From positions 1 through 64,000 of the forward strand of contig DUEZ01000078.1 in NCBI GenBank assembly GCA_011174825.1: DNA of 64,000 nt, written 5' to 3'. Both the position numbers and the translations under genes were made by a program. A model generated the notes under the pieces. The model had not been told where the DNA came from and searched no databases. It saw only the letters and a program-made list of their open reading frames with translations. Source of the stretch: Anaerolineae bacterium (GTDB lineage Bacteria; Chloroflexota; Anaerolineae; Anaerolineales; E44-bin32). This document shows positions 1 to 64,000 of this stretch, one piece after another (the first letter of the stretch is position 1; every line of letters begins with the position of its first letter).

Positions 1-3000
1 GGCGCCGCTGTTGAACTGGACCCAGGCTTCGATGGTGAGCCCATAGCCGGTAAGATCTAGCGTGATATCGCTCTGCTGTTCTTCGGAAAGAACCTGGTAG
101 AAGGTCGAGGGGCTGTCCTGATTGGCAAACTCGGTGGCGATCCAATCCAGCGGGCGCGCGGTTCCCGAAACCCGAACCTCGTCGATACTGCCATCAAATT
201 CCTGCTGTGTCGCGCCAGAGCCACTGCCAATGTAGAAATCAGAGGTTCCCAACACCGAATCGCCATCATAAGCTCCGCTGTTCCGCTGCGTTCCGTCAAC
301 ATAAATCCTCAGCAGGCTGTTGTCGACATCGGCGACTCCTACAACATAGTGCCACTCACCGTTATTGATTGAGCTCAAATCGGTCGTAATGGTCTGCGTG
401 TCATCGACGTAGAAAGACAGAGTCGTTTCATTCAGCTTACCAAGCCAATAATTCCGATCAGCGGGATCTGACCCCCACTTGTTAGCGATTATGCCGACAT
501 CGGTCTCGGTATCGGTTGTCTTCACCCAGGCTGAAACCGTGATATTTGTCCCCAACTGCATACTGGTATCGTGAGATACTTCGACGTGCCGCTCGTTCGT
601 ATCATCGAATGCCAGAGCATTGACGATTTGTCCTGTGGTCTGGCTGGGTTCCAGACCTACAGGCATTGCCGTTCCTTCGTTGGGATTGGAGGTGCTGTCT
701 AGGAATTGAGGTGCTGGATCCGTCGGGTCCTCATTCAGGTGCCAGACGCCCTTGTAGTCACCGCTGCCACCCTCGTCCCACGTACCACTCACATTCTGCT
801 GATCGGGGGCGGAAGCGTAGCCGTAATACATATAGATGGTCGTGTCTGCACTGTGATAGAGTTCTGAGACCTCAACCCAAGCGATGAGTTCACCGGTGGT
901 CGGATCGTAGGTTTCAATCTCATGATCCAGCTTGGTCCCCTCGTCGTTGGTGAAGAAGATGTCCGTCCCATCGTCCTTCCCGACATGACCACCGTTGCCG
1001 GTGAACTTCAGGTCGTTGTCGCTATCAGGATCAAAATCGATCAGAACCGGGAAGTTCGAGAAATCCGAGGTCCCACTGACCTCGCTGCCCTGGATCAGGA
1101 TCCGCTTGCGATAGGGCCAGTTAGAGTCCAACCATCCGGAGCTAGCCATGTCGATCAGGTCGTTGCCATCGAAGGTCTGCCCGTACCCGATCTGTCCCGT
1201 TCCCTGGGTGGGTGCGTAGTCGCTGTAGCCTTTACCGCCCGTCCCGTGGTTGTCGTTGGCGGTGCTGTCGTTGAATTCGTTCAGCGTGCCGTCACCGTTC
1301 TCGTCTAGATGCCATACGGCGATGTAATCGCTGTCCCAGGTGCCGCTGATGTTCCACTGATCGGCCGCACCGGAGTTTCCGTAATACATGTAGATATCGG
1401 TATCGGATGATCCAGAGAGATTCGTCACCTCGACCCACGCCACCAGCTCACCCGTACCCGAATTGAAGCTCTCGATCTCGTGGTCGAGTTTGGTGGTGCC
1501 GTCGTCGGTCGTGAAGAGGATGTCTCCGCCGTCACCCTGTGTGTTTCCGATCAGATCAGCATCGGTCATACCGACCAGAACCGGGAAGGCCGTGAAATCG
1601 GTCGCCACCATACTCGAGTCGAGGGTGAGCAGCTTGCGATAAGACCACCCGCTGTCGTACCAAGTTGCGGGTAGCTGGTCGAAGTACATATTGAGTGTGT
1701 AATCACCTGCAGCGATGCTGGCGTCATCGCCTCCGGTCGGATAAGTCAGTTCGGTGTACCAGTAGGCCTCATCTGCGGCGTCGTCAAAGAGGAGGGTATC
1801 CTCTGTGGAACCCTGATCGATATTCATATCCTGACCGGCAGGAGTAGCACCGTTGGTGGTTGTATCGCGCAGATAGAGGGTATCCGGTGCAGCGCTTACG
1901 ATCCCCACTTGATACGCCAGTATCGACAACGCGATGATCATAGATACTGTTACGCTGATGATCCGACCCGCAAGTCGGCGCTTCCTCGTCAGCAAACCGG
2001 TCACGAGCGGGATCAAACAAGCAAGCAGCAGGAAAACCAAACCCCATTCAACCATCACGATCGTTGGTGTAACCAGCCGCGAATTGTTGCTTACGCCATC
2101 CCAATAAATCGTCGCCCCAGACGCAGTTGTGACGGTCAACCTCAAGCGCTCACCACTCGAGAAAGTGTATCCGCTGGTCGACATCGTCAAGGTGAGGAGT
2201 TGTTTAGGACATTGAATCTGAATTTGCGTGTTGGTGCCTAGCTGCGTCCAATCCCCCGGTGATCCAGCATCCAGGGTGATGGTAAAGGAGGATCCTAGGA
2301 TAACGACCTCTCCCATCACGTACACCGTGCTGGTGCCACCGTTGATCTGCCAGTCCGCTGGGAAGGTATCAGAGTAGAAATATGTGGTCGTACCTGTCGC
2401 TGATAACTCACTCCCAGAAGGCTGTGTCTGGTACATCATGTACTGTTCCGGCGTGGTGTCATCATAGAGCCAGAAGGTGTTGGTGGTCTCTGAGACCTCA
2501 GCGCTTACTGGATAGGTCTGTGTCGCCAGGATCACCAACGCTGCCACGATGGACAAACCATACGAAGCCAAGCGAGTCGCTAACCGGCGTTTCCTCATGA
2601 ACAGATTCACGATCATGGGGATGAAGATCACGACTACTGCGAGGAAGAGTGTGATATCCGGAACCACCATGCTGGGCGTGTCCAGCGAGCTGGGGTCGGT
2701 TGCAGAGTCGTAGGCAAGGGTGAAGCTCCCGCCGCCGTTGACTGCTGTGGCGTCGATGAGAACCCGTACATGCCTCGGATCAGATGATGTGAAAGTCTGT
2801 TCGGAACCACTTCCGATCGAGAGCGCCAGTGGATCGGAGGTATTGGCGTCGATTCTCACACTAGAGGAGGTGACAATTTCTTGGGGATCACCGCCACTGG
2901 TGTTGGTATGGTAGACACTGACGATAACATCGACAAAGGGGGCGTCTACCTCGCCACCTAATCCCGTGGTGGGTTCAGGATCAACATAATCTCTTACATA

Positions 3001-6000
3001 AACCCAATCACTCTTTTGATCAGCGTAGTAGAAGTTGGTGTACACCTCACCCCAGTAGAACCAAAAGGACTCACCGTTATCGTAGGTGTTGGACCAAAGG
3101 ATCGGCGCCGTGACCTCGATCTCGGCTCCAGTGGCGTCGCTGATGCGAACATACCAATCCGTACCATCACTGATAAGCTCGTGGATGTAGTAGGTATCCA
3201 GGGAGAGGTTGCCCCAGAAGCCATTCCCGGTCTGCCACGCATCACCGTCCCAGTAGTTAGGGGTTACGGGATCACTGTAGTAGTAAACCTGTGCATCGGT
3301 ATCGATGCGTTGGAAATCGATGATCCGACGACGTGGGTTTTCGACAGTATTCAGCGCCACGGCATATTGGCTAGAGTCTTCGCCAATCCCGATCAGTTTC
3401 ACCTCGGGATTGCTCACCCCACCACCACTTACAACCTTGGTCTTGTGTACAATGGCAAATTGATTGTCGATCGGCAGCTCGGTCGTCTTGAGGATGATCC
3501 CCGCATCGGTGGTCTCGGTGGTGCCCAAGTCGATGAAAGCCTCCCCACTCGCCTCTGTGATGCTCGCCGTTCCTGCGGTCGAGGTGCTCAAATCGCTCGT
3601 CAGTGCCCCATCGTCGAAGTCATCGCCGACCATGAACACGTTCGCCCAATCGTCCGGGGGGCTTGAAGCGGATGAGTTGCCGTAGTAGAGATAGTAGTTG
3701 TTATCTGCGCTGGAGGCCGAGATCGGGTCTTCCAAGGCAAACCAGACCTGGGTCGAAGTATCGTCCCAAGATGAGAGTGGATCTAGCGCACGGTCAAGTT
3801 CGGTCCAGCCAGAACCTGTCCAATGCACCACACGCACGTCGTCGCCTGAGATTAGCGACTTTGTGTCGGTTACTAACGTCTCATGATCGAAGGTGATGTC
3901 GACGGAATATCCTGCATCCACCCCAGAGCTTGTAGTGGTGATCGTGATCTGCTGACGATAGAGATAATCCGTATCCCACCAGTCGCTCGGTAGCTGGTCA
4001 AAATACATATTGAGGGTGTAATCGCCAGCGGCGATGCTGGCTTCATCGCCTCCAGTGGGATAGGTGAGGTCCGTGTACCAATATGAGTCGTCATCCGTGC
4101 TGTCGAAGATCTTTGTAGCCGAGCCGCTGCCCTCGTTTATATCCATATACTTGCCCGAGGGAGAAATCGGCGCCGGTTCCTCGGAGCCAGGCGGTTTGTA
4201 GAACGTCGAAGGGGAAGACAGATTGTTGTATTCGGTTTGTATCCAATTCGCGGTTCGTGCCTCGGTCGAGATGCGGATCTCGTCGAGGTCGCCTTCGAAG
4301 TAGTTGCGCTGTCCAGAACTGTCTGTATACCACTGTGCGCCAATTAAGAGCGTGACCGGGAAGTTAAGAGCACCCGTGCTAACAACATCGTTGTCCACCT
4401 CGCCGCCGTCGTAGTAAAGTCGGGCTGTGCTACCATCTCGCTGCAATACGGCATAGTGCCAGTTGCCGTCTTCTGGGTCGGTAACGGCGATTGTGGCACT
4501 GTAGGAGCCTCCCCCGTCCGGTCGGATCCAGACGTCGTAGCTATCCGCCTCGCCGCTGGGAGCAACGTCGTCGCGGATTGCGAGCCGAATCTCCGAATCA
4601 TCGCCAGCACCGCGGTCCTCGATGCCCATGACGTCATCACTTCCGTTGACACCGTTGGGTCGGAACCAACCCGACCAGGTGAAGCTCGTGCTCGAGGCGT
4701 AGTTTGAGCTGAAATTTGTATCAATGTAATGGCTGGAACCGTTGAAGCTCTGGCCGTCTGCCGCCAGCCCGTCGCTGATGTCCGACGATCCGTTGTTGGT
4801 GGCGACGGCATGGTTACCGCTCGAGTCGGCGAAATTATCATGCAGATGGTAGACGGCGTCGAAGTTGTTCGACCAAGTACCGGGCGCATCTTGCTGATCT
4901 CCCGCCGAGGCGTTCCCGTAGTACATGTAGAACTCTGTATCCGATGAAGAGTAGATGTTAGAAAGCTCTACCCAAGCAACCAGCTCGCCAGTCGTATCGT
5001 CGAAGTACTCAATCTCGTGGCTTAGCTTGCTCGTCCCGTTGGAAGACGTAAACAAGATATCGTAGCCAGCGGTCGGAGCGTTCTGTGCTTTGGCAGCCAG
5101 ATCTGCATCGGAAGCCAGGCTGACCAGCACCGGGAAATTCGTTTGATCGGCAGGCACCTTGGTGTTATCGATCGTGAGCTTCTTGCGGTAGGACCAGCTG
5201 GTGTCGTACCAGGCTGGGCTTGAGCCGGTGTCCGAATCGTGTAGATAGAAAATATCAGGTGCGGCGCTGACGAAAATTACCTGTTGGGCTAATAATGTCA
5301 GCGCGAGGATGATCGAAACCACAACGCTGATAATGCGAAGGGCCATGCGCCGTTTCCTGGTCGCCAGGCCTGTGGCGATGGGGATCAAGATCACCACTGC
5401 GACGAGGAGGATCGTTACATCTAGAACTACTAAGCTGGGGGTTTCCAGATTGGTGGGATTTGAGGTCGAATCGTAGGCAAGGGTGAAGCTCTGATCATTA
5501 GCGTCGACGACCTCGATCTGTACCCTCAATCGTTGTGGGTCCGAAGAGGTGAAGGTCTGCTGCGCCCCGGAGCCGACGTTCAGTTGATAGGGATTGGACG
5601 TGCTGTTTTTGATTGAGGTGACGGAGGACTGGACGATGGTGGTCGCTCCGCCCCCGCCGGAAGCCGCATGGGAAACGGTGACCCTAATCTCGACACCCTC
5701 GGTCTGCTCCGAACCCAGGACCGTCGATAGATCATCGTTTGCCGCTTCACGTCCGTATACATAGAAATTACGGTCAGACCCGTCGGGCACAAAGAAGAAG
5801 TCCCATGTGCCGTCCTGGGCAACTCCATAGGCTTTGCAGTCGCTGCAACTGCTTCGGTATGTGGGGCTAGAGCTATCGAAATCCCAACGGAACCAATCCG
5901 TTGAAGCATTTCGTCCGGCTGGCGTCGTCGGAAGGATGGCGATGTAATATTGAGTACCAGATTTGACCTTGGGTTTCGCTGAACTCCAGGTCAGATCGTT

Positions 6001-9000
6001 CTGAGTGTAATTCGTGAAGGTGTTTGATGCGACCGCGTCACTCTTGCCGTTGGTGATCTCGTCCCCTTCTAAAGAATCCGTCGCATCGAAGATAAACCCT
6101 GCAACTTCGTCGGTTCCAGCACTATTTGCATTCTGATAAAAACTGAAGCGGGTGATCTTCCAATAGCGGGATGTGCCTGCGTTGAATTGCACACCCTGCG
6201 CGGCCCCCCACTCAGTTTGGTTGTAATCGATTGCTTCGGCGCTCTGACCATCACTATTGATGTAGGACTCAAGCTGCTGCTCTGAGGTTGTAAACGTCGA
6301 TGGGCTGGTGGTCTCACCAGAGTTACCATAATAGACATAATAGTTACTATCACTGGCGCTAGCGTCGATCGCATCTACAAGTCGGAACCAGGTCTCGGTG
6401 GAGGTGGTATTCCACCCAGCTTCCACCAGCTGCGTAATCTCATCCCAGCCCGAACCGTTCCAGTGAGCGATGCGCCAGTCATTGCCATCTGAGCGAAGCT
6501 GGCTATCGTTGATCAGCTGTTGGGTATTCGCCGTGAAAGCGGCGATGGTATTGGAGCCCAGTTGGATCGTGTCATTGTTGGTGACGGTGATCTTTTGACG
6601 ATACAGATAATTGCTGTCCCACCACGAGGTGCTGCTCGGCAACTGATCGAAGTACATGTTGAGGTTATAGGTTCCGGCATCGAGGATGGCATCTTCACCA
6701 CCGACGGGATAGGTAATGTCGGTGTACCAATAAGCATTCTGACCCGTGGTATCGAAGGCCAAGGTGTCCTCGCTGGTGCCTTGCGAGTTGTTCATATCTT
6801 CGCCGGCTGGCGTAGCGCCGTTGACGGTTGTATCTCTAAAGTAGAAAGCGTCCGGTGCAGCGCTTACAGGGACCACCTGTTGACCAAGCAAACCGATCGA
6901 AATGAGCAACGCGAGGACAATGGACACAAGCCAGGTCGCCATTTTCCTCTTTCGCGTTGCCAATGTAGTCAGGATAGGGATGAATACCACAACCAACATC
7001 AGGAGCAGTGTTACATCGGCGATCGTCAGGCTGGGGGTATCCAGTGAACTCGGATTGGCGGAAGAGTTGTACGCCAGGGTAAAACTTCCACCATTGTTGA
7101 CACTTTCAACCTCGATAAATACTCGCAAACGTCGGGGGTCCCCAGCGGTAAAGGTTTGTTCCGCTGCAGATCCGATGTTCAAAGCATAAGGAGAACTTGT
7201 ACTGCTGCTGATCCTGGTGCTTGAAGAGGTGACAATCGACTGTGGATCTGAACCGCTGGTTTGCGTTTTGTGGACACTGACCTTGATGTCCACCGATGGT
7301 GGTGTCTCCTCAGAACCCAACCCGGTCGTAGGCTCAGGATTCACCCAAAGCCTATCGAAGCAATCATCGAAATAGATCGTTTCTTCCCCCGTACCATCCG
7401 GTTTGTAAGCAAGGCCAACCACATTGTGGTCGATGGTCGCTGTACCTGTGTCGATGCCGGGTTCGTCGACCTTCTTCACTCCGTCCTGCCAAAGTTCTAC
7501 TTTCCCGTTGACATCGGAGATCAGCATTTTAATTTCAAGGCTGTGCCATTCACCCGTTGTCAGGGGAGTTAGACTGTAATATGGTTCGTCCTCGATGTAA
7601 GTCCAGATGTATGGATAAAGAGAGGTGCTGATGGAAAGTGTCGCAATCTTTGTCGTCCAGCCACCTGTGTAATACTGGACCACATCGATGGCCGAGCTGG
7701 CGTTGTAGTCGGTGGGGAGATAGATCCAAACCGTGGTGCTTAAACCTCCCTGCCCGGTGAAATTATTTTCAACCGCCGCCTCGGTACCGTCATCGACCCA
7801 AGCTTCGGCGGCGTTATCCCCGGTGTGAACGATGAAATCATCGACATTGATATAGTCACCGTCACCTTCGACGATCCCGCCCCAAGCGCTGAGATCTCCG
7901 CTTTCGAAACCATCGTAGAAGAAAAACACATATTCACTATCTTCGGGCGGCGAGGCCGCTGAGCCATTGCCGTAGTAGATATCGTAATCACTGTCCGATG
8001 AGGAGGCGGGGATCGCGGCTTGAGTTTGGAACCAGATCGTCGTTGTGCTGGTGTTCCACGCGGAACCGGGGTCTAGCACTCGCTCCAACTCATCCCAGTC
8101 TGAGCCGTTCCAGTAGGTGATCCGAATATCGTCACCAAACTCTTGAGACCTGCCCGCACTGACCATAGCAGCGTGATCGAAGGTTAATGAAACGCTGTAG
8201 CCACTCGGAATATCCGCAGATCCCGCCGTAATGGTTAACTCTTTTCGATAGCCATAAGAGCTGTCCCACCAGTCAGTCGGCAACTCTTCAAAGTACATAT
8301 TCAGCGTGTAATCCCCAGCGGCGATGCTGGCATCGTCACCACCGGTGGGATAAACCATCTCTGTATACCAGTAGGCTTCATCGTCGAGATCATCGAAGGT
8401 GAGCGTGATTTCGTTGGAGCCCTGCCCGCTGTTCATGTCCTGGCCAGCAGGAGTGGCTCCGTTGTTATTGGTATCCCTGAGGTAGAAAGAGTCCGGCGCC
8501 GCGCTTACCGGTATGACTTGACGCGCCAACAAGGTGAGAGATACCAGAAGTGAGATGATGACCGTGATGACCCAGACCGCCAATCTGCGCTTGCGCGTCA
8601 CAATGCTGGTCACCACGGGGATGAAAACCACTACCGCTAGTAGGAGCACGGTGACGCCAGGGATGGACAGTGCAGGCGTAATGAGTGCCGAGGGATTGGA
8701 GACGGAGTCGTAGGCCAGGGTGAAACTCCCCCCGCCGTTGACCTCCGTGACATCAATGTAAACACGCACACGTCGTGGATCAGCAGAGGTGAAAGTCTGT
8801 TCGACCCCACTTCCTATGGGAAGGAAATATGGATCGGAGGTATTGCCATTGATGGTGATCGTGGAGGAGGTGATGATCTCTTGAGGATCGGTCCCGTCAT
8901 CTTTCGTATGGTATACACTCACATCGATCTTGACATAGGGTGCGTTCTCTTCACCACTGAGCAACGTAGTAGGTTCCGGGTTGACGTAATCGCGCACATA

Positions 9001-12000
9001 AACCCAATCACTCTTCACATCAGCGTAATAGAAGTTGGTGTATACATCACCCCAGTAGAACCAGAAGGGATCACCGTTGTCCAATGTGTTTGCCCAACTG
9101 ACAGGGGTTGTCGTGGTTATTACGCTTCCGTTGGCGTCGCTAACCCTGAGGTACCAATCCGTTCCATAACTGATGAGTTCATGAATATAGTAGGTGTCAA
9201 GCGCGAGATTGCCCCAAGATCCCCACCCAGTCACCCAATTCGAGCCATCCCAGGAATAATCTTGCCCAACATTGTCCCAGCGTAAGAGCGACGCTAATGT
9301 ATCCACACGTTGGAAATCGATGATCCGCCGGCGAGGATTCTCTGTTGTGTTGAGTTCCACACCCGGCTGGGAAGGCCACTCTACAATGCCGAGGTTTTTA
9401 ACCTCAGGGTTGCTCACGCCACCGCCACTCACCACCTTGGTCTTGTGTTGGATGGCAAACTGGTTATCACTCGGCAGCGCGTTCGCTGTGACGATGATCC
9501 CTGCATCGGTGGTCTCATTGGTGCCCAGGTCGATAAAGGCTTCCCCACCGATCTCACTGATGGTGGCTGTGCCAGCCGATGAGATGTCGACGTCGTTTGT
9601 CAGCGCTCCATCGTCAAAATCATCCCCAAGGATGAAAACATTCGCCCACGATTCTGGGGGGCCTGTGGCTGATGAATTGCCATAGTAGAGATAATAGTTG
9701 TTATCTGAACTGGAGGCCGAGATCGAGTCCTCTAACGCAAACCAGATTTTGGTCGAAGCGTCGTTCCATGAAGAAAGCGGATCGAGCACGCGATCGATTT
9801 CAGTCCAGCCTGAACCATTCCAATGCAGGACACGCACGTCGTTGCCATTGGACAGGGATTTCAAACTGCTTACCAGGGATGTATGGTTGAAAGTGAAAGA
9901 AACGGAGTAGTCCTGCGCCACACCGGCGGCTCCAGTGGAAACCGTGATCTGCTGTCGGTACAGATAATCCGTGTCCCACCACGCGCCGGGTAATTGGTCG
10001 AAATACATGTTGAGCGTGTAATTGCCAGCCGAGATGCTGGCGTCGTCATTGCCCGTGGGATAAGTCAGGTCGGTATACCAATAGGCCTCATCTGCGATAT
10101 CGTCGAAGACCAATGTCGCCGCACCAGAACCCAAGGTGGTATTTATTGATTCTCCGGCAGGAGAGATGCTCGGCGTAACGGAACCCAGTGCGATCCATCC
10201 CACTCTACGTTGCGTTGAGTCCGCTTGGGTCCAATTGATCGTGAATCCATCGGCGTTCATGGAAACGAATTCGGCTTGCGCGTTAGAGGCCGGCGTACCA
10301 GCTGTGTAGCTGAGGATCGATCGACTGGCCGAGAAGCTCGTATCGGAAGGATAGGGACTGGAAGTGTTCTGAGCACCGATCCAGAATGAAGCTTCCTCAC
10401 TCGAACTCGTCGCGACACCGGCCACCATCTCGGCGTCTTGTTCGAACCCATCCACCGTCGCTTTATCGCCGCCATCGAAGAGAACCGCTGTGGGTTGGAA
10501 AGTCAAGCCGCTAACCGATTGATTACCCGTTGAAGTAGGTTGCGTCAGCATACCGCGATCGATGTTCATCCCCTCGAGCGCTAAATAGATGACCGTCACC
10601 TGTTCGTCGGGGAGACCGACCGCTTTGGTGAGCGAGAAACCATCGGCGTCCATTGATACAAGATCAAGCTCGTTCTCCGGCGTATTGGTGTCGTCAGCGA
10701 AGACCAACGCCCGGTTACTCATTAACCCACTAGAACCCGAATCCACGTCAGTCACATTGTTGCGCCACCGATGGGCGTCGCTATGGCGGTCCGAGGAGGA
10801 GAGCGCGATCCCAAAACCGTGGCCGCCGCGGGTTGTGGTCCCAAAACCGGTTGCCATTTCGATCCCTGCGAGCATCACGGCATCCGGTTGGAAGCCAATG
10901 CCTGTCTCCGAATAATTCATGCTGCTGAAAGGCCAGACGAATCCACCGACTTTCACATTCGTGAGGGTGTCCCCGCCAAGCGCCAGATAGGTAACGAGGC
11001 GAGAACCGCCAGAAGTTGTCCAATTGAGGGTGAAGCCATCGGCGTCGAAGGAACTCGTGCTTGCCTCAGCGAGCAGATTGCCGTTGTGGTCCACAAGTGT
11101 GATGCTGGCCGAGGTGACGATGCGATCTCTCGATTCGTTTGAGTCGCTTCCCCCGGCTGGCTCATCGTCCCATGCTGTCGCGATCGCGGCCTGATTGCTG
11201 CCGTCCGTCCAACCTCGACCGAAACGTGCGTAAGCGCCACTCCCTTCGCTGGTGCGGTCCGTGATCCAGAAGAGTACCGCTTTCGGCTCGAAACCTACGC
11301 CTGAAACGGACTGGCTACCGGTGCCCGCCAAGGCTGTAAACGTGCCCACTTTGGAATTCAACGGTTGCTCGCCTGCGTTCGCCGCGTGTAGGTAGAAAGC
11401 ATCCGGGGCTGCCGCAACGATGAGGATTCGAGAGGCGAGGATGACCAACAGGATGAGGCTGATCGTCAGGCTGAAGGCTACCCGGAAGCGAAGACCCAAT
11501 CGACCCGCAAGGTGCCTGAACCTGCGAGGGAATAGTTGCTTCAGCCTCTGAGGGAAGAGGCGCCTGAATCTCTCAGGGAAGAGGCGCTTGATACGTTCGA
11601 GCCACGGATCGAAACTCTCAATCGCGCTTTCGATGTAAGAGCCGAGGCGACCTGAAAAAGCAAGTGAACCGCCCTTTTTCTTTTCCGATGGTTTTGGTCG
11701 TAAGCGACGTAACCGCCGCCTCATGCCAAGTCGGCCTAGAACCTCAGTGATGACGCCGGTCTTCTGCGTACGATGCCATCCGCCCTCGTGCGGCTCAAAC
11801 AGGCCTTTCAACGCGGCGTACGCCTGGTAGGGGACGAGTAGATAAGTAAGGAGGACAAAAGATAACAAGCCGCGCCAGTTCCTGCGCACCCCACGCTCCA
11901 GGAACAGGCCGGTGACGTTCATCAAGATCAACGAAAAACCATTGACAAAAACCAACGACCAACCGAGTGACCTGGTCCAGAATGGCAAACGGGCTTTGAG

Positions 12001-13695
12001 GATGAAATCCGAAATCAGCCATGCTCCTGTGCCAAGCAGGAAGAAGGCCGCCTGTAGGTAGTAAGGCGCAAAATAAACCCACTCAAGTTTTTCTCGCAGG
12101 TTGATTTTTGTGGAACGCAACACCTCCATGAAATATTTCTTCACATTGAAGGTGTGTCCCTCGGCCCAGCGCATTCGTTGGCGAGTAAGCTGCTTGAAAC
12201 TGGCGACACATTCAGCTGGTGCTTGAATGAAGGGCGTATAGAGGACCTTGTATCCTGCTAGATACAGTCTGATCGTGAGCTCCCAGTCCTCAGTGATCGA
12301 TGTCTTCCATCCGATCTGCTTAAGCACGTCCGCCCGGATCATGAATACCGAGCCCGAGATCATCTTCATCGAGCCGAATAGCTCTTGCCCGGTACGTTCG
12401 ATCACATAGGAGCCGGAATACTCCGTTCGGATACCTCTGGTGATCCAGTTCTCGGAGGCGTTCAGCATGTGCCACTGGTAACCCTGGACCACCGCCACCT
12501 TGTCATCAGCCAGGCTAATGTGGGTGGCATCTTCGCGTATATGGTTCCCGTTGGACCCGTTGAGACCGTAAAAGTACGCCAAGAATTGGTGCAGGATGTC
12601 TGGAGGAGGGACGAAGTCGGCATCGAAGACGGCTATGAACTCTGTGCGCGGATCCATTCGATGGACCGCCACTTGGAGCGCCCCACCTTTGAACCCACTT
12701 CGATCAATGCGATGTGAGAGTTTAACCCGGGGATGAGATTCCCAACGCTCCTGCAGGATTTGAGTGGTCTCATCTGTTGAGTCATCGGCGACAATGATCT
12801 CGTAATTCTCGTAGTCCAGGGAGGTACATGCCGTCAGTAGCCGATCGACGACTTCGGTCTCGTTATACAGTGGTAGATGGATGCAGATGAACGGTTGCAG
12901 GTGATTTGGCAATCGACCGTTCCCACCATTGAACGCCTTGACCCCATTTAGACCTCGACCGTTCCTCTCGCCGTTACTCTTACCGTTCCTCTCGCCATTC
13001 CGTAACCCGTTCAGCCAACCGTTGAGTCTGCCGTTAAGTGCGCCATTAGCATGACCGTTATTATTAGCATTTCCGCTCGTTGCAAGGAGGATAAGAGCCA
13101 CACTCAGGTAATATTTCAAGCCATAGAGGAAGAAGAACAACCCAAATGCTAGCGCCGTCCAAACCAATGTCATCTTGACTGAGGAGATCAATGAAGCAAG
13201 GTAGAGGATGGCGGTTAGGATACCTATCCCTCGCCACAACCAGGGGTTCTCCCACATCTCCCCAAATACACGTCGGGGTTCCGGTTCAACGAGTGGTCGT
13301 AAACTACTAAGCGGATCTTGGATTGCCTTGACCAGTTCATTCAGATCGTCATCTTTGAGGAAGAAACGCTCCGCACCCGCTCGGATGGCATCGTGCTCCC
13401 ATCGTCCCTCAGCAGCGATGAAAATCACCCGGATTCGTGGTCGACTCGCTTTGATGCGCCTCGTCGCCTCCACCCCTGAGAGCGTAGGCATATTCTGATC
13501 CATCAAGACGATGTCCGGATTGCGGTGTTCGGCTAATTCAACCCCGCGCATGCCGTTCTCAGCTTCACCGACAACCTTGATGTTGCCGCTAGCTTCGAGG
13601 AAGATTCGAAGCTCACGCCGGAACGACGGATTGTCGTCGACGATTAGAACCCTGACTTGCCCGATGTTGGGACGCGTTTCTGAGGCGTCACTCAA
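1..13695 (-). CDS. Giant receiver-GT2-multi-DUF2341/LamG surface protein (C-terminus beyond window)
   Basis: One frame stays open from a TTG start at 13695 to the left edge (4565 codons, no stop). AGGAG lies 8 nt before the TTG. Order: receiver domain (about 5-125; D20/D21, D66, K114, with Ala at position 94 where Thr/Ser is usual); two membrane helices (about 140-200); Asn-Gly linker (208-262); family 2 glycosyltransferase (about 265-515) with a DAD motif, a TED motif and QRMRW near 507, the signature of processive enzymes; three membrane helices; basic tail (657-735); then a signal-peptide-like helix and six outside modules. Modules start near residues 765, 1733, 2280, 2812, 3734 and 3935. 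They contain about seven DUF2341-like domains (WWDTDYLYRQ type) and LamG/concanavalin-like folds. The glycosyltransferase probably makes or exports a polysaccharide and the modules are probable surface binding domains; both roles are inferred. The last module runs off the window. Confidence 0.85.
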   Translation of the reverse strand, partial: MSDASETRPNIGQVRVLIVDDNPSFRRELRIFLEASGNIKVVGEAENGMRGVELAEHRNPDIVLMDQNMPTLSGVEATRRIKASRPRIRVIFIAAEGRWEHDAIRAGAERFFLKDDDLNELVKAIQDPLSSLRPLVEPEPRRVFGEMWENPWLWRGIGILTAILYLASLISSVKMTLVWTALAFGLFFFLYGLKYYLSVALILLATSGNANNNGHANGALNGRLNGWLNGLRNGERNGKSNGERNGRGLNGVKAFNGGNGRLPNHLQPFICIHLPLYNETEVVDRLLTACTSLDYENYEIIVADDSTDETTQILQERWESHPRVKLSHRIDRSGFKGGALQVAVHRMDPRTEFIAVFDADFVPPPDILHQFLAYFYGLNGSNGNHIREDATHISLADDKVAVVQGYQWHMLNASENWITRGIRTEYSGSYVIERTGQELFGSMKMISGSVFMIRADVLKQIGWKTSITEDWELTIRLYLAGYKVLYTPFIQAPAECVASFKQLTRQRMRWAEGHTFNVKKYFMEVLRSTKINLREKLEWVYFAPYYLQAAFFLLGTGAWLISDFILKARLPFWTRSLGWSLVFVNGFSLILMNVTGLFLERGVRRNWRGLLSFVLLTYLLVPYQAYAALKGLFEPHEGGWHRTQKTGVITEVLGRLGMRRRLRRLRPKPSEKKKGGSLAFSGRLGSYIESAIESFDPWLERIKRLFPERFRRLFPQRLKQLFPRRFRHLAGRLGLRFRVAFSLTISLILLVILASRILIVAAAPDAFYLHAANAGEQPLNSKVGTFTALAGTGSQSVSGVGFEPKAVLFWITDRTSEGSGAYARFGRGWTDGSNQAAIATAWDDEPAGGSDSNESRDRIVTSASITLVDHNGNLLAEASTSSFDADGFTLNWTTSGGSRLVTYLALGGDTLTNVKVGGFVWPFSSMNYSETGIGFQPDAVMLAGIEMATGFGTTTRGGHGFGIALSSSDRHSDAHRWRNNVTDVDSGSSGLMSNRALVFADDTNTPENELDLVSMDADGFSLTKAVGLPDEQVTVIYLALEGMNIDRGMLTQPTSTGNQSVSGLTFQPTAVLFDGGDKATVDGFEQDAEMVAGVATSSSEEASFWIGAQNTSSPYPSDTSFSASRSILSYTAGTPASNAQAEFVSMNADGFTINWTQADSTQRRVGWIALGSVTPSISPAGESINTTLGSGAATLVFDDIADEAYWYTDLTYPTGNDDASISAGNYTLNMYFDQLPGAWWDTDYLYRQQITVSTGAAGVAQDYSVSFTFNHTSLVSSLKSLSNGNDVRVLHWNGSGWTEIDRVLDPLSSWNDASTKIWFALEDSISASSSDNNYYLYYGNSSATGPPESWANVFILGDDFDDGALTNDVDISSAGTATISEIGGEAFIDLGTNETTDAGIIVTANALPSDNQFAIQHKTKVVSGGGVSNPEVKNLGIVEWPSQPGVELNTTENPRRRIIDFQRVDTLASLLRWDNVGQDYSWDGSNWVTGWGSWGNLALDTYYIHELISYGTDWYLRVSDANGSVITTTTPVSWANTLDNGDPFWFYWGDVYTNFYYADVKSDWVYVRDYVNPEPTTLLSGEENAPYVKIDVSVYHTKDDGTDPQEIITSSTITINGNTSDPYFLPIGSGVEQTFTSADPRRVRVYIDVTEVNGGGSFTLAYDSVSNPSALITPALSIPGVTVLLLAVVVFIPVVTSIVTRKRRLAVWVITVIISLLVSLTLLARQVIPVSAAPDSFYLRDTNNNGATPAGQDMNSGQGSNEITLTFDDLDDEAYWYTEMVYPTGGDDASIAAGDYTLNMYFEELPTDWWDSSYGYRKELTITAGSADIPSGYSVSLTFDHAAMVSAGRSQEFGDDIRITYWNGSDWDELERVLDPGSAWNTSTTTIWFQTQAAIPASSSDSDYDIYYGNGSAASPPEDSEYVFFFYDGFESGDLSAWGGIVEGDGDYINVDDFIVHTGDNAAEAWVDDGTEAAVENNFTGQGGLSTTVWIYLPTDYNASSAIDVVQYYTGGWTTKIATLSISTSLYPYIWTYIEDEPYYSLTPLTTGEWHSLEIKMLISDVNGKVELWQDGVKKVDEPGIDTGTATIDHNVVGLAYKPDGTGEETIYFDDCFDRLWVNPEPTTGLGSEETPPSVDIKVSVHKTQTSGSDPQSIVTSSSTRISSSTSSPYALNIGSAAEQTFTAGDPRRLRVFIEVESVNNGGSFTLAYNSSANPSSLDTPSLTIADVTLLLMLVVVFIPILTTLATRKRKMATWLVSIVLALLISIGLLGQQVVPVSAAPDAFYFRDTTVNGATPAGEDMNNSQGTSEDTLAFDTTGQNAYWYTDITYPVGGEDAILDAGTYNLNMYFDQLPSSTSWWDSNYLYRQKITVTNNDTIQLGSNTIAAFTANTQQLINDSQLRSDGNDWRIAHWNGSGWDEITQLVEAGWNTTSTETWFRLVDAIDASASDSNYYVYYGNSGETTSPSTFTTSEQQLESYINSDGQSAEAIDYNQTEWGAAQGVQFNAGTSRYWKITRFSFYQNANSAGTDEVAGFIFDATDSLEGDEITNGKSDAVASNTFTNYTQNDLTWSSAKPKVKSGTQYYIAILPTTPAGRNASTDWFRWDFDSSSPTYRSSCSDCKAYGVAQDGTWDFFFVPDGSDRNFYVYGREAANDDLSTVLGSEQTEGVEIRVTVSHAASGGGGATTIVQSSVTSIKNSTSNPYQLNVGSGAQQTFTSSDPQRLRVQIEVVDANDQSFTLAYDSTSNPTNLETPSLVVLDVTILLVAVVILIPIATGLATRKRRMALRIISVVVSIILALTLLAQQVIFVSAAPDIFYLHDSDTGSSPAWYDTSWSYRKKLTIDNTKVPADQTNFPVLVSLASDADLAAKAQNAPTAGYDILFTSSNGTSKLSHEIEYFDDTTGELVAWVELSNIYSSSDTEFYMYYGNASAGDQQDAPGTWSNNFDAVYHLHDNFADSSGNHAVATNNGSSDISDGLAADGQSFNGSSHYIDTNFSSNYASSTSFTWSGWFRPNGVNGSDDVMGIEDRGAGDDSEIRLAIRDDVAPSGEADSYDVWIRPDGGGSYSATIAVTDPEDGNWHYAVLQRDGSTARLYYDGGEVDNDVVSTGALNFPVTLLIGAQWYTDSSGQRNYFEGDLDEIRISTEARTANWIQTEYNNLSSPSTFYKPPGSEEPAPISPSGKYMDINEGSGSATKIFDSTDDDSYWYTDLTYPTGGDEASIAAGDYTLNMYFDQLPSDWWDTDYLYRQQITITTTSSGVDAGYSVDITFDHETLVTDTKSLISGDDVRVVHWTGSGWTELDRALDPLSSWDDTSTQVWFALEDPISASSADNNYYLYYGNSSASSPPDDWANVFMVGDDFDDGALTSDLSTSTAGTASITEASGEAFIDLGTTETTDAGIILKTTELPIDNQFAIVHKTKVVSGGGVSNPEVKLIGIGEDSSQYAVALNTVENPRRRIIDFQRIDTDAQVYYYSDPVTPNYWDGDAWQTGNGFWGNLSLDTYYIHELISDGTDWYVRISDATGAEIEVTAPILWSNTYDNGESFWFYWGEVYTNFYYADQKSDWVYVRDYVDPEPTTGLGGEVDAPFVDVIVSVYHTNTSGGDPQEIVTSSSVRIDANTSDPLALSIGSGSEQTFTSSDPRHVRVLIDATAVNGGGSFTLAYDSATDPSSLDTPSMVVPDITLFLAVVVIFIPMIVNLFMRKRRLATRLASYGLSIVAALVILATQTYPVSAEVSETTNTFWLYDDTTPEQYMMYQTQPSGSELSATGTTTYFYSDTFPADWQINGGTSTVYVMGEVVILGSSFTITLDAGSPGDWTQLGTNTQIQIQCPKQLLTLTMSTSGYTFSSGERLRLTVTTASGATIYWDGVSNNSRLVTPTIVMVEWGLVFLLLACLIPLVTGLLTRKRRLAGRIISVTVSMIIALSILAYQVGIVSAAPDTLYLRDTTTNGATPAGQDMNIDQGSTEDTLLFDDAADEAYWYTELTYPTGGDDASIAAGDYTLNMYFDQLPATWYDSGWSYRKLLTLDSSMVATDFTAFPVLVGMTDADLIGNTQGDGGDILFTTDDGTTKLDHEIESFNSGTGELVAWVEVTNLSGSSDTDIYMYYGNSGAADQWNISGTWDSDYIAVWHLDENGDGTLNEFNDSTANDNHGTGGKGYSDYAPTQGTGQIGYGQTFDGNDLIDMASSGWLDSNWPYRKRILIQGSEVSGTSDFSNFPVLIDFDPDSDNDLKFTGNGGHVGKDDGTDIFFTNDEGTKLDHEIETYDPTTGELIAWVEVSELYHSADTTIYMYYGYASAPDQQNVSGTWDEGGSGDYKGVWHLNEDPTDPAPQFLDSTSNPNEGTAMPVGLEPSQTTGQIVNALAFDDTNERHVEVSHDTSMQLGTNITVSAWVKTTDTETDVGIIANKWGSDPADRNYWLGKLNETTLSFYVDDTQTITTDLSSINNGEWHYVVGVADVDNSLLRIYVDGTQRNSGAYDGDSVLGTSDFYIGSGSGATQQEFDGSIDEVRVSGTARPLDWIATEFANQDSPSTFYQVLSEEQQSDITLDLTGYGLTIEAWVQFNSGA
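1887..2085 (-). other. Junction 5: anchor helix, RKRR loop, signal-like helix, VSA/APD
   Basis: Residues about 3871-3936. TPTIVMVEWGLVF helix, T-R-K-R-R-L-A loop, hydrophobic helix, V-S-A-A-P-D followed by TLYLRD. The module after it carries two DUF2341-like domains; its first LamG-like stretch seems cut short by the second DUF2341. Confidence 0.7.
2490..2690 (-). other. Junction 4: anchor helix, RKRR loop, signal-like helix, VSA/EVS
   Basis: Residues about 3669-3736. TPSMVVPDITLFL helix, M-R-K-R-R-L-A loop, hydrophobic helix, then V-S-A-E-V-S. This is the only junction without APD after the VxA. It opens the smallest module (about 200 residues, no DUF2341 seen). Confidence 0.7.
2590..4110 (-). 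repeat. Intragenic direct repeat, copy 1
   Basis: About 1.5 kb that is strongly similar, in the same orientation and reading frame, to 8590-10110. It covers a DUF2341 domain, a concanavalin-like domain and the C-terminal anchor of module 4. The spacing is 6000 nt: for example 3001 and 9001 both open with the same ten bases, and 4021 and 10021 still line up. Confidence 0.8.
5259..5455 (-). other. Junction 3: anchor helix, RKRR loop, signal-like helix, VSA/APD
   Basis: Residues about 2747-2813. TPSLVVLDVTILL helix, T-R-K-R-R-M-A loop, hydrophobic helix, V-S-A-A-P-D followed by IFYLHD. Confidence 0.7.
6849..7043 (-). other. Junction 2: anchor helix, RKRK loop, signal-like helix, VSA/APD
   Basis: Residues about 2218-2283. 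Same plan as junction 1: TPSLTIADVTLLL helix, T-R-K-R-K-M-A loop, hydrophobic helix, V-S-A-A-P-D followed by AFYFRD. Confidence 0.7.
8491..8690 (-). other. Junction 1: anchor helix, RKRR loop, signal-like helix, VSA/APD
   Basis: Residues about 1669-1735. The end of module 1 (TPALSIPG, then a Leu/Val-rich helix) runs into T-R-K-R-R-L-A, a second hydrophobic helix and V-S-A-A-P-D. VSA fits the -3/-1 rule for signal peptidase I. Frame checked codon by codon at 8520-8491. Confidence 0.7.
8590..10110 (-). repeat. Intragenic direct repeat, copy 2
   Basis: Partner of 2590-4110, forming the second half of module 1. Similarity at the DNA level points to segmental duplication inside the gene rather than independent recruitment of the same domains. 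Confidence 0.8.
11401..11480 (-). other. Junction 0: signal-peptide-like helix after the glycosyltransferase
   Basis: Residues about 738-766: a basic segment, a hydrophobic run rich in Leu/Ile, then V-A-A before A-P-D. This is the shape of a signal peptide (n-, h- and c-region) buried in the chain, and it moves the protein from the cytoplasmic glycosyltransferase part to the first outside module. Confidence 0.65.
11500..11600 (-). repeat. Tandem RLFP-type amphipathic repeats in the giant protein
   Basis: Residues about 698-732 contain three consecutive copies of a basic motif of the form RLFPxR, spaced 9-10 residues apart, with near-identical DNA of about 30 nt per unit. They lie in the cytoplasmic tail just before the first signal-peptide-like helix. 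Alternating Arg and Leu/Phe suggests an amphipathic, membrane-surface helix. Confidence 0.65.
12910..13075 (-). repeat. Asn-Gly tetrapeptide linker in the giant protein
   Basis: Residues about 208-262 lie between the second membrane helix and the glycosyltransferase. Asn-Gly recurs every four residues about eight times (pattern xxNG: ANG, LNG, LNG, LNG, RNG, RNG, SNG, RNG). This suggests a flexible linker grown by repeat slippage. The DNA shows the matching periodic CCGTT/GCCATT pattern. Confidence 0.75.
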
Positions 13696-13703
13696 TGTTG
13701 AAT

Positions 13704-13708
13704 CTCCT
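13704..13708 (-). promoter_or_regulatory. Ribosome binding site of the giant gene
   Basis: AGGAG on the minus strand, 8 nt before the TTG at 13695. It decides a non-ATG start just ahead of the receiver domain. I see no in-frame ATG upstream that is better placed. Confidence 0.7.
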
Positions 13709-14085
13709 GATCAGACAACCCGTTTGTTCTCCTCACACCAATTTCCTTAACCTCTTCACGTATGTGCTGTACCCGAGCATTGTTCTCGATCATCCACTTC
13801 TCAAGCACGCTCATCGATTGACACTGTCATGGAGACCATCATATTGGTGAATGAAAACCCTAAACCTTGGTCGGCTCCAAATATGAATCAACGCCACGGT
13901 TGTTAAATAACTTCGAAGTGTGCGGCTCGGTTGGTGCACGCTCCAGACCTTCTTCCTTTTAAAAGTTAACAGGTTGCATCCATGCTACTAGGCGGCAACC
14001 TGTATTCCCTCTCATCAATTGTGTCTATTCTTGCATTAATTCAATCCAGGAGTCATCCACTAGCAGGACTGTATCGTATAAACAA
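13709..14085. other. Intergenic region before the giant gene
   Basis: About 375 bp without a convincing gene. It holds an inverted repeat with 9-nt arms (ACAGGTTGC, 13969-13977, and its complement at 13995-14003). No consensus promoter for the giant gene could be singled out and no riboswitch fold was recognised. Confidence 0.5.
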
Positions 14086-14112
14086 AAGGACCGATCTTCG
14101 ATATCGGTCCTT
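14086..14112 (-). terminator. Rho-independent terminator after the response regulator gene
   Basis: Perfect 10-bp stem (AAGGACCGAT at 14086-14095, complement at 14103-14112) with a 7-nt loop. On the minus strand TTGTTT follows, about 55 nt past the response regulator stop. It separates the two-component genes from the giant gene. Confidence 0.8.
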
Positions 14113-14167
14113 AGTCTTAGAAGAAGCGTATGGTTTGCGACCTTGGTCTTAAGACCTAGGTCTTAGA

Positions 14168-14830
14168 TCAGACATTTACTAAGCCATGTCGAATAGCGTA
14201 AATGATCGCTTGAGAGCGCCCTTCTACTTGTAGCTTGCCGAAGATGTTGGTGAGGTGGGTTTTCACGGTCTTCTCTGAGATGACCAATTCCCGAGCGATC
14301 TCCTCGTTTCTCAATCCTCGAGCTAAGGCTTGAAGAACCTCTGTTTCCCTAGGTGTTAACTGACCATGGGCAGACCGATGTTCCTCATGACGGTGTGCAA
14401 ATTCATCCAATAATCGACGCAACAAAGAGGGCGTGATGAGAGACTCGCCCTTGACTAACCGACGGATGGCATCAAGCAACTCCTCATGAGAAGCGTCTTT
14501 TAGCAGAAAGCCGTGAGCACCGGCCTCCACGGCATTGATTAAGATCTCTTCATCCCCAAATCCGGTCAGGATAAGAATGGCCGTTTCCGGATTTTGTTCC
14601 CGTATCTTTCGGGTTGCTTCAACACCATCCATCCCTTCCATACGCACATCGAGGACAACGAGATCTGGATGCTGCTCATCCGTCAGCTTAGCGGCTTCCT
14701 CACCATCAACCGCCTCACCAACGACCGTGACATCTGGCTCCATCTCCAACATGACGCGTAATGCCTGACGCACAACTGCATGATCTTCGGCGATCACGAT
14801 CCGAATGGGAGCGTATTCTGTTTCGCTCAT
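14168..14830 (-). CDS. NarL/FixJ-family response regulator
   Basis: 220 residues, the usual length. The N-terminal receiver domain (about 8-125) has the acidic pair E15/D16, phosphoacceptor D61 (in VVLDVRM), switch T89 and K111. The C-terminal LuxR-type helix-turn-helix (about 155-215) carries LTPRETEVLQ and the recognition region SEKTVKTHLTNI. It should bind DNA as a dimer when phosphorylated. It is preceded by 14 nt and a stand-alone phosphoacceptor domain gene (14845-15063), probably in one transcript from the promoter at 15090. The terminator at 14086 closes the unit. The kinase that feeds it is not evident next door. The giant gene directly downstream is a possible target by position only. 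Confidence 0.92.
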   Translation of the reverse strand: MSETEYAPIRIVIAEDHAVVRQALRVMLEMEPDVTVVGEAVDGEEAAKLTDEQHPDLVVLDVRMEGMDGVEATRKIREQNPETAILILTGFGDEEILINAVEAGAHGFLLKDASHEELLDAIRRLVKGESLITPSLLRRLLDEFAHRHEEHRSAHGQLTPRETEVLQALARGLRNEEIARELVISEKTVKTHLTNIFGKLQVEGRSQAIIYAIRHGLVNV

Positions 14831-14844
14831 TGGAGGTTAAAGGT

Positions 14845-15063
14845 CTATCCCTGACTATTGCGTAACGTTGTTAAAATCCCCCGTAAATTCCGAAGGGTTT
14901 TTCTGATTTGCTTTTTGATCCTATCGAGTTCAGTTTGAGCCGCCTCGGGATCCTTCTTTAGGATACGCTGGTACGTCTCTAACTGTAGGAGCAACGCTGA
15001 AATCTCCTGTATGACCCCGTCGTGTAGTTCATTGGCCAATCGTTCCGGGTCTAGAGATGACAT
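14845..15063 (-). CDS. Stand-alone HisKA_3 dimerisation/phosphoacceptor domain protein
   Basis: 72 residues. ELHDGVIQEISALLLQLETY (12-31) matches the HisKA_3 helix of NarX/DesK-type kinases, with H14 as the likely phosphorylated residue; the rest is a second amphipathic helix (about 35-68). In normal kinases an ATPase domain follows, but here the frame stops and the response regulator begins 14 nt later, so there is no room for one. It has AAGGAAAG before its ATG and a near-consensus promoter, so it does not look like debris. Possible roles are a histidine phosphotransfer adaptor or a dimer partner for another kinase; these are inferences. Confidence 0.8.
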   Translation of the reverse strand: MSSLDPERLANELHDGVIQEISALLLQLETYQRILKKDPEAAQTELDRIKKQIRKTLRNLRGILTTLRNSQG

Positions 15064-15089
15064 GAGCTTTCCTTGAAACGCGAAGCATC

Positions 15090-15118
15090 ATCATAGATTA
15101 GATGATACTTTCTGTCAA
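15090..15118 (-). promoter_or_regulatory. Sigma70-type promoter of the phosphoacceptor/response regulator pair
   Basis: On the minus strand: TTGACA (15118-15113), 17-nt spacer, TATGAT (15095-15090). Predicted start near 15083, about 20 nt before the ATG at 15063. Confidence 0.8.
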
Positions 15119-15557
15119 CCATCGCCAAACCTAAGCAAATCACGCTGCATTTTCTCATTCGAGGCTGCTCAAACCCTCCAGGGTTAGGCTCACTTTCTTG
15201 TAGATTCGATCGGAGAATATACATCCCACCTCATTGTTATCAGCGGCAAAAAGCACTGAATAGAAAAAAGGGCCTGCAGCCTATTTGATACACCTAACAT
15301 AACTTAGGCACCGCAAACATGTACCTAAAGCTACTCTACAATGGTATCAACAATCATACCTATCCATAGCGGGACATATGTACTATGTTTTGAGCAGAAG
15401 AATTTACATTTTAGGGACATGTTCCTTGAGTCTAGCTTGGCAAGATCGCGCACGCTACAAGCCATCTGATTGGTTTCGCAGCTAGGCTAATTTAAGTAAT
15501 TAAAAAAAAGGAAACATCGCCACCAGGCTATGGCGATGGTATTTGGTCTTTCGAAGG
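15119..15557. other. Intergenic region, nothing recognised
   Basis: About 440 bp of fairly AT-rich DNA between the two-component promoter and tRNA-Glu. No gene-sized frame with a plausible start, no tRNA and no clear hairpin were seen. Confidence 0.5.
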
Positions 15558-15630
15558 TGCCCCCACGGGGGTTCGAACCCCGGTTTCAGCCTTGAGAGGG
15601 CCGCGTCCTGGTCCACTAGACGATGGGGGC
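15558..15630 (-). tRNA. tRNA-Glu (anticodon CTC)
   Basis: Minus strand, 73 nt including the discriminator. The acceptor GCCCCCA (15630-15624) pairs with TGGGGGC at the 3' end. The anticodon arm is GCCCT..CTC..AAGGC, and the T arm is GGGTTCGAACCC-like. CCA is not encoded. The GTCTAGTGG D arm is typical of tRNA-Glu. Confidence 0.93.
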
Positions 15631-15640
15631 AGCGGCGAAC

Positions 15641-15669
15641 ATTCTACCATCCACGAGGTTCATCGTCAA
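15641..15669 (-). promoter_or_regulatory. Promoter of tRNA-Glu
   Basis: Minus strand: TTGACG (15669-15664), 17-nt spacer, TAGAAT (15646-15641), about 10 nt before the mature tRNA. Confidence 0.75.
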
Positions 15670-15800
15670 CGTTACGGTTATGGTGGACCACTTGATGGCG
15701 TGTCGTGGGAAGAGCACCGGGGCTGATCCGTATTCCATATATCGTGATTTTGGGATGCAGAAGTTTCCCCAATGCATGAATCGATATCGTTTGGTCCCTG

Positions 15801-15863
15801 AGCATTTTGGCGTGCGCAAGCTCTGCTTGCGCTCCTAAGGCGAACTCAGGACGAGGCAAAAGC
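15801..15863 (+). repeat. 63-bp direct repeat, copy 1
   Basis: Differs from the second copy (15936-15998) at two positions. It contains the hairpin GCGCAAGC-tct-GCTTGCGC. Non-coding. Confidence 0.85.
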
Positions 15864-15935
15864 AGAGTTTGTAGAAGCCAGACCTCTTGAACTCATAAGG
15901 TTTACTTCCACCCATGCCAGGTCTTTTGGATGCTT

Positions 15936-15998
15936 AGCATTTTGGAGTGCGCAAGCTCTGCTTGCGCCCCTAAGGCGAACTCAGGACGAGGCAAAAGC
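15936..15998 (+). repeat. 63-bp direct repeat, copy 2
   Basis: Partner of 15801-15863, 135 bp further on. After it the DNA (about 16045-16200) is a patchwork of short inverted GAGCG/CGCTC-type pieces. No gene is supported in this stretch. Confidence 0.85.
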
Positions 15999-16217
15999 TC
16001 TGCTTTTAGATTCCAAAAACATTGGAATACATCCGTACTTGGTAAGCTCTGTGCTTTATCTGTCATTCTGAGCGCTCCTTTGACAAGCTCAGGACAGGAT
16101 CCGGAGCGAAACAATCTTCTCAACCAAAAGATTGCTTCGTCGCACTGGAGTGCTCCTCGAAATGACAGATTGAGGGTAGACTCGCTCGGAATGACGCAAC
16201 AGAGGGGCGCATCACTC

Positions 16218-16252
16218 TAGCTTCCCGCGAACTTGAAACTCGCGGGAAGCTA
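16218..16252. repeat. Palindrome family A, copy 1
   Basis: Arms TAGCTTCCCGCGA and complement (13 nt each) around a 9-nt loop. Same family as copies at 18995, 19560, 28174, 41474 and 50133. Confidence 0.9.
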
Positions 16253-16305
16253 CCAAAGGAGAAATTTGGCTTCGGTTCTCTACAGAGATACTGACATCGA
16301 CGACA

Positions 16306-16314
16306 TGCTATAAT
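16306..16314 (+). promoter_or_regulatory. Extended -10 promoter of the radical SAM operon
   Basis: TGCTATAAT at 16306-16314, an extended -10 with a weak -35. Predicted start near 16321, giving a leader of about 40 nt before the ATG at 16363. Confidence 0.55.
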
Positions 16315-16362
16315 AAATCCAACCAGGTTCGTCCAAATTCCCAAGTTAGGTAAAGAAGTCAA

Positions 16363-18282
16363 ATGACCCCCGAAGAAGTTCAGCGAAGGCTGGATCGCAT
16401 CCTACCCACGGTTCAGAAACCCGGTCGCTATACCGGCGGTGAGGTTAACCAGGTGGTCAAGGATTGGTCGAAAACACCCACCCGTGTCGCACTCGCTTTC
16501 CCAGATATCTATGATTTGGGGATGTCCAACCTCGGGTTGGCTATCTTATACGACATTATCAATCAACAATCCGATGTTTTAGCCGAACGCGTCTACGCAC
16601 CATGGATGGACATGGAGGACGCGCTGCGCCGAGAGGGCGCTCCGCTTTTCTCCCTCGAAACAAAACATCCGTTGAGAGACTTCGATCTCCTCGGCTTTTC
16701 ACTGCCTTATGAGGTTCTATATACCAATGTGTTGACCATGCTTGACCTTGCCGGGATTCCGCTCATGACCTCAAAACGTGGCAAAGAGGAACCACTGGTC
16801 ATCGCCGGCGGGCATGCAACGTACAATCCCGAACCGATGGCGGAAATCTTCGACGCGTTCGTTATCGGTGAAGGTGAAGACGTCATCTTAGAAATCATAC
16901 AGTGTGTACAAGCGTGGAAGAGGTGTGGGGGAAGCCGGCTAGATTTACACAAATCACTGGCTGAGATCTGGGGAGTCTATGTACCCTCACTCTACCAAGC
17001 ACATTATCATCAGGATGGTCGATTATCTCGCATCGATCGATTGGCAGACGAAGCGCAGATACCGCTCATCAAACGCATCGTTCCGAAACTACCGCCTCCA
17101 CCCCGCCATCTCATCGTACCCTTCATCGACATCACGCATAACCGCTTCCCGATTGAGATCATGCGAGGCTGTACCCGAGGCTGCCGATTTTGCCAGGCTG
17201 GGATGATCACCAGACCTGTTCGCGAGCGACCCATCGAAGAGATCGTTGAAGCGATCGAAGATGGGATAGCCAATACTGGTTTCGAAGAGGTAGGGTTGCT
17301 CTCACTCTCTTCATCCGATTTCAGCTCGATCCTCGATCTCGTGCGTGAAGTAAGCGGACGCTTCAATGACCAACACTTGAATATTTCCCTTCCCTCCTTA
17401 CGGATCGAGTCATTCTCCATCGATCTTATGGATCTACTCCAAGGTAAGTCACAACGCGGTGGCTTCACTCTGGCTCCAGAAGCCGGCAGCGAACGCTTAC
17501 GTGATCTGATAAACAAACCGGTTTCAACTGAACAACTTCTAAATACAGCTCAAGAGATATTCACACGCGGATGGCACACAATCAAGCTCTACTTCATGAT
17601 CGGTCATCCCACGGAGACCCTCGAGGACGTCCAGGCTATCGCTGATCTATGCAAGACCGTGCTTGCGAAGGGACGTTCAATCATCGGCAAGCGCGCTCGT
17701 TTACACGTCGGCATTAGCACCTTCGTCCCTAAACCACATACCCCTTTTCAATGGACAGCATGCGACACGGTTGAACAAATCGAAGGAAAACAGGGAGTTC
17801 TGAAGCGTCAATTGCGGATCCCAGGAATGAAGCTCAATTGGAACGACCCACAGGAAACCATGCTCGAAGCTTGGCTATCTCGAGGGGATCGACGGCTAGG
17901 ACAAGTCATTCTGGAAGCATGGAAGCGGGGTGCGAAGTTTGACGCCTGGCAGGAACACTTTGACCACCAGGCATGGATGGACGCTTTTGAATTCGTTGGA
18001 TTAGATCCACACTTCTACACCCATCGTGAGCGATCGATCAACGAAACATTACCCTGGGATCACATCAATGCTGCAGTAAAGAAGCAATTCCTCGTCGAGG
18101 ATTACATTTGGAGTACTGAAGGTCGCACACGGGTCGATTGCCGGGATCACTGCTTCGCCTGTGGTATTCTGCCTATCTTCACCGAGTTTCGCCGTCAATA
18201 TCCAGGCAAAACATGGGAATGCCCAGAGACTCACTCACCAAACCAGAAGAAGGCGGAGGCAATCCCTCACATTCAGGGTTGA
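16363..18282 (+). CDS. TIGR03960-type B12-binding-like/radical SAM protein
   Basis: 639 residues. The N-terminal part (about 35-215) resembles the cobalamin-binding-like domain of this family (PDIYDLGMSNLGLAILYDII). The radical SAM core has the cluster motif C270-x3-C274-x2-C277 (GCTRGCRFC) followed by the LAPEAGSERLR stretch. The C-terminus adds a Cys-rich segment (CRDHCFACG, near 588-600). The family often pairs or fuses with a DUF2344 protein, and such a gene follows after 3 nt (18286). The substrate is not established in my knowledge; an RNA or ribosome-related modification is only a guess. The start is set by the ATG after TTAGGTAAAG. A 168-residue frame on the opposite strand (17010-17516) is a shadow. 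Confidence 0.88.
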   Translation: MTPEEVQRRLDRILPTVQKPGRYTGGEVNQVVKDWSKTPTRVALAFPDIYDLGMSNLGLAILYDIINQQSDVLAERVYAPWMDMEDALRREGAPLFSLETKHPLRDFDLLGFSLPYEVLYTNVLTMLDLAGIPLMTSKRGKEEPLVIAGGHATYNPEPMAEIFDAFVIGEGEDVILEIIQCVQAWKRCGGSRLDLHKSLAEIWGVYVPSLYQAHYHQDGRLSRIDRLADEAQIPLIKRIVPKLPPPPRHLIVPFIDITHNRFPIEIMRGCTRGCRFCQAGMITRPVRERPIEEIVEAIEDGIANTGFEEVGLLSLSSSDFSSILDLVREVSGRFNDQHLNISLPSLRIESFSIDLMDLLQGKSQRGGFTLAPEAGSERLRDLINKPVSTEQLLNTAQEIFTRGWHTIKLYFMIGHPTETLEDVQAIADLCKTVLAKGRSIIGKRARLHVGISTFVPKPHTPFQWTACDTVEQIEGKQGVLKRQLRIPGMKLNWNDPQETMLEAWLSRGDRRLGQVILEAWKRGAKFDAWQEHFDHQAWMDAFEFVGLDPHFYTHRERSINETLPWDHINAAVKKQFLVEDYIWSTEGRTRVDCRDHCFACGILPIFTEFRRQYPGKTWECPETHSPNQKKAEAIPHIQG

Positions 18283-18285
18283 TCG

Positions 18286-18936
18286 ATGGCTCAAAAGAAA
18301 CACCACCGCTACCGCATTCAATTCGCCAAGAGGGGGACGATCCGGTTTACAAGCCATCTTGACCTGCACCGCACATGGGAGCGAACACTGCGTCGCGCCA
18401 AGGTCCCTCTTGCCTATTCTCAGGGATTTAACCCCCGACCAAAGATGAATCAAAGCCCCGCCCTACCCCTAGGTTGCACCAGCGAGTGCGAGGCGGTGGA
18501 TATCTGGCTCGAAGAAGAGCGAACTCTTGACAGTATTCAGCATGATGTTGAGCAAGTCGTTCCCGAAGGACTTCAAATTCTGTCTGTCCTAGAAGTAAAT
18601 CCCCGAGCACCCAGCCTGCAATCTCAAACCGTCGCGATCGAATACGCTGTGATCCTCGATCCACCCCCACCACGTGATGAGCTTCAGAGGTCCGTCCACG
18701 CCGTCGTAGAGGCAAAAAAGCTCCCACGCCACTGGAGGGGAAAGGATTATGATCTACGTCCACTGATAGAGTCACTTGAAATTGCCCGTCAGGGTATGGG
18801 AAGACCGATACTAAGGATGATTCTCTCCGCTCGTGAAGGAGCGACCGGCCGGCCTGAGGAAGTCATCGCCTCCTTAGGGTTGGATCCAACCTACGCACGT
18901 ATCCACCGCACAAGATTGATCCTCGATTCTGAATAA
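18286..18936 (+). CDS. DUF2344 (TIGR03936) radical SAM-associated protein
   Basis: 216 residues. It opens with a basic segment and RIQFAKRGTIRFTSHLDLHR, then YSQGFNPRPKMNQSPALPLG, both typical of the family found fused to or beside TIGR03960 proteins. It begins 3 nt after the radical SAM gene, so the two are surely co-transcribed. No catalytic motif of its own is visible; it is likely a partner or substrate-binding subunit. Confidence 0.85.
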   Translation: MAQKKHHRYRIQFAKRGTIRFTSHLDLHRTWERTLRRAKVPLAYSQGFNPRPKMNQSPALPLGCTSECEAVDIWLEEERTLDSIQHDVEQVVPEGLQILSVLEVNPRAPSLQSQTVAIEYAVILDPPPPRDELQRSVHAVVEAKKLPRHWRGKDYDLRPLIESLEIARQGMGRPILRMILSAREGATGRPEEVIASLGLDPTYARIHRTRLILDSE

Positions 18937-18994
18937 ATTTGGATTTGTACTAACGAGCTTGCACGAAAGGCCCGGTTGAAATGAGCTTCCATAA

Positions 18995-19027
18995 AGCTTC
19001 CCGCGAGCATTAAGCTCGCGGGAAGCT
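18995..19027. repeat. Palindrome family A, copy 2
   Basis: 33 bp, arms AGCTTCCCGCGAGC and complement, loop ATTAA. It lies 58 bp after the DUF2344 gene and could also act as its terminator hairpin, though no T-run follows. Confidence 0.9.
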
Positions 19028-19136
19028 AAAGGATTCTTCGCGCCTGTCACCTGCCTGAGCTTGTCGTGCCTATTCCAAGCTCACCGAAGAGAGCTTACCG
19101 AAGGTTTTTTTAAAGCCCGTCGAAGGGAGCATATCC

Positions 19137-19231
19137 GTAGGGGCAATTCATGGCGTCTCGCACCCTGGCCAGCTGAAAGTGTCGAGTGTTTTTCTCGGCG
19201 TCTCGCGGCACGAACGGTGAATTGCCCCTAC
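19137..19231. repeat. Long imperfect inverted repeat with GTAGGGGCAATTCA ends
   Basis: Ends are 14-nt perfect complements (19137-19150 and 19218-19231). A GGCGTCTCGC pair repeats inside. Non-coding. A related, smaller one lies at 19273-19300. Confidence 0.75.
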
Positions 19232-19272
19232 ATCAGTAATAACGCTCAGAATGACACCTTCTAATGTATGTT

Positions 19273-19300
19273 GTAGGGACGACTGGCCAGTCGCCCCTAT
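19273..19300. repeat. Imperfect GTAGGG palindrome
   Basis: Centred on CTGGCCAG, with arms GTAGGGACGA and TCGCCCCTAT. Similar in design to the perfect palindrome at 50085-50114. The remaining DNA of 18937-19607 holds no supported gene. Confidence 0.65.
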
Positions 19301-19559
19301 GTCCACTCTGTATTTTCCATCTTCCTTCCGCTGGGATTAACATATGAATTCCAAATAATGTAGGAGATTTTCGCTCCTGTGGGCGCTCAGATTGACATAT
19401 ATTATTCTGTCATTCCGAGTGAGCTGGCGAGCGAGGGGGCCCTAAGATGACGCTGCTGACTCCGCTGCTTCACTAGGTTATAACAGTGAATATTAATTTG
19501 AAGTGATATAAAGAATCCGAGCCCTGATGAAGGGCTCGTCTGAATTAAATATTCACCAA

Positions 19560-19592
19560 AGCTTCCCGCGAACTTAAAGCTCGCGGGAAACT
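19560..19592. repeat. Palindrome family A, copy 3
   Basis: 33 bp, arms AGCTTCCCGCGA and TCGCGGGAAACT. It sits 15 bp past the SCP2 stop, so on the minus strand it is the first hairpin after the beta-oxidation cluster. Confidence 0.9.
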
Positions 19593-19607
19593 TTGCAATT
19601 CACAACA

Positions 19608-19931
19608 TCAATTCAACTTGAACATCTGCATCAGCTTCATCGCCAGGTTGAGATCGCCTTTGTACTTGACCTGCTGGTTGGCCAGCGCGGTCATGGGATT
19701 TAATTTTCCCGTGACGACGTCGATGTATGCTTGGGCTTCAGCAGTTATGGTTAGTTTCGGATCATTTGCGACGCCTTGCTCAGCCGTGCATGTCCCTTCA
19801 CGGACGGTGACGACCCAATCCCCGCCCTCACCTAAATGGAACTGGATCTGAGCATCAACGCCCTCGGCCTTCTCTGGAAGAAAGGCTCCTGGCATACGCT
19901 CCATCAATGTCTCAACAGTTAAGGGTGACAT
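19608..19931 (-). CDS. SCP2 sterol-binding-fold protein
   Basis: 107 residues, the length of a single SCP2 domain (about 15-105: VDAQIQFHLGEGGDWVV, then KLNPMTALANQQVKYKGDL, LAMKLMQMF). Such small proteins bind lipids or acyl-CoA and often accompany fatty-acid degradation genes. It follows the thiolase gene (141 bp gap) on the same strand, which fits a carrier role in this pathway. Start supported by GGAG with A-rich spacing before the ATG. Confidence 0.85.
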   Translation of the reverse strand: MSPLTVETLMERMPGAFLPEKAEGVDAQIQFHLGEGGDWVVTVREGTCTAEQGVANDPKLTITAEAQAYIDVVTGKLNPMTALANQQVKYKGDLNLAMKLMQMFKLN

Positions 19932-20072
19932 TTTTTCTCCTCTCCTTGGTTTTTAATCCCTCCTGCACCCCGTGTCTCCAAAGAATTAGGAGTCGCAGGT
20001 TATTGAAGCAAGTCTCTCACTTGTTGTTAATTCTACCGCTTGACTCAAGGATGCATGTTCAGGGATTAAACA

Positions 20073-21245
20073 TCAATTTATCAGATTCTCGAAAATCCCT
20101 GCCGCACCCATGCCTCCGCCTATACACATGGTAACCATAACATATTTCGATTTACGGCGTTTCGCCTCGTACATTATTTGGACTGTTAACTTGGCACCTG
20201 TACAACCCAATGGGTGTCCTAGAGCAATGGCTCCCCCATTGACATTCAGTATCTCTGTGCTCAGATCAAGGGTCCTAATTACTGCCAGACTTTGTGAGGC
20301 GAAGGCTTCATTCAACTCAATCAGATCGAGGTCATCTAATTTAAAACTATATCGATCCAATACCTTCGGAACTGCTTCCACTGGACCGATGCCCATGATC
20401 TCGGGTGGAACGCCAGCCACGGCGTAACCCGCGAAGCGCATCCACGGCGTGAGCCCTAACTCGGTCGCCTTTTCGCCGCTCATGATGACAACTGCTGCTG
20501 CGCCGTCTGACAATGGCGATGAGTTGCCTGCTGTTACCTGGCCATCCGGCGTGAATGCGGGTCGAAGCTTCGCCAACGCTTCTGGTGTGGTATCGCGGCG
20601 TATCAACTCATCTTTATCAAAGGTTATTGTGTTCTCACCCTCAAGGGTCACTGTCCTGACTTCGAGCGGCACGATTTCCTCATCGAAAAGACCTGCATCT
20701 TGCGCTTTGGCTGCTTTCATATGGCTGTGGTAAGCGAACTCATCCATGTCCTCGCGGCTGATGTTGTACTTAACGACAACATTCTCGGCCGTCTGGCCCA
20801 TCGAGGTGTATATCTCCGGCAGATCACGGACCATACCGGGGTTTGGACTAAAGTGGAAACCCACCATGGGAACCATGCTCATCGTCTCTACACCACCGGC
20901 AATAATGATATCCGCTCCCCCAGCGATGATCCGCTCGCAGGACTGAGCGATGGTCTGCAAACCCGAAGAGCAGAAACGGTTCACCGTCATCCCTGGAACA
21001 GAACTCGGGAAACCAGCGTGTAAAGCCACGACACGCCCGACATTCATGCCCTGACTACCTTCAGGTCCCGAACAGCCAATGACAACATCCTCTACCATGG
21101 CTTTATCCAGGTTACCGGCTCGTTCCCAAGCTGCTTTGACCGCTTCAGCAGCCATATCCTCTGCCCGGTAATTCTTTAGTGTTCCCCTTCCTGCTCGCCC
21201 TACCGCTGTTCGGGCTCCAGCAACAAGTACAGCTTCTCTCGCCAT
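20073..21245 (-). CDS. fadA: Acetyl-CoA C-acyltransferase (thiolase)
   Basis: 390 residues, the normal thiolase length. Catalytic residues are visible: nucleophile C92 (NRFCSSGLQ), H344 (GHPLGCTG) and C374 (MCIGGGMG). It performs the last beta-oxidation step, splitting 3-ketoacyl-CoA into acetyl-CoA and a shortened acyl-CoA. It lies downstream of the FadN-type fusion (21374), matching the fadN-fadA-fadE arrangement known from Bacillus. The 128-bp gap holds an imperfect inverted repeat. Confidence 0.93.
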
Positions 21246-21263
21246 AACGATTTCTCCTTGGTT

Positions 21264-21368
21264 AAGGGATCAGGGAATAGGGATCTGGGATTAGGATCCA
21301 TAGATTGGTTTATCCAGGGGATTTAGATCTTATTGGCCTGATCCCTAATCCCCAATCCCTGATCCCTT
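21264..21368. repeat. Imperfect inverted repeat between fadN-type and thiolase genes
   Basis: The two ends (AAGGGATCAGGGAATAGGGA and the approximate complement) pair imperfectly over about 35 nt each. It repeats the words GATCAGGGA/TCCCTGATC. It may be an mRNA stability or partial termination hairpin inside the operon. Confidence 0.65.
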
Positions 21369-21373
21369 CCTTC

Positions 21374-23827
21374 CTAATTCCTCAGTGGTCTATTGTGCTC
21401 CAGCATAAAGGCCATTCGTTCCTGGGTCTTCTCTTCCTTGCAGAGATCGACAAATGCCTCACGTTCTAGATCCAGGAAATATTCCTCTGGTACCCAGGTC
21501 GGTTCGGTGATGTCCCCACCGCATAACACCCAAGCAAGTTTATTGGATACCACGGCATCGTGTTCAGAAGCCCAACCGGCTTGTCGCAAACCCCACACGG
21601 CCGTTCGCAGCGCGGCCAAGACATCCCGCCCTGCGGCATAAATCATCTCTTGCTGAGGTGGTTTGTAACCCTCCTGGACCATCGCCAACGCGCTACGCTT
21701 GGCCTCCGCCAGCAGATGATCCTGATTCATAATGATCCGATCGCCTAGCTGGAAGAAGCCATATTCAAAAGCTTCATATGCGCCGGTGGCGACCTTGGCC
21801 ATGGCGATGGTCTCAAAGACTTTCATTAGCACAGAGATAGGATCGGCGTTATTGATACGCATCACCGGGTTGACTACGCGGCGGAGCATCTCTTTGTTGC
21901 CGGTCCCGCCCGGGATGACACCGATGCCTACTTCGACCAAGCCAATGAAGGTTTCAACAGCGGTCACGCACTTGCTACAAGACATCGTGATCTCGGCTCC
22001 CCCGGCGAGCGTCATGCCAAAGGGTGCTGCTACGATCGGCTTGGGGAAATATCTCATACGTAAAAGCGTGTTCTGCATTTCACGTACCCCTTGATCGATC
22101 TGATCGAATAAACCCTGTTGGGCTGCCATCCACATCACGAAGATGTTAGCGCCGGCGCTGAAATGTGTTCCCTCGTTGCCGATCACGAGAGCATCGAACA
22201 TGCCTTCTTCGGTTACATCGAGCGCGTGGGCGATTATGTCAAAGATGTCTTGATCAAGGGCATTGGCTTTGCTGTGGAACTCGATTAAACCGACACGATC
22301 ACCCATATCAATTAAACTGGCGGAGGCATTTCGTTTGAGAATCACGTCCTCTTTTGCTTTGATGGTGGCGATGGGTAGAATGCGGGGATCAGGTTCGAAA
22401 AGCTGGTAGCCTTTCTTCTCCAGATCGTAATAACCTACCACATTGCCATTTTTGTATTGATAGAAGGCAGGACATCCAGCTTCGAGCATCTCCTTCACCC
22501 AAGCCCCGACCGTGATACCCTCGCTTTCTAATCGCTGTAAGGTACTCTCGACGCCGAGTGCGTCCCAGATTTCAAAGGGACCCATCTGGTGGACAAAGCC
22601 CCATTTAACCGCTCGGTCGAGGCTCACAATATCATCCGCGATCTCGGGGATGCGTCGAGATGCGTAGCCAAAAGCGTACGCCATCGTCGCCCAAATATAT
22701 TTGGCCAACTTTTTCGTTTCCTCGGATGCCTGCTCATCATCTACTTGCGAGACAATCCACTTGTAACGCTCACCCAGATCCTCAACGTCCCTGCCTTTGC
22801 TGAATATTTCAAATCGTGGCTTCTTCGGGGGTTCATGTTCAAGAGTTTGTAAGTTTAATGGCCAGAACTCTCGTTTGCCCTCTTCGTTGGTTACAGGCTT
22901 GGAGAAGCCAACTTTCGTTTTGTTTCCGAACCACTTACGCTCAACCATGGTCGTGAATATCTTGGCGGCTCCCTCATGCCTGAGGATTTCACGCGATTCA
23001 TCATGTGGTATCAACTCATAGAGGTTGCTGCTCACATGAGCTCCGACGTCGATCCCAACCAGGTCAAGAAGGCGAAAAGTCCCCGTCTTCGGACGACCGA
23101 GCAATACTCCGGTGATGCCATCCACCTCTTCGATGGTGTAACCATGATCCAAAGCGTATGAGATGCTGTAGCTGTTGGTGAGGCTGAAAAAGCGGTTGGC
23201 GATAAAGTTAGGTGTATCCTTGCAGATCACCACACCTTTCCCTAATGTTTCCTCGCCAAAGCGGATCATGAAATCCATCACCTCGGGCAAGGTCTTCTCA
23301 TGCGGGATGATCTCCAACAGCTTCAACCAGCGCGGTGGATTGAAGAAGTGAGTCCCCAGAAAGTGCTGTTGGAAGGATTCACTTCGACCCTCAGCGATGG
23401 CGTTGACTGGAAGACCTGAGGTGTTGGTCGAGACAATGCAATCCTCCCGCCGCACCTTATCGATGCGTTCGAAGAGTCCCTGTTTAATTTCTAAGTTTTC
23501 AACGATAACCTCGACGATCCAGTTCACCTCAGCCAGCTTATCGAAGTCGTCCTCGAGGTTTCCCAACGTGATGAAGTGTTTAGAAGCTTCACTCATCACC
23601 GATGGTGGGCGGCTCCTGGTTACGGCTTTCCAGCCACTCTGGACGATACGGTTGCGGACTTGTTTATCCTCCAAAGTAAGACCGGCCTCTTCCTCATCTG
23701 GTGTCAGCTTTGAAGGGACAATATCCAATAGTAGTGTGGGGATGCCTAATCCCGCTAGAAGTGCCGCGATGCCACCCCCCATCGTCCCAGAACCAATGAC
23801 AGCTGCTCGCTTGATTTGATATCCCAT
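21374..23827 (-). CDS. fadN: 3-hydroxyacyl-CoA dehydrogenase/enoyl-CoA hydratase fusion (FadN type)
   Basis: 817 residues. The dehydrogenase comes first: NAD-binding GSGTMGGGIA near residue 12, HFFNPPRWLKLLEI near 160, then the C-terminal dehydrogenase domains to about 480. The hydratase/isomerase follows (about 510-720): FSAGANIF forms the oxyanion-hole region, and GMTLAGGAEI and LVEVGIGVIPGGTGN carry the Glu positions. This order is that of Bacillus FadN, the reverse of E. coli FadB. It should carry out hydration and dehydrogenation in beta-oxidation. AGGAG lies before its ATG. It is flanked by acyl-CoA dehydrogenase and thiolase genes on the same strand. Confidence 0.92.
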   Translation of the reverse strand: MGYQIKRAAVIGSGTMGGGIAALLAGLGIPTLLLDIVPSKLTPDEEEAGLTLEDKQVRNRIVQSGWKAVTRSRPPSVMSEASKHFITLGNLEDDFDKLAEVNWIVEVIVENLEIKQGLFERIDKVRREDCIVSTNTSGLPVNAIAEGRSESFQQHFLGTHFFNPPRWLKLLEIIPHEKTLPEVMDFMIRFGEETLGKGVVICKDTPNFIANRFFSLTNSYSISYALDHGYTIEEVDGITGVLLGRPKTGTFRLLDLVGIDVGAHVSSNLYELIPHDESREILRHEGAAKIFTTMVERKWFGNKTKVGFSKPVTNEEGKREFWPLNLQTLEHEPPKKPRFEIFSKGRDVEDLGERYKWIVSQVDDEQASEETKKLAKYIWATMAYAFGYASRRIPEIADDIVSLDRAVKWGFVHQMGPFEIWDALGVESTLQRLESEGITVGAWVKEMLEAGCPAFYQYKNGNVVGYYDLEKKGYQLFEPDPRILPIATIKAKEDVILKRNASASLIDMGDRVGLIEFHSKANALDQDIFDIIAHALDVTEEGMFDALVIGNEGTHFSAGANIFVMWMAAQQGLFDQIDQGVREMQNTLLRMRYFPKPIVAAPFGMTLAGGAEITMSCSKCVTAVETFIGLVEVGIGVIPGGTGNKEMLRRVVNPVMRINNADPISVLMKVFETIAMAKVATGAYEAFEYGFFQLGDRIIMNQDHLLAEAKRSALAMVQEGYKPPQQEMIYAAGRDVLAALRTAVWGLRQAGWASEHDAVVSNKLAWVLCGGDITEPTWVPEEYFLDLEREAFVDLCKEEKTQERMAFMLEHNRPLRN

Positions 23828-23934
23828 AGGGTCTTCTCCTCTCTATAGGTTAGCCTAAAAGTTGATTACGCGTTTCTTCACGCTAAATCTATTAACGGAT
23901 ACGGAAGGGTTCCGTTTGACCAAAATCCGAATAA

Positions 23935-25170
23935 TCAGCTCAATTCGTGTCTGGAGTAATCCAGAATACGTCGGGCAACGATGAGTCGATTGATCTGACC
24001 AGTCCCCTCGTAAAGGTCATTGATTTTCGCGTCGCGGAACCACTTCTCTAACAGGTAATCACGTGTGTATCCAAGGGGTCCCATTAATTCGACGGCTCGT
24101 TGGGTGATCTCGACCACCACGTCTCCCGCAAGAAACTTACACATCGAAGCTTCGATGGTGTTGTATTTCCGCTCATCAGCCAACCACATCGCTTTAATCG
24201 TCAACAACCAGGTCGCCCGCAATCTGGCTTCCATGTCGATGATCTCACGCTCGATATTTGTCAATCGGGAGCGAGGTAATCCGTAGCGGATCTCGATCCC
24301 CTGTTCCTCGAGCATTTGTTTTAATGATTCTAATGCTGCTCTGGCGACCCCAATTGCACTCGCCGCCACAATGGGCCGGGTTGCATCAAAGGTGAGCATA
24401 ACCCCTTTGACACCCTCGGTTTTCTTCACTTTGACTTCAGGGTCACCCATTAAATTCTCAAAAGGAATACGGCAGTCCTGCAGCAGGATGGAAACCGTGT
24501 CGCTCGCTCGAATGCCGAGTTTATGCTCCATCTTCGTGACCGTACACCCAGGTGTCCCTGCTTCGACAACGAATGGTCGGACTCCAGCTCGACCGGCAGA
24601 TGGATCGATTGTCGCCCATATCACGACAAAACCGTCCGAGTCAACCAACGCCTTGTTGCCGGCTGTGACAAAGATCTTCTCGCCATTAAGGACCCACTCA
24701 TCACCATCGCGTACAGCTGTTGTTCGAACTTCGGCCGGCATCGCAGAGCCTGCATGCGATTCGGTAAGCGCCATCGCATCAAATGTAGGCTTTTCCCTCT
24801 GATGCTTAGACAAGAAACGTTTCTTATGCTCAGGCGAGCCAGCTGCCTGGATCGCGGCTGCACCCAATCCACCTCCCGGCGTGCACAGGTAGATACCTGT
24901 ATCTCCCCAGGAGAGCATTTCAACCAAAAATGTCAGGTTCTGGAAACCTAACCGGGGACCTTTTCTTTCCTTCTTCTCGTCTTCTTGGGTTGCTAAACCT
25001 GATCCCCCCATCTGGGCCATGGCTTGGTGCATGAAATTAATGTAATCCCAGGGGATTTCGTGCTCGTTCTCATCAAAGTAACGAGCCACTGGGCGCATCA
25101 TGTTCTCGGCAACTGTTTCCATCAAGACCCTCGTCTTGCGGATTGATTCAGGCATCTCAAAGCTGATCAT
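23935..25170 (-). CDS. Acyl-CoA dehydrogenase (complete active site)
   Basis: 411 residues. Acyl-CoA dehydrogenase fold throughout: MALTESHAGSAM and the FAD-binding stretch in the middle, and near the C-terminus INDLYEGTGQINR, where the Glu of YEGT is the usual catalytic base. It oxidises acyl-CoA to enoyl-CoA and passes electrons to ETF (genes at 35557-37373). It is separated by 33 bp from a second acyl-CoA dehydrogenase (25204-26295) that lacks this motif, so the two may form one mixed enzyme. The start at 25170 is plausible but the ribosome site (GGGAGG) is about 11 nt away. Confidence 0.9.
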   Translation of the reverse strand: MISFEMPESIRKTRVLMETVAENMMRPVARYFDENEHEIPWDYINFMHQAMAQMGGSGLATQEDEKKERKGPRLGFQNLTFLVEMLSWGDTGIYLCTPGGGLGAAAIQAAGSPEHKKRFLSKHQREKPTFDAMALTESHAGSAMPAEVRTTAVRDGDEWVLNGEKIFVTAGNKALVDSDGFVVIWATIDPSAGRAGVRPFVVEAGTPGCTVTKMEHKLGIRASDTVSILLQDCRIPFENLMGDPEVKVKKTEGVKGVMLTFDATRPIVAASAIGVARAALESLKQMLEEQGIEIRYGLPRSRLTNIEREIIDMEARLRATWLLTIKAMWLADERKYNTIEASMCKFLAGDVVVEITQRAVELMGPLGYTRDYLLEKWFRDAKINDLYEGTGQINRLIVARRILDYSRHELS

Positions 25171-25203
25171 AATCGCGTCTTCCTCCCTTCTTCAGCGTTA
25201 AGT

Positions 25204-26295
25204 TTAAACCATCGCCAGACCGGTGAAGGTGGAAAACCCACGGCCATTGCGCATCCACAATTCCACCGGGTGTTCACGAATGAAACCGTGACCACCAAGG
25301 ACTTGAACCGCCCTATCCGTGACCATCATGACCATATCTGTCGCACCGGTAAAGGCTAGGAAAGCTTCTTTCGAGACATCCTTCTCCTGGTCAAGCATCC
25401 ACGCTGCCTCCCAAACAAGCAATCGATTGGCTTCGATCGCTGCTGCCATCTCTGCCAGCATGAAAGCGATGGACTGTCGCTGAGCGATAGGAACCCCCCA
25501 AACCTCACGCTCCTTGGCATAGGGAAGTGCATAATCCAAGGCCGCTTTGCTGACCCCAAGTGCGAGAGCGGCGATGGCTACTTGAGCGCTGGCCAAAACA
25601 GGACCAAAATCGAACCCCTCCTCACCACCAAGTCTCGATTCCAAGGGAATTTGTAGGTTATTCAATCTCACACGAAAGCAAGGAAGCCCGCCAATCCCCA
25701 TCAGCTTCTCGCGCTCACCAATCAATAAACCCTCCGCACCTCCTGGAACAATGAATGCCTGTGTCTGACCATCCAACGCAGCGTAGACAAGAATAGACTG
25801 AGCCTTGTCAGCGAAGAGCACATACGCCTTCTCACCGTTCAGAACATAGCCATCGCCCTTCTTCTCGGCTGTCGTTTGCATGTCACCAGGATAGAAATCG
25901 AAGACGGGTTCGATGAAAGCCGTTGTGTAGGGCTTCCATTCAGCTTCAATTATAGGTGGCAGTAATTCGGTCTTTTGACCCTCCGTCCCCCCAAGAAGGA
26001 TCGGCATGGCATAGGTAGCCGGAAGCATGACCGCTAAGGCGCCTGCTAAATCCCCCCATCCCATGGTTTCAGCTGCTAATACTCCTGTAACTGCGGATCG
26101 CTCACCAAAACCACCATACGCTTCAGGTATACTCGCTTGGAGCACGCCCATTTCCCAACCCTTTTCGATCAAATCCGCTGGCAATTCTCCAGTTTCGTCG
26201 GCATCATGAGCGGCTACCCTCAAATCGTTTGTAGCATAACGCTCTATGGCCTCAATGAGCATGCGTTGTTCTTCAGTAGGTTCGAATGAGTACAT
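25204..26295 (-). CDS. Acyl-CoA dehydrogenase-like subunit lacking the YEGT catalytic motif
   Basis: 363 residues. It has the N-terminal helical domain (FEPTEEQRML), the middle beta domain (TTAFIEPVFDF where the family has ALTEP) and C-terminal helices (VQVLGGHGFIREHPVELWMRN). The chain ends GRGFSTFTGLAMV, so the YEGTxQ segment with the catalytic Glu is absent. AAGGAG precedes the ATG. In actinobacterial alpha2beta2 acyl-CoA dehydrogenases one partner is known to lack catalytic residues; the adjacent complete gene suggests the same here, which is inference. Confidence 0.85.
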   Translation of the reverse strand: MYSFEPTEEQRMLIEAIERYATNDLRVAAHDADETGELPADLIEKGWEMGVLQASIPEAYGGFGERSAVTGVLAAETMGWGDLAGALAVMLPATYAMPILLGGTEGQKTELLPPIIEAEWKPYTTAFIEPVFDFYPGDMQTTAEKKGDGYVLNGEKAYVLFADKAQSILVYAALDGQTQAFIVPGGAEGLLIGEREKLMGIGGLPCFRVRLNNLQIPLESRLGGEEGFDFGPVLASAQVAIAALALGVSKAALDYALPYAKEREVWGVPIAQRQSIAFMLAEMAAAIEANRLLVWEAAWMLDQEKDVSKEAFLAFTGATDMVMMVTDRAVQVLGGHGFIREHPVELWMRNGRGFSTFTGLAMV

Positions 26296-26361
26296 GAGAC
26301 ACTCCTTTGGAGGGATCCTCCCTCACTGCTTATGGGGTGAGAAGTGAGGGTCGTTCGTTAA

Positions 26362-27444
26362 TCAGATACCCTCAGGTGCTGCAGCCGGTTCAGGGTGTTT
26401 ATTATTAAAGGCAACTTTCAATCGATCCGCCCCCATCGAACGTATGTATCGAATAGGAGCTGGTGATTCAAAATCCAATCCGTCTATGTTGTCGATGTTG
26501 AGGTACCCCCGTTGTGACAGGTATTCCACATGCGCGCCCGTTTCTTCTATGGCCAACAACTCATGATAACCTTCTACTCCCGGAAAGAGCGCTTGAGAGA
26601 TCTGCGCGATGGTCATAGGCTCGTTCGACAATTCTAAAACCTGCTCCAAGCGATCCAGATGTAGCGCCTCAATCTCCTGAATGCGCCCTTCCAGATCATC
26701 GATCGGTCCCTCATGCCCCCCTAGGGTGAGACGAATGCCACCTGCTATTCGACGCACATGTCGTAGGGATTCCAGGTAGTGCCCCAATCCGGTGTATAAA
26801 CTTAAGCTTTCTGGAGCCTGATGGGGACTCGTTTTTTTCAAGATGTGATCGCCGGAGAAAAGCACATCATTAACTTGGATCACGACATGCCCAGGGCAAT
26901 GACCGGGCACATGTGTGATGAGAAACGGTCCTACTCGCATTCCCTCCGCATCATAGGTGAAATCGGGAGGCAAGGAAGAATACAATTGCTTATTCAGCAT
27001 GTAGAGGATCATAATGCCTTCACGTTTTTGACTCTCTACTCCTGCTTCCACCAAAAAGGCTCGTAGACGGTTTTCTACGATCTTCAAGCGCTCTTCGTAA
27101 TTAGCTAACACAGGCAGATCAAGTTCATGGATACCGATTTCTGCTTGGGTTCGCTCACGGACATAACGAAGTCCACCGAAGTGATCCACATGACCATGTG
27201 TGATCAATACGTAATGGATATCCTCCCAATTGGCTCGCTCACCATAGCTTGTACGCAGTTCATCCATACCCGCCTCGAGTTGCGCGTTGCAATCCCCAAA
27301 ACCAGAGCCAACGTCGATCAAGGCGACGATATCGTCGATGAACACCAGGTGAGCATAACCTGATAGGATAGGGAAAAGCTCCAACGGTATGCGGTAAATG
27401 CGTGCACCGGCGTTTGATTGGAAGAATTCAATGCCTGAAGTCAT
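26362..27444 (-). CDS. MBL-fold metallo-hydrolase
   Basis: 360 residues. The zinc-binding motif is H83-x-H85-x-D87-H88 (ITHGHVDHFGGL), with a later VPGHCPGH and a GHEGPI stretch as further metal ligands. The C-terminal part (about 230-330) looks like a small winged-helix add-on (MTIAQISQALF, VEYLSQRGYL), as in LACTB2-like hydrolases. The substrate is unknown; position between the TetR gene and acyl-CoA dehydrogenases suggests a thioester or acyl ester. Its ATG overlaps the TetR stop by one base (TAATG), implying translational coupling. Confidence 0.88.
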   Translation of the reverse strand: MTSGIEFFQSNAGARIYRIPLELFPILSGYAHLVFIDDIVALIDVGSGFGDCNAQLEAGMDELRTSYGERANWEDIHYVLITHGHVDHFGGLRYVRERTQAEIGIHELDLPVLANYEERLKIVENRLRAFLVEAGVESQKREGIMILYMLNKQLYSSLPPDFTYDAEGMRVGPFLITHVPGHCPGHVVIQVNDVLFSGDHILKKTSPHQAPESLSLYTGLGHYLESLRHVRRIAGGIRLTLGGHEGPIDDLEGRIQEIEALHLDRLEQVLELSNEPMTIAQISQALFPGVEGYHELLAIEETGAHVEYLSQRGYLNIDNIDGLDFESPAPIRYIRSMGADRLKVAFNNKHPEPAAAPEGI

Positions 27445-28022
27445 TACTTAGCACGGCCCTCGGTCGTCAGTAAACCATGAAGGAACAAATCACAGAATCG
27501 ATCTGCTAATTGCTGAGCCGTCAATGGTCCACCAAGTTTGAACCATGTGATCATCCAATTCTGAACCCCTAACAACGCAAAGGTGGCAACCGCTTCATCC
27601 ACGGGTTGAAAGATGTTCGCCTCCACCCCTTCCTTGATTAAATTTCGCCAGATTTGTTCATAATGATCACGACGCTTGATGTGTTGAGCGCGCGTTTTGG
27701 GCTCTAAGCTGCGATATTCGAGTAGTAGGACGGCCGCTAGATCCGCGTCCTGGGTCAACCTTCCCACATATGAATGCATGGCTTGTCGTAGCTTTTGATC
27801 TGGAGGGATATCCGTGACGATCACTTCCTCTAGATCGGTGATTAAAAGATCAAGGGCATGATCAAGAATGGCAAGCAGGATGTCTTGCTTGCCTTCAACA
27901 TGATGATAAAGACTTGCTTTCTGGAGTTGTACAGCGTCGGCGATATCTTGCATCGAGGCCGCGTGGTAGCCCTTTTGGCGAAAGGCCTGTGCCGCTGCTT
28001 GAAGGATATCTGAACGCTGCAT
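27444..28022 (-). CDS. TetR-family regulator of the beta-oxidation cluster
   Basis: 192 residues. N-terminal helix-turn-helix (about 8-50: AFRQKGYHAASMQDIADAVQL, KASLYHHVEGKQDILLAI); the C-terminal ligand-binding domain resembles TetR_C_33/FadR-like members. It is the first gene of the cluster. An 18-bp perfect palindrome at 28032-28049 sits between the predicted -10 and the ATG, so it very likely represses its own operon and is released by an acyl-CoA or similar ligand (inferred from family and context). Confidence 0.92.
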   Translation of the reverse strand: MQRSDILQAAAQAFRQKGYHAASMQDIADAVQLQKASLYHHVEGKQDILLAILDHALDLLITDLEEVIVTDIPPDQKLRQAMHSYVGRLTQDADLAAVLLLEYRSLEPKTRAQHIKRRDHYEQIWRNLIKEGVEANIFQPVDEAVATFALLGVQNWMITWFKLGGPLTAQQLADRFCDLFLHGLLTTEGRAK

Positions 28023-28031
28023 AAGCGTAGC

Positions 28032-28049
28032 CTACCGACCGGTCGGTAG
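28032..28049. promoter_or_regulatory. TetR-type operator
   Basis: Perfect palindrome CTACCGACCGGTCGGTAG. The ACCGACCGGTCGGT core is a classic TetR-family site. It lies from about +5 of the predicted transcript to 9 nt before the ATG. I found no second copy in the other gaps of the cluster. Confidence 0.85.
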
Positions 28050-28053
28050 TTTT

Positions 28054-28083
28054 ACTATAGCACAGTCAAAGGCTTGAGGTCAA
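28054..28083 (-). promoter_or_regulatory. Promoter of the TetR/beta-oxidation operon
   Basis: Minus strand: TTGACC (28083-28078), 18-nt spacer, TATAGT (28059-28054). The operator begins 4 nt after the -10, fitting repression of polymerase. Confidence 0.7.
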
Positions 28084-28173
28084 GCGAGAACAAAGGAACC
28101 GTGATCGAACATCGAGCGGAAGTCTCAACATACGCAAATATGCGACGTCTCCATTGATGTGAAGCAAAAGACA

Positions 28174-28206
28174 AGCTTCCCGCGAGCTTATAGCTCGCGG
28201 GAAGCT
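28174..28206. repeat. Palindrome family A, copy 4
   Basis: 33 bp, perfect arms AGCTTCCCGCGAGCT and complement. It lies between the divergent TetR promoter and tRNA-Arg. Confidence 0.9.
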
Positions 28207-28247
28207 CAAAGACCCTTACCCTCCACCCCTCGATTTCAATCCATAAC

Positions 28248-28276
28248 TTGTTGCGCTAAAATGCATGGGGTAAAAT
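28248..28276 (+). promoter_or_regulatory. Promoter of tRNA-Arg
   Basis: TTGTTG (28248-28253), 17-nt spacer, TAAAAT (28271-28276), about 13 nt before the tRNA. Confidence 0.6.
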
Positions 28277-28289
28277 CAAAAAGCAGTAT

Positions 28290-28361
28290 GCCCCTGTAGC
28301 TCAGTGGATAGAGCGTTGCCCTCCGGAGGCAAATGCCGGCGTTCGAGTCGCCGCAGGGGCG
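28290..28361 (+). tRNA. tRNA-Arg (anticodon CCG)
   Basis: The acceptor GCCCCTG (28290-28296) pairs with CAGGGGC (28354-28360), with discriminator G. The anticodon stem TTGCC/GGCAA encloses CTCCGGA, giving anticodon CCG. The T loop is TTCGAGT. CCA is not encoded. Confidence 0.93.
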
Positions 28362-28367
28362 CTATAA

Positions 28368-28392
28368 GCCCTGGTCTGAAGCCAGGGCGTTT
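28368..28392 (+). terminator. Terminator of tRNA-Arg
   Basis: GCCCTGG, 7-nt loop, CCAGGGC, then GTTTGATTT, starting 7 nt after the tRNA. Confidence 0.75.
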
Positions 28393-28442
28393 GATTTCTA
28401 TAAACCTGCGAAAAAAACGAGAATAGAGGGGAGTAAAAGAGT

Positions 28443-28481
28443 ATAAGTGGGAGTGTGGAATTCCTCCACACTCCCACTTAT
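28443..28481. repeat. Palindrome family B, copy 1
   Basis: Perfect 16-nt arms (ATAAGTGGGAGTGTGG and complement) with a 7-nt loop, followed by TTTCT. It lies 52 bp past the phosphodiesterase stop on the other strand, so it may terminate both sides. Relatives at 32174, 35430 and 55688. Confidence 0.85.
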
Positions 28482-28532
28482 TTTCTCCGTTCTCTCAAGG
28501 CCGATCTTTTTCAGGGGAGTCTTTCATTACGC

Positions 28533-29021
28533 TTAGAGATTCACCCAGGTTACCTCACGGTTGCTCGGATCTAAAAGCGCCAGTGTACTATACCCATTCA
28601 AGCCCATCAATTCACCCGGATTGAGAAGAAGACACCCACCAACGGTCTCCTCATGCGCGGTGTGATCGTGGCCATAGCAAACCAAGTCGAACTCCCTTGA
28701 AAGTGCAAGACCGCGCGCAACGTCCGGATAGTGGTTCACAGCCACTCGTAGTCCACCGATTTCAAGCTTGGCAAAGGGACCATGTAAGACCACTTGGGGA
28801 TAACTCTGGGCAACTTTGGAGATCGTGAATGTGTCACCATCGTTGTTTCCCCATACAACATGCACCGGTGTGTCACCTAATCCCTCCCCTAATCTCTTCA
28901 CGACGAACGGCGAACAGAGGTCTCCACAATGGATCACCGCATCGGTTGAACGCAAGTATGGCATGGCCTGGTCAATTTTCCACACGTTATCATGTGTGTC
29001 ACTGATGATAGCGATTTTCAT
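28533..29021 (-). CDS. YfcE-type metallophosphoesterase
   Basis: 162 residues, typical for the short family. Metal-binding motifs: D8-x-H10 (SDTHD), GD at 33-34 (HCGDLC), GNND at 58-61 (VWGNND) and the late GHDH (CYGHDHT). It is probably a cytoplasmic phosphodiesterase acting on small nucleotides or phosphoesters; the true substrate cannot be told. Single gene between repeat elements. Confidence 0.9.
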   Translation of the reverse strand: MKIAIISDTHDNVWKIDQAMPYLRSTDAVIHCGDLCSPFVVKRLGEGLGDTPVHVVWGNNDGDTFTISKVAQSYPQVVLHGPFAKLEIGGLRVAVNHYPDVARGLALSREFDLVCYGHDHTAHEETVGGCLLLNPGELMGLNGYSTLALLDPSNREVTWVNL

Positions 29022-29076
29022 AAGGAACTCCTTTCAACTTAGGAAACGTATCTCTCTTCGCAAGCACGTGGGCGAC

Positions 29077-29163
29077 TGGGCACTATGGCACTTGGGCACC
29101 AAGGCGCTTAGGATTTCATGATTAGAGCCTAATTGCCATGGTGCCAAGGTGTCAAAGTGCCCA
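29077..29163. repeat. Imperfect inverted repeat (TGGGCAC type), copy 1
   Basis: Ends TGGGCACTATGGCACTTGGG and an approximate complement finishing GTGCCCA. It sits between MalQ (stop 29164) and the phosphodiesterase. A cousin lies at 51503-51590. Confidence 0.65.
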
Positions 29164-30702
29164 TTACCCATCTTCCGTTTTGTCCTTCGTTGGTTCTACC
29201 AACCGACCGTACAAGACGCTCATTTCCTGCATACGCCCTGCTAACTGCGGAGAAAGCTGCGCGGCTCTTACACGCCACTGCCAGTTCCCCTCTGCTCGAC
29301 TCGGGAAATTCATGCGCGCTTCACTCCCTAACTCGAGAAGATCTTGCATCGGTGCAATTGCCATATCGGCAACCGAAGACCAAATCACCTTGATCATGCC
29401 CCAAGCGATATCTTCTGCATTACATCCCAGGTAACGCCGACAGAATTCCTGCGTCTCTTCCGGTGCTGAAGCATACCATCCCCTTGATGTGTCGTTGTCA
29501 TGCGTCCCCGTATAAGCCACACAATGTCTTTCGAAATTATGGGGCAAATACTCATGAGTAGCGTCACCATCAAACGCAAACTGCATCACCTTCATCCCTG
29601 GAAGGTTGAAAACCTCCCGTAGAGCTACCACCTCCGGTGTGATCAACCCTAAATCCTCAGCGATGATGGGCAGATCGCCAAGGGCCTTCTGAGCTACCTC
29701 CAGAAAATCCTCTCCAGGACCAGTTCTCCAACGCCCAGTCGTTGCTCCTTCATCTTCAGCTGGGATCTCCCAATATGCCTGAAAACCGCGAAAATGATCC
29801 AATCGAACGAGGTCTACCATCGATAAAACACTTTCCAGGCGGGACAACCACCATGTATATCCATCGTCTCGCAATACATCCCATCTATATAGTGGATTCC
29901 CCCATCTCTGACCAGTCGGTGAAAAGTAATCAGGAGGCACACCTGCTACTACGGTAGGCATACCGGCATCGTCCAAGAAGAAAAACTCAGGATGAGCCCA
30001 AACGTCAGCACTATCATGGGCAACAAAAATCGGTAGGTCCCCAATGATCTTCAGATCTGATTTCGCCGCAAGCTGTCTCACGGTCTGCCACTGACGAGAG
30101 AAGAGGAATTGACGAAACCGATGAGCTTCAATTTCGTCCTTAAGCCTCTCCCTTGCCCTAGAGATCGCGTGTGACTTACGAAGAGCCAAAGACGGCTCCC
30201 AATCTGTCCAAGAAATGCCTTCATGTTCCCCTTTAATCGCCATGAAAAGCGTAAAATCATCCAACCAGTACGATTGTTGTTGACAATAGACCTGGAACTC
30301 CTTCTCTAAAGCTGGAGTTATTCCTGCACGAAAGTGGTCCATCGCGAGATTCAGGAGGCGATCCTTATACGCTATGACCGTTCCAAAATGGATTCGGTCG
30401 TCAGAAAATTCGGGTATTGACTCGAGATCATCCTCTCTAAGCAACCCCTCCGCCATCAAACTCTCAGGGCTAATGAGCAATGGGTTGCCAGCGAAGGAGG
30501 AGAAACTTTGGTATGGCGAATCCCCATATCCGGTTGGGCCTAATGGAAGGACCTGCCAAATCCGACAACCTGCTTCGGATAACCAATCGATCCAACCCCA
30601 TGCTGTTGAACCCAAATCACCAATGCCGTACGGTCCAGGCAAGGCCGTAGGATGAAGCAGCACACCACCTTCGCGGTGAAATCGTTTTTCCCCTTTATCC
30701 AT
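29164..30702 (-). CDS. malQ: 4-alpha-glucanotransferase (amylomaltase, GH77)
   Basis: 512 residues, standard for bacterial MalQ. GH77 landmarks are present: GVLLHPTALPGPYGIGDLG at the start, RLDHFRGFQAYWEIP around the nucleophile region, IIAEDLG with the acid/base Glu, and THDNDTSRGW. It transfers alpha-1,4-glucan chains and helps recycle maltodextrins from glycogen. Its ATG overlaps the stop of glgA by one base (TAATG), so the two are translated together. Confidence 0.95.
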   Translation of the reverse strand: MDKGEKRFHREGGVLLHPTALPGPYGIGDLGSTAWGWIDWLSEAGCRIWQVLPLGPTGYGDSPYQSFSSFAGNPLLISPESLMAEGLLREDDLESIPEFSDDRIHFGTVIAYKDRLLNLAMDHFRAGITPALEKEFQVYCQQQSYWLDDFTLFMAIKGEHEGISWTDWEPSLALRKSHAISRARERLKDEIEAHRFRQFLFSRQWQTVRQLAAKSDLKIIGDLPIFVAHDSADVWAHPEFFFLDDAGMPTVVAGVPPDYFSPTGQRWGNPLYRWDVLRDDGYTWWLSRLESVLSMVDLVRLDHFRGFQAYWEIPAEDEGATTGRWRTGPGEDFLEVAQKALGDLPIIAEDLGLITPEVVALREVFNLPGMKVMQFAFDGDATHEYLPHNFERHCVAYTGTHDNDTSRGWYASAPEETQEFCRRYLGCNAEDIAWGMIKVIWSSVADMAIAPMQDLLELGSEARMNFPSRAEGNWQWRVRAAQLSPQLAGRMQEMSVLYGRLVEPTKDKTEDG

Positions 30703-32132
30703 TACGCTAACTTCTCCTCAAGTGCTCCCCTATATAAATCATGGTAATCCTCTGCAGATCTTTGCCACGAGAAATCCTTCATCATTGCGCGTCGTTGTAA
30801 TGCCCACCATGCTGCCTGGTCTTCATAAAGGTTTAGCCCCCGCTGAATGGCTTCTCTTAACGCCCATGATTCTACCGGTCCGAAGGTGAAGCCTGTCCCA
30901 TGACCCTCTGGTTCGTAGTCTTCCACGGTATCCTTCAATCCACCGGTGGATCGAACGACTGGTATGCAGCCATATCGCATCGCGATCATCTGAGTCAACC
31001 CGCACGGTTCGTAACGGGACGGGATGACCATTAAATCACCACCACCATAGATCTTGCGCGCAAGTTTTGGGGCAAAGCGTCTCACAAAACGGATTCGATC
31101 GGGATATGTTGTGGAAAATTGCCTCGCCTTCTCCTCCAACACTGGATCGCCTGTTCCCAGGATAACAAATTGCCAACGCTCATTCATCATGTCAACCAAG
31201 GCGTCCAGCACCAAATCAATACCCTTTTGTTGATCAAGACGAGTGACCATAGCCAATAAAGGGATTCGAGTTTCAGTTTCAAACCCAAGCTCACTTTGAA
31301 GCGCCTGCTTGTTTTTCGTACGGGATCCGAAGTCATCATGTGAAAAGGTCGCGGTTAATTCGGTATCTTGGGTTGGATTCCACACCTCCGGGTCGATCCC
31401 ATTTAGAATTCCGACGAGCCGTTCACGACGGGATTGTAAAAGTTGCTCCATACCGTGGCCGAACTCGGGAGTTTGAATCTCATTTGCGTAGGATGGACTG
31501 ACGGTACTCAACCAATCTGCTGTTGCTAGTCCTATGGGCAGGGGTAAAGTTCGGGACCAAGATGGTAGATCTTCAAGATCAGTGACATTCACACCATAAC
31601 CTGTGAAAACCTGTCCAGCGTCGCTGCCCATATATGGTAAATTGTGTACGGTAAATACACTCGCCACCCCACTCCAGAATCCGTCACTATCTCGATGTGC
31701 CTTGAGCCAAGCCACCGACGGCGCTGCGTGCCAGTCGTTGGCGTGTACGATCTCGGGTTGCCATCCTATCGCTTCACATGATGCGAGAGCTGCCAGGGAG
31801 AAGAAAGTAAATTTGTCAACATCAATCTCAGGGGCATCATAGATATCGTCTGATTGACGAATTGGATCCCCGTCTATCAAAAACACCGGTACATTTCGAA
31901 TCTGAGTCGCATAAATCTCAGCTCCATGCCCTCCCTGAGAATGCTTGACAGTAGCTTCCCCAATCTGCTCCACTGCGAAGTGGGTTTCCTTGATCGAAGG
32001 ATAAAAAGGCAGAGCCAATCGAATATCAATCCCTAGCGACAATATTGCCCGGGGAAGCTCCCCAGCAACATCAGCCAAACCTCCAACCTTGACAAGGGGA
32101 GTTGCCTCTGAGGCTAGATATAAAACTCTCAT
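30702..32132 (-). CDS. glgA: Glycogen synthase (GT5)
   Basis: 476 residues from the ATG at 32132. The N-terminal ADP-glucose motif KVGGLADVAGELP (about 15-27) and the C-terminal EPCGLTQMIAMRYGCIPVVR and STGGLKDTV loop show a GT5 starch/glycogen synthase. The frame can be extended to 32219, but those codons run through a palindromic repeat. The start at 32132 has GGAG 7 nt upstream and begins MRVLYLASEATP, as the family does. It forms an operon with malQ. Confidence 0.93.
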   Translation of the reverse strand: MRVLYLASEATPLVKVGGLADVAGELPRAILSLGIDIRLALPFYPSIKETHFAVEQIGEATVKHSQGGHGAEIYATQIRNVPVFLIDGDPIRQSDDIYDAPEIDVDKFTFFSLAALASCEAIGWQPEIVHANDWHAAPSVAWLKAHRDSDGFWSGVASVFTVHNLPYMGSDAGQVFTGYGVNVTDLEDLPSWSRTLPLPIGLATADWLSTVSPSYANEIQTPEFGHGMEQLLQSRRERLVGILNGIDPEVWNPTQDTELTATFSHDDFGSRTKNKQALQSELGFETETRIPLLAMVTRLDQQKGIDLVLDALVDMMNERWQFVILGTGDPVLEEKARQFSTTYPDRIRFVRRFAPKLARKIYGGGDLMVIPSRYEPCGLTQMIAMRYGCIPVVRSTGGLKDTVEDYEPEGHGTGFTFGPVESWALREAIQRGLNLYEDQAAWWALQRRAMMKDFSWQRSAEDYHDLYRGALEEKLA

Positions 32133-32173
32133 GCTTGACTCCGCTGAAAAAATCAACGCGAGAAGAGGACCGT

Positions 32174-32214
32174 TATATGTGGGGGTGCGGGCTACGCCCA
32201 CACCCCCACATATA
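32174..32214. repeat. Palindrome family B, copy 2
   Basis: 19-nt arms (TATATGTGGGGGTGCGGGC and complement, one mismatch) with a 3-nt loop. Flanks about 32131-32173 and 32215-32260 are themselves roughly inverted (GCTGAAAAAATCAAC against a complement of GTTATTTTCTTCAATGC). The flanks run into the glgA start and the GH57 end. Confidence 0.85.
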
Positions 32215-32252
32215 CCCATCCCTACACCTCGATGTTATTTTCTTCAATGCAC

Positions 32253-33908
32253 TCATGCTTGAAACCAGCGGAAATCCATTTCGGGGAAGATCTTATCTTT
32301 TTCCCATAAATCCGCTGCAAGCTCGGAGCTCGGTCGTTGTTGATCTAGTTCATCTAACAACATGTTGAAACGGTCAACGTGTTGGCGAAAACGCTGGATG
32401 GAGTACTCCCGCGCCTGCCCGGTGGTGACCAAGAAAGGCCAATCGGAAGACTGGAGGAGCAGCAACTCGCGCGCAGCTTGGTCAAGGAGATGACGGGTTA
32501 CACCTTTAGCGGCAAGATGTGCTTCTACTGCCTCTTTCATGCGATTCTCTGCTGCATGGATGATGGGCCACATCCATTGTGTATCGGTATTGTCCCAAAC
32601 GAAATGCGTGCCACCTGCGCCCCAAGATCCCTCCGGGAGGTTGAGAACCGTTGTTGGTGGATGAATCTGGACATAATCCGACGCCGTCGTGAGCTCAGCA
32701 ACTTCAGAGGTCGCCAACCGCCTTAAGACTTCCCGTATCCAATCGACTCCTTCAAACCACCAATGACCGAACAACTCCGTGTCGTAGATGGCAGAGATAA
32801 TTCCAGTTTGACCAGTCTCCTGTTGATATTCACGCAATAGTTCTTCCACCAAGCGAGCATAGTGGTCTGCGTGTTGCTCCACCTTATATGCGGCCCAATC
32901 GGGTTGATAAGCGTCTTTATCCGCCAGGTCAACTTTCGGACCCGTCACGCGCCAATATTGCATGCCTGAGATTCCGTCTTTCTTGTGGAACTCCCGGTAA
33001 TCGAACTCGCCAGGGTAACCCCATTCTGCACTCCATACCTGGAGACCCGTTCGATTATTACGTCCGATCACGGCCACTTGGGGTTGGGTCACATAGTAGG
33101 GCTGGTATGTATTCGCAGGTTGGTCAAGTTGCACCTCCGAGAAAGGCACCAGGTAACGCCGAGTTACATTCCCATACGGACCTATGGCTTCCCCTGCTGC
33201 AACGCCAACGGGCTTCCCCCCTTCGATCATGTGGGTTTCTGTGAAGAACAGTGTGATACCCTGCTGGGCGAGAAAATATTCAAGACCAGGCCTCTCCCTT
33301 CCATCCTCCGAATAATACCCTGGCCGATAGGCACACTCCGGAAGCCATATCGATCTTGGATCGCGACCAAAATGACGACGGTAGCTTTGGACAGCCGTCG
33401 TTAGTTGAAGATTGATCGATTCGTCCCGATCTAAGAGGGGCAAGTAGCCATGAGTCGCAGCACAGGTTACGATCTCGATCACGCCTTCGTTCTGCAGATG
33501 ACGAAAAGCAGGAACCAGATTCCCTTTGTAGCGCTCAATGAAGCTGGTACGTACCCCCAAATACCAGTCGCGATAAAAGGAGGCAAGATAGGCGAAGTGC
33601 GCATCACCGATCGACTCAAATCGAGGGATGTCCGCAGTGGCGGATGCAATTCTATCGTCTAGAAAGGTAACAAAATTTCTGCGGACATCCTCATCAGCGA
33701 GCTGTTCCAGCAGGATGGGCGTCAATGTAAGCGTCAAGTGGATTGGAAATCCCTCCTCATGTAACCCGTATAGTGCATCTAATAACGGGACATATGTCTC
33801 TGAAGCCGCTTCGTGAAGCCACTCCTCTCCATGTGGCCATCGACCGGCTTGCCGAGCATATGGGAGGTGAGAATGTAAAACAAATGTAAAGGCACCAACT
33901 TTCGACAT
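32253..33908 (-). CDS. GH57 1,4-alpha-glucan branching enzyme (DUF1957 type)
   Basis: 551 residues from the ATG at 33908 (MSKVGAFTFVLHSHLPYAR). GH57 landmarks are HSHLPYAR at the start, WLPECAYRPGY with the probable nucleophile Glu near 193, and IYDTELFGHWWFEG with the probable acid Asp near 375. The length and C-terminal helical domain (to about 540) fit branching enzymes rather than GH57 amylases. It sits with glgA and malQ, completing a glycogen set. An in-frame upstream extension to 34061 was rejected because GGGAG lies just before 33908 and the extension overlaps the neighbouring gene. Confidence 0.9.
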   Translation of the reverse strand: MSKVGAFTFVLHSHLPYARQAGRWPHGEEWLHEAASETYVPLLDALYGLHEEGFPIHLTLTLTPILLEQLADEDVRRNFVTFLDDRIASATADIPRFESIGDAHFAYLASFYRDWYLGVRTSFIERYKGNLVPAFRHLQNEGVIEIVTCAATHGYLPLLDRDESINLQLTTAVQSYRRHFGRDPRSIWLPECAYRPGYYSEDGRERPGLEYFLAQQGITLFFTETHMIEGGKPVGVAAGEAIGPYGNVTRRYLVPFSEVQLDQPANTYQPYYVTQPQVAVIGRNNRTGLQVWSAEWGYPGEFDYREFHKKDGISGMQYWRVTGPKVDLADKDAYQPDWAAYKVEQHADHYARLVEELLREYQQETGQTGIISAIYDTELFGHWWFEGVDWIREVLRRLATSEVAELTTASDYVQIHPPTTVLNLPEGSWGAGGTHFVWDNTDTQWMWPIIHAAENRMKEAVEAHLAAKGVTRHLLDQAARELLLLQSSDWPFLVTTGQAREYSIQRFRQHVDRFNMLLDELDQQRPSSELAADLWEKDKIFPEMDFRWFQA

Positions 33909-34020
33909 TAACGACTCCCTTCCAGAACATATGCCTGATTGTAGCAGAAGCGTCGAGAGCATCAAGGTTCGTGAAGGAGATTCACCCCACCCAAAAAAGA
34001 AGATGAAGGGACGAAAAACC

Positions 34021-35085
34021 TCAAGGACCCCATCTAGGTTGCCAATCAGAGCGGGACCCAAAGGTCAGCCTGATGATTTCTGAGCCATCCAACCTCATGA
34101 TGTAGATTTCATTGTTCCCATCGCGATAGGAGGTAAATGTGATCCATTGCCCATCAGGCGAAAAGCTGGGAGCCAAATTGTCACCACCATCCGTTAATCG
34201 GTGGACAGTTTGATCATGAATATCTGCAACAAAAATATCTCTGTCTCCTCTTGGACCGGCGTAGAATGCTAACATTTGACCATCCGGTGACCAGTCGTTT
34301 CGCCCTCCAATTTGAGACACCCCCTGCGTTACCTGCCGCGGTTGGCTGCCATCAGCTTGCATGATGTAAAGTTGTCGTGAGCCGTCACGGTTCGAAGCGA
34401 ATGCGATCTGTTGGCCATCCGGAGACCATGTGGGATCGATATCATCCCAAGAACCCTCTGTCAAAGGATGAGGGTCACGACCATCACGTTTCATAACCCA
34501 TATGGATTGATAACCTTCATCGGCGTTGGTGAAGACGATCATCTGCCCGTCTGGCGACACATCAGGAGCGAAGAGACTTCCCAGGCCTTCCGTTAGGCGG
34601 ATCTGGTTCTCCCCATCTAAATCCATACTATAGATTTCAAATCGACCATCTCTGCGTGATGAGAAAACAATAGAAGCTCCATCAGGGCTGAGTGAAGGAT
34701 AGAAGTCTGTCGCGGGGTCAAAGGTGAGCCGCTGGCTCTCCCTGCCAAGCGGATCCATACGACATATTTCATCATAACCATCGATGAAGCATGTAAAAAC
34801 GATCATTTCTTGAGGTTTTTCCGCTTCTTTTAATCCAGTCGGGGTTGGTGTCACGTCTAAATCTGGTGAAGGAGATGGGGTGGTTCCTACGCTTACTGGC
34901 GTGAATATCGGAAGTGGGGTTAAGTAAACATCTGAGGATCTGAGCAGGCGGAAGACCTCTGGCCACTGTAAACCGATAACAAACACGGTTACGGCTACAC
35001 AAATCGTTGTCAATAAACAACATGCCAGCCCAAGTCCGATAAAGATCATGATGGCACGGGATTGCGGATCTTTTGGTTGAATCAT
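34021..35085 (-). CDS. Membrane-anchored PD40/TolB-like beta-propeller protein
   Basis: 354 residues. One membrane helix (about 13-38), a Pro/Thr-rich stalk (about 55-85: TPVSVGTTPSPSPDLDVTPT), then about six TolB-like PD40 repeats (pattern LSPDG...I.FSS.RDG..EIY.M..DG, residues 100-352). It is predicted to face outside. No enzyme motif is seen; the propeller is likely a protein- or ligand-binding platform. Not tightly linked to the glycan genes (112 bp gap). Confidence 0.85.
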   Translation of the reverse strand: MIQPKDPQSRAIMIFIGLGLACCLLTTICVAVTVFVIGLQWPEVFRLLRSSDVYLTPLPIFTPVSVGTTPSPSPDLDVTPTPTGLKEAEKPQEMIVFTCFIDGYDEICRMDPLGRESQRLTFDPATDFYPSLSPDGASIVFSSRRDGRFEIYSMDLDGENQIRLTEGLGSLFAPDVSPDGQMIVFTNADEGYQSIWVMKRDGRDPHPLTEGSWDDIDPTWSPDGQQIAFASNRDGSRQLYIMQADGSQPRQVTQGVSQIGGRNDWSPDGQMLAFYAGPRGDRDIFVADIHDQTVHRLTDGGDNLAPSFSPDGQWITFTSYRDGNNEIYIMRLDGSEIIRLTFGSRSDWQPRWGP

Positions 35086-35429
35086 CTACGATCGTCGCAC
35101 CTTATCCCCAGATCCAGTTTAACAGCCAAACGAAGTCTGTTGGTCTCTGATCATCTTTCCGTGACGCAATAGGAGGCTCCGTTACATCGCGGATCGCAAA
35201 GGCAGATCACTACACTTCGCATGAGCGTATCACAAATTTGCGAACACTTTCGCTATCTATCAACAGTTCCAAGTGTTGCCCTTCCAGATTCAATGTCTGG
35301 TCATATGGGAATCTATCCTCCCTAGCTTTATCGGACAACTGCATCGCGCAGCATGGCGTACTTTTGTGCGCCATGCTTTAAAGCTTGTGAATCCATTGAA
35401 AAAAGGTCAGCTGCTCGAGGAGAATCGTT

Positions 35430-35468
35430 ATATGTGGGGGTGTGGGCTGCGCCCACACCCCCACATAT
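35430..35468. repeat. Palindrome family B, copy 3
   Basis: Perfect 18-nt arms (ATATGTGGGGGTGTGGGC) with loop TGC. Flanks about 35385-35429 and 35469-35510 are again roughly inverted (CATTGAAAAAAGG against TTGTTTTCAGTGC). The rest of 35086-35556 shows no gene. Confidence 0.9.
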
Positions 35469-35556
35469 GCCCCCCTTCTCCTCGCGGGTTGTTTTCAGTG
35501 CGCTCATGAGCCAATGGGCTTGGCATACCTAGGGCTTGGTTTGCCCCTCAAGCTTA

Positions 35557-36591
35557 CTACCCTAATCGCTCTTTGAAGGCCTGCGTCAGAGGGGGAAGGA
35601 TGTCGAATAGATCGCCTACGATTCCAAACCGAGCTAGTTTAAAGATCGGCGCGTCAGAATCCCGATTAATTGCCACGATGGTCTTTGAGGTCCTCATACC
35701 TGCAAGGTGCTGAATTGCACCCGAAATACCACACGCGATATAGAGGTCCGGTGAAACCACCTTCCCGGTCTGACCCACCTGATGTTCATAGGGGACGTAG
35801 CCAGCATCGACAGCTGCTCGGCTAGCTCCCATGGCTGCACCAAGTACTTTAGCCAAGTCACTAACCAAAGCGAAGCCTTGCTGAGCCCTCCAAATCTCCT
35901 GCTCGCCCTCGTCGGTAATCTCCGTTGGTGGGCTAAGCCGTGGATTGTTCGAGACACCCCGTCCTCCAGAGACGATAATTGCGGCATCTGATAAGCTCAC
36001 GCCAACCATGGATTCGCTGTAACCTGTCACCTCAGTCACAATCTCGCCAAGGTCCAATTCGATCCGTGTGATATCTCCACTACGTCCAGGATCAGGTTCT
36101 GGCTTAACGAAAGCGCGGCTTCGGAGGGTGAAAATTTGTGGGCGCTTTTCAGGACAGATCACTTTTGTTAGGAGTTTACCGGCATAGATTGGTCGCGTAG
36201 CTAATACCGATCCATCCTCGATTTCAAAGGCAACCACATCGGGCATCACACCCGTCTCGAGATCCACAGCGACCATTCCTGCTAACTCACGTGTCCTGCT
36301 GGTGGTCGGGAGCAAAAGCACCTCGGCTTCCGCTGCCAACTGTGACAGCACACGAGCGAACGGCTCTGGTCGATAATCCTTCAACTCTGGGGCATCCCCC
36401 ATAAGAACCCCACCAGCCCCAAACTCGATCGCGTTTTGAGCAAACGTTTCAACCTCATGTCCCAAAACAACGGCTACTACCTCGCTTCCAAGCTTCTCAG
36501 CTAACGACGTTCCAACGCCAACAGCTTCCCATGATGCTGGCACAACCTGACCGGCGAAGTGATCAATGTAGACAAGGATTTTATTTGCCAT
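35557..36591 (-). CDS. etfA: Electron transfer flavoprotein alpha subunit
   Basis: 344 residues. The C-terminal FAD domain shows GQTGKVVSPDLYIACGISGA and INRDSDAPIFKLARFGIVGD, the standard ETF-alpha signature. It forms a heterodimer with EtfB and receives electrons from acyl-CoA dehydrogenases such as those at 23935-26295. It overlaps etfB by one base (TAATG). Confidence 0.95.
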   Translation of the reverse strand: MANKILVYIDHFAGQVVPASWEAVGVGTSLAEKLGSEVVAVVLGHEVETFAQNAIEFGAGGVLMGDAPELKDYRPEPFARVLSQLAAEAEVLLLPTTSRTRELAGMVAVDLETGVMPDVVAFEIEDGSVLATRPIYAGKLLTKVICPEKRPQIFTLRSRAFVKPEPDPGRSGDITRIELDLGEIVTEVTGYSESMVGVSLSDAAIIVSGGRGVSNNPRLSPPTEITDEGEQEIWRAQQGFALVSDLAKVLGAAMGASRAAVDAGYVPYEHQVGQTGKVVSPDLYIACGISGAIQHLAGMRTSKTIVAINRDSDAPIFKLARFGIVGDLFDILPPLTQAFKERLG

Positions 36592-37373
36592 CAGATTACC
36601 TTCTCTTCCATCAAACGGTCCACCAAATGAGCAGCTAGTTCTTCAGGTGTCTCGCCTTCAATCATCTCAACTTCGGTTTCGATTTTCGGTGGTGCGATGA
36701 TTTCTGGCCATGTCACCGCTGAGTCTGAAATCTCATCCAATCCCAAATCGGCTGCTGTCCAAAGTGGAATCTCGGCACGTGATGCTTTACGGATACCCAT
36801 AAATGATGGATAACGTGGTTCGTTTATCTCCTTCACCACACTGACCACAGCAGGAAGCGGGCTGCGGACAAGCTGCCTGCACTCATCCAACATTCGCTCG
36901 ACAGCGATGTTCTTCCCTTCAGGGTCTAATGCGGTGACAGCAGCCACGAGGCTGAGCGCTGGCCATCCAAGTCGTCGGGCTACCTGCGGTCCAGTTACGC
37001 CGGTATCACTGTCCACCGAGGCGCGGCCGAATATCACCAAGTCAGCATCCCCGATTTTGTTGATGCTTGCCGCGAGGATTTTGGAAACCACAAGCGAGTC
37101 GGCACCTGCGAGAGCCGGATCGCTTATCAATATTGCCTGGTCACACCCCATGGCCAAGGCTTGCTTCAGTGCTTCCTTAGCGTCCTCGGGGCCCAAGCTG
37201 ATGGCAGTTACTTGTCCGCCATGGGCTTCTTTGATTCGAAGCGCTTCCTCTACTGCAAATTCATCCCACGGATTTAGTATGACTGGTGCGTCCCCCCATG
37301 AGACAACACCATCTTCGACGGTTACTGTGGCCGCAGTGTCCGGAGTTTGCTTCACACAGACTACGATGTTCAA
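36591..37373 (-). CDS. etfB: Electron transfer flavoprotein beta subunit
   Basis: 260 residues. Starts MNIVVCVKQTPDTAA and contains NPWDEFAVEEALRIKE, both standard for ETF-beta; AMP-binding region near 115-135. The start is TTG at 37373, chosen because AAGGAGG lies 5 nt before it and no ATG fits. First gene of the etfBA operon. Confidence 0.94.
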   Translation of the reverse strand: MNIVVCVKQTPDTAATVTVEDGVVSWGDAPVILNPWDEFAVEEALRIKEAHGGQVTAISLGPEDAKEALKQALAMGCDQAILISDPALAGADSLVVSKILAASINKIGDADLVIFGRASVDSDTGVTGPQVARRLGWPALSLVAAVTALDPEGKNIAVERMLDECRQLVRSPLPAVVSVVKEINEPRYPSFMGIRKASRAEIPLWTAADLGLDEISDSAVTWPEIIAPPKIETEVEMIEGETPEELAAHLVDRLMEEKVI

Positions 37374-37415
37374 GTTATCCTCCTTCCCTCACCCATGATA
37401 GAGTATCAATCAAGT

Positions 37416-37445
37416 ATTAAAGTTTACATACCTTATCATTGTCAA
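37416..37445 (-). promoter_or_regulatory. Promoter of etfBA
   Basis: Minus strand: TTGACA (37445-37440), 18-nt spacer, TTTAAT (37421-37416), about 35 nt before the TTG start. Confidence 0.7.
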
Positions 37446-37813
37446 TACTGAGATTTATCCATCTGCATCGCCTACCGATAAACTTTCGTGATTATAGTCG
37501 CTCATTATTACGCACACAACCTCATCCATAATGAGCGAGAATCTCATCCTAAAAGGTCCCAGCCAGAAACTCAATTTGCTTCGGATAGAGTCCGCGGTTG
37601 TGAAGCGGATTAGGTCATTCATAGAATGATCTCACATTTCATTTCCTCCCCTACCGTCGAAATGAAGTCAAACGATGTAGAGGAAACAAAGGTCTAACCT
37701 CTTCGTGATTCAATTTCATTTACAACGTACTTACCGTATTCTTCACGCAATCCAAATGAGGGGATCGTACTGTTCGTGCGACGGTGATCTAGAGGCTATA
37801 ATCCAAACTGCTG
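37446..37813. other. Intergenic region, nothing recognised
   Basis: About 370 bp between the etfBA promoter and the TPR gene. No RNA gene or strong hairpin is seen. A frame at 37705-37977 overlaps the TPR start out of frame and looks like a shadow. Confidence 0.5.
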
Positions 37814-39241
37814 ATGGGAGAGGTATCGAGATTGTTCGATCAAATTACACCCCGCTGGCCTCATCTTCTCTTAGCTTTGGCGATCCTCGTCGCTCTAAGC
37901 CCAACACCAATCCCAGAACCCGCTGTTGGGTCACTGCGTTCTGCCAATATCGCGCTAGATGCCGGTCGACTAGATGAAGCCTTAAATCTCATTGATCACG
38001 TAATGGCATTCGATCATGCCCTTGAAGGGTTCTACCTCCGAGCAGCGGAGATCGCTCTCACAGCAGATGATCCTCTTCGAGCCCTGAACTACTTGAACCT
38101 TTCGTCTCCGCTCGCTTCAGTTCAGGGATGCTTGCGAAGCCGTGCCTTATTGGCGATTGGCAACCTAGATCAGGCTGCAACAACTTGGAGAAAAACAGGA
38201 GAGACCTGCCCGAATGCTATTCCTTTTCTTGATACGTTGGCCCAAGCCTATCTGCAGGAAGATGATCCGATAAGCGCTCGAGCTATCTTCGAGGAACTTC
38301 TTTCTTTGGAACCCCTCCACGAAGACGCCCTCTATTCTTTTGCGCTGATCACGTCATCAAGCAATCCTGAAGAGGCCCTGTCATATTTGCTTCGGATTGA
38401 TGCTCTATCCCCCGGTGCTAAACCACTCTCCAACGCCCTAATCCAGACGATAGAAAGCGCATTAGCACTTGGTGATCCCTCTTACACTCTAGCACAGGTT
38501 GGCCAAACTTTCGCCAGGCACGGCGAATGGCAGATTGCGACTTGGGCTTTTCAAAATGCCCTAACTCTGAATCCAGAATACATCGAGGCCCGTGCGTACC
38601 TCGGCTTAGCACTCGATCGTTCTGGCCGAGACGGCCTTCAATACTTAATGAAAGCCGTTGAAGCTGCCAACTCTGCAGCATTGCCTCGGATCTTCCTCGC
38701 GATGCATTGGCAAGAGCTTGGGCAGCCTGAGATCGCATTGCAGCAACTAGAAATCGCATCCCAGCTCGAACCGACCAACCCGGCTGTAAACGCTGAGCTT
38801 GGATCAGTTTATTCCGCTCTGGGAGATACTCGATCTGCTATCGCTGCCTATCGTCAAGCGACCGATCTTGCGCCGAAAGACTCTCGCTTCTGGATTTTGC
38901 TTGCACAATATTCATTAACGAATGAAATTGAAGTTCCTACCCTCGGTCTGCCAGCTGCACGCAATGCTGTCGTATTAAATCCGAATGATCCCACCAGCCT
39001 CGATGCCTTAGGATATGCTCACTTCTTGTTAGGGAACTTCCGCCTGAGCGAACGCCTACTATGGCACGCGATTAACCTTGAACCTCAACGAGCTGACATC
39101 CAATACCACATGGGTTTGTTACGCTACGCTCAGGGAGAAGATCAAAAAGCTCGCGCAGCGTTTTCGATAGCTATCCTACTTGACCCGGGTGGACCCATCG
39201 GCCAACTCGCTGACCGGATCTTGATAAACTTGCGACCATAG
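37814..39241 (+). CDS. Membrane-anchored tetratricopeptide repeat protein
   Basis: 475 residues. A hydrophobic helix (about 18-32: HLLLALAILVALS) acts as signal or anchor. The rest is helical TPR repeats of 34 residues, clearest at 235-270 (WAFQNALTLNPEYIEARAYL), 290-360 and 395-460. TPR proteins hold complexes together; no partner is indicated. Followed by a lipoprotein gene on the same strand. Confidence 0.85.
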   Translation: MGEVSRLFDQITPRWPHLLLALAILVALSPTPIPEPAVGSLRSANIALDAGRLDEALNLIDHVMAFDHALEGFYLRAAEIALTADDPLRALNYLNLSSPLASVQGCLRSRALLAIGNLDQAATTWRKTGETCPNAIPFLDTLAQAYLQEDDPISARAIFEELLSLEPLHEDALYSFALITSSSNPEEALSYLLRIDALSPGAKPLSNALIQTIESALALGDPSYTLAQVGQTFARHGEWQIATWAFQNALTLNPEYIEARAYLGLALDRSGRDGLQYLMKAVEAANSAALPRIFLAMHWQELGQPEIALQQLEIASQLEPTNPAVNAELGSVYSALGDTRSAIAAYRQATDLAPKDSRFWILLAQYSLTNEIEVPTLGLPAARNAVVLNPNDPTSLDALGYAHFLLGNFRLSERLLWHAINLEPQRADIQYHMGLLRYAQGEDQKARAAFSIAILLDPGGPIGQLADRILINLRP

Positions 39242-39329
39242 TTCCGTGTTTTCATGAGGACCGTTAGCTACGGTCAGTTGATGAGAGTATTCGAGATCAA
39301 CCCGAAGAATACCAGCGACCTCGTTCTAT

Positions 39330-39337
39330 GCTAGAAT
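39330..39337 (+). promoter_or_regulatory. Extended -10 directly before the lipoprotein gene
   Basis: TGC-TAGAAT ends 6 nt before the ATG at 39344, so transcription would begin at or next to the start codon (leaderless mRNA). No clear -35 and no ribosome site. Confidence 0.45.
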
Positions 39338-39343
39338 GCCGAC

Positions 39344-40012
39344 ATGATTAAAGGAAACCTGCCAACTCGTTTCCGGATCTATATTTCCCTGATGCTGCTA
39401 GCTTCGGTGATGTTGACTTTCTGCCATGCATGTAACTTACTGGAACCGCCCGTTGAATCTGGATCAGTCTTGTTCCAAGACGATTTCTCGCGTTCCGCGA
39501 GTGGTTGGGATCGATATTCAAACGATTCCTACCTGACGGATTATGAGGAGGGCGGATACCGAATAGCGATCTTCACAACGGAGACGAACGTCTGGTCTCG
39601 TCCACACCTCGACTTTGGGGATACCCTTATCCAAGTTTTGGCCACCAAACTTGAAGGTCCTGACGACAATGTATTTGGAGTGCTGTGTCGTTACCAAGAC
39701 GCCCGCAATTTCTACTTCTTTCTCATATCCAGCGATGGATACCACGGGATCGGTATATATCAAGATGGGGAGGAAATCCTGCTGAGCAATGAAGCGATGT
39801 TGCCATCTGAGGCGATCAATCAAGGGGAAGCCAGAAACCACATCCGAGCAGATTGTGTGGGCGAAGAATTATCCCTCTACATTAACGGAGCACTCGTTGC
39901 CCAAGCCACAGCCACAGATTGGGCCCACGGAGATGTCGGTCTTATTGCTGGAACATACGACAAAGCTGGCACAGATATTCTCTTTGAAAATTTTTCAGTT
40001 CTCCTGCCATAA
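39344..40012 (+). CDS. Secreted concanavalin-like (DUF1080-type) lipoprotein
   Basis: 222 residues. A signal sequence with hydrophobic core (about 12-28) ends in TFCHAC, a possible lipobox with Cys30 as lipid site. After it, a beta-rich domain (about 40-220) of the kind VLFQDDFSRSASGWDRY...GGYRIAI...NFYFFLISSDGYHGI...LYINGALVAQATA, like DUF1080/LamG-type sugar-binding folds common in Chloroflexota surface proteins. Ligand unknown. Confidence 0.8.
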   Translation: MIKGNLPTRFRIYISLMLLASVMLTFCHACNLLEPPVESGSVLFQDDFSRSASGWDRYSNDSYLTDYEEGGYRIAIFTTETNVWSRPHLDFGDTLIQVLATKLEGPDDNVFGVLCRYQDARNFYFFLISSDGYHGIGIYQDGEEILLSNEAMLPSEAINQGEARNHIRADCVGEELSLYINGALVAQATATDWAHGDVGLIAGTYDKAGTDILFENFSVLLP

Positions 40013-40024
40013 AATGATAGATCA

Positions 40025-40033
40025 TGGTATAGG
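40025..40033 (+). promoter_or_regulatory. Possible extended -10 before mtaB
   Basis: TGGTATAGG ends 6 nt before the ATG at 40040, the same spacing as at 39344 and 42977. Weak match; AGG inside it could instead serve as a ribosome site. Confidence 0.3.
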
Positions 40034-40039
40034 TAAGCT

Positions 40040-41326
40040 ATGAAGTTCTTTTTTGACTCCATAGGATGCCGGTTGAACCAAAGTGAAATCGAGATCATGG
40101 CCTACCAAGTCATGCAGGCTGGTCATGACCCTGTCGCATCACCAGAAGAGTGTGATGTTGCCGTGATTAACACTTGCAGCGTCACGACAGCCGCAGCTTC
40201 CGATTCGCGCAGCACAATCCGTGGTGTGTACCGTCGCAATCGAGAGGCTCAAATCGTCCTTACTGGATGCTGGAGTGAACTTGAACATGATGCAGCACTC
40301 GCTTTACCAGGCGTGATTCAGGTGGTCACCAACTCCGAAAAAGATACCCTGATCCCGTCAGTGCTTGGACTTCCCGAACTCGAACCTCAATGGGATGTAT
40401 TGGAAAGACGTTCTGTCCCAGGAATACGGAGACGAACACGTGCTTTTATCAAAGTCCAAGATGGATGTGATAACCACTGTACGTACTGTCTACCAACCAT
40501 CGCTCGAGGCGCATCCCGCAGCCTTCCGATCGAGGCGGTTATCGCTGAGATCAGAAGCGCGGTTAAGGGTGGCGTGAAAGAGGTCGTGTTAACAGGTTCT
40601 CAACTCAGCGCTTATGGACTTGATCAACCAGATGAACATCATTTGACCACCTTAATCCGATCTGTCCTTGACCAGACAAATATCTCACGTATCAGGCTAT
40701 CCTCTTTGGAGCCTTGGGGATTACCGAAGGATCTCTTCGCTCTACTTCGAGATGCGAGAGTCTGCAGACAGTTGCACATCCCACTTCAATCCGGCTGCGA
40801 TAAAACCTTACGCCGCATGGGACGTCCAATTTCTTCAGATGCATTTGCGGACCTCGTTTCCGAAGCACGTGAAACCATCCCCGGACTTGCTGTAACTACG
40901 GATATTATGGTGGGTTTCCCTGGCGAGACGGTGAAGGAATTTGAACTGAGCCTGGCCTTCATCGAGAAGATGAGGTTTGCTGGAGCTCACGTGTTTATCT
41001 ATTCACCACGCAGGGGAACAGCTGCTGTCCATCTGGCGAACCATATCCCTACCCAGATTGCACGTGAACGCAGCCTCAGGGTTAGAAAGATTGTGGGTGA
41101 ATCCGGACACACTTTCCGGATCGGTTTTCTTGGTACTACCATGCCTGTTCTATGGGAGAAAGCCTGTCCATCTGAGAGCAATGGATGGGATCTTACTGGG
41201 TTGACTGACAATTACATAAGAGTGCGCGCAGACAGCAGGGATGATTTAGGAAATAAAATATCCTTAGCTCATCTTCGTGAAATAGAGGGTGAAACGGTAC
41301 GAGGAGAGCTTATCGAAGAGCGGTAA
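40040..41326 (+). CDS. mtaB: tRNA methylthiotransferase of the MtaB family
   Basis: 428 residues. The N-terminal UPF0004 domain carries GCRLNQSE (Cys10) plus the other cluster cysteines (INTCSVT and TGCWSE). The radical SAM motif is C143-x3-C147-x2-C150 (GCDNHCTYC), and the C-terminal region is TRAM-like (about 360-428). MtaB adds a methylthio group to t6A37 in tRNAs reading ANN codons. The GCRLNQSE word and length fit MtaB better than MiaB or RimO. Confidence 0.9.
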   Translation: MKFFFDSIGCRLNQSEIEIMAYQVMQAGHDPVASPEECDVAVINTCSVTTAAASDSRSTIRGVYRRNREAQIVLTGCWSELEHDAALALPGVIQVVTNSEKDTLIPSVLGLPELEPQWDVLERRSVPGIRRRTRAFIKVQDGCDNHCTYCLPTIARGASRSLPIEAVIAEIRSAVKGGVKEVVLTGSQLSAYGLDQPDEHHLTTLIRSVLDQTNISRIRLSSLEPWGLPKDLFALLRDARVCRQLHIPLQSGCDKTLRRMGRPISSDAFADLVSEARETIPGLAVTTDIMVGFPGETVKEFELSLAFIEKMRFAGAHVFIYSPRRGTAAVHLANHIPTQIARERSLRVRKIVGESGHTFRIGFLGTTMPVLWEKACPSESNGWDLTGLTDNYIRVRADSRDDLGNKISLAHLREIEGETVRGELIEER

Positions 41327-41473
41327 GCCTCACTTGGGTCTTTGTTCGACCCGTGATGGAAGTAGAAGAAGAAAAGGTCAACGAATACCCATCCCCCTGT
41401 TGATGCTTAATCTAAAATAATTCTCCTCCAGGTTCTGTGGGTAATTGCTAATATTCAAAAGATAGAGATTACA

Positions 41474-41506
41474 AACTTCCCGCGAGCTAAAAGTTCACGG
41501 GAAGTT
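41474..41506. repeat. Palindrome family A, copy 5
   Basis: 33 bp, diverged arms (AACTTCCCGCGAGCT and AGTTCACGGGAAGTT). It lies between the convergent mtaB and msrP genes, where it could end both transcripts. Confidence 0.85.
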
Positions 41507-41536
41507 TACCGTTGCCAACTCATCTGTAAACCGGAT

Positions 41537-42520
41537 TTAATAATTCTCTTGCAAATCTAATCCTTGATAAAGGTAACTCACCTCTTCTTCATATCCATTG
41601 AAGAGTAGAGTCGGTCGTCGACCCGATTCGCGGATACGCTGCTCGGTAGCCTGAGACCAACGTGGATGGGGTACATCCGGATTTACATTTGCATAAAACC
41701 CATATTCCTGTGGGGCAACCGCCATCCATGTAGACGTTGGCTCTTCTGCGACCAAGTCAATCTTTACAATCGATTTGATGCTTTTAAACCCATACTTCCA
41801 CGGGACCACCAGACGAACCGGGGCTCCACTCTGCGGGGGGAGAGGTTTGCCATAAATACCCGTCGCAAGGAGCGTTAGCCCGTTCATCGCCTCATCTAAG
41901 CGTAAACCCTCTACATAAGGCCAGGGGTATCGCAGATCATTTTGACCAACCATCTGTTCGGGATCGTAGAGCGTCTCAAATCGGACATACTTCGCATCGC
42001 TCAGCGGTTCGACCTCTCCCAACATCGATGCTAGGGGGAAGCCCATCCAAGGGATGACCATTGACCACCCTTCGACACACCGGAGACGGTAGATCCGATC
42101 TTCTTGGGAGAACTTCTTTTGTATGTCATCGAGATCGAAGGTCGCAGGTTTATTTACAAGACCGCCAACTTGGACCACCCAAGGTGAGGTTATAAAATCC
42201 TTTGCCAAATCCGCAACGGCGTTTTTATTGGTTGTAAACTCGTAGAAGTTATTGTACTGGGTGATATCCTCAAAAACATTCAGGGGATCTCCGAATTCAT
42301 CCGTCAAAGTTGTTGTTTGTGGAGTGGCTTCAGGACTTGCACCCGTCGCAGGCATAGCAGTCTCATCAGGTAAATCGGATGCCGGTGAAGGGATTTCATT
42401 TCCTCTGCATGCTGCGACGATCAACGAACTCAATGCAATTGCACCAGTACCTTTCATAAAGCTCCGTCGCGAGAGATAAACATGTTCAGGTGTAATTTCT
42501 GAAGGATGAATCTTCTTCAT
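41537..42520 (-). CDS. msrP: MsrP-like molybdopterin oxidoreductase (catalytic subunit)
   Basis: 327 residues. A twin-arginine signal (S17-R18-R19-S-F-M-K) leads to a hydrophobic stretch ending LIVAAC, where C38 fits a lipobox. The mature part is a sulfite-oxidase-like fold with YRLRCVEGW, where C148 is the expected Mo ligand, and a substrate-binding C-terminal part ([20 protein letters not shown]). MsrP repairs methionine sulfoxide outside the cytoplasm with heme protein MsrQ; no msrQ gene is adjacent. Tat export plus lipid anchoring suits a one-membrane cell. Confidence 0.9.
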
Positions 42521-42542
42521 AGTGCACTCCTTAGATCAGGAT

Positions 42543-42572
42543 AATATACTGTCCTAACACTGTATGTGACAA
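42543..42572 (-). promoter_or_regulatory. Promoter of msrP
   Basis: Minus strand: TTGTCA (42572-42567), 18-nt spacer, TATATT (42548-42543). AAGGAG precedes the ATG at 42520. Confidence 0.65.
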
Positions 42573-42964
42573 TCGTACATCTTTGATTTCAAGATCTTGC
42601 TGGAGAGGATAATATCCACCTAGCCGTTAACGAGAATTCCAATCCCCCAATGTAGCATACCAACGACACATGACCTCATATCTACCGGCAAGCACGGAAC
42701 TCGATCGTGTCAAGATGTACAGAAAGTTAATACAAAACTTATCACAACCGGATATATTTTATCATCATTGGAATAATCTTCGATCATGTTAGAATGTTCA
42801 GATCAATACATGGTTATTCGTGTGCGATAATGAATTCGATAAACGTACATACTCGAGAACGATCGATCATAGGAGATGGGAGAGAGCAACACCGATATAT
42901 CATTGGATGGCAGAGCTTGGTCGGGTTTTAATCCATTTTGCTACCCTGACCTTCATCTCCCCTG
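42573..42964. other. Intergenic region between divergent msrP and yqeY
   Basis: About 390 bp, AT-rich, with no gene, RNA or strong hairpin recognised. Confidence 0.5.
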
Positions 42965-42970
42965 TATAAT
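42965..42970 (+). promoter_or_regulatory. -10 element directly before yqeY
   Basis: Consensus TATAAT, ending 6 nt before the ATG at 42977. Transcription would begin at the start codon itself, so the mRNA is probably leaderless; no ribosome site is present. Confidence 0.55.
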
Positions 42971-42976
42971 GGTGCT

Positions 42977-43426
42977 ATGTTAACCAGAGACACATTCCAG
43001 GAAGAACTTAAGAATGCCATACGCTCCGGCGACGATGTGCGGAAACGTACGTTACGGATGTTGCTCACATCTATCAAAATCGCCGAAGTTGAACGTCGAG
43101 AGCCACTCGACGAAACTGAACTGCTGACTTTGATCCAGAAGGAAGCTAAAACCCGTCGAGAGGCGATCGAAGAGGCCAAACGTGCTGACCGACAAGATTT
43201 AATCACCTCGGCTGAGGACGAGCTCACAGTGCTCCAAAATTACCTCCCCCAACCTTTAAAACCGGAGGAACTGGAAGACCTTGCTCATCAAGCGATTGAG
43301 GAAGTAGAGGCCTCTGGACCAGAATCTATGGGGAAGGTTATGAAAGTACTAATGCCGCGCGTCCAAGGCAGAACCGATGGCAAGACGGTTAGCACACTCG
43401 TGCAACAGCTACTGAGCAACCGCTGA
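42977..43426 (+). CDS. yqeY: GatB/YqeY domain protein
   Basis: 149 residues, the usual size. Contains TRDTFQEELKNAIRSGDDVRKRTLRMLL and the C-terminal SMGKVMKVLMPRVQGRTDGKTVSTLV, the YqeY/GatB tail fold linked to tRNA binding in GatB. Its stand-alone function is not settled. Followed by the HD-domain gene after 8 nt, so it heads a four-gene operon. Confidence 0.92.
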   Translation: MLTRDTFQEELKNAIRSGDDVRKRTLRMLLTSIKIAEVERREPLDETELLTLIQKEAKTRREAIEEAKRADRQDLITSAEDELTVLQNYLPQPLKPEELEDLAHQAIEEVEASGPESMGKVMKVLMPRVQGRTDGKTVSTLVQQLLSNR

Positions 43427-43434
43427 TCTGAGCC

Positions 43435-45588
43435 ATGGAAGATCCCTCGGGAGGACGACCCTCCATTGGCGAGCGTATTAAGCTCGCTTGGCAAGCAACC
43501 CGATTGGGGCTGATTTTCGCTCTCGGCTTGATTGGGACGGTCCTCGTTCTGTCTATACCACAAGCACAAAACGGGTCAACGTTTATCCTAGAACCTGGTG
43601 ATGTCGCTCCACAGGATATCCTGGCACCCTACAGGCTGGATTTCCCAAGTGAGGTTCTAACCGAGATAGCACGCGAAGAGGCAGCCGAGGCCGTCACGGA
43701 CCTTTACGACCCTCCTGATAGCAATGTCGCCAGACAACAACTTGAAAGCTTAAGAGAAGTGCTTAACTACATCGATTCTATTCGGGCTGATCAACTCAGC
43801 ACGTCCAAAGAACTCATCGAAGATTTAATCAAAAACATAAAGGTCCCCTTGGATACCGAAGTCGCACAAGCAATATTGGAACTGCCTGATCCTCGGTGGG
43901 AAGCCATAAAACTCGAATCGACATCCGTGCTAGAACAGGTGATGCGCAATGAAATCAGGGAGGACAGGGTAAACGAGGCGCGGCGATCCGTGCCAACGCT
44001 CGTGAGTATCGCTCTACCAGTAGACCAAGTTCAGTTGGTTAGCCATTTGGTAACCGCCTTTGTAGCCCCGAACACTTGGCTCAATCAGTCCGCAACCGAG
44101 GAAGCTAAAAATAATGCGCGTCAATCGGTCGAATTGGTTCGCACATCATATGCTGCTGGGGAAACGATCGTCAGGGTAGGATCTCGAATAACACCGCTTG
44201 AGATCGAGGCTTTGGAAGCTTATAACCTATTAAAGCCCCCTGAACCCTGGCAAAGAATTGCGATCCAGGTGTTATTGGTCACACTTCTAGCAAGCACGAT
44301 CGCGCTATACGCCTACCGAATCCACCCAAATGAGATCAAGAAAACCCGTCATGCATTAACCTTAAGCATCATGTTCATCATCGTAGCTTTGAACATGCAA
44401 CTGATGATCCCTGGAAGAGCGGTCTTACCTTATCTCTTCCCGACAGCAACCCTCCCCATCTTGTTAGCTGTGCTCTTCAGCCCTGGTATGGGCATCATGA
44501 GCGCCTTAGTCAGCGGTGCTTTGGCGGGTTTCCTGGCACCAAGGGGATTGGAGCTCGGGTTGTACACCGCTCTTAGCGGTACGATAGCGGCCTTGATCAT
44601 TGGCCGAGCGGAGCGTCTTAGTTCCTTCTTCTGGGCAGGGATAGGCACTTCGATTTCCGCCGCCATGGTTATCGTCATCTTCCGCTTCCCCGATCCAGCA
44701 ACGGACCTGCTTGGTAAGGCGACGCTTATGGGTGCTGCGATCATCAACGGCTTACTCTCCGCAAGTCTTGGATTCGGATTGTTACTCCTCACCAGCAACT
44801 TTCTCGGTATCACCACAAGCCTACAACTGATCGAATTGTCTCGTCCTGACCATCCGTTGCTACAGTTGCTCCTGCAAAACGCGCCGGGAACATACCAACA
44901 CAGTTTACAGGTCGCGAATCTCGCAGAACAAGCTGCCCGAGCCATCGACGCCAATCCCTTACTCACACGCGTCGGAGCCTTGTATCACGATGTTGGCAAG
45001 GCTCTTCGTCCTCAATTCTTCATCGAAAACCAGGTGCCTGGGCAAAACGTGCACGAGCAGTTAGATCCAACGACAAGCGCCAGCATCATCATTTCCCATG
45101 TGGATGACGGCCTCGAGCTCGCCAATAAGTATCACCTACCAGATAGCATCCAAGCCTTCATCAAAGAACACCATGGTAACCAGAAAGTCAGGTACCAATA
45201 CCACGCTGCCATAGAGGCTGCCGGAGGCGATAAGAATCTCGTCAACACCGATGACTTTACTTATCATGGCTCCACCCCACTCACACGTGAGACTGCTGTC
45301 CTCATGTTAGCGGATGGCGTAGAAGCTAAAGTCAGAGCAGACAAACCTCAGAATCGTGAAGAGATCGACAAGCTTGTCCGCTGGGTCATTGCCGATCGCT
45401 TATCGAACGGACAACTTGCGCGTACCGAATTGACATTAAAAGATCTCGATTCTATCCGTTCTTCTTTCACCCGCACACTGAGGAATTTCTATCATCCCCG
45501 ACTGCAATATCCTGAACCCGGGGAAGAGGACACCTCCCCAATCCAAGATCCTCAAGGCAGCACGGCTAGCTCACCCAACAGTTCATGA
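43435..45588 (+). CDS. PgpH-like 7TM-HD c-di-AMP phosphodiesterase
   Basis: 717 residues. First helix about 22-42, a large outside domain (about 45-270), then a block of seven helices (about 275-470), then a cytoplasmic HD domain with YHDVGK (H518, D519) and later HHG and DG metal-binding positions. This is the layout of PgpH, which hydrolyses c-di-AMP in Listeria. The neighbours yqeY, ybeY and dgkA are the usual company. It overlaps ybeY by 4 nt (ATGA). Confidence 0.9.
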   Translation: MEDPSGGRPSIGERIKLAWQATRLGLIFALGLIGTVLVLSIPQAQNGSTFILEPGDVAPQDILAPYRLDFPSEVLTEIAREEAAEAVTDLYDPPDSNVARQQLESLREVLNYIDSIRADQLSTSKELIEDLIKNIKVPLDTEVAQAILELPDPRWEAIKLESTSVLEQVMRNEIREDRVNEARRSVPTLVSIALPVDQVQLVSHLVTAFVAPNTWLNQSATEEAKNNARQSVELVRTSYAAGETIVRVGSRITPLEIEALEAYNLLKPPEPWQRIAIQVLLVTLLASTIALYAYRIHPNEIKKTRHALTLSIMFIIVALNMQLMIPGRAVLPYLFPTATLPILLAVLFSPGMGIMSALVSGALAGFLAPRGLELGLYTALSGTIAALIIGRAERLSSFFWAGIGTSISAAMVIVIFRFPDPATDLLGKATLMGAAIINGLLSASLGFGLLLLTSNFLGITTSLQLIELSRPDHPLLQLLLQNAPGTYQHSLQVANLAEQAARAIDANPLLTRVGALYHDVGKALRPQFFIENQVPGQNVHEQLDPTTSASIIISHVDDGLELANKYHLPDSIQAFIKEHHGNQKVRYQYHAAIEAAGGDKNLVNTDDFTYHGSTPLTRETAVLMLADGVEAKVRADKPQNREEIDKLVRWVIADRLSNGQLARTELTLKDLDSIRSSFTRTLRNFYHPRLQYPEPGEEDTSPIQDPQGSTASSPNSS

Positions 45589-46046
45589 CCTACAAAACGC
45601 ATTTACATTGTGATGCAGGATATGCTAAAGACTTCTCTGGCCTGGCCACTCTTGCTGTCGGCGTTCTCAGTCATGAGGGGGTCCCACCAGGAGAACTCAC
45701 CATCGTCCTTACAGACGAAGATACAATCCATAAGCTAAATAAGCAGTATAGAGGACACAATTCATCAACGGATGTCCTCTCCTTTGCAGACGGAAGTCTC
45801 GATCCGGACAGCAAAGGTGTTTATTATGGTGATGTGATCATTGCGGTTCCAATAGCCAAAACCCAGGCCAAAATCGCTGGTCATACTCTAGAAGCCGAGC
45901 TTGCACTTCTCACTGTCCACGGAATATTGCATTTATTAGGTTACGATCATACCAACCCAGATGAACGGGACCACATGTGGGCCGTGAAACAGACGATCTT
46001 AGCTAAACATGGGTACCAGATCACGTTCCCGGAGGAAATGGTATGA
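45585..46046 (+). CDS. ybeY: Endoribonuclease YbeY (rRNA maturation)
   Basis: 153 residues. The metal-binding motif H112-x3-H116-x5-H122 (HGILHLLGYDH) and STDVLSFADG are diagnostic. YbeY acts in 16S rRNA processing and ribosome quality control. ATGA overlaps on both sides tie it to the HD gene and the diacylglycerol kinase gene. Confidence 0.95.
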   Translation: MTYKTHLHCDAGYAKDFSGLATLAVGVLSHEGVPPGELTIVLTDEDTIHKLNKQYRGHNSSTDVLSFADGSLDPDSKGVYYGDVIIAVPIAKTQAKIAGHTLEAELALLTVHGILHLLGYDHTNPDERDHMWAVKQTILAKHGYQITFPEEMV

Positions 46047-46423
46047 CCAAGTCGAAACAATCCCGGTCACGAATTGCTGCTTTTCACCACGCTTTTTCAG
46101 GTTGGTGGTATGTCCTTCAAACCCAGAGGAACGCTTGGATTCATGCCTTAGCAACATTGGGTGTCATCGTGCTGGGATATTGGCTAAGTATCGAACGAAG
46201 TGATTGGGCAGTTCTACTCTTGGCCATTGGTCTAGTCTGGTTAGCAGAGTTCTTGAACACCGCTCTCGAGGCGGTCGTTGATCTCGCTAGCCCCAAGATG
46301 CATCCCCTTGCGCGAGTCGGAAAGGACGTTGGAGCTGCTGGAGTTCTCATCTCAGCCGCCACTGCAGCTGTTATTGGGTTGTTGATTCTCGGCCCACCCT
46401 TATTGGATAGACTCGGCCTTTGA
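46043..46423 (+). CDS. dgkA: Diacylglycerol/undecaprenol kinase family protein
   Basis: 126 residues with three membrane helices (about 32-50, 55-75, 100-122). EFLNTALEAVVDL and KDVGAAGVLISA are the family signature. In Gram-positive-type cells this family phosphorylates undecaprenol and so recycles cell-wall lipid carrier. Last gene of the yqeY operon. The N-terminus is basic (KSKQSRSR). Confidence 0.9.
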   Translation: MTKSKQSRSRIAAFHHAFSGWWYVLQTQRNAWIHALATLGVIVLGYWLSIERSDWAVLLLAIGLVWLAEFLNTALEAVVDLASPKMHPLARVGKDVGAAGVLISAATAAVIGLLILGPPLLDRLGL

Positions 46424-46446
46424 GAATCGCTCCCCCAAAGGATTTA

Positions 46447-46475
46447 TTGCAGCGATTCTTGTTCTGTGCCATAAT
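46447..46475 (+). promoter_or_regulatory. Possible promoter of the histidine kinase gene
   Basis: TTGCAG (46447-46452), 17-nt spacer, CATAAT (46470-46475). Predicted leader of about 130 nt. Confidence 0.45.
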
Positions 46476-46615
46476 GCCTGAGGTGGGCAAAGCCTTGGCC
46501 ACTAGGCTAACGCGCTTGCGTGCTTGAGCGTTTAATGTCGGAAATCTCGGTTGTTGGATTGATAGAAAAGTCTTTGCTCGATACGTATATGCGAATGATA
46601 TGAGGTTGATATTTG

Positions 46616-49168
46616 ATGGAGTCTAGTCCGTCACAAGGCAATTTATATAAGGCCGCCACAACTTCGTTCGATTTCGATAGTCCTGGGGAGATCATTAACG
46701 GCTTACTCAATCTTGCGGGTAAGCTCACGGGATCTGATCGTATCGCGCTGTATGAATACAACGAGGGAGAGACCTCCTTTATCCCACGTTTTGCCATTGG
46801 AACTCCAATGGGAAACCTTGGGAGGCTTTCATCGTCCACAGATGATCCAATCCTCAGGACCGTCTTAGCGAATCACCGCGCGGTTGGAACCGATAAGAAT
46901 TACAAAGCACTCTCCCTACCCCTTGCTCCGGGGATTGTGGCTTGTGCACCTTGCATCACTGGTGGACAAACAGTTGGTCTACTCTTTATAGGTAGGGAAG
47001 AACAAGTACCCTATAACGATGAGGAACTCGCTACAATTGAAGTCCTGGCAACGCGTATTGCCGAATCCCTTCTACTCGCTCGCGAATCAGCCAGCCAAAC
47101 GTATACCTTCCATAAATTATCCTTGCTTTACCAAGCCAGCCACGCCATTACAGGTACGCGCGACCGTCAGGAGGCAATCCGTCAAACTGCGGCTCACCTT
47201 CTGAAGGCCACATCTGCTGATTTCTGTGAGGTCATGGTCTTTGATGAGTCAAACGGTCACACGAGTCGCTTCAGCCAGCAATTGGACAAATCAATGCAAC
47301 CTACTGTTATGTCGCAAGAGGGCGACTCGCTTCCCGAATACCCAATCCACAAGAAAGTATTACAAGATTTGTTACCTCACAACTTAAGCCTGGTGCCTCC
47401 CAAGGGTTCAGCGAAAGACATCGCGATGTTGGAGAATGAGGGTTTTGCAGCGGTTGCTATCTTCCCGCTTGCAACCCGTAATCAAGCTTTGGGCATTGTG
47501 CGTATGTTGTATAACAGACCTGGCAGACAGATCAACGAGCAGGAAATGGAGCTCGCACAAGCGATCATCAATATCGGTGCTGTCGGTTTCCAAGATGCTA
47601 TCCACCTAGAGACGGCTGAATCGAGAGCAAGCCAACTGCAGGTCTTGGGTGATATCGGTCGTGAGATGACCTCCACGCTCGATTTGGAAGCGGCTCTCGA
47701 GAACGCAATGTTGCATACGCAGCGCTTGCTGGATGTTGAAGCTTGCGTTCTCTTCTTACTGGATGAACTGGGCGAGAAATTGGTGCTCAAGGCGAGTGGG
47801 GGTAGACACCTTCGTATCCGGGATGTGGCAATCCGCATCGAAGAAGGTATCGCTGGTTGGGTAACCCGTAATCAACGTCCTCTGATTGTGAACGATGTTC
47901 GAGCCAATCCTCTATATCAAAGTGCGATCGACGGCCAAACAGGGCTGCTAACGACTTCCGTGTTATGTGTCCCGATGGAGAGGCGTGGCGAAGTTCTTGG
48001 TGTAATCGAAGCCATCAACCATCCACGGGGAGCCTTCACAGAAGGCGATCAACAAGTCCTCTCTTCCGTCGCTTCCTGGGCCGCCATCGCTGTTGATAAC
48101 GCTACTTTGTTCCAGCGCGTTGCTGAAGAACGAAGTCGACTTGAAGCGACACTGGTTGAGACAGTAGACTCTGTTGTGCTCACCGATACATTGGGCCGCA
48201 TCATCCTCATCAATCAAGCCGCTGGACAAGCTTTCCGAATCAACCCTGACCGTGCTGCTGGTCGCTTGGCATCTGAAGTCTTTGCGGGACATCCCCTCGG
48301 TGATATGCTGATGGATCCGGAGATTAGTCTCCCCACCAGCCAAGAGATTTCCACGCCTACTGAGCGAATTCTCTTTTCAACCATCAGCGAGGTCACCGAT
48401 GTCGGCCGCGTCGCTGTCATGCAAGACATCACAGCCCTGAAACAGATCGACCGTATGAGATCTCAACTGCTGGGCACCGCAGCACACGATTTAAAAAATC
48501 CTCTCAACGCGATCCGATTGGGCGCTGATCTACTCTATGATGCTCCACTTAATGATCAACAGCGAAGGGCGTTGAGCATGATGCAGCGAGCCACTGAGAG
48601 CATGACAAATCTGATCACCGCTCTCTTGGAGACGATCCGGGTCGAATCCACTGCTAATGTGATTTATGAACCCTGTCAGGTTAATGATCTTATCCGTCGC
48701 GCAATTGAAGATTTACGTCCACTCTCGGAAGCTAAAAAGCATAAGATCATTTACCAGCCTCCCGATGAATCCCTCCTCCTTATGGGTGAACCCAACCGAT
48801 TAAATTCGGTTATGAGCAACCTCTTAAGCAACGCAATCAAGTTCACAAAACCGGAAGGCGAAATCACGATCGCTGTCAAGTGGGATGACGATCAGGCTAC
48901 CATCAGCGTAGGGGACAACGGCCCAGGTATCCCAGAAGATGAGATATCACGTGTCTTTGAGCACCTTTTCCGCGGTCGGATCAATGTGGAAGACCCCGAT
49001 AACCCAATTGAGGGAACGGGCCTCGGCTTAGCACTAGCTAAGACCGTCATTGAACAACATGGTGGTCACATATGGGTCGAGAGTGAGGAAGGCAAAGGGA
49101 GCACTTTTCTCTTCTCCCTACCCCGTGAGCCTACTCCCAAGACAGGATCGCTTCGCAAAGAAGAATAG
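46616..49168 (+). CDS. Cytoplasmic multi-GAF sensor histidine kinase
   Basis: 850 residues from the ATG at 46616, with GAGG about 10 nt upstream; a TTG at 46613 is one codon earlier. Domains: degenerate GAF (about 1-160), GAF (about 175-330), clear GAF (about 345-500), PAS-like (about 505-610, VVLTDTLGRIILINQAA), HisKA with H624 (AAHDLKNPLNAI), and HATPase (about 725-840: N box, DNGPGIP, GTGLGLALA). No membrane helix is seen, so it senses an internal signal. No response regulator is next to it; an orphan regulator lies at 14168. Confidence 0.93.
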   Translation: MESSPSQGNLYKAATTSFDFDSPGEIINGLLNLAGKLTGSDRIALYEYNEGETSFIPRFAIGTPMGNLGRLSSSTDDPILRTVLANHRAVGTDKNYKALSLPLAPGIVACAPCITGGQTVGLLFIGREEQVPYNDEELATIEVLATRIAESLLLARESASQTYTFHKLSLLYQASHAITGTRDRQEAIRQTAAHLLKATSADFCEVMVFDESNGHTSRFSQQLDKSMQPTVMSQEGDSLPEYPIHKKVLQDLLPHNLSLVPPKGSAKDIAMLENEGFAAVAIFPLATRNQALGIVRMLYNRPGRQINEQEMELAQAIINIGAVGFQDAIHLETAESRASQLQVLGDIGREMTSTLDLEAALENAMLHTQRLLDVEACVLFLLDELGEKLVLKASGGRHLRIRDVAIRIEEGIAGWVTRNQRPLIVNDVRANPLYQSAIDGQTGLLTTSVLCVPMERRGEVLGVIEAINHPRGAFTEGDQQVLSSVASWAAIAVDNATLFQRVAEERSRLEATLVETVDSVVLTDTLGRIILINQAAGQAFRINPDRAAGRLASEVFAGHPLGDMLMDPEISLPTSQEISTPTERILFSTISEVTDVGRVAVMQDITALKQIDRMRSQLLGTAAHDLKNPLNAIRLGADLLYDAPLNDQQRRALSMMQRATESMTNLITALLETIRVESTANVIYEPCQVNDLIRRAIEDLRPLSEAKKHKIIYQPPDESLLLMGEPNRLNSVMSNLLSNAIKFTKPEGEITIAVKWDDDQATISVGDNGPGIPEDEISRVFEHLFRGRINVEDPDNPIEGTGLGLALAKTVIEQHGGHIWVESEEGKGSTFLFSLPREPTPKTGSLRKEE

Positions 49169-49210
49169 ATTCACCAGTAACCGTCACGTTTCATAAAGCG
49201 AATAGAATCG

Positions 49211-50065
49211 ATGAGTCAAACACCAATTTTCCACTTTGGAACTGTTGGTTCACCGCGCTCGACGCCAAAAAAACCTGGCGGTTCCGTAGGCGCTATATTG
49301 CACCTCGCAGATCAAAACCTGACGGCTTTCGAATTAGGTTGGGTCCGATCCGTTCGTGTCTCAGAGGAGACCTGCGTCAAGATTAATCAGACGGCGAAGG
49401 AGGCAGGTGTTTATATCAGCGTACACGCCCCTTACTACATTAATCTAAACGCCGATCATGAGGAATGGCCCAGGAGTCGAAAGCGAATAATGGATGCTGC
49501 TCGATTTGGTAATCTCGCCGGGGCAACAGACATCGTCTTCCATCCCGGCTCATATTTTGGAGGAACTCCGCAGAAAGCTCTCGAAGTTGCCATCCCCAGG
49601 CTTCTTGGTTGTGTTGAAGAACTTAGGTTTTCAGGCATCATGATCACGTTACGTCCGGAAACAATGGGTAAAGGGGCTATGCTGGGTTCACTCGACGACA
49701 CTCTGATCCTCTCACAGGAGATCGAAGGTGTTGAGCCATGTCTCGATTTTGCACATTTGCACGCCCGCCCAGGTGACGGCTCTACGAATTCGTATACTGA
49801 ATGGTGCGAAATACTGATCCAATATGGGGAGGCTCTTGGGGTGGATGCCCTACAACGTCTGCACTGTCATCTTTCGGGAATAGAATACGGACCAAAGGGG
49901 GAGCGCAACCACCTGATGCTTGCCAAGTCTGATTTCAATCTAGAGGATCTTTTACGTGCTCTCAACGATCTCGATTGCAGTGGTCGCATCCTCTGTGAAA
50001 GCCCTGAAGATATGGATGTCGATGCACAATTAATTAAAAACACGTGGGAAAGAATCGCAGGGTAA
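49211..50065 (+). CDS. Endonuclease IV-like TIM-barrel protein
   Basis: 284 residues, a usual length for Nfo-type AP endonucleases. Metal ligands are placed as expected: ISVHAPYYINL near residue 65, VFHPGSYFG near 115, ETMGKG near 150, CLDFAHLHA near 178, LQRLHCHLSG near 220 and CESPED near 266. It would cut DNA at abasic sites, or act as a sugar isomerase-like relative. It lies 42 nt after the kinase gene on the same strand. Confidence 0.82.
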   Translation: MSQTPIFHFGTVGSPRSTPKKPGGSVGAILHLADQNLTAFELGWVRSVRVSEETCVKINQTAKEAGVYISVHAPYYINLNADHEEWPRSRKRIMDAARFGNLAGATDIVFHPGSYFGGTPQKALEVAIPRLLGCVEELRFSGIMITLRPETMGKGAMLGSLDDTLILSQEIEGVEPCLDFAHLHARPGDGSTNSYTEWCEILIQYGEALGVDALQRLHCHLSGIEYGPKGERNHLMLAKSDFNLEDLLRALNDLDCSGRILCESPEDMDVDAQLIKNTWERIAG

Positions 50066-50084
50066 TAAATCATCTTTTGATCAG

Positions 50085-50114
50085 TGTAGGGGCGGTTCGC
50101 GAACCGCCCCTACA
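50085..50114. repeat. Perfect 30-bp palindrome (TGTAGGGGCGGTTCGC and complement)
   Basis: 20 bp after the endonuclease gene, a perfect no-loop palindrome. Without a T-run it is not a classic terminator; related in style to 19273-19300. Confidence 0.85.
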
Positions 50115-50132
50115 GGGTTGAATGAATGTAAA

Positions 50133-50165
50133 AGCTTCCCACGAGCGTATAGCTCGCGTGAAGCT
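50133..50165. repeat. Palindrome family A, copy 6
   Basis: 33 bp. One arm AGCTTCCCACGAGC, other GCTCGCGTGAAGCT: the two single-base changes keep pairing on both sides (CAC with GTG), a compensatory pair. It lies between convergent genes. Confidence 0.9.
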
Positions 50166-50206
50166 GACAGTACTCAAATCGTGATGCTCGTTCACCATCC
50201 TTAGTT

Positions 50207-51346
50207 TTATGGACCGACCTGCATGTCAGGCTGCTCGTAATGACGCTCAGCATCACCTGGTCTCTCCGTCGAGGCTCTGGTTACACCTACAAACACTGCC
50301 TTCAGTTGTCCATCCTCGAGCTTCACGGCGCCCACGATGGCGAACATCCCTACTTGAAGATCCTCGAAACCTTCAACACTACCATCTCGAGATCGATATC
50401 GTGTTAAGTTATCGACGAAGAAAGTCATCACAGAGCCATCTCTCGATTCGATCGTGAAAACGTGATCCCCGAGGGCAGCTATTCTTCCTCTCCCCCATAG
50501 ACAGTCCGGAGGATCCTTAGGGATCGCGACTGCTACAACGAAGGCAAACCATCCGCCCTCATTCTCCAATGCACCCACGTAGGCGATCATACCTACTTTA
50601 AGATCTTCGAGGCCCTTTACTGATCCATCCCTGCTGACGAATCGAGTCCGTTTACCTATCTGAAAGGTCACGGAAGCACCTTCGATAATCTGTAAGGTAA
50701 AGGTTCCCTCCTCAGGATCAACGGTCGTGATCTCGCCTCTGAACCGTCGCAGGTTATCGGGATTATCTTCTCTGTATGCAGCGGTCACGATCAAAGCCAC
50801 AAGACTGCTGTCCTCACGTTCGAATCCGATCACCAAAGCGACCATCCCCTTCTCTAGATCTTCGATACACTGGATCGAACCATCACGGCCTCGAAAATGC
50901 GTCCGTTCGGTGGTATGGATTGTCACGACAGCACCGTTTTGTTTCTTTAAGCTAAAGGAAGCAGAAGCTGCGGCGATTCCTGACACCTCGCCAATCACCC
51001 GCTCAGGTTGAGGTTCCACCTGCGTCGTGACCACCAAGCGAGCGATCAGTCCCTCTTCACTTCGGAAGCCCATAACAAGTGCTCTCATACCGGCCTCCAG
51101 ATCCGAAAATTCTTTGACCGAACCAGCGGGGCTGCGGAAATGAGTACCACGATCCACTTCAAATCGGTACTCCTCCCCACTTCTTGCATGGAGACCGAAA
51201 GCACTCGCGTGCAGATCTACCCAAATGATCTCCCCTAGAACGCGAATCCGATGTGGTGGCTTCCCTTCCTCAGCGTAGGCAACGCCGACAACGATCAACG
51301 AGAGGATTAAGGCCACCACCAATGCATTGCTGACTTTGCCTTTCAT
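50207..51346 (-). CDS. Secreted four-repeat DUF5666-type protein
   Basis: 379 residues from the ATG at 51346, chosen because GGAGG lies 5 nt upstream; a TTG at 51373 is the weaker alternative. Signal peptide (VALILSLIVVGVAYA). Four tandem repeats of about 70 residues follow, each with a V/I-rich strand block, a T.FRSRDGSV word and DLEVGM.A.VGF. DUF5666-like beta repeats are of unknown function. No partner gene is evident. Confidence 0.8.
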   Translation of the reverse strand: MKGKVSNALVVALILSLIVVGVAYAEEGKPPHRIRVLGEIIWVDLHASAFGLHARSGEEYRFEVDRGTHFRSPAGSVKEFSDLEAGMRALVMGFRSEEGLIARLVVTTQVEPQPERVIGEVSGIAAASASFSLKKQNGAVVTIHTTERTHFRGRDGSIQCIEDLEKGMVALVIGFEREDSSLVALIVTAAYREDNPDNLRRFRGEITTVDPEEGTFTLQIIEGASVTFQIGKRTRFVSRDGSVKGLEDLKVGMIAYVGALENEGGWFAFVVAVAIPKDPPDCLWGRGRIAALGDHVFTIESRDGSVMTFFVDNLTRYRSRDGSVEGFEDLQVGMFAIVGAVKLEDGQLKAVFVGVTRASTERPGDAERHYEQPDMQVGP

Positions 51347-51502
51347 GTCTACCTCCGTTGGATGGTTACTCAAAAGGTAAAGGAAGAGAACAATCTAGGT
51401 GTATAGAAGATGTAAAAAGACGGTAAATTGGGTTTCTCTAGTCGGATGTATTAAATCGGGGGATTGATATTTCAGAAGAGGGAATTAGGGATCAGGGAAG
51501 GC

Positions 51503-51590
51503 TAGGCACCGGGGTAATTGGGCACCTCGGCCTCTGTGGTTCGAACCATTTATGACAAACAACCAAAGTGCCCTGGTGCCCAAGTGCCTA
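51503..51590. repeat. Imperfect inverted repeat (TAGGCAC type), copy 2
   Basis: Ends TAGGCACC and GTGCCTA pair imperfectly across the element. Similar words to 29077-29163. It lies between the kinase stop (51645) and the DUF5666 gene. Confidence 0.6.
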
Positions 51591-51644
51591 ATAAGCATTT
51601 TTAGAAGTTGTATCAATATAGAAATGGAACTCTGTTGAGAGGCT

Positions 51645-52289
51645 CTATTCGACTGGGAATTCTATTTCCTCCCGACCTAGCAGTTTATCACGGATACGTT
51701 CAATAACGATTTCAAGGTGTTGGGGTTTATGTACAAAATCTAAGTCGTCAGTACGTATGCTGAGTACCGGGCACAGATCAAAGCCGGCCATCCACTCCTG
51801 GTAATATGAGTCAAGCAATCTCAGATAGCTAGCGTCAATGCTTCTTTCCATATCGCGACCACGATCTTTTATACGCCCCAACAATACCTCTACAGGTGCC
51901 CATAGATAAATAAGTAGATCAGGTAGATCCAACGATCCTACAATGAGATCAAACACATGACGATAGGTTTGATAATCGCGTTCCGTGATCGTTCCCAAAT
52001 TTAAGGCCGCACGCGAGAAAATCTCAGCGTCCTCATAAATCGATCGATCGATGATCGCTGATTGTGGGGCACGAGAGAGGGTCATATGCTGTTCAGCACG
52101 GTGGCCGAGGAAGAAGATTTGCAGATGAAAGGCCCATGTCTTCATATCGGCATAGAAATCGGAGAGATAGGGATTATCTACCACGGACTCGTATGCAGTA
52201 ATCCATCCAAGTCGCCTGCCCAAGCATTCGGTGAGCGATGTCTTACCAGAGCTGATATTGCCAGATACAAGGACGAAATGTTTTGCCAT
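51645..52289 (-). CDS. Deoxynucleoside kinase family protein
   Basis: 214 residues. The P-loop GNISSGKTS (about 10-18) follows the first strand; DRSIYED (near 82-88) is the DRS/substrate motif, and the LID region is RIKDRGRDMER. It phosphorylates deoxynucleosides for salvage. It lies downstream of nrdJ on the same strand (189-bp gap), so dNTP salvage and synthesis genes are grouped. It may be dAdo/dGuo-specific; the sequence alone does not settle that. Confidence 0.88.
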   Translation of the reverse strand: MAKHFVLVSGNISSGKTSLTECLGRRLGWITAYESVVDNPYLSDFYADMKTWAFHLQIFFLGHRAEQHMTLSRAPQSAIIDRSIYEDAEIFSRAALNLGTITERDYQTYRHVFDLIVGSLDLPDLLIYLWAPVEVLLGRIKDRGRDMERSIDASYLRLLDSYYQEWMAGFDLCPVLSIRTDDLDFVHKPQHLEIVIERIRDKLLGREEIEFPVE

Positions 52290-52478
52290 CCCGATTGCCT
52301 CCTCTTTGCCTCGTTCGAGTCAGAATTCCTAAAGCTGATGGTGGTCTTCGCTCGAATAAAAACTATGCATAGTGTAATGAGATGGAAATAGAAAAAGAAA
52401 GACCCCATAGGGGCCAGATTCAATTCGCTGCGTTTTTATTTCAGAAACGGAATGTTTACGTTCACGATTCCTCAGAAC

Positions 52479-54953
52479 CTAACACTCACTGAAGCCACAC
52501 GCGTAACACTTACGGCAGCCCTCTTCCCTGACCACCGCTCCAGCACCGCATTCTGGGCAGAGATCACCGATCTTCGCTGGTAGCGGATCCTCGGGTAACG
52601 AAATAAACTCGGCCATGCCGATCTCTGGCGTGTCACCTAAGTATGCCGCGAGCGCTTGTGCAAGACCATCCGGAAGAGAAAGCACTCGATTGGGACCAAA
52701 CCCAAGTGGGCGGCCACCGCCGATGCCTGCGAGCTGGCGGACCACTTCAGCCAGCCGATCTCGAGGCGAAACGGGAGAAGCCACGCGTAGGATGTAAGAG
52801 ATCATCCTTCCAATCGCTTCCGATACAGCAGCGGTCGCAGAACCTGCTTTAGCCGTGGTGATGAAAACTTCAAACGGTTGATTGGTCCCGTTGTGGTTGA
52901 CAGTGACGAACGCTTTGCCCAGAGGTGTGCTTACGTGATAGGTGCTACCCTCTAACTTCTGAGGACGAGGTTTTTTCCCTTCCAGCCACATATGCAGTTG
53001 ATTTGGCGCTCGTGGAACGATCATACCTTCAACCGTCGCTTTGGTCTCAAGAACCACTTTTTTTCTCGAGCCCGTTACATAAACCGTCAGCCCCTTACAA
53101 CCCAATTCCCAAGCTAACAAATATGTCCGTGCGATATCGTCTTCACTCGCATTCGAGGGGAAATTAATCGTTTTACTCAAGCTGTTATCGACAAAAGCTT
53201 GGAGCGAAGCTTGCATACGGACATGCTCTTCAGCACTGATATCCTGCGAGACAACGAAAACGTTTCGAATGTGTTCAGGTACCTCATCTATATCTTGACA
53301 AGAACCGGTTCCCATCACCTGATCGATAATCCGATCACGCGTGGCGTCCTCTAAATCCGCGTCCAACATAGCTCGTTCAAAAAGGGGGCTGATGTATGTT
53401 AGACGGAGGTTTTTTCCATTGTCGTCAACATTGCGATAATAGGCCAACGCAAAAACCGGCTCACAACCATAACCCTCGCAACCAGCGACTGTTGCTATTG
53501 TTCCAGTTGGAGCAATGGTAGTTTGAGCTGCATTCCGGATGCCATTGTTCCGGATGCCATCACGCACTATGCTCCAATCAATTTGAGGTCGACCATAATT
53601 CCTTTGATACGCTGTGATGGGCTGGGGGTGATTCCAATCAAGATTGTCCGGATCGTAGATGCTACCCTCGATAGCCGGGAAAGAGCCGCGTTCCTTGGCT
53701 AGCTCAACGCTCATCAGGAGACAGTGATATCGTATGAACTCCATCACTTGAGCCGCGAACTCTTGAGCATCATCAGAACCGTATCTGACACCGACATGAT
53801 ACATAAGATCGCCCAGACCCATGATTCCTAGGCCGATGCGCCGGGCTCTTAGAGCAGCTTCCCGGAGTTGAGGTAAGGCAGGAACGTAAGTGTTGACTGT
53901 GATCACATTATCAAGAAATCTTGTTGCCCTGGTTACACTATCGCGTAACTTTTCCCAATCCACCGTTTTGTCCGGACCGGCATGTTGCGCCAAATTAATT
54001 GAGCCTAAACAGCAGTTCTCATATGGACCTAAAAACTGTTCACCGCATGGATTGGTCGCTTCCAATTCATAGAGGTGGGGCAATGGATTGGTTCGATTCG
54101 CAGTATCAAGAAACAGCACACCCGGTTCACCATTGTGATGGGCCTGTTTGACGATCAATTCGAAGATCTCACGTGCGGGTATCGTTTCAATGATCTCTTC
54201 TGTATGAGGTGCGACCAAATGATAGGTACGATCATCCTCCACCGCTTGCATAAACTCATCGGTGACGCCAACGGATATGTTGAAGTTGGTGATCGCGTCC
54301 TCATCGATCTTACAGGTGATAAAATCGCGGATGTCGGGATGATCGACCCTTAGCACCCCCATGTTTGCGCCCCGCCTCGTGCCCCCTTGCGCAATTTCTC
54401 CAAATGCCTTGTCATATACTCGTAAGAATCCGACCGGTCCTGTCGCTTGACCAGCAGAGGTGTGGACGACAGAGCCTTTGTGTCGTAAACGGCTGAATGA
54501 GAAGCCATTTCCACCACCCGTTTGCTGGATTAATGCGGCGTCGCGAAGGGTTTGGAATATCCCAGCCGAATCGCGCCCCATGTCATCTGAGATCGGAAGT
54601 ACAAAGCAGGCTGCCAACTGTCCCAACGGCGTTCCGGCCCCGGTAAATGTTGGTGAGTTGGGCAAGAAGCGCTTTGCTGCAAGCAATTGATATAAATCCC
54701 GAGCTACTGAAGGAATGTCTCCCCCCCATTCCTTCTCAGCCGCTGCTACGTGAAAAGCTACCCGCCACAGCATCTCCTCCGCCGTCTCGATCGGTTGACC
54801 ATCCTCTCCACGGCGGAGGTATCGCTTTCTAAGAATCGTTCGACCGTTGTCACTTAATTCGAACCTCTCCAATCCCTCCGGAAGAGGTGGTCTCACATCG
54901 GGAGTCGAATCCTCAATTCCCACCTCAACATCGCGGTTCGTTGTTTCTAACAT
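52479..54953 (-). CDS. nrdJ: Class II (adenosylcobalamin) ribonucleotide reductase
   Basis: 824 residues. RNR core motifs: [36 protein letters not shown], an [15 protein letters not shown] stretch and [14 protein letters not shown]. After the core, a TSCPD domain (about 640-760) and a C-terminal zinc ribbon (CPEC...[12 protein letters not shown]). No ATP-cone is seen at the N-terminus. B12 use removes the need for oxygen or a partner subunit. It lies 80 bp from nrdR, its expected repressor. Confidence 0.94.
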
Positions 54954-55033
54954 CCCAATTGTCTCCTAAAGCGAGAAAGTCACCCTCTTGTCAATCCATT
55001 TAAAAAATATAAATAAATGCGTTAACGAATGAA

Positions 55034-55483
55034 CTAACCCTCTAGCAAACGATCGATCTCTCCCCTGATCGCTTGCAGGTCATCCAATCCCAGATAAACA
55101 ATTGCATATCGGATATAAGCAATGTGATCGAGATCTTTTAATCCGGCAATGGCTAAATCACCAATAACCCTCGACGACACCTCAGCCTTGCCCATCGACC
55201 GTAATGCCGATTCGATCTCGCCAATGAGTCGGTCGATATCAGCAGCAGAAACCGGTCGCTTAGCGCAGGCGATACGCACACCCCGCGCCAGCTTGTCCCG
55301 GTCGAACTCCTCCCGGGTTCCATCCTGTTTGACCACAAGAGGGGAGGAAAGGATCGCTCTTTCATACGTACTAAACCGATGCTCACATCCTGTACAAACC
55401 CGTCGCCTTCGAATCCCCCCTTTGGAATCACGATATGTATCGATCACCCTGGTCTGTTCGCTGCGACAATACGGGCAGCGCAT
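55034..55483 (-). CDS. nrdR: Transcriptional repressor NrdR
   Basis: 149 residues from the ATG at 55483 (MRCPYCRSEQ); an extension to 55582 was rejected because it precedes the zinc ribbon and has no ribosome site, while GAGGTGGG stands before 55483. The zinc ribbon uses C3, C6, C30 and C33, followed by the ATP-cone (about 46-136, VVKQDGTREEFDRDKL). It senses ATP/dATP and represses RNR genes. Upstream of the nrdJ gene on one strand. Confidence 0.95.
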   Translation of the reverse strand: MRCPYCRSEQTRVIDTYRDSKGGIRRRRVCTGCEHRFSTYERAILSSPLVVKQDGTREEFDRDKLARGVRIACAKRPVSAADIDRLIGEIESALRSMGKAEVSSRVIGDLAIAGLKDLDHIAYIRYAIVYLGLDDLQAIRGEIDRLLEG

Positions 55484-55542
55484 CGATCCCACCTCACTCA
55501 GCACACGTGTTCGGCGCCAGATATTGGATGTAAAGCTTCCTG

Positions 55543-55562
55543 AACCCCGATATATACGGGTT
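55543..55562. promoter_or_regulatory. Candidate NrdR box
   Basis: Near-palindrome around ATATATA with AACCC/GGGTT ends (16 of 20 positions symmetric), just after the -10 at 55573. NrdR boxes share a TATATA-like core, but the outer bases here differ from the usual ACA/TGT. Identification is tentative. Confidence 0.35.
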
Positions 55563-55572
55563 GCGGGAGAAC

Positions 55573-55601
55573 ATTCTAACACCTGCTCCAGATGGGAGCA
55601 A
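55573..55601 (-). promoter_or_regulatory. Promoter of nrdR-nrdJ
   Basis: Minus strand: TTGCTC (55601-55596), 17-nt spacer, TAGAAT (55578-55573). Confidence 0.6.
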
Positions 55602-55687
55602 GATTAAGACCCCCTTGTAACCTTAAAAAAATTAGTACCCTGGTCACCTATCGTGAATCTCCTGAAAATAGCCGAGCATCCAGCCAG

Positions 55688-55742
55688 AGAACGGAATAGG
55701 TGGGTGTGTGATTGTTACTCACACCCCCACCTATTCCGTTCT
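55688..55742. repeat. Palindrome family B, copy 4
   Basis: Long hairpin: AGAACGGAATAGGTGGG arm and complement (one indel), loop region around ATTGTTA. It lies 181 bp past the ftsZ stop. A CAGTGC word follows (55765), as at copies 2 and 3. The remaining part of 55583-55922 shows no gene. Confidence 0.85.
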
Positions 55743-55922
55743 GCGTGTTGACGGTTGTTCTTTCAGTGCAGTCCTGTCATTAAACACGGCAGATCGGCGT
55801 CGGGAGGAGGAGACCGACGCCAATCTGCATGCGAAGGTGGTTCACCGAAGCCGCCGGAGAGTTATCAGCTTCTTCGGCTTCCCCCTTGACGTAGTAACGG
55901 TTGAGCCCCTATGCTCAAACCG

Positions 55923-57026
55923 CTACCGCCGTCTCAAAAATGCCGGGATGTCAAGATCATTGACATCGAAGGCGCGTGGTTGGAACTCTTCCGCAACTAC
56001 CTCTCTTCCCGTTACCGGCTCAGCGACTGCTTCAGTACGACTGCGGGGTCTGCGGTCCAACTTCCGCACACCACTAGAACGCGCGAAACCGGTGGCGATC
56101 ACGGTGACCCTCAACTCGTCACCCATGTTTGGATCAATCACCGCCCCAAAGATCAAGTTGACCTCCGGATGGGCAGTCTCTTTGATAATCGCGGCTGCCT
56201 GATTAACCTCGTAGAGGCTCAAATCAGATCCGCCCGTGACATTAAAGAGGATGCCCCGTGCACCATCGATCGTGATGTCCAATAGATTGCTGGAAATCGC
56301 TTGCTCAGCCGCTGCGCGTGCACGATCCTCACCTGATGCTCGCCCAACTGCCATGAGAGCGGCTCCACCCTCTGACATGATGGTGCGCACATCGGCAAAG
56401 TCGAGGTTAATCAAACCGGGGACAGTAATCAGCTCACTGATCCCTTGAATGCCTTGACGCAGCACATCATCGGCAAGTTTAAACGCCTCATGCAAGCTAG
56501 CGCGTTTGTCAGCGATTTGGAGCAATCGGTCATTAGGGATCACGATCAATGTATCGACGTGCTCTTTAAGCTTCTCAATCCCATCCTCGGCCGTCTTCCT
56601 TCTTTTTGCTCCTTCGAAGGTGAACGGTCGTGTTACCACACCGATGGTCAATGAGCCCACTTCTTTCGCGATTTGGGCGAGGATCGGGGCTGCTCCAGTC
56701 CCGGTGCCTCCACCTATCCCAGCAGCGATGAAGACCATATCGGTGCCTTTGATCACTTCATACAGTTCCTCAGCGGACTCTTCAGCCGCTTTTTTCCCTA
56801 TCTCTGGATCACCTCCCGCGCCCAATCCGCGCGTGAGCTTATCTCCGATGCGAACACGGGTGGGGGAGTTAGAGAGTAGGAGAGCCTGAGCATCGGTGTT
56901 AACAGCTACGAATTCGATGCCGATCAGACCTTCCTCGATCATCCGGTTGACGGCGTTGCTCCCACCGCCGCCAACACCAACAACCATAATTCGAGCAAAT
57001 GACTCCATTTGTGGTACGGGTTGCAT
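55923..57026 (-). CDS. ftsZ: Cell division protein FtsZ
   Basis: 367 residues from the ATG at 57026, chosen because AGGAGG lies 7 nt upstream; an ATG at 57056 would add ten residues but has no such site. The tubulin signature [10 protein letters not shown] (about 100-110), the nucleotide loop [13 protein letters not shown] near 15 and the C-terminal tail ending DIPAFLRRR are all present. It forms the Z ring. Last gene of the dcw cluster here. Confidence 0.97.
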
Positions 57027-57105
57027 TGTGTTCCTCCTCGATCTGATATCGTTCATGATCTTGTTTTCTCTTTATAGATAGTCAACGTTTCGTAAAATCT
57101 GATAA

Positions 57106-58359
57106 CTATCCGGGCAAAAGCCTTCGAATAAATTCTGCGGCCCTTCCCAAGCTAAACCTGGGCAAGGGAATACCGCCTCTGTAGCCGTCGTACGCCCTCT
57201 CCTCTTCCAACAATTGGGCCCAATATATGAGGCCCACACTCGTAGAGAAAGCAGGCGAGTGTAGACGATCCACCAAACCACGTAATTCCTCAGGTTGTGA
57301 AGATCGTACAGGTAGTCGGAGCACATCCCCGGCCACCTCTCGAATCCCTGGCAGCAGACTTGTCCCACCCGTAAGCACGATCCCAGCTGGCAAGAGGCCA
57401 TCGTATCCACTACGCTTAATCTCCTGCCTCACCAAACTGAACAACTCCTCAGCCCGAGGCTCTACGACTTGTGCTAATTCAACGCGCCGGATCTGCACAG
57501 TCTGTTCCTCACCAAAAGGTCGAACAGCAAAGGTTTGGTTTGGATCAAGATCAGCAGGTCGTGCGTGGCCGTGACGATGTTTGATCGTCTCAGCCGTCTC
57601 ATAGGGGAGGTGAAGACCTTGCGCAATGTCGTTGGTCAAGTGTTCCCCCCCAACAGGAATAACCGCGGAGTGCCAAACTGCACCCTCGATGTAGATCGCA
57701 ATATCCGCCGTGCCTCCGCCGATATCACATACCACTGCCCCCATCTCGCGTTCCGTTTCTGTCAGCACCACGCCGGCGGAAGCAATCGAACTGAGCACCC
57801 AACCGTCAACCTCCACGCCGGCTGTGTTGATGCATTTCTCTAAGTTCCGCAGCGCAGTGGAACCGGCGGTGACGATGTGTGCTTCAACCTCTAATCGATA
57901 TCCATGCATGCCTACTGGAGATTCGATCCCATCTTGACCATCGACAACAAAGCTGCGCGGAATAACGTGAACCATTACGCGGTTGTACGGGAGCACTATC
58001 GAACGCGCCGCATCCAACGCTCGACCCACATCGTCATAGCCGATCGTACGACCAGCAACTCCGGCCATCCCTTTGCTGTTCAAGGAGGCAATCTGCCCTC
58101 CCGAAAGGCTGATCAAAGCCGAGGTGATTTCATATCCTGAGGTGCGTTCGGCCTTATCTTTGGAAGCTTCCACTGCCTTCGCTACGCCTTCCATGCTAAC
58201 CACGCCACCTTTTCTCATACCCTGCGAAGGCACGATCCCTACCCCGATCACACGTAAACGGTGATCCTCCCCCAAATGACCGACCAATGTACAAACCTTG
58301 GTGGTTCCTACATCTATTCCGACAAAGATCGGTTCATCAGACCCGAGAATAACTGTCAC
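57106..58359 (-). CDS. ftsA: Cell division protein FtsA
   Basis: 417 residues. Actin-like ATPase: GIDVGTTKVCTLVG at the start, the SHS2 (1C) region (about 85-165), VCDIGGGTADIAIY near 208 and LTGGTSLLPGI near 340. The C-terminus (PRFSLGRAAEFIRRLLPG) fits the amphipathic membrane-targeting helix. It tethers FtsZ to the membrane. It directly adjoins ftsQ (58360). Confidence 0.96.
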   Translation of the reverse strand: MTVILGSDEPIFVGIDVGTTKVCTLVGHLGEDHRLRVIGVGIVPSQGMRKGGVVSMEGVAKAVEASKDKAERTSGYEITSALISLSGGQIASLNSKGMAGVAGRTIGYDDVGRALDAARSIVLPYNRVMVHVIPRSFVVDGQDGIESPVGMHGYRLEVEAHIVTAGSTALRNLEKCINTAGVEVDGWVLSSIASAGVVLTETEREMGAVVCDIGGGTADIAIYIEGAVWHSAVIPVGGEHLTNDIAQGLHLPYETAETIKHRHGHARPADLDPNQTFAVRPFGEEQTVQIRRVELAQVVEPRAEELFSLVRQEIKRSGYDGLLPAGIVLTGGTSLLPGIREVAGDVLRLPVRSSQPEELRGLVDRLHSPAFSTSVGLIYWAQLLEEERAYDGYRGGIPLPRFSLGRAAEFIRRLLPG

Positions 58360-59268
58360 CTACCACTCCAATCGGTAGAACGGACGGTCTTGATTCATGA
58401 GGAATATTGCAACCTGATTAATATTGCGGGCAGACAGCCGTTCCACAAGTTGACGATACATCTCGACCTTCACCGTCATGTCCCCTTCAATCCCAAAAAA
58501 AACAATCCTCCCGTTGCTGTCCTGGAAGCCAAGTCCATACATAGGGTCATAACTCAAGATCTCGATCTCCGGCAAATTCGCGCTGAGGTCAACGGCCGCA
58601 CTCACGACCTCAGGCTTAATGACCGGAATCAACGGATCCTCAAATACGTGCAAGACCGGTGCCTGAGCCTGTACTTTAACGATATCTGGCCACGATCCAT
58701 ATTGGATGAAAGCCACGCCGTCTGCACTCATCCACCAAGTTCTACCGGCGTCGTACCATTCGACAACCGGTTCACGTTCGACCAGAGAGATTTCCACCTG
58801 ATTCGGCCAACGGATATCAACCTCGGCAGATAAAATCTCAGGATATTGCTTCAACTGGTCAACAATTCGCTGCGGATCGATATTGAAAATCAGGTTCCCG
58901 TCTACTTGAGCCATAGATCGTGTTTGAGCGCTACTGAGCATCTTATTGCCCAGAACCTTCGCCTGCTCTACGTAGAAATCATTCGAAGTGAGCACACGAA
59001 CGAAAGCCAAGATCATGCTCGCGAGCAGAACGATCGTTAGCAGGCGAATTCCAATCCGAATACTGGGAATGGCTGGTAAGCGAGCCTCAACGCCTACTCC
59101 TGTAGGGAGAACAAAATCAAAACGACGACGAGTACGCTTTCGACGGCGCCGCTTCAACAATGGATCTTTGGACACAGGTTCAATTTCACGGACGAGTTTA
59201 GCCCGACGTTTGCGAACTTGGTCTGCCCGTGTTTGAATTCTCCCCAATGTCCGTTCACTCAGGGTCAT
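58360..59268 (-). CDS. ftsQ: Cell division protein FtsQ/DivIB
   Basis: 302 residues. A basic cytoplasmic segment with an unusual Lys/Arg-rich block (LLKRRRRKRTRRRFDF, about 34-50), one membrane helix (about 75-100), POTRA domain (about 110-180: VEQAKVLGNKMLSSAQTRSM) and beta domain to about 285. It links cell wall synthesis to the Z ring. It overlaps ddl by 4 nt. Confidence 0.92.
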   Translation of the reverse strand: MTLSERTLGRIQTRADQVRKRRAKLVREIEPVSKDPLLKRRRRKRTRRRFDFVLPTGVGVEARLPAIPSIRIGIRLLTIVLLASMILAFVRVLTSNDFYVEQAKVLGNKMLSSAQTRSMAQVDGNLIFNIDPQRIVDQLKQYPEILSAEVDIRWPNQVEISLVEREPVVEWYDAGRTWWMSADGVAFIQYGSWPDIVKVQAQAPVLHVFEDPLIPVIKPEVVSAAVDLSANLPEIEILSYDPMYGLGFQDSNGRIVFFGIEGDMTVKVEMYRQLVERLSARNINQVAIFLMNQDRPFYRLEW

Positions 59269-60374
59269 GCTTCGCCCTCGTACACACGAACTAAGCTCTC
59301 CTTCTGTTCCTGACGCATAAATGCCAACTCAATCAAACGATCTAATAAATCCGGGTAAGGGAGACCGCTCGCTTCCCACAACTTCGGATACATACTAATC
59401 TTCGTAAAGCCAGGGATGGTGTTGATCTCGTTCATATAGAGAGTCCCGGTCTCCCGATCGAGAAGGAAATCTACCCGTGCCATCCCTGCTCCATCGATGG
59501 CCTGAAAAGCTTCAACCGCCATCTCCTGTGCTTCCTGCTCGATCTCCTTGTCAATGGAAGCCGGGATATGCAGTTCAGAAGTATCGTCTTTATATTTCGC
59601 TCGATATGAGTAAAACTCATCCCCCGGAACGACCTCACCTGCAATTGAAGCCTCCGGATATTCATTGCCCAGGACACTGACCTCGATCTCTCGCGCCTCA
59701 AGCCCTTGTTCAACCAAAATCCGACGATCATATCGGGCGGCTTCTAGCATGCCCTCCATGAGATCAGATCTGTTGCGGCATTTAGAGATCCCCACCGATG
59801 AGCCTAAATTGGCTGGCTTGGTGAACAAGGGATAGGACGCAACCGATTCTGCTCTACGGATCACCTCGTCCATCTCGTCTTGCAACTCCGTTGAAAGAAT
59901 CAAGGTCCAATCAACCGTTCGAATGTCATTCGCTCGCATCACTTGCTTGAAGAGACATTTATCCATCGCAACTGCTGACGCCAATACACCCGCGCCAACA
60001 TAGGCGATATCCGCTAACTCAAGCAAACCCTGTATCGTGCCGTCCTCTCCGTAGGTGCCATGCAGCACCGGGAAGATCACATCCAGTTCATGGATCATCT
60101 CCAGAGCCCGTCCCTCCGCCCAGCGAAAGGACCTACCCATTCCCGGTTCAGCGAATATGGCCACCGTCTCCAGATGCTCCACTTGGCCCCGTTCGAACGC
60201 TTCGAGCACCTCTGACCCACTAAGCCAATGACCCTGGTGCGTAATACCAATCTGACAAACCTCGTATTTTGATCTATCCATAGCGTCCATCACCGAACGC
60301 GCGGATAAAAGAGAGATTTCATGTTCGCCGGATCGACCTCCGAAGATAAGGCCGACCTTCAATTTCTCGGTCAC
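59265..60374 (-). CDS. ddl: D-alanine-D-alanine ligase
   Basis: 369 residues from a GTG at 60374, which overlaps the murB stop as GTGA and has AGGAGG 6 nt upstream; the longer ATG frame at 60425 lies inside murB. ATP-grasp landmarks are GGRSGEHEISLLSA, FPVLHGTYGEDGTIQG, KPANLGSSVGISK and MNEINTIPGFTKISMYPKL. It makes D-Ala-D-Ala for peptidoglycan. Confidence 0.95.
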   Translation of the reverse strand: MTEKLKVGLIFGGRSGEHEISLLSARSVMDAMDRSKYEVCQIGITHQGHWLSGSEVLEAFERGQVEHLETVAIFAEPGMGRSFRWAEGRALEMIHELDVIFPVLHGTYGEDGTIQGLLELADIAYVGAGVLASAVAMDKCLFKQVMRANDIRTVDWTLILSTELQDEMDEVIRRAESVASYPLFTKPANLGSSVGISKCRNRSDLMEGMLEAARYDRRILVEQGLEAREIEVSVLGNEYPEASIAGEVVPGDEFYSYRAKYKDDTSELHIPASIDKEIEQEAQEMAVEAFQAIDGAGMARVDFLLDRETGTLYMNEINTIPGFTKISMYPKLWEASGLPYPDLLDRLIELAFMRQEQKESLVRVYEGEA

Positions 60375-61348
60375 GCCTGACCTCCTGAGAGGGTGTGAAT
60401 CACATTGGAGTTCATGGGCTCCCAATCACCAACCAGTTCAACCTCCAAATCGAGCCAAATATCAAGCTGCGATGCTACCCGTTCCCGCACCAATTGAATT
60501 AGGTCCCAGACATCGGCAGCCGAAGCGTCACCTAAATTGACGAAAAAATTCGCATGCAGCGGACTGATTTGCGCCGCTCCCTGCTGGGTGCCCTTCAAGC
60601 CTACGGCCTCGATCAACCTACCCGCATAATCCCCTTCCGGGTTCTTGAACATCGATCCCATGCTCGCGCCGGCAGGCTGAGTGCGCTTACGTTGCTCGAC
60701 AAAGGCACCCATCTTCGCTTTGCAATCCTCTGGCGTGGACTCCTCTAAACCGAGAACAGCCTTCAACACCACGGCTTCACCAGGATTCCGCTTTAACCAA
60801 CTATCGCGATAGGCATATTCCAGGCGTTGAACAGGCCATTGTTCCACGCCTATTCCTTGTTGCAAGATTTCGGCCACCTCGAGCGTCCCGGCGATATCGT
60901 CGCCATAAGCTCCTGCGTTTCCAACTACGGCACCGCCGATTGTGCCCGGTATACTCGCCGCCCATTCCAGCCCACTCAAACCTCGCTCAACTGACCGCCG
61001 TGTGACAACCCCGAGCATCGCCCCAGACTCAGCTTCGACTTTAGGTCCCTGAGAGTCTTTGAAAAAGTTCACCTCACGCGCCCGGTTCAGCACTACGACC
61101 TCTCTCACGCCTAAATCAGAAACCAGGATGTTCGAACCCGCACCCAGAACCCTGAACGGCACATCTATGTCCCATAAGGCACTGGTAACCTCAGCCAATT
61201 GATCTCCCGATGACACGATGATCAAGAAATCAGCAGGACCGCCGATTCGAGCAGCCGTGTACTGCGCTAATGGCACATTCTCAAGTAAGCCTTCATCGAA
61301 GGTGCCTCGCAGCACTTCAGCCTTGGCAGTTTGAAGAGGCGTATTCAT
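60371..61348 (-). CDS. murB: UDP-N-acetylenolpyruvoylglucosamine reductase
   Basis: 325 residues from the ATG at 61348. FAD-binding GAGSNILVSDLGV near 90, GGAVVGNAGAYGDDI near 143, catalytic Ser in ASMGSMFKNPEGDYAG near 240, and ISPLHANFFVN near 285. It reduces the enolpyruvyl group to make UDP-MurNAc. The ATG shares one base with the stop of the small upstream ORF (TGATG). A TTG one codon earlier at 61351 is a possible alternate. Confidence 0.95.
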   Translation of the reverse strand: MNTPLQTAKAEVLRGTFDEGLLENVPLAQYTAARIGGPADFLIIVSSGDQLAEVTSALWDIDVPFRVLGAGSNILVSDLGVREVVVLNRAREVNFFKDSQGPKVEAESGAMLGVVTRRSVERGLSGLEWAASIPGTIGGAVVGNAGAYGDDIAGTLEVAEILQQGIGVEQWPVQRLEYAYRDSWLKRNPGEAVVLKAVLGLEESTPEDCKAKMGAFVEQRKRTQPAGASMGSMFKNPEGDYAGRLIEAVGLKGTQQGAAQISPLHANFFVNLGDASAADVWDLIQLVRERVASQLDIWLDLEVELVGDWEPMNSNVIHTLSGGQA

Positions 61349-61524
61349 CAAAGTCGACGCACCCTCTCAATAATTCGATCGAGCAGCTCACGCTCGGGAA
61401 ACACACTATATGGCAGTGCTACCGTGTTCGAATCCCCATTTCCATCGGCCTTCTTCGTTGCTAAGCGTATTCTTAGCTGTCGCCGACGGTCACGTCGGAA
61501 GACGCGTCGCGTTTTCTTAGTCAT
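61348..61524 (-). CDS. Small basic ORF between murC and murB
   Basis: 58 residues. The N-terminal half is very basic (TKKTRRVFRRDRRRQLRIRL), the C-terminal half mixed (PERELLDRIIERVRRL). The start overlaps the end of murC by 8 nt and the stop overlaps the murB ATG by one base, so the frame exactly bridges the two genes. Such packing suggests a real, translationally coupled gene; its function is unknown. It may be a nucleic acid- or membrane-binding peptide. Confidence 0.5.
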   Translation of the reverse strand: MTKKTRRVFRRDRRRQLRIRLATKKADGNGDSNTVALPYSVFPERELLDRIIERVRRL

Positions 61525-62887
61525 CTCCACGCTCTCCTTCCCTGGATGCAAGTTCTTGCAGCAACATTTGGCCTACTTCATTGCCATCACCTGCACTAAG
61601 GGTAATAACCACTGAGCCTGGTTGAATATGTTGCAAAAGGTGTTCCACAACTTTTGAGAAATGGCGGAAGAAATGCACATCATGATGTTCGATACGATCC
61701 GCCACCAACTGACCAGTGATCTCAGGATCCAATGCTTCCCTTGCGGCAAAGATATCCGTGAGGATGACATGGTCCGCATCTGAGAATGATTCGGCGAACG
61801 CTTCCAAAAGGGTTCGCGTTCGCGAATAAGTATGAGGCTGAAAAACGGCCCACAGCGTTCTGTCAGGGAAACGCTGTCGTGCTGCCGCTAATGTAGCTCT
61901 GATTTCGGTCGGATGATGTGCATAATCGTCAACAACCAACACTCCAGCTTCTTCACCAATGATTTCGAAACGACGTTGCACGCCACTGTACTCGGTCAAC
62001 GCCTCTCTAACTACTTTAAGATCCAGACCGAGGTAATCGCTCACGATCAATGCCGCAAGTACGTTAAGCACGTTATGTTTTCCTGGCAGACGTGTTCGGA
62101 AAAGACCCAAAGTTTCACCACCACGGATGACCAAAAAATCGGATCCGCCAGCAGCATTGGTTCGAATTTCATCAGCTCGCCAGGTTGCACCTTCGCTCAA
62201 ACCATAGGTCTGACGAGGCACGCCCACTGGAATCAACGAAGCAGCTCCCGGATCGTCGAGGCATACAATCAGTAGGTCCTCCACATTGCGAGCGAAGGTC
62301 TCAAAGGCATTTCTGAAATCCTTCGCTGTTGGGTAGCAATCGGGATGATCGTGCTCGACATTCGTCACAATGGCCACACTTGGACGCAAACCAAGGAAGG
62401 TGCGGTCATACTCATCGGCTTCGATGACGAATTGTTTTCCACCACCCGCTCTGGCGTTAATACCGAAGTCTTGAACCATCCCTCCGACGATGAAGCTGGG
62501 GGATAAACCAGCGGCATCAAGCAACCAGGCAATCAATCCTGTAGTGGTTGTCTTTCCATGTGTCCCCGCCACCGCGATCGTTTGGCTGGTCGCAGTTAGC
62601 TCGCCGAGAAACGCCGCCCGATGTAGCACCTGGATGCCAGCAAGCCGCGCAGCTTCTACTTCCACATTATCATCGGGCACAGCTGACGAGACGACGACAG
62701 TATCCGCACCAAGTACGTTCTCAGCTTGGTGGCCATAAGTCACTATCACACCGTCTCGTTCCAATGCCTGGGAGTAAACCGAAGTCATCAAATCAGATCC
62801 AGTCACCTTATCACCTCGCTCGTGTAAGATCCTTGCTATAGCCGACAGACCCGCTCCTCCGATACCAATAAAATGGACCCGTCTCAT
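61517..62887 (-). CDS. murC: UDP-N-acetylmuramate-L-alanine ligase
   Basis: 456 residues. GIGGAGLSAIARILHERG at the start, P-loop GTHGKTTTTGL near 110, EADEYDRTFLGLRP near 158 and DDYAHHPTEIRATL near 320. It adds L-Ala to UDP-MurNAc. It overlaps the CvpA-like gene by 4 nt. Confidence 0.96.
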   Translation of the reverse strand: MRRVHFIGIGGAGLSAIARILHERGDKVTGSDLMTSVYSQALERDGVIVTYGHQAENVLGADTVVVSSAVPDDNVEVEAARLAGIQVLHRAAFLGELTATSQTIAVAGTHGKTTTTGLIAWLLDAAGLSPSFIVGGMVQDFGINARAGGGKQFVIEADEYDRTFLGLRPSVAIVTNVEHDHPDCYPTAKDFRNAFETFARNVEDLLIVCLDDPGAASLIPVGVPRQTYGLSEGATWRADEIRTNAAGGSDFLVIRGGETLGLFRTRLPGKHNVLNVLAALIVSDYLGLDLKVVREALTEYSGVQRRFEIIGEEAGVLVVDDYAHHPTEIRATLAAARQRFPDRTLWAVFQPHTYSRTRTLLEAFAESFSDADHVILTDIFAAREALDPEITGQLVADRIEHHDVHFFRHFSKVVEHLLQHIQPGSVVITLSAGDGNEVGQMLLQELASREGERGDD

Positions 62888-63417
62888 ACAAACACCACAA
62901 GAATGACAACGAAGACAACTCCAACCGCAAAAAAGATATGAGGTATCGGCAGCAAGTTAGGAGCCAGCCACCTCATCACCTCTTCATACCTCCCCGCCAA
63001 CTCCTCCCACCCTTCCCCTGATGTAATAATGAGGTCGGTGGGGTATCCCGCTTGGTGTAGAAAAAACCAGAGCGAACCAATCAGTAGATAACCGTTAAGA
63101 GCACCCAAGATGAATCCCAACAATGTGTCCTGAAGACGCTCGCGCACCAATTTCGGCTGTAACGCCCGGATTTGAGGTGTCTCGTAACCGAAAAAGGTCA
63201 ACAAGAGCAGGATCACAGCTCGCGCGACAAGCTTTGTATCTGGCTGGGCGGTCAGAGCCGAGTTATAAGCCAAGATGTAATTCTCAAGGATGTTGATCAT
63301 GAATAAAGCCAACACAACAGAGCTTGTGACCAACAATTCCTTGGCCCAACCCCGCATGGCACCAATGACAGCGAAGAGGATGATCAAGATGCCAAAAACC
63401 ACGATCAAACTAACCAC
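62884..63417 (-). CDS. CvpA-family membrane protein
   Basis: 177 residues with about five hydrophobic helices (5-25, 30-50, 65-80, 100-125, 155-177) and the family-like GAMRGWAKELLVTSSVVLAL and LGFILGALNGYLLIGSLW. CvpA proteins affect envelope and colicin production, role not settled. It overlaps murG by 8 nt and murC by 4 nt, so it is an integral member of the cell-wall operon, which is not a common place for it. Confidence 0.75.
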   Translation of the reverse strand: MVSLIVVFGILIILFAVIGAMRGWAKELLVTSSVVLALFMINILENYILAYNSALTAQPDTKLVARAVILLLLTFFGYETPQIRALQPKLVRERLQDTLLGFILGALNGYLLIGSLWFFLHQAGYPTDLIITSGEGWEELAGRYEEVMRWLAPNLLPIPHIFFAVGVVFVVILVVFV

Positions 63418-64000
63418 GCTCTACGCCTTTCATCTTGGCCAACTCGAGGATCTCATCAGCGATCGCCTCGGCCGCATCTGCGACTGCGAGTTGCTGCATG
63501 GCAGAGGCCATATTGGATAGACGATCCTTATCGTTGATTAGCCCCACCACCGTTGGGAACAATTCGTCCACTAATTCACCATCATCGATCTGAATAGCAG
63601 CTCCTTGCGATACCATATAGTCGGCATTTACCTTCTGATATCGCCAAGCATGGGGATAAGGGACGAGAATCGCTGGCAAGCCAAGGAGGGTATATTCACC
63701 GAGCGTTGCTGCCCCAGCGCGCGACACGACCAAATCAGCAGAAACCAATGCGAGTACCATCTCATCATAAAGATATGCATAGGGGTGGTATTCCCCTGCT
63801 AAATGTTGAGGGAGACTCTCTTGAACCTCTTCCACCTGCGGCCAATCCAACTCGCCTGTTATATGCACCACCTGGACTTTATCGAGGAGGTTTGTCAGAC
63901 ACCCCCACAGCGCCTGATTAATCGACCTTGCCCCGCGGCTGCCTCCAAACACCAACACGACTGGCCGCTCGGTGGAGAGGTTCAAACTCGTTCGAGACTC
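63410..64000 (-). CDS. murG: Undecaprenyldiphospho-muramoylpentapeptide GlcNAc transferase, partial (5' end beyond window)
   Basis: About 197 residues of the C-terminal half; the frame is still open at the right edge. VVLVFGGSRGARSINQALW and VVSRAGAATLGEYTLLGLPAILVPYPHA are MurG signatures for UDP-GlcNAc binding. It makes lipid II. An internal ATG at 63985 is not the true start. Confidence 0.93.
   Translation of the reverse strand, partial: ESRTSLNLSTERPVVLVFGGSRGARSINQALWGCLTNLLDKVQVVHITGELDWPQVEEVQESLPQHLAGEYHPYAYLYDEMVLALVSADLVVSRAGAATLGEYTLLGLPAILVPYPHAWRYQKVNADYMVSQGAAIQIDDGELVDELFPTVVGLINDKDRLSNMASAMQQLAVADAAEAIADEILELAKMKGVERG

Follow-up and report, generated by a model that had tools for sequence, protein, structure and literature searches.

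A receiver–glycosyltransferase synthase fused to its own likely exosortase substrates and probably expanded into a polyprotein in an Anaerolineae bacterium

Introduction

Does a bacterial gene that joins an intracellular receiver, a polysaccharide synthase and a row of surface modules yield one lasting polypeptide, or is its product cut apart? The question is raised by a minus-strand frame at the edge of the window, by which we mean the whole 64,000-nucleotide stretch of Anaerolineae DNA analysed here. An initial annotation had described this frame as a giant fusion of an unfamiliar kind. To our knowledge, both the acceptor used by exosortases and the reason why these enzymes keep company with polysaccharide synthases are still open. 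Exosortase substrates are described as having a signal peptide and a C-terminal tail and a link to exopolysaccharide, and exosortases are tied to polysaccharide loci and to the holding of polysaccharide at the surface (PMC1569441, PMC12188702). This tie fits a fusion with a synthase.

Results

Organization of the frame

The frame (positions 1..13695, minus strand) begins with TTG and remains open across 4565 codons, with no stop before the window edge, which confirms the single open frame of the initial annotation. Because the edge coincides with base 1 of the 99,439-base contig C79, the gene is cut and its 3′ part is missing. The genome to which it belongs (G000) is a 3.85 Mb draft in 102 contigs, 92% complete and 6% contaminated; a joint-plus-module query against it matched only contig C79, and the rest of the gene was not found elsewhere in that genome. 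Third-position GC, computed in 250-codon blocks, lies between 0.56 and 0.76 along the entire frame.

The N-terminal receiver domain (residues 16-126; 13318..13650, minus strand, as are all features below) matches Pfam Response_reg (PF00072) with 81.4 bits. It contains the acidic pair, a MDQNMP motif and the lysine which, together with a Thr/Ser switch, we take to be the phospho-acceptor and signalling residues of a receiver. A phospho-switch is thus at most a putative role: the acidic pair, Asp and Lys are present, but the usual Thr/Ser place is Ala (VIFIAAE). Membrane helices predicted by hydropathy (approximately residues 150-206; 13078..13248) are followed by an NG-rich linker (approximately 12900-13080) that leads to the core of a family 2 glycosyltransferase (GT2), a family whose members make many sugar polymers. 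In relatives, this linker extends to long GNGNGN stretches, which also occur in a loop inside GT2. The core (residues 272-512; 12160..12882) was identified by Pfam (PF13641 at 275-512, 69.2 bits, plus PF00535 and PF13632), and the C-terminal part with its membrane helices (approximately residues 512-660; 11716..12162) by hydropathy and conservation. The translation of the GT2 part contains DAD, TED and QRMRW, instances of the DAD, TED and QxxRW motifs that we take to be hallmarks of processive GT2 enzymes; both the fold, as judged by Pfam, and the motifs of a processive GT2 are thus present. Directly upstream of the frame lies a gene for a LuxR-type response regulator (14168..14830; Response_reg and GerE), a possible regulator of the synthase. 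A 220-codon frame occupies its position in G001, G002, G003 and one G014 locus, a correspondence of place and length rather than of aligned sequence.

Downstream of GT2, a signal-peptide-like helix ending in VAA before APD (11410..11478; hydropathy and site pattern) opens a row of six outside modules, of which five have both borders and the sixth is truncated where the contig stops. Module 1 (970 aa including its hairpin; 8500..11409) matched DUF2341 with 22.3 bits, below the cut-off of 23.4, when scanned alone, and ends in joint 1 (8500..8670), which comprises a tail helix, RKRR, a second helix and VSA before APD. Module 2 (547 aa; 6859..8499) contains DUF2341 and a Polysacc_lyase stretch (32.3 bits; Pfam cut-off 29.9) and ends in joint 2 (6859..7029). 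No Pfam family scored above its cut-off in module 3 (532 aa; 5263..6858; joint 3 at 5263..5445). By Pfam, module 4 (921 aa; 2500..5262) contains two DUF2341 stretches and Laminin_G_3; its joint 4 (2500..2670) ends in VSA before EVS. Module 5, the shortest at 203 aa (1891..2499; joint 5 at 1891..2061), was modelled as a jelly roll, and the truncated module 6 (1..1890) again contains two DUF2341 stretches and Laminin_G_3 by Pfam. Across the whole frame, Pfam reported six DUF2341 stretches and two Laminin_G_3 domains. Together with hydropathy, these matches bear out the earlier description of a receiver, a processive-type GT2 with membrane helices and at least six outside modules. A structure prediction for the whole of module 2 had a pLDDT of 54.9 and was not used. 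The conserved ends and variable middle of the module alignment gave us the idea that DUF2341 and LamG might be inserted between two jelly-roll halves. Elsewhere in the same genome (contig C59; L050:7331-17215), a giant minus-strand frame of 3294 codons, open at the contig end, matches DUF2341 three times and, judged by hydropathy, has no membrane helix.

Collinear copies and selection

The receiver-GT2 part has matches at E 1e-60 or better in 8 of 27 family genomes, including all five of the genus. The initial annotation had proposed a search for the same order in other Chloroflexota, and we found the receiver-GT2 part with a fused chain in G001, G002, G003 and G004, the other four searched genomes of the genus. 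In G002, apparently CP070708.1 (Anaerolineaceae bacterium bin52), the collinear frame spans 3539 codons, shares 91% identity with the window over the receiver-GT2 part and ends in a 100-N gap. Over 3489 codons aligned between the window and G002, Ka/Ks was 0.084 by the Nei-Gojobori method (one pair and a crude method), with 0.028 for GT2, 0.072 for three joints pooled and 0.03-0.13 in each of eleven segments. These low values speak against gene decay and indicate purifying selection.

An assembly join, a frameshift or a decaying gene could in principle give the impression of such a fusion, and several of the chains are indeed incomplete: contig ends truncate those in the window, G001, G003 and G013, N gaps interrupt that in G002, and in G014b a stop codon in frame separates GT2 from the chain. 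Against this, the order of parts is repeated in other assemblies, all eleven segments are constrained, P0064, a close relative of G014b, is uninterrupted where G014b has its stop, and the chains of P0012 and P0017 end in an ordinary tail. Since a collinear copy exists in another Anaerolineaceae genome and the sequence is under purifying selection, the frame is not an assembly join. We rejected a join or frameshift on the strength of the G002 copy and its Ka/Ks of 0.084, and the explanation as a whole, decay included, is very improbable. The frame continuity noted at the outset holds; the suspicion that assembly had joined separate genes was checked and not borne out. As an observation on its own, GT2 and the module chain at L045:5664-12908 (G014) are parted by an in-frame stop, and P0064 is intact.

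Joints between modules

The five internal joints of the window are built alike, with a first helix, RKRR or RKRK, another helix and then VSA, mostly followed by APD. Their first half resembles an exosortase-substrate tail, and their second half resembles a signal peptide. Given an exosortase-type tail that runs into a signal-peptide-like helix with an Ala site, the chain is probably not kept as one polypeptide. The earlier claim of one polypeptide therefore stands as regards the single frame, but probably not as regards the mature product.

In a strict scan with an unbiased alignment, Ala occupied the column before the predicted cut in all 26 joints of 12 chains, one of the few fixed columns of the joint alignment, while position -2 varied. 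A looser scan covered 143 proteins with tails of at least 150 residues among the matches listed and flagged 21, of which 18 were kept as chains; P0061, P0076 and P0090 were dropped by eye as false matches to β-strands. The two scans together gave 32 joints in 18 chain proteins, all with Ala at -1, with S, G, T, H, E, D, M or Q at -2 and V, A, L or S at -3 (one G014b site was read as VTA). The signal-peptide evidence at these 32 joints consists of hydropathy and site pattern, and the joints are not independent cases because several rows are close orthologues. In a shuffle test, all 25 unique tails had the pattern, compared with 20.5 on average after shuffling, and 7 of 2000 shuffles reached as many; the test is weak since such strings are common. 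Because the motif search itself demands Ala at -1, several rows are kin and the shuffle test is weak, the weight rests on the fixed alignment column.

The tail motifs of the window are degenerate: four of five (IPGVT, IADVT, VLDVT and VPDIT) are without VPE, and the fifth reads MVEWG. An exosortase may thus not act inside the chain. In an NCBIfam scan, no curated CTERM model matched the window chain at E up to 1. The complete chain of the distant P0017 consists of three near-copies, 64-74% identical, with VPEG in every tail and an Ala site at each joint.

Exosortase genes near the chains

In G004, the chain ends in VPENALIL...KRKKLKR with a stop about 17 residues later, and an exosortase gene starts two bases past this stop. 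Its product contains WNCVGWQ, NLLR and HDY and matches TIGR04178 with 31.6 bits (cut-off 23). In G002, a chain end reading VPEGALLF...KRRK lies just before a gene for an 86% identical enzyme, both within a single stretch free of N gaps and far from the chain start within the scaffold. Among the 27 family genomes, an exosortase was found in G002, G004, G014 and G015.

We extended the search by a one-genome-per-species scan, which gave 57 loci, 50 of them with a GT2 match. A profile built from five such proteins identified an exosortase in 28 of these 50 GT2 loci, counting L063, a cut fragment with 35 bits; 23 of the 28 genes overlap GT2 or lie at most 500 bases from it. The profile search found none in the other 22, ten of which have a stop-terminated GT2 frame; of all 34 loci in which the GT2 frame has a stop, 24 have an exosortase. 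By a rough text pattern, 27 of 33 unique exosortase matches contain the Cys, Arg and His signatures. At L057:3156-3737 (G015), a receiver-plus-helices frame stops before any GT2 and directly precedes an exosortase gene. At L078:4340-6547, a frame of 735 codons overlaps the GT2 frame in a different phase and matches exosortase only towards its end; the true exosortase start is therefore probably much further in.

No exosortase was found in a search of G000, a 92% complete genome broken off at the chain gene, and the epimerase that follows the exosortase in relatives has no close copy in this genome (best match 53%). Since contig C79 stops within the chain, both genes would most simply be placed in the gap. 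G000 encodes proteins of the signal peptidase family (PF10502, best 163.6 bits).

Related fusions beyond the genus

Among 1283 relatives from a protein search, the 120 listed ones entered the analysis. Tails were counted on 144 unique GT2 proteins taken from the scan loci and the listed protein matches. Among these matches, the tail ends in a helix plus basic residues in 101 of 144, with [VIL][PD]E near the end in 95 of the 101; 14 of 144 have tails shorter than 150 residues, and 29 of 144 have a long tail without this ending, several being cut by contig ends. These counts make GT2 with one secreted-type module and an exosortase-type tail the common form, of which the tandem chain is a special form (18 of 143 proteins among the matches listed). 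The combination, not recognised in the initial annotation, is not singular, GT2-module-tail fusions near an exosortase gene being widespread.

By record title, the loci of the one-genome-per-species scan belong to Chloroflexi/Anaerolineae, Dehalococcoid-type and Aigarchaeota/Terraquivivens genomes, one Terriglobia bin and the candidate phyla Curtiss-, Woese-, Davies- and Nealsonbacteria. In Chloroflexota, candidate-phyla bacteria and Aigarchaeota, most relatives have one module with an exosortase-type tail, and these one-module proteins carry an Ala site after GT2 and the exosortase tail at the end. Across the class, a joint profile matched in 3 of 298 genomes, namely the window's own and two others (L122 and L123); in L122, GT2 is fused to a single module and an exosortase gene overlaps the fusion. 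At L073 and L074, two tail-bearing genes follow each other, the second beginning before the first has ended, which looks like a half-way state towards chains.

In a quick IQ-TREE analysis of 144 GT2 domains, 10 of 11 labelled chain rows fell inside one 28-row starred group. P0017 was placed far apart, in a 57-row group, and a single clade for chains was rejected (p-AU 2.3e-61). Because the chain labels on this tree are incomplete, six further chains having come later, and the branch of P0017 is long, we draw from it only the separateness of P0017.

Discussion

A receiver-GT2 synthase is fused here to its own probable exosortase substrates and has likely expanded into a polyprotein. Specifically, we propose, with a probability of roughly 0.55, that the joint product of the receiver, GT2 and six modules is cut after Ala by signal peptidase and then sorted by an exosortase like those encoded beside the fusions of relatives. 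The receiver and GT2 would form a membrane-bound, perhaps phospho-regulated polysaccharide synthase, from which translation would continue into the module chain. Each joint could insert as a hairpin, with helix 1 passing out-to-in, RKRR inside and helix 2 passing in-to-out, which would place every module outside. Signal peptidase I would cut after VSA, which would give at least six surface proteins, each as numerous as the synthase and anchored through a tail helix of its own. In the least certain steps, an exosortase may remove the VPE-type tails, or at least the last one, and may move the modules to an envelope acceptor, perhaps the synthase's own polymer; the DUF2341, LamG and jelly-roll modules would hold polymer at the cell surface. 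As the internal motifs of the window are degenerate, signal peptidase may do all the internal cuts, leaving the exosortase only the last. Chloroflexota are mostly without an outer membrane. The PEP-CTERM bacteria covered by PMC1569441 all have one, and this difference weakens the exosortase reading.

The product might instead remain one uncut, giant multi-pass protein, its modules serving as tethered outside loops that catch polymer and its joints as plain anchors. We consider this unlikely, at about one chance in four, although the parts follow each other without a stop or a consistent break, most internal tail motifs are degenerate, and helix pairs with RKRR between them could serve as anchors. 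A plain anchor needs no fixed Ala, and yet the column is Ala in 26 of 26 joints next to a variable -2; the one-module relatives, moreover, carry the same site and a terminal exosortase tail, as exosortase substrates do. Less probable still is an operon-like arrangement without stops, in which translation starts internally at the basic clusters and each start provides the signal peptide of the next module. ATG, GTG or TTG does occur in the 11-codon stretch around the cluster in all five window joints. Over seven chains, 18 joints were tested, and 10 have such a codon (6 of them ATG), against a fraction of 0.35 (ATG 0.11) of 2800 control windows; the overlapping tail-bearing genes of L073 and L074 also speak for this arrangement. 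This excess over random keeps internal starts a live rival for the window. Eight of the 18 joints, however, have no such codon, including all those tested in G004, G013 and G014b, and with no stops between modules each internal start would read through the rest, so that cutting would be needed anyway.

Returning to the reading of a product cut at its joints, the signs of a probable polyprotein are its sites, topology and selection, all as judged from sequence. A broader proposal, to which we give slightly less than even odds, is that the chain is a cellular, non-viral membrane polyprotein comprising a regulated polysaccharide synthase and at least six polymer-holding surface proteins, separated by sorting-tail/signal-peptide cassettes that signal peptidase and exosortase cut. 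Such cassettes would allow modules to be gained and lost in frame, and chains would have arisen more than once from a synthase-substrate fusion common to bacteria and archaea. With a likely synthase and its likely substrate in one gene, in bacteria and archaea alike, the link between exosortases and polysaccharide becomes directly testable. The polyprotein layout is known mainly from viruses; if the chain is diced, bacteria use this virus-type layout to fix the ratio in which a synthase and its surface partners are produced. In the open-licence literature, we found no description of a GT2-exosortase-substrate fusion or of a bacterial tail-bearing polyprotein.

Several known systems resemble parts of this arrangement. 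Like the viral membrane polyproteins that are cut by host signal peptidase, the chain has predicted hairpins between its outside modules, with a signal-peptide site in each; it is unlike them in being a cellular bacterial gene with a synthase at its head and exosortase-type tails, and we claim no homology. The GT2 part of relatives has its best NCBIfam match in the poly-N-acetylglucosamine synthase PgaC/IcaA (TIGR03937), but at 75-98 bits against a cut-off of 422 this identity was rejected, and no product is assigned. The XrtP-associated glycosyltransferase NF053846 is likewise a GT2 travelling with an exosortase, but the model is of a protein of 440 residues that has no fused modules, and its identity was rejected at 42-48 bits against a cut-off of 520 in G014a, G004, P0012 and P0017. 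Five neighbouring enzymes that were scanned all exceed the cut-off of 23 for the exosortase/archaeosortase family TIGR04178 (30.1 to 46.9 bits), and all fall below the cut-offs of the named types (XrtX, XrtG, ArtC, XrtH and others). A further comparison is with the PEP-CTERM/exosortase (EpsH) system, which shares the plan of a signal peptide (predicted here), outside region and motif-helix-basic tail, a nearby exosortase gene, and nearby glycosyltransferases and two-component regulators (PMC1569441, PMC12188702). The present proteins differ in that the motif is VPE(N/G/W/Y) or degenerate rather than PEP and the substrate is fused to GT2; in the window, moreover, the unit repeats head to tail, with tails and signal peptides lying inside the chain.
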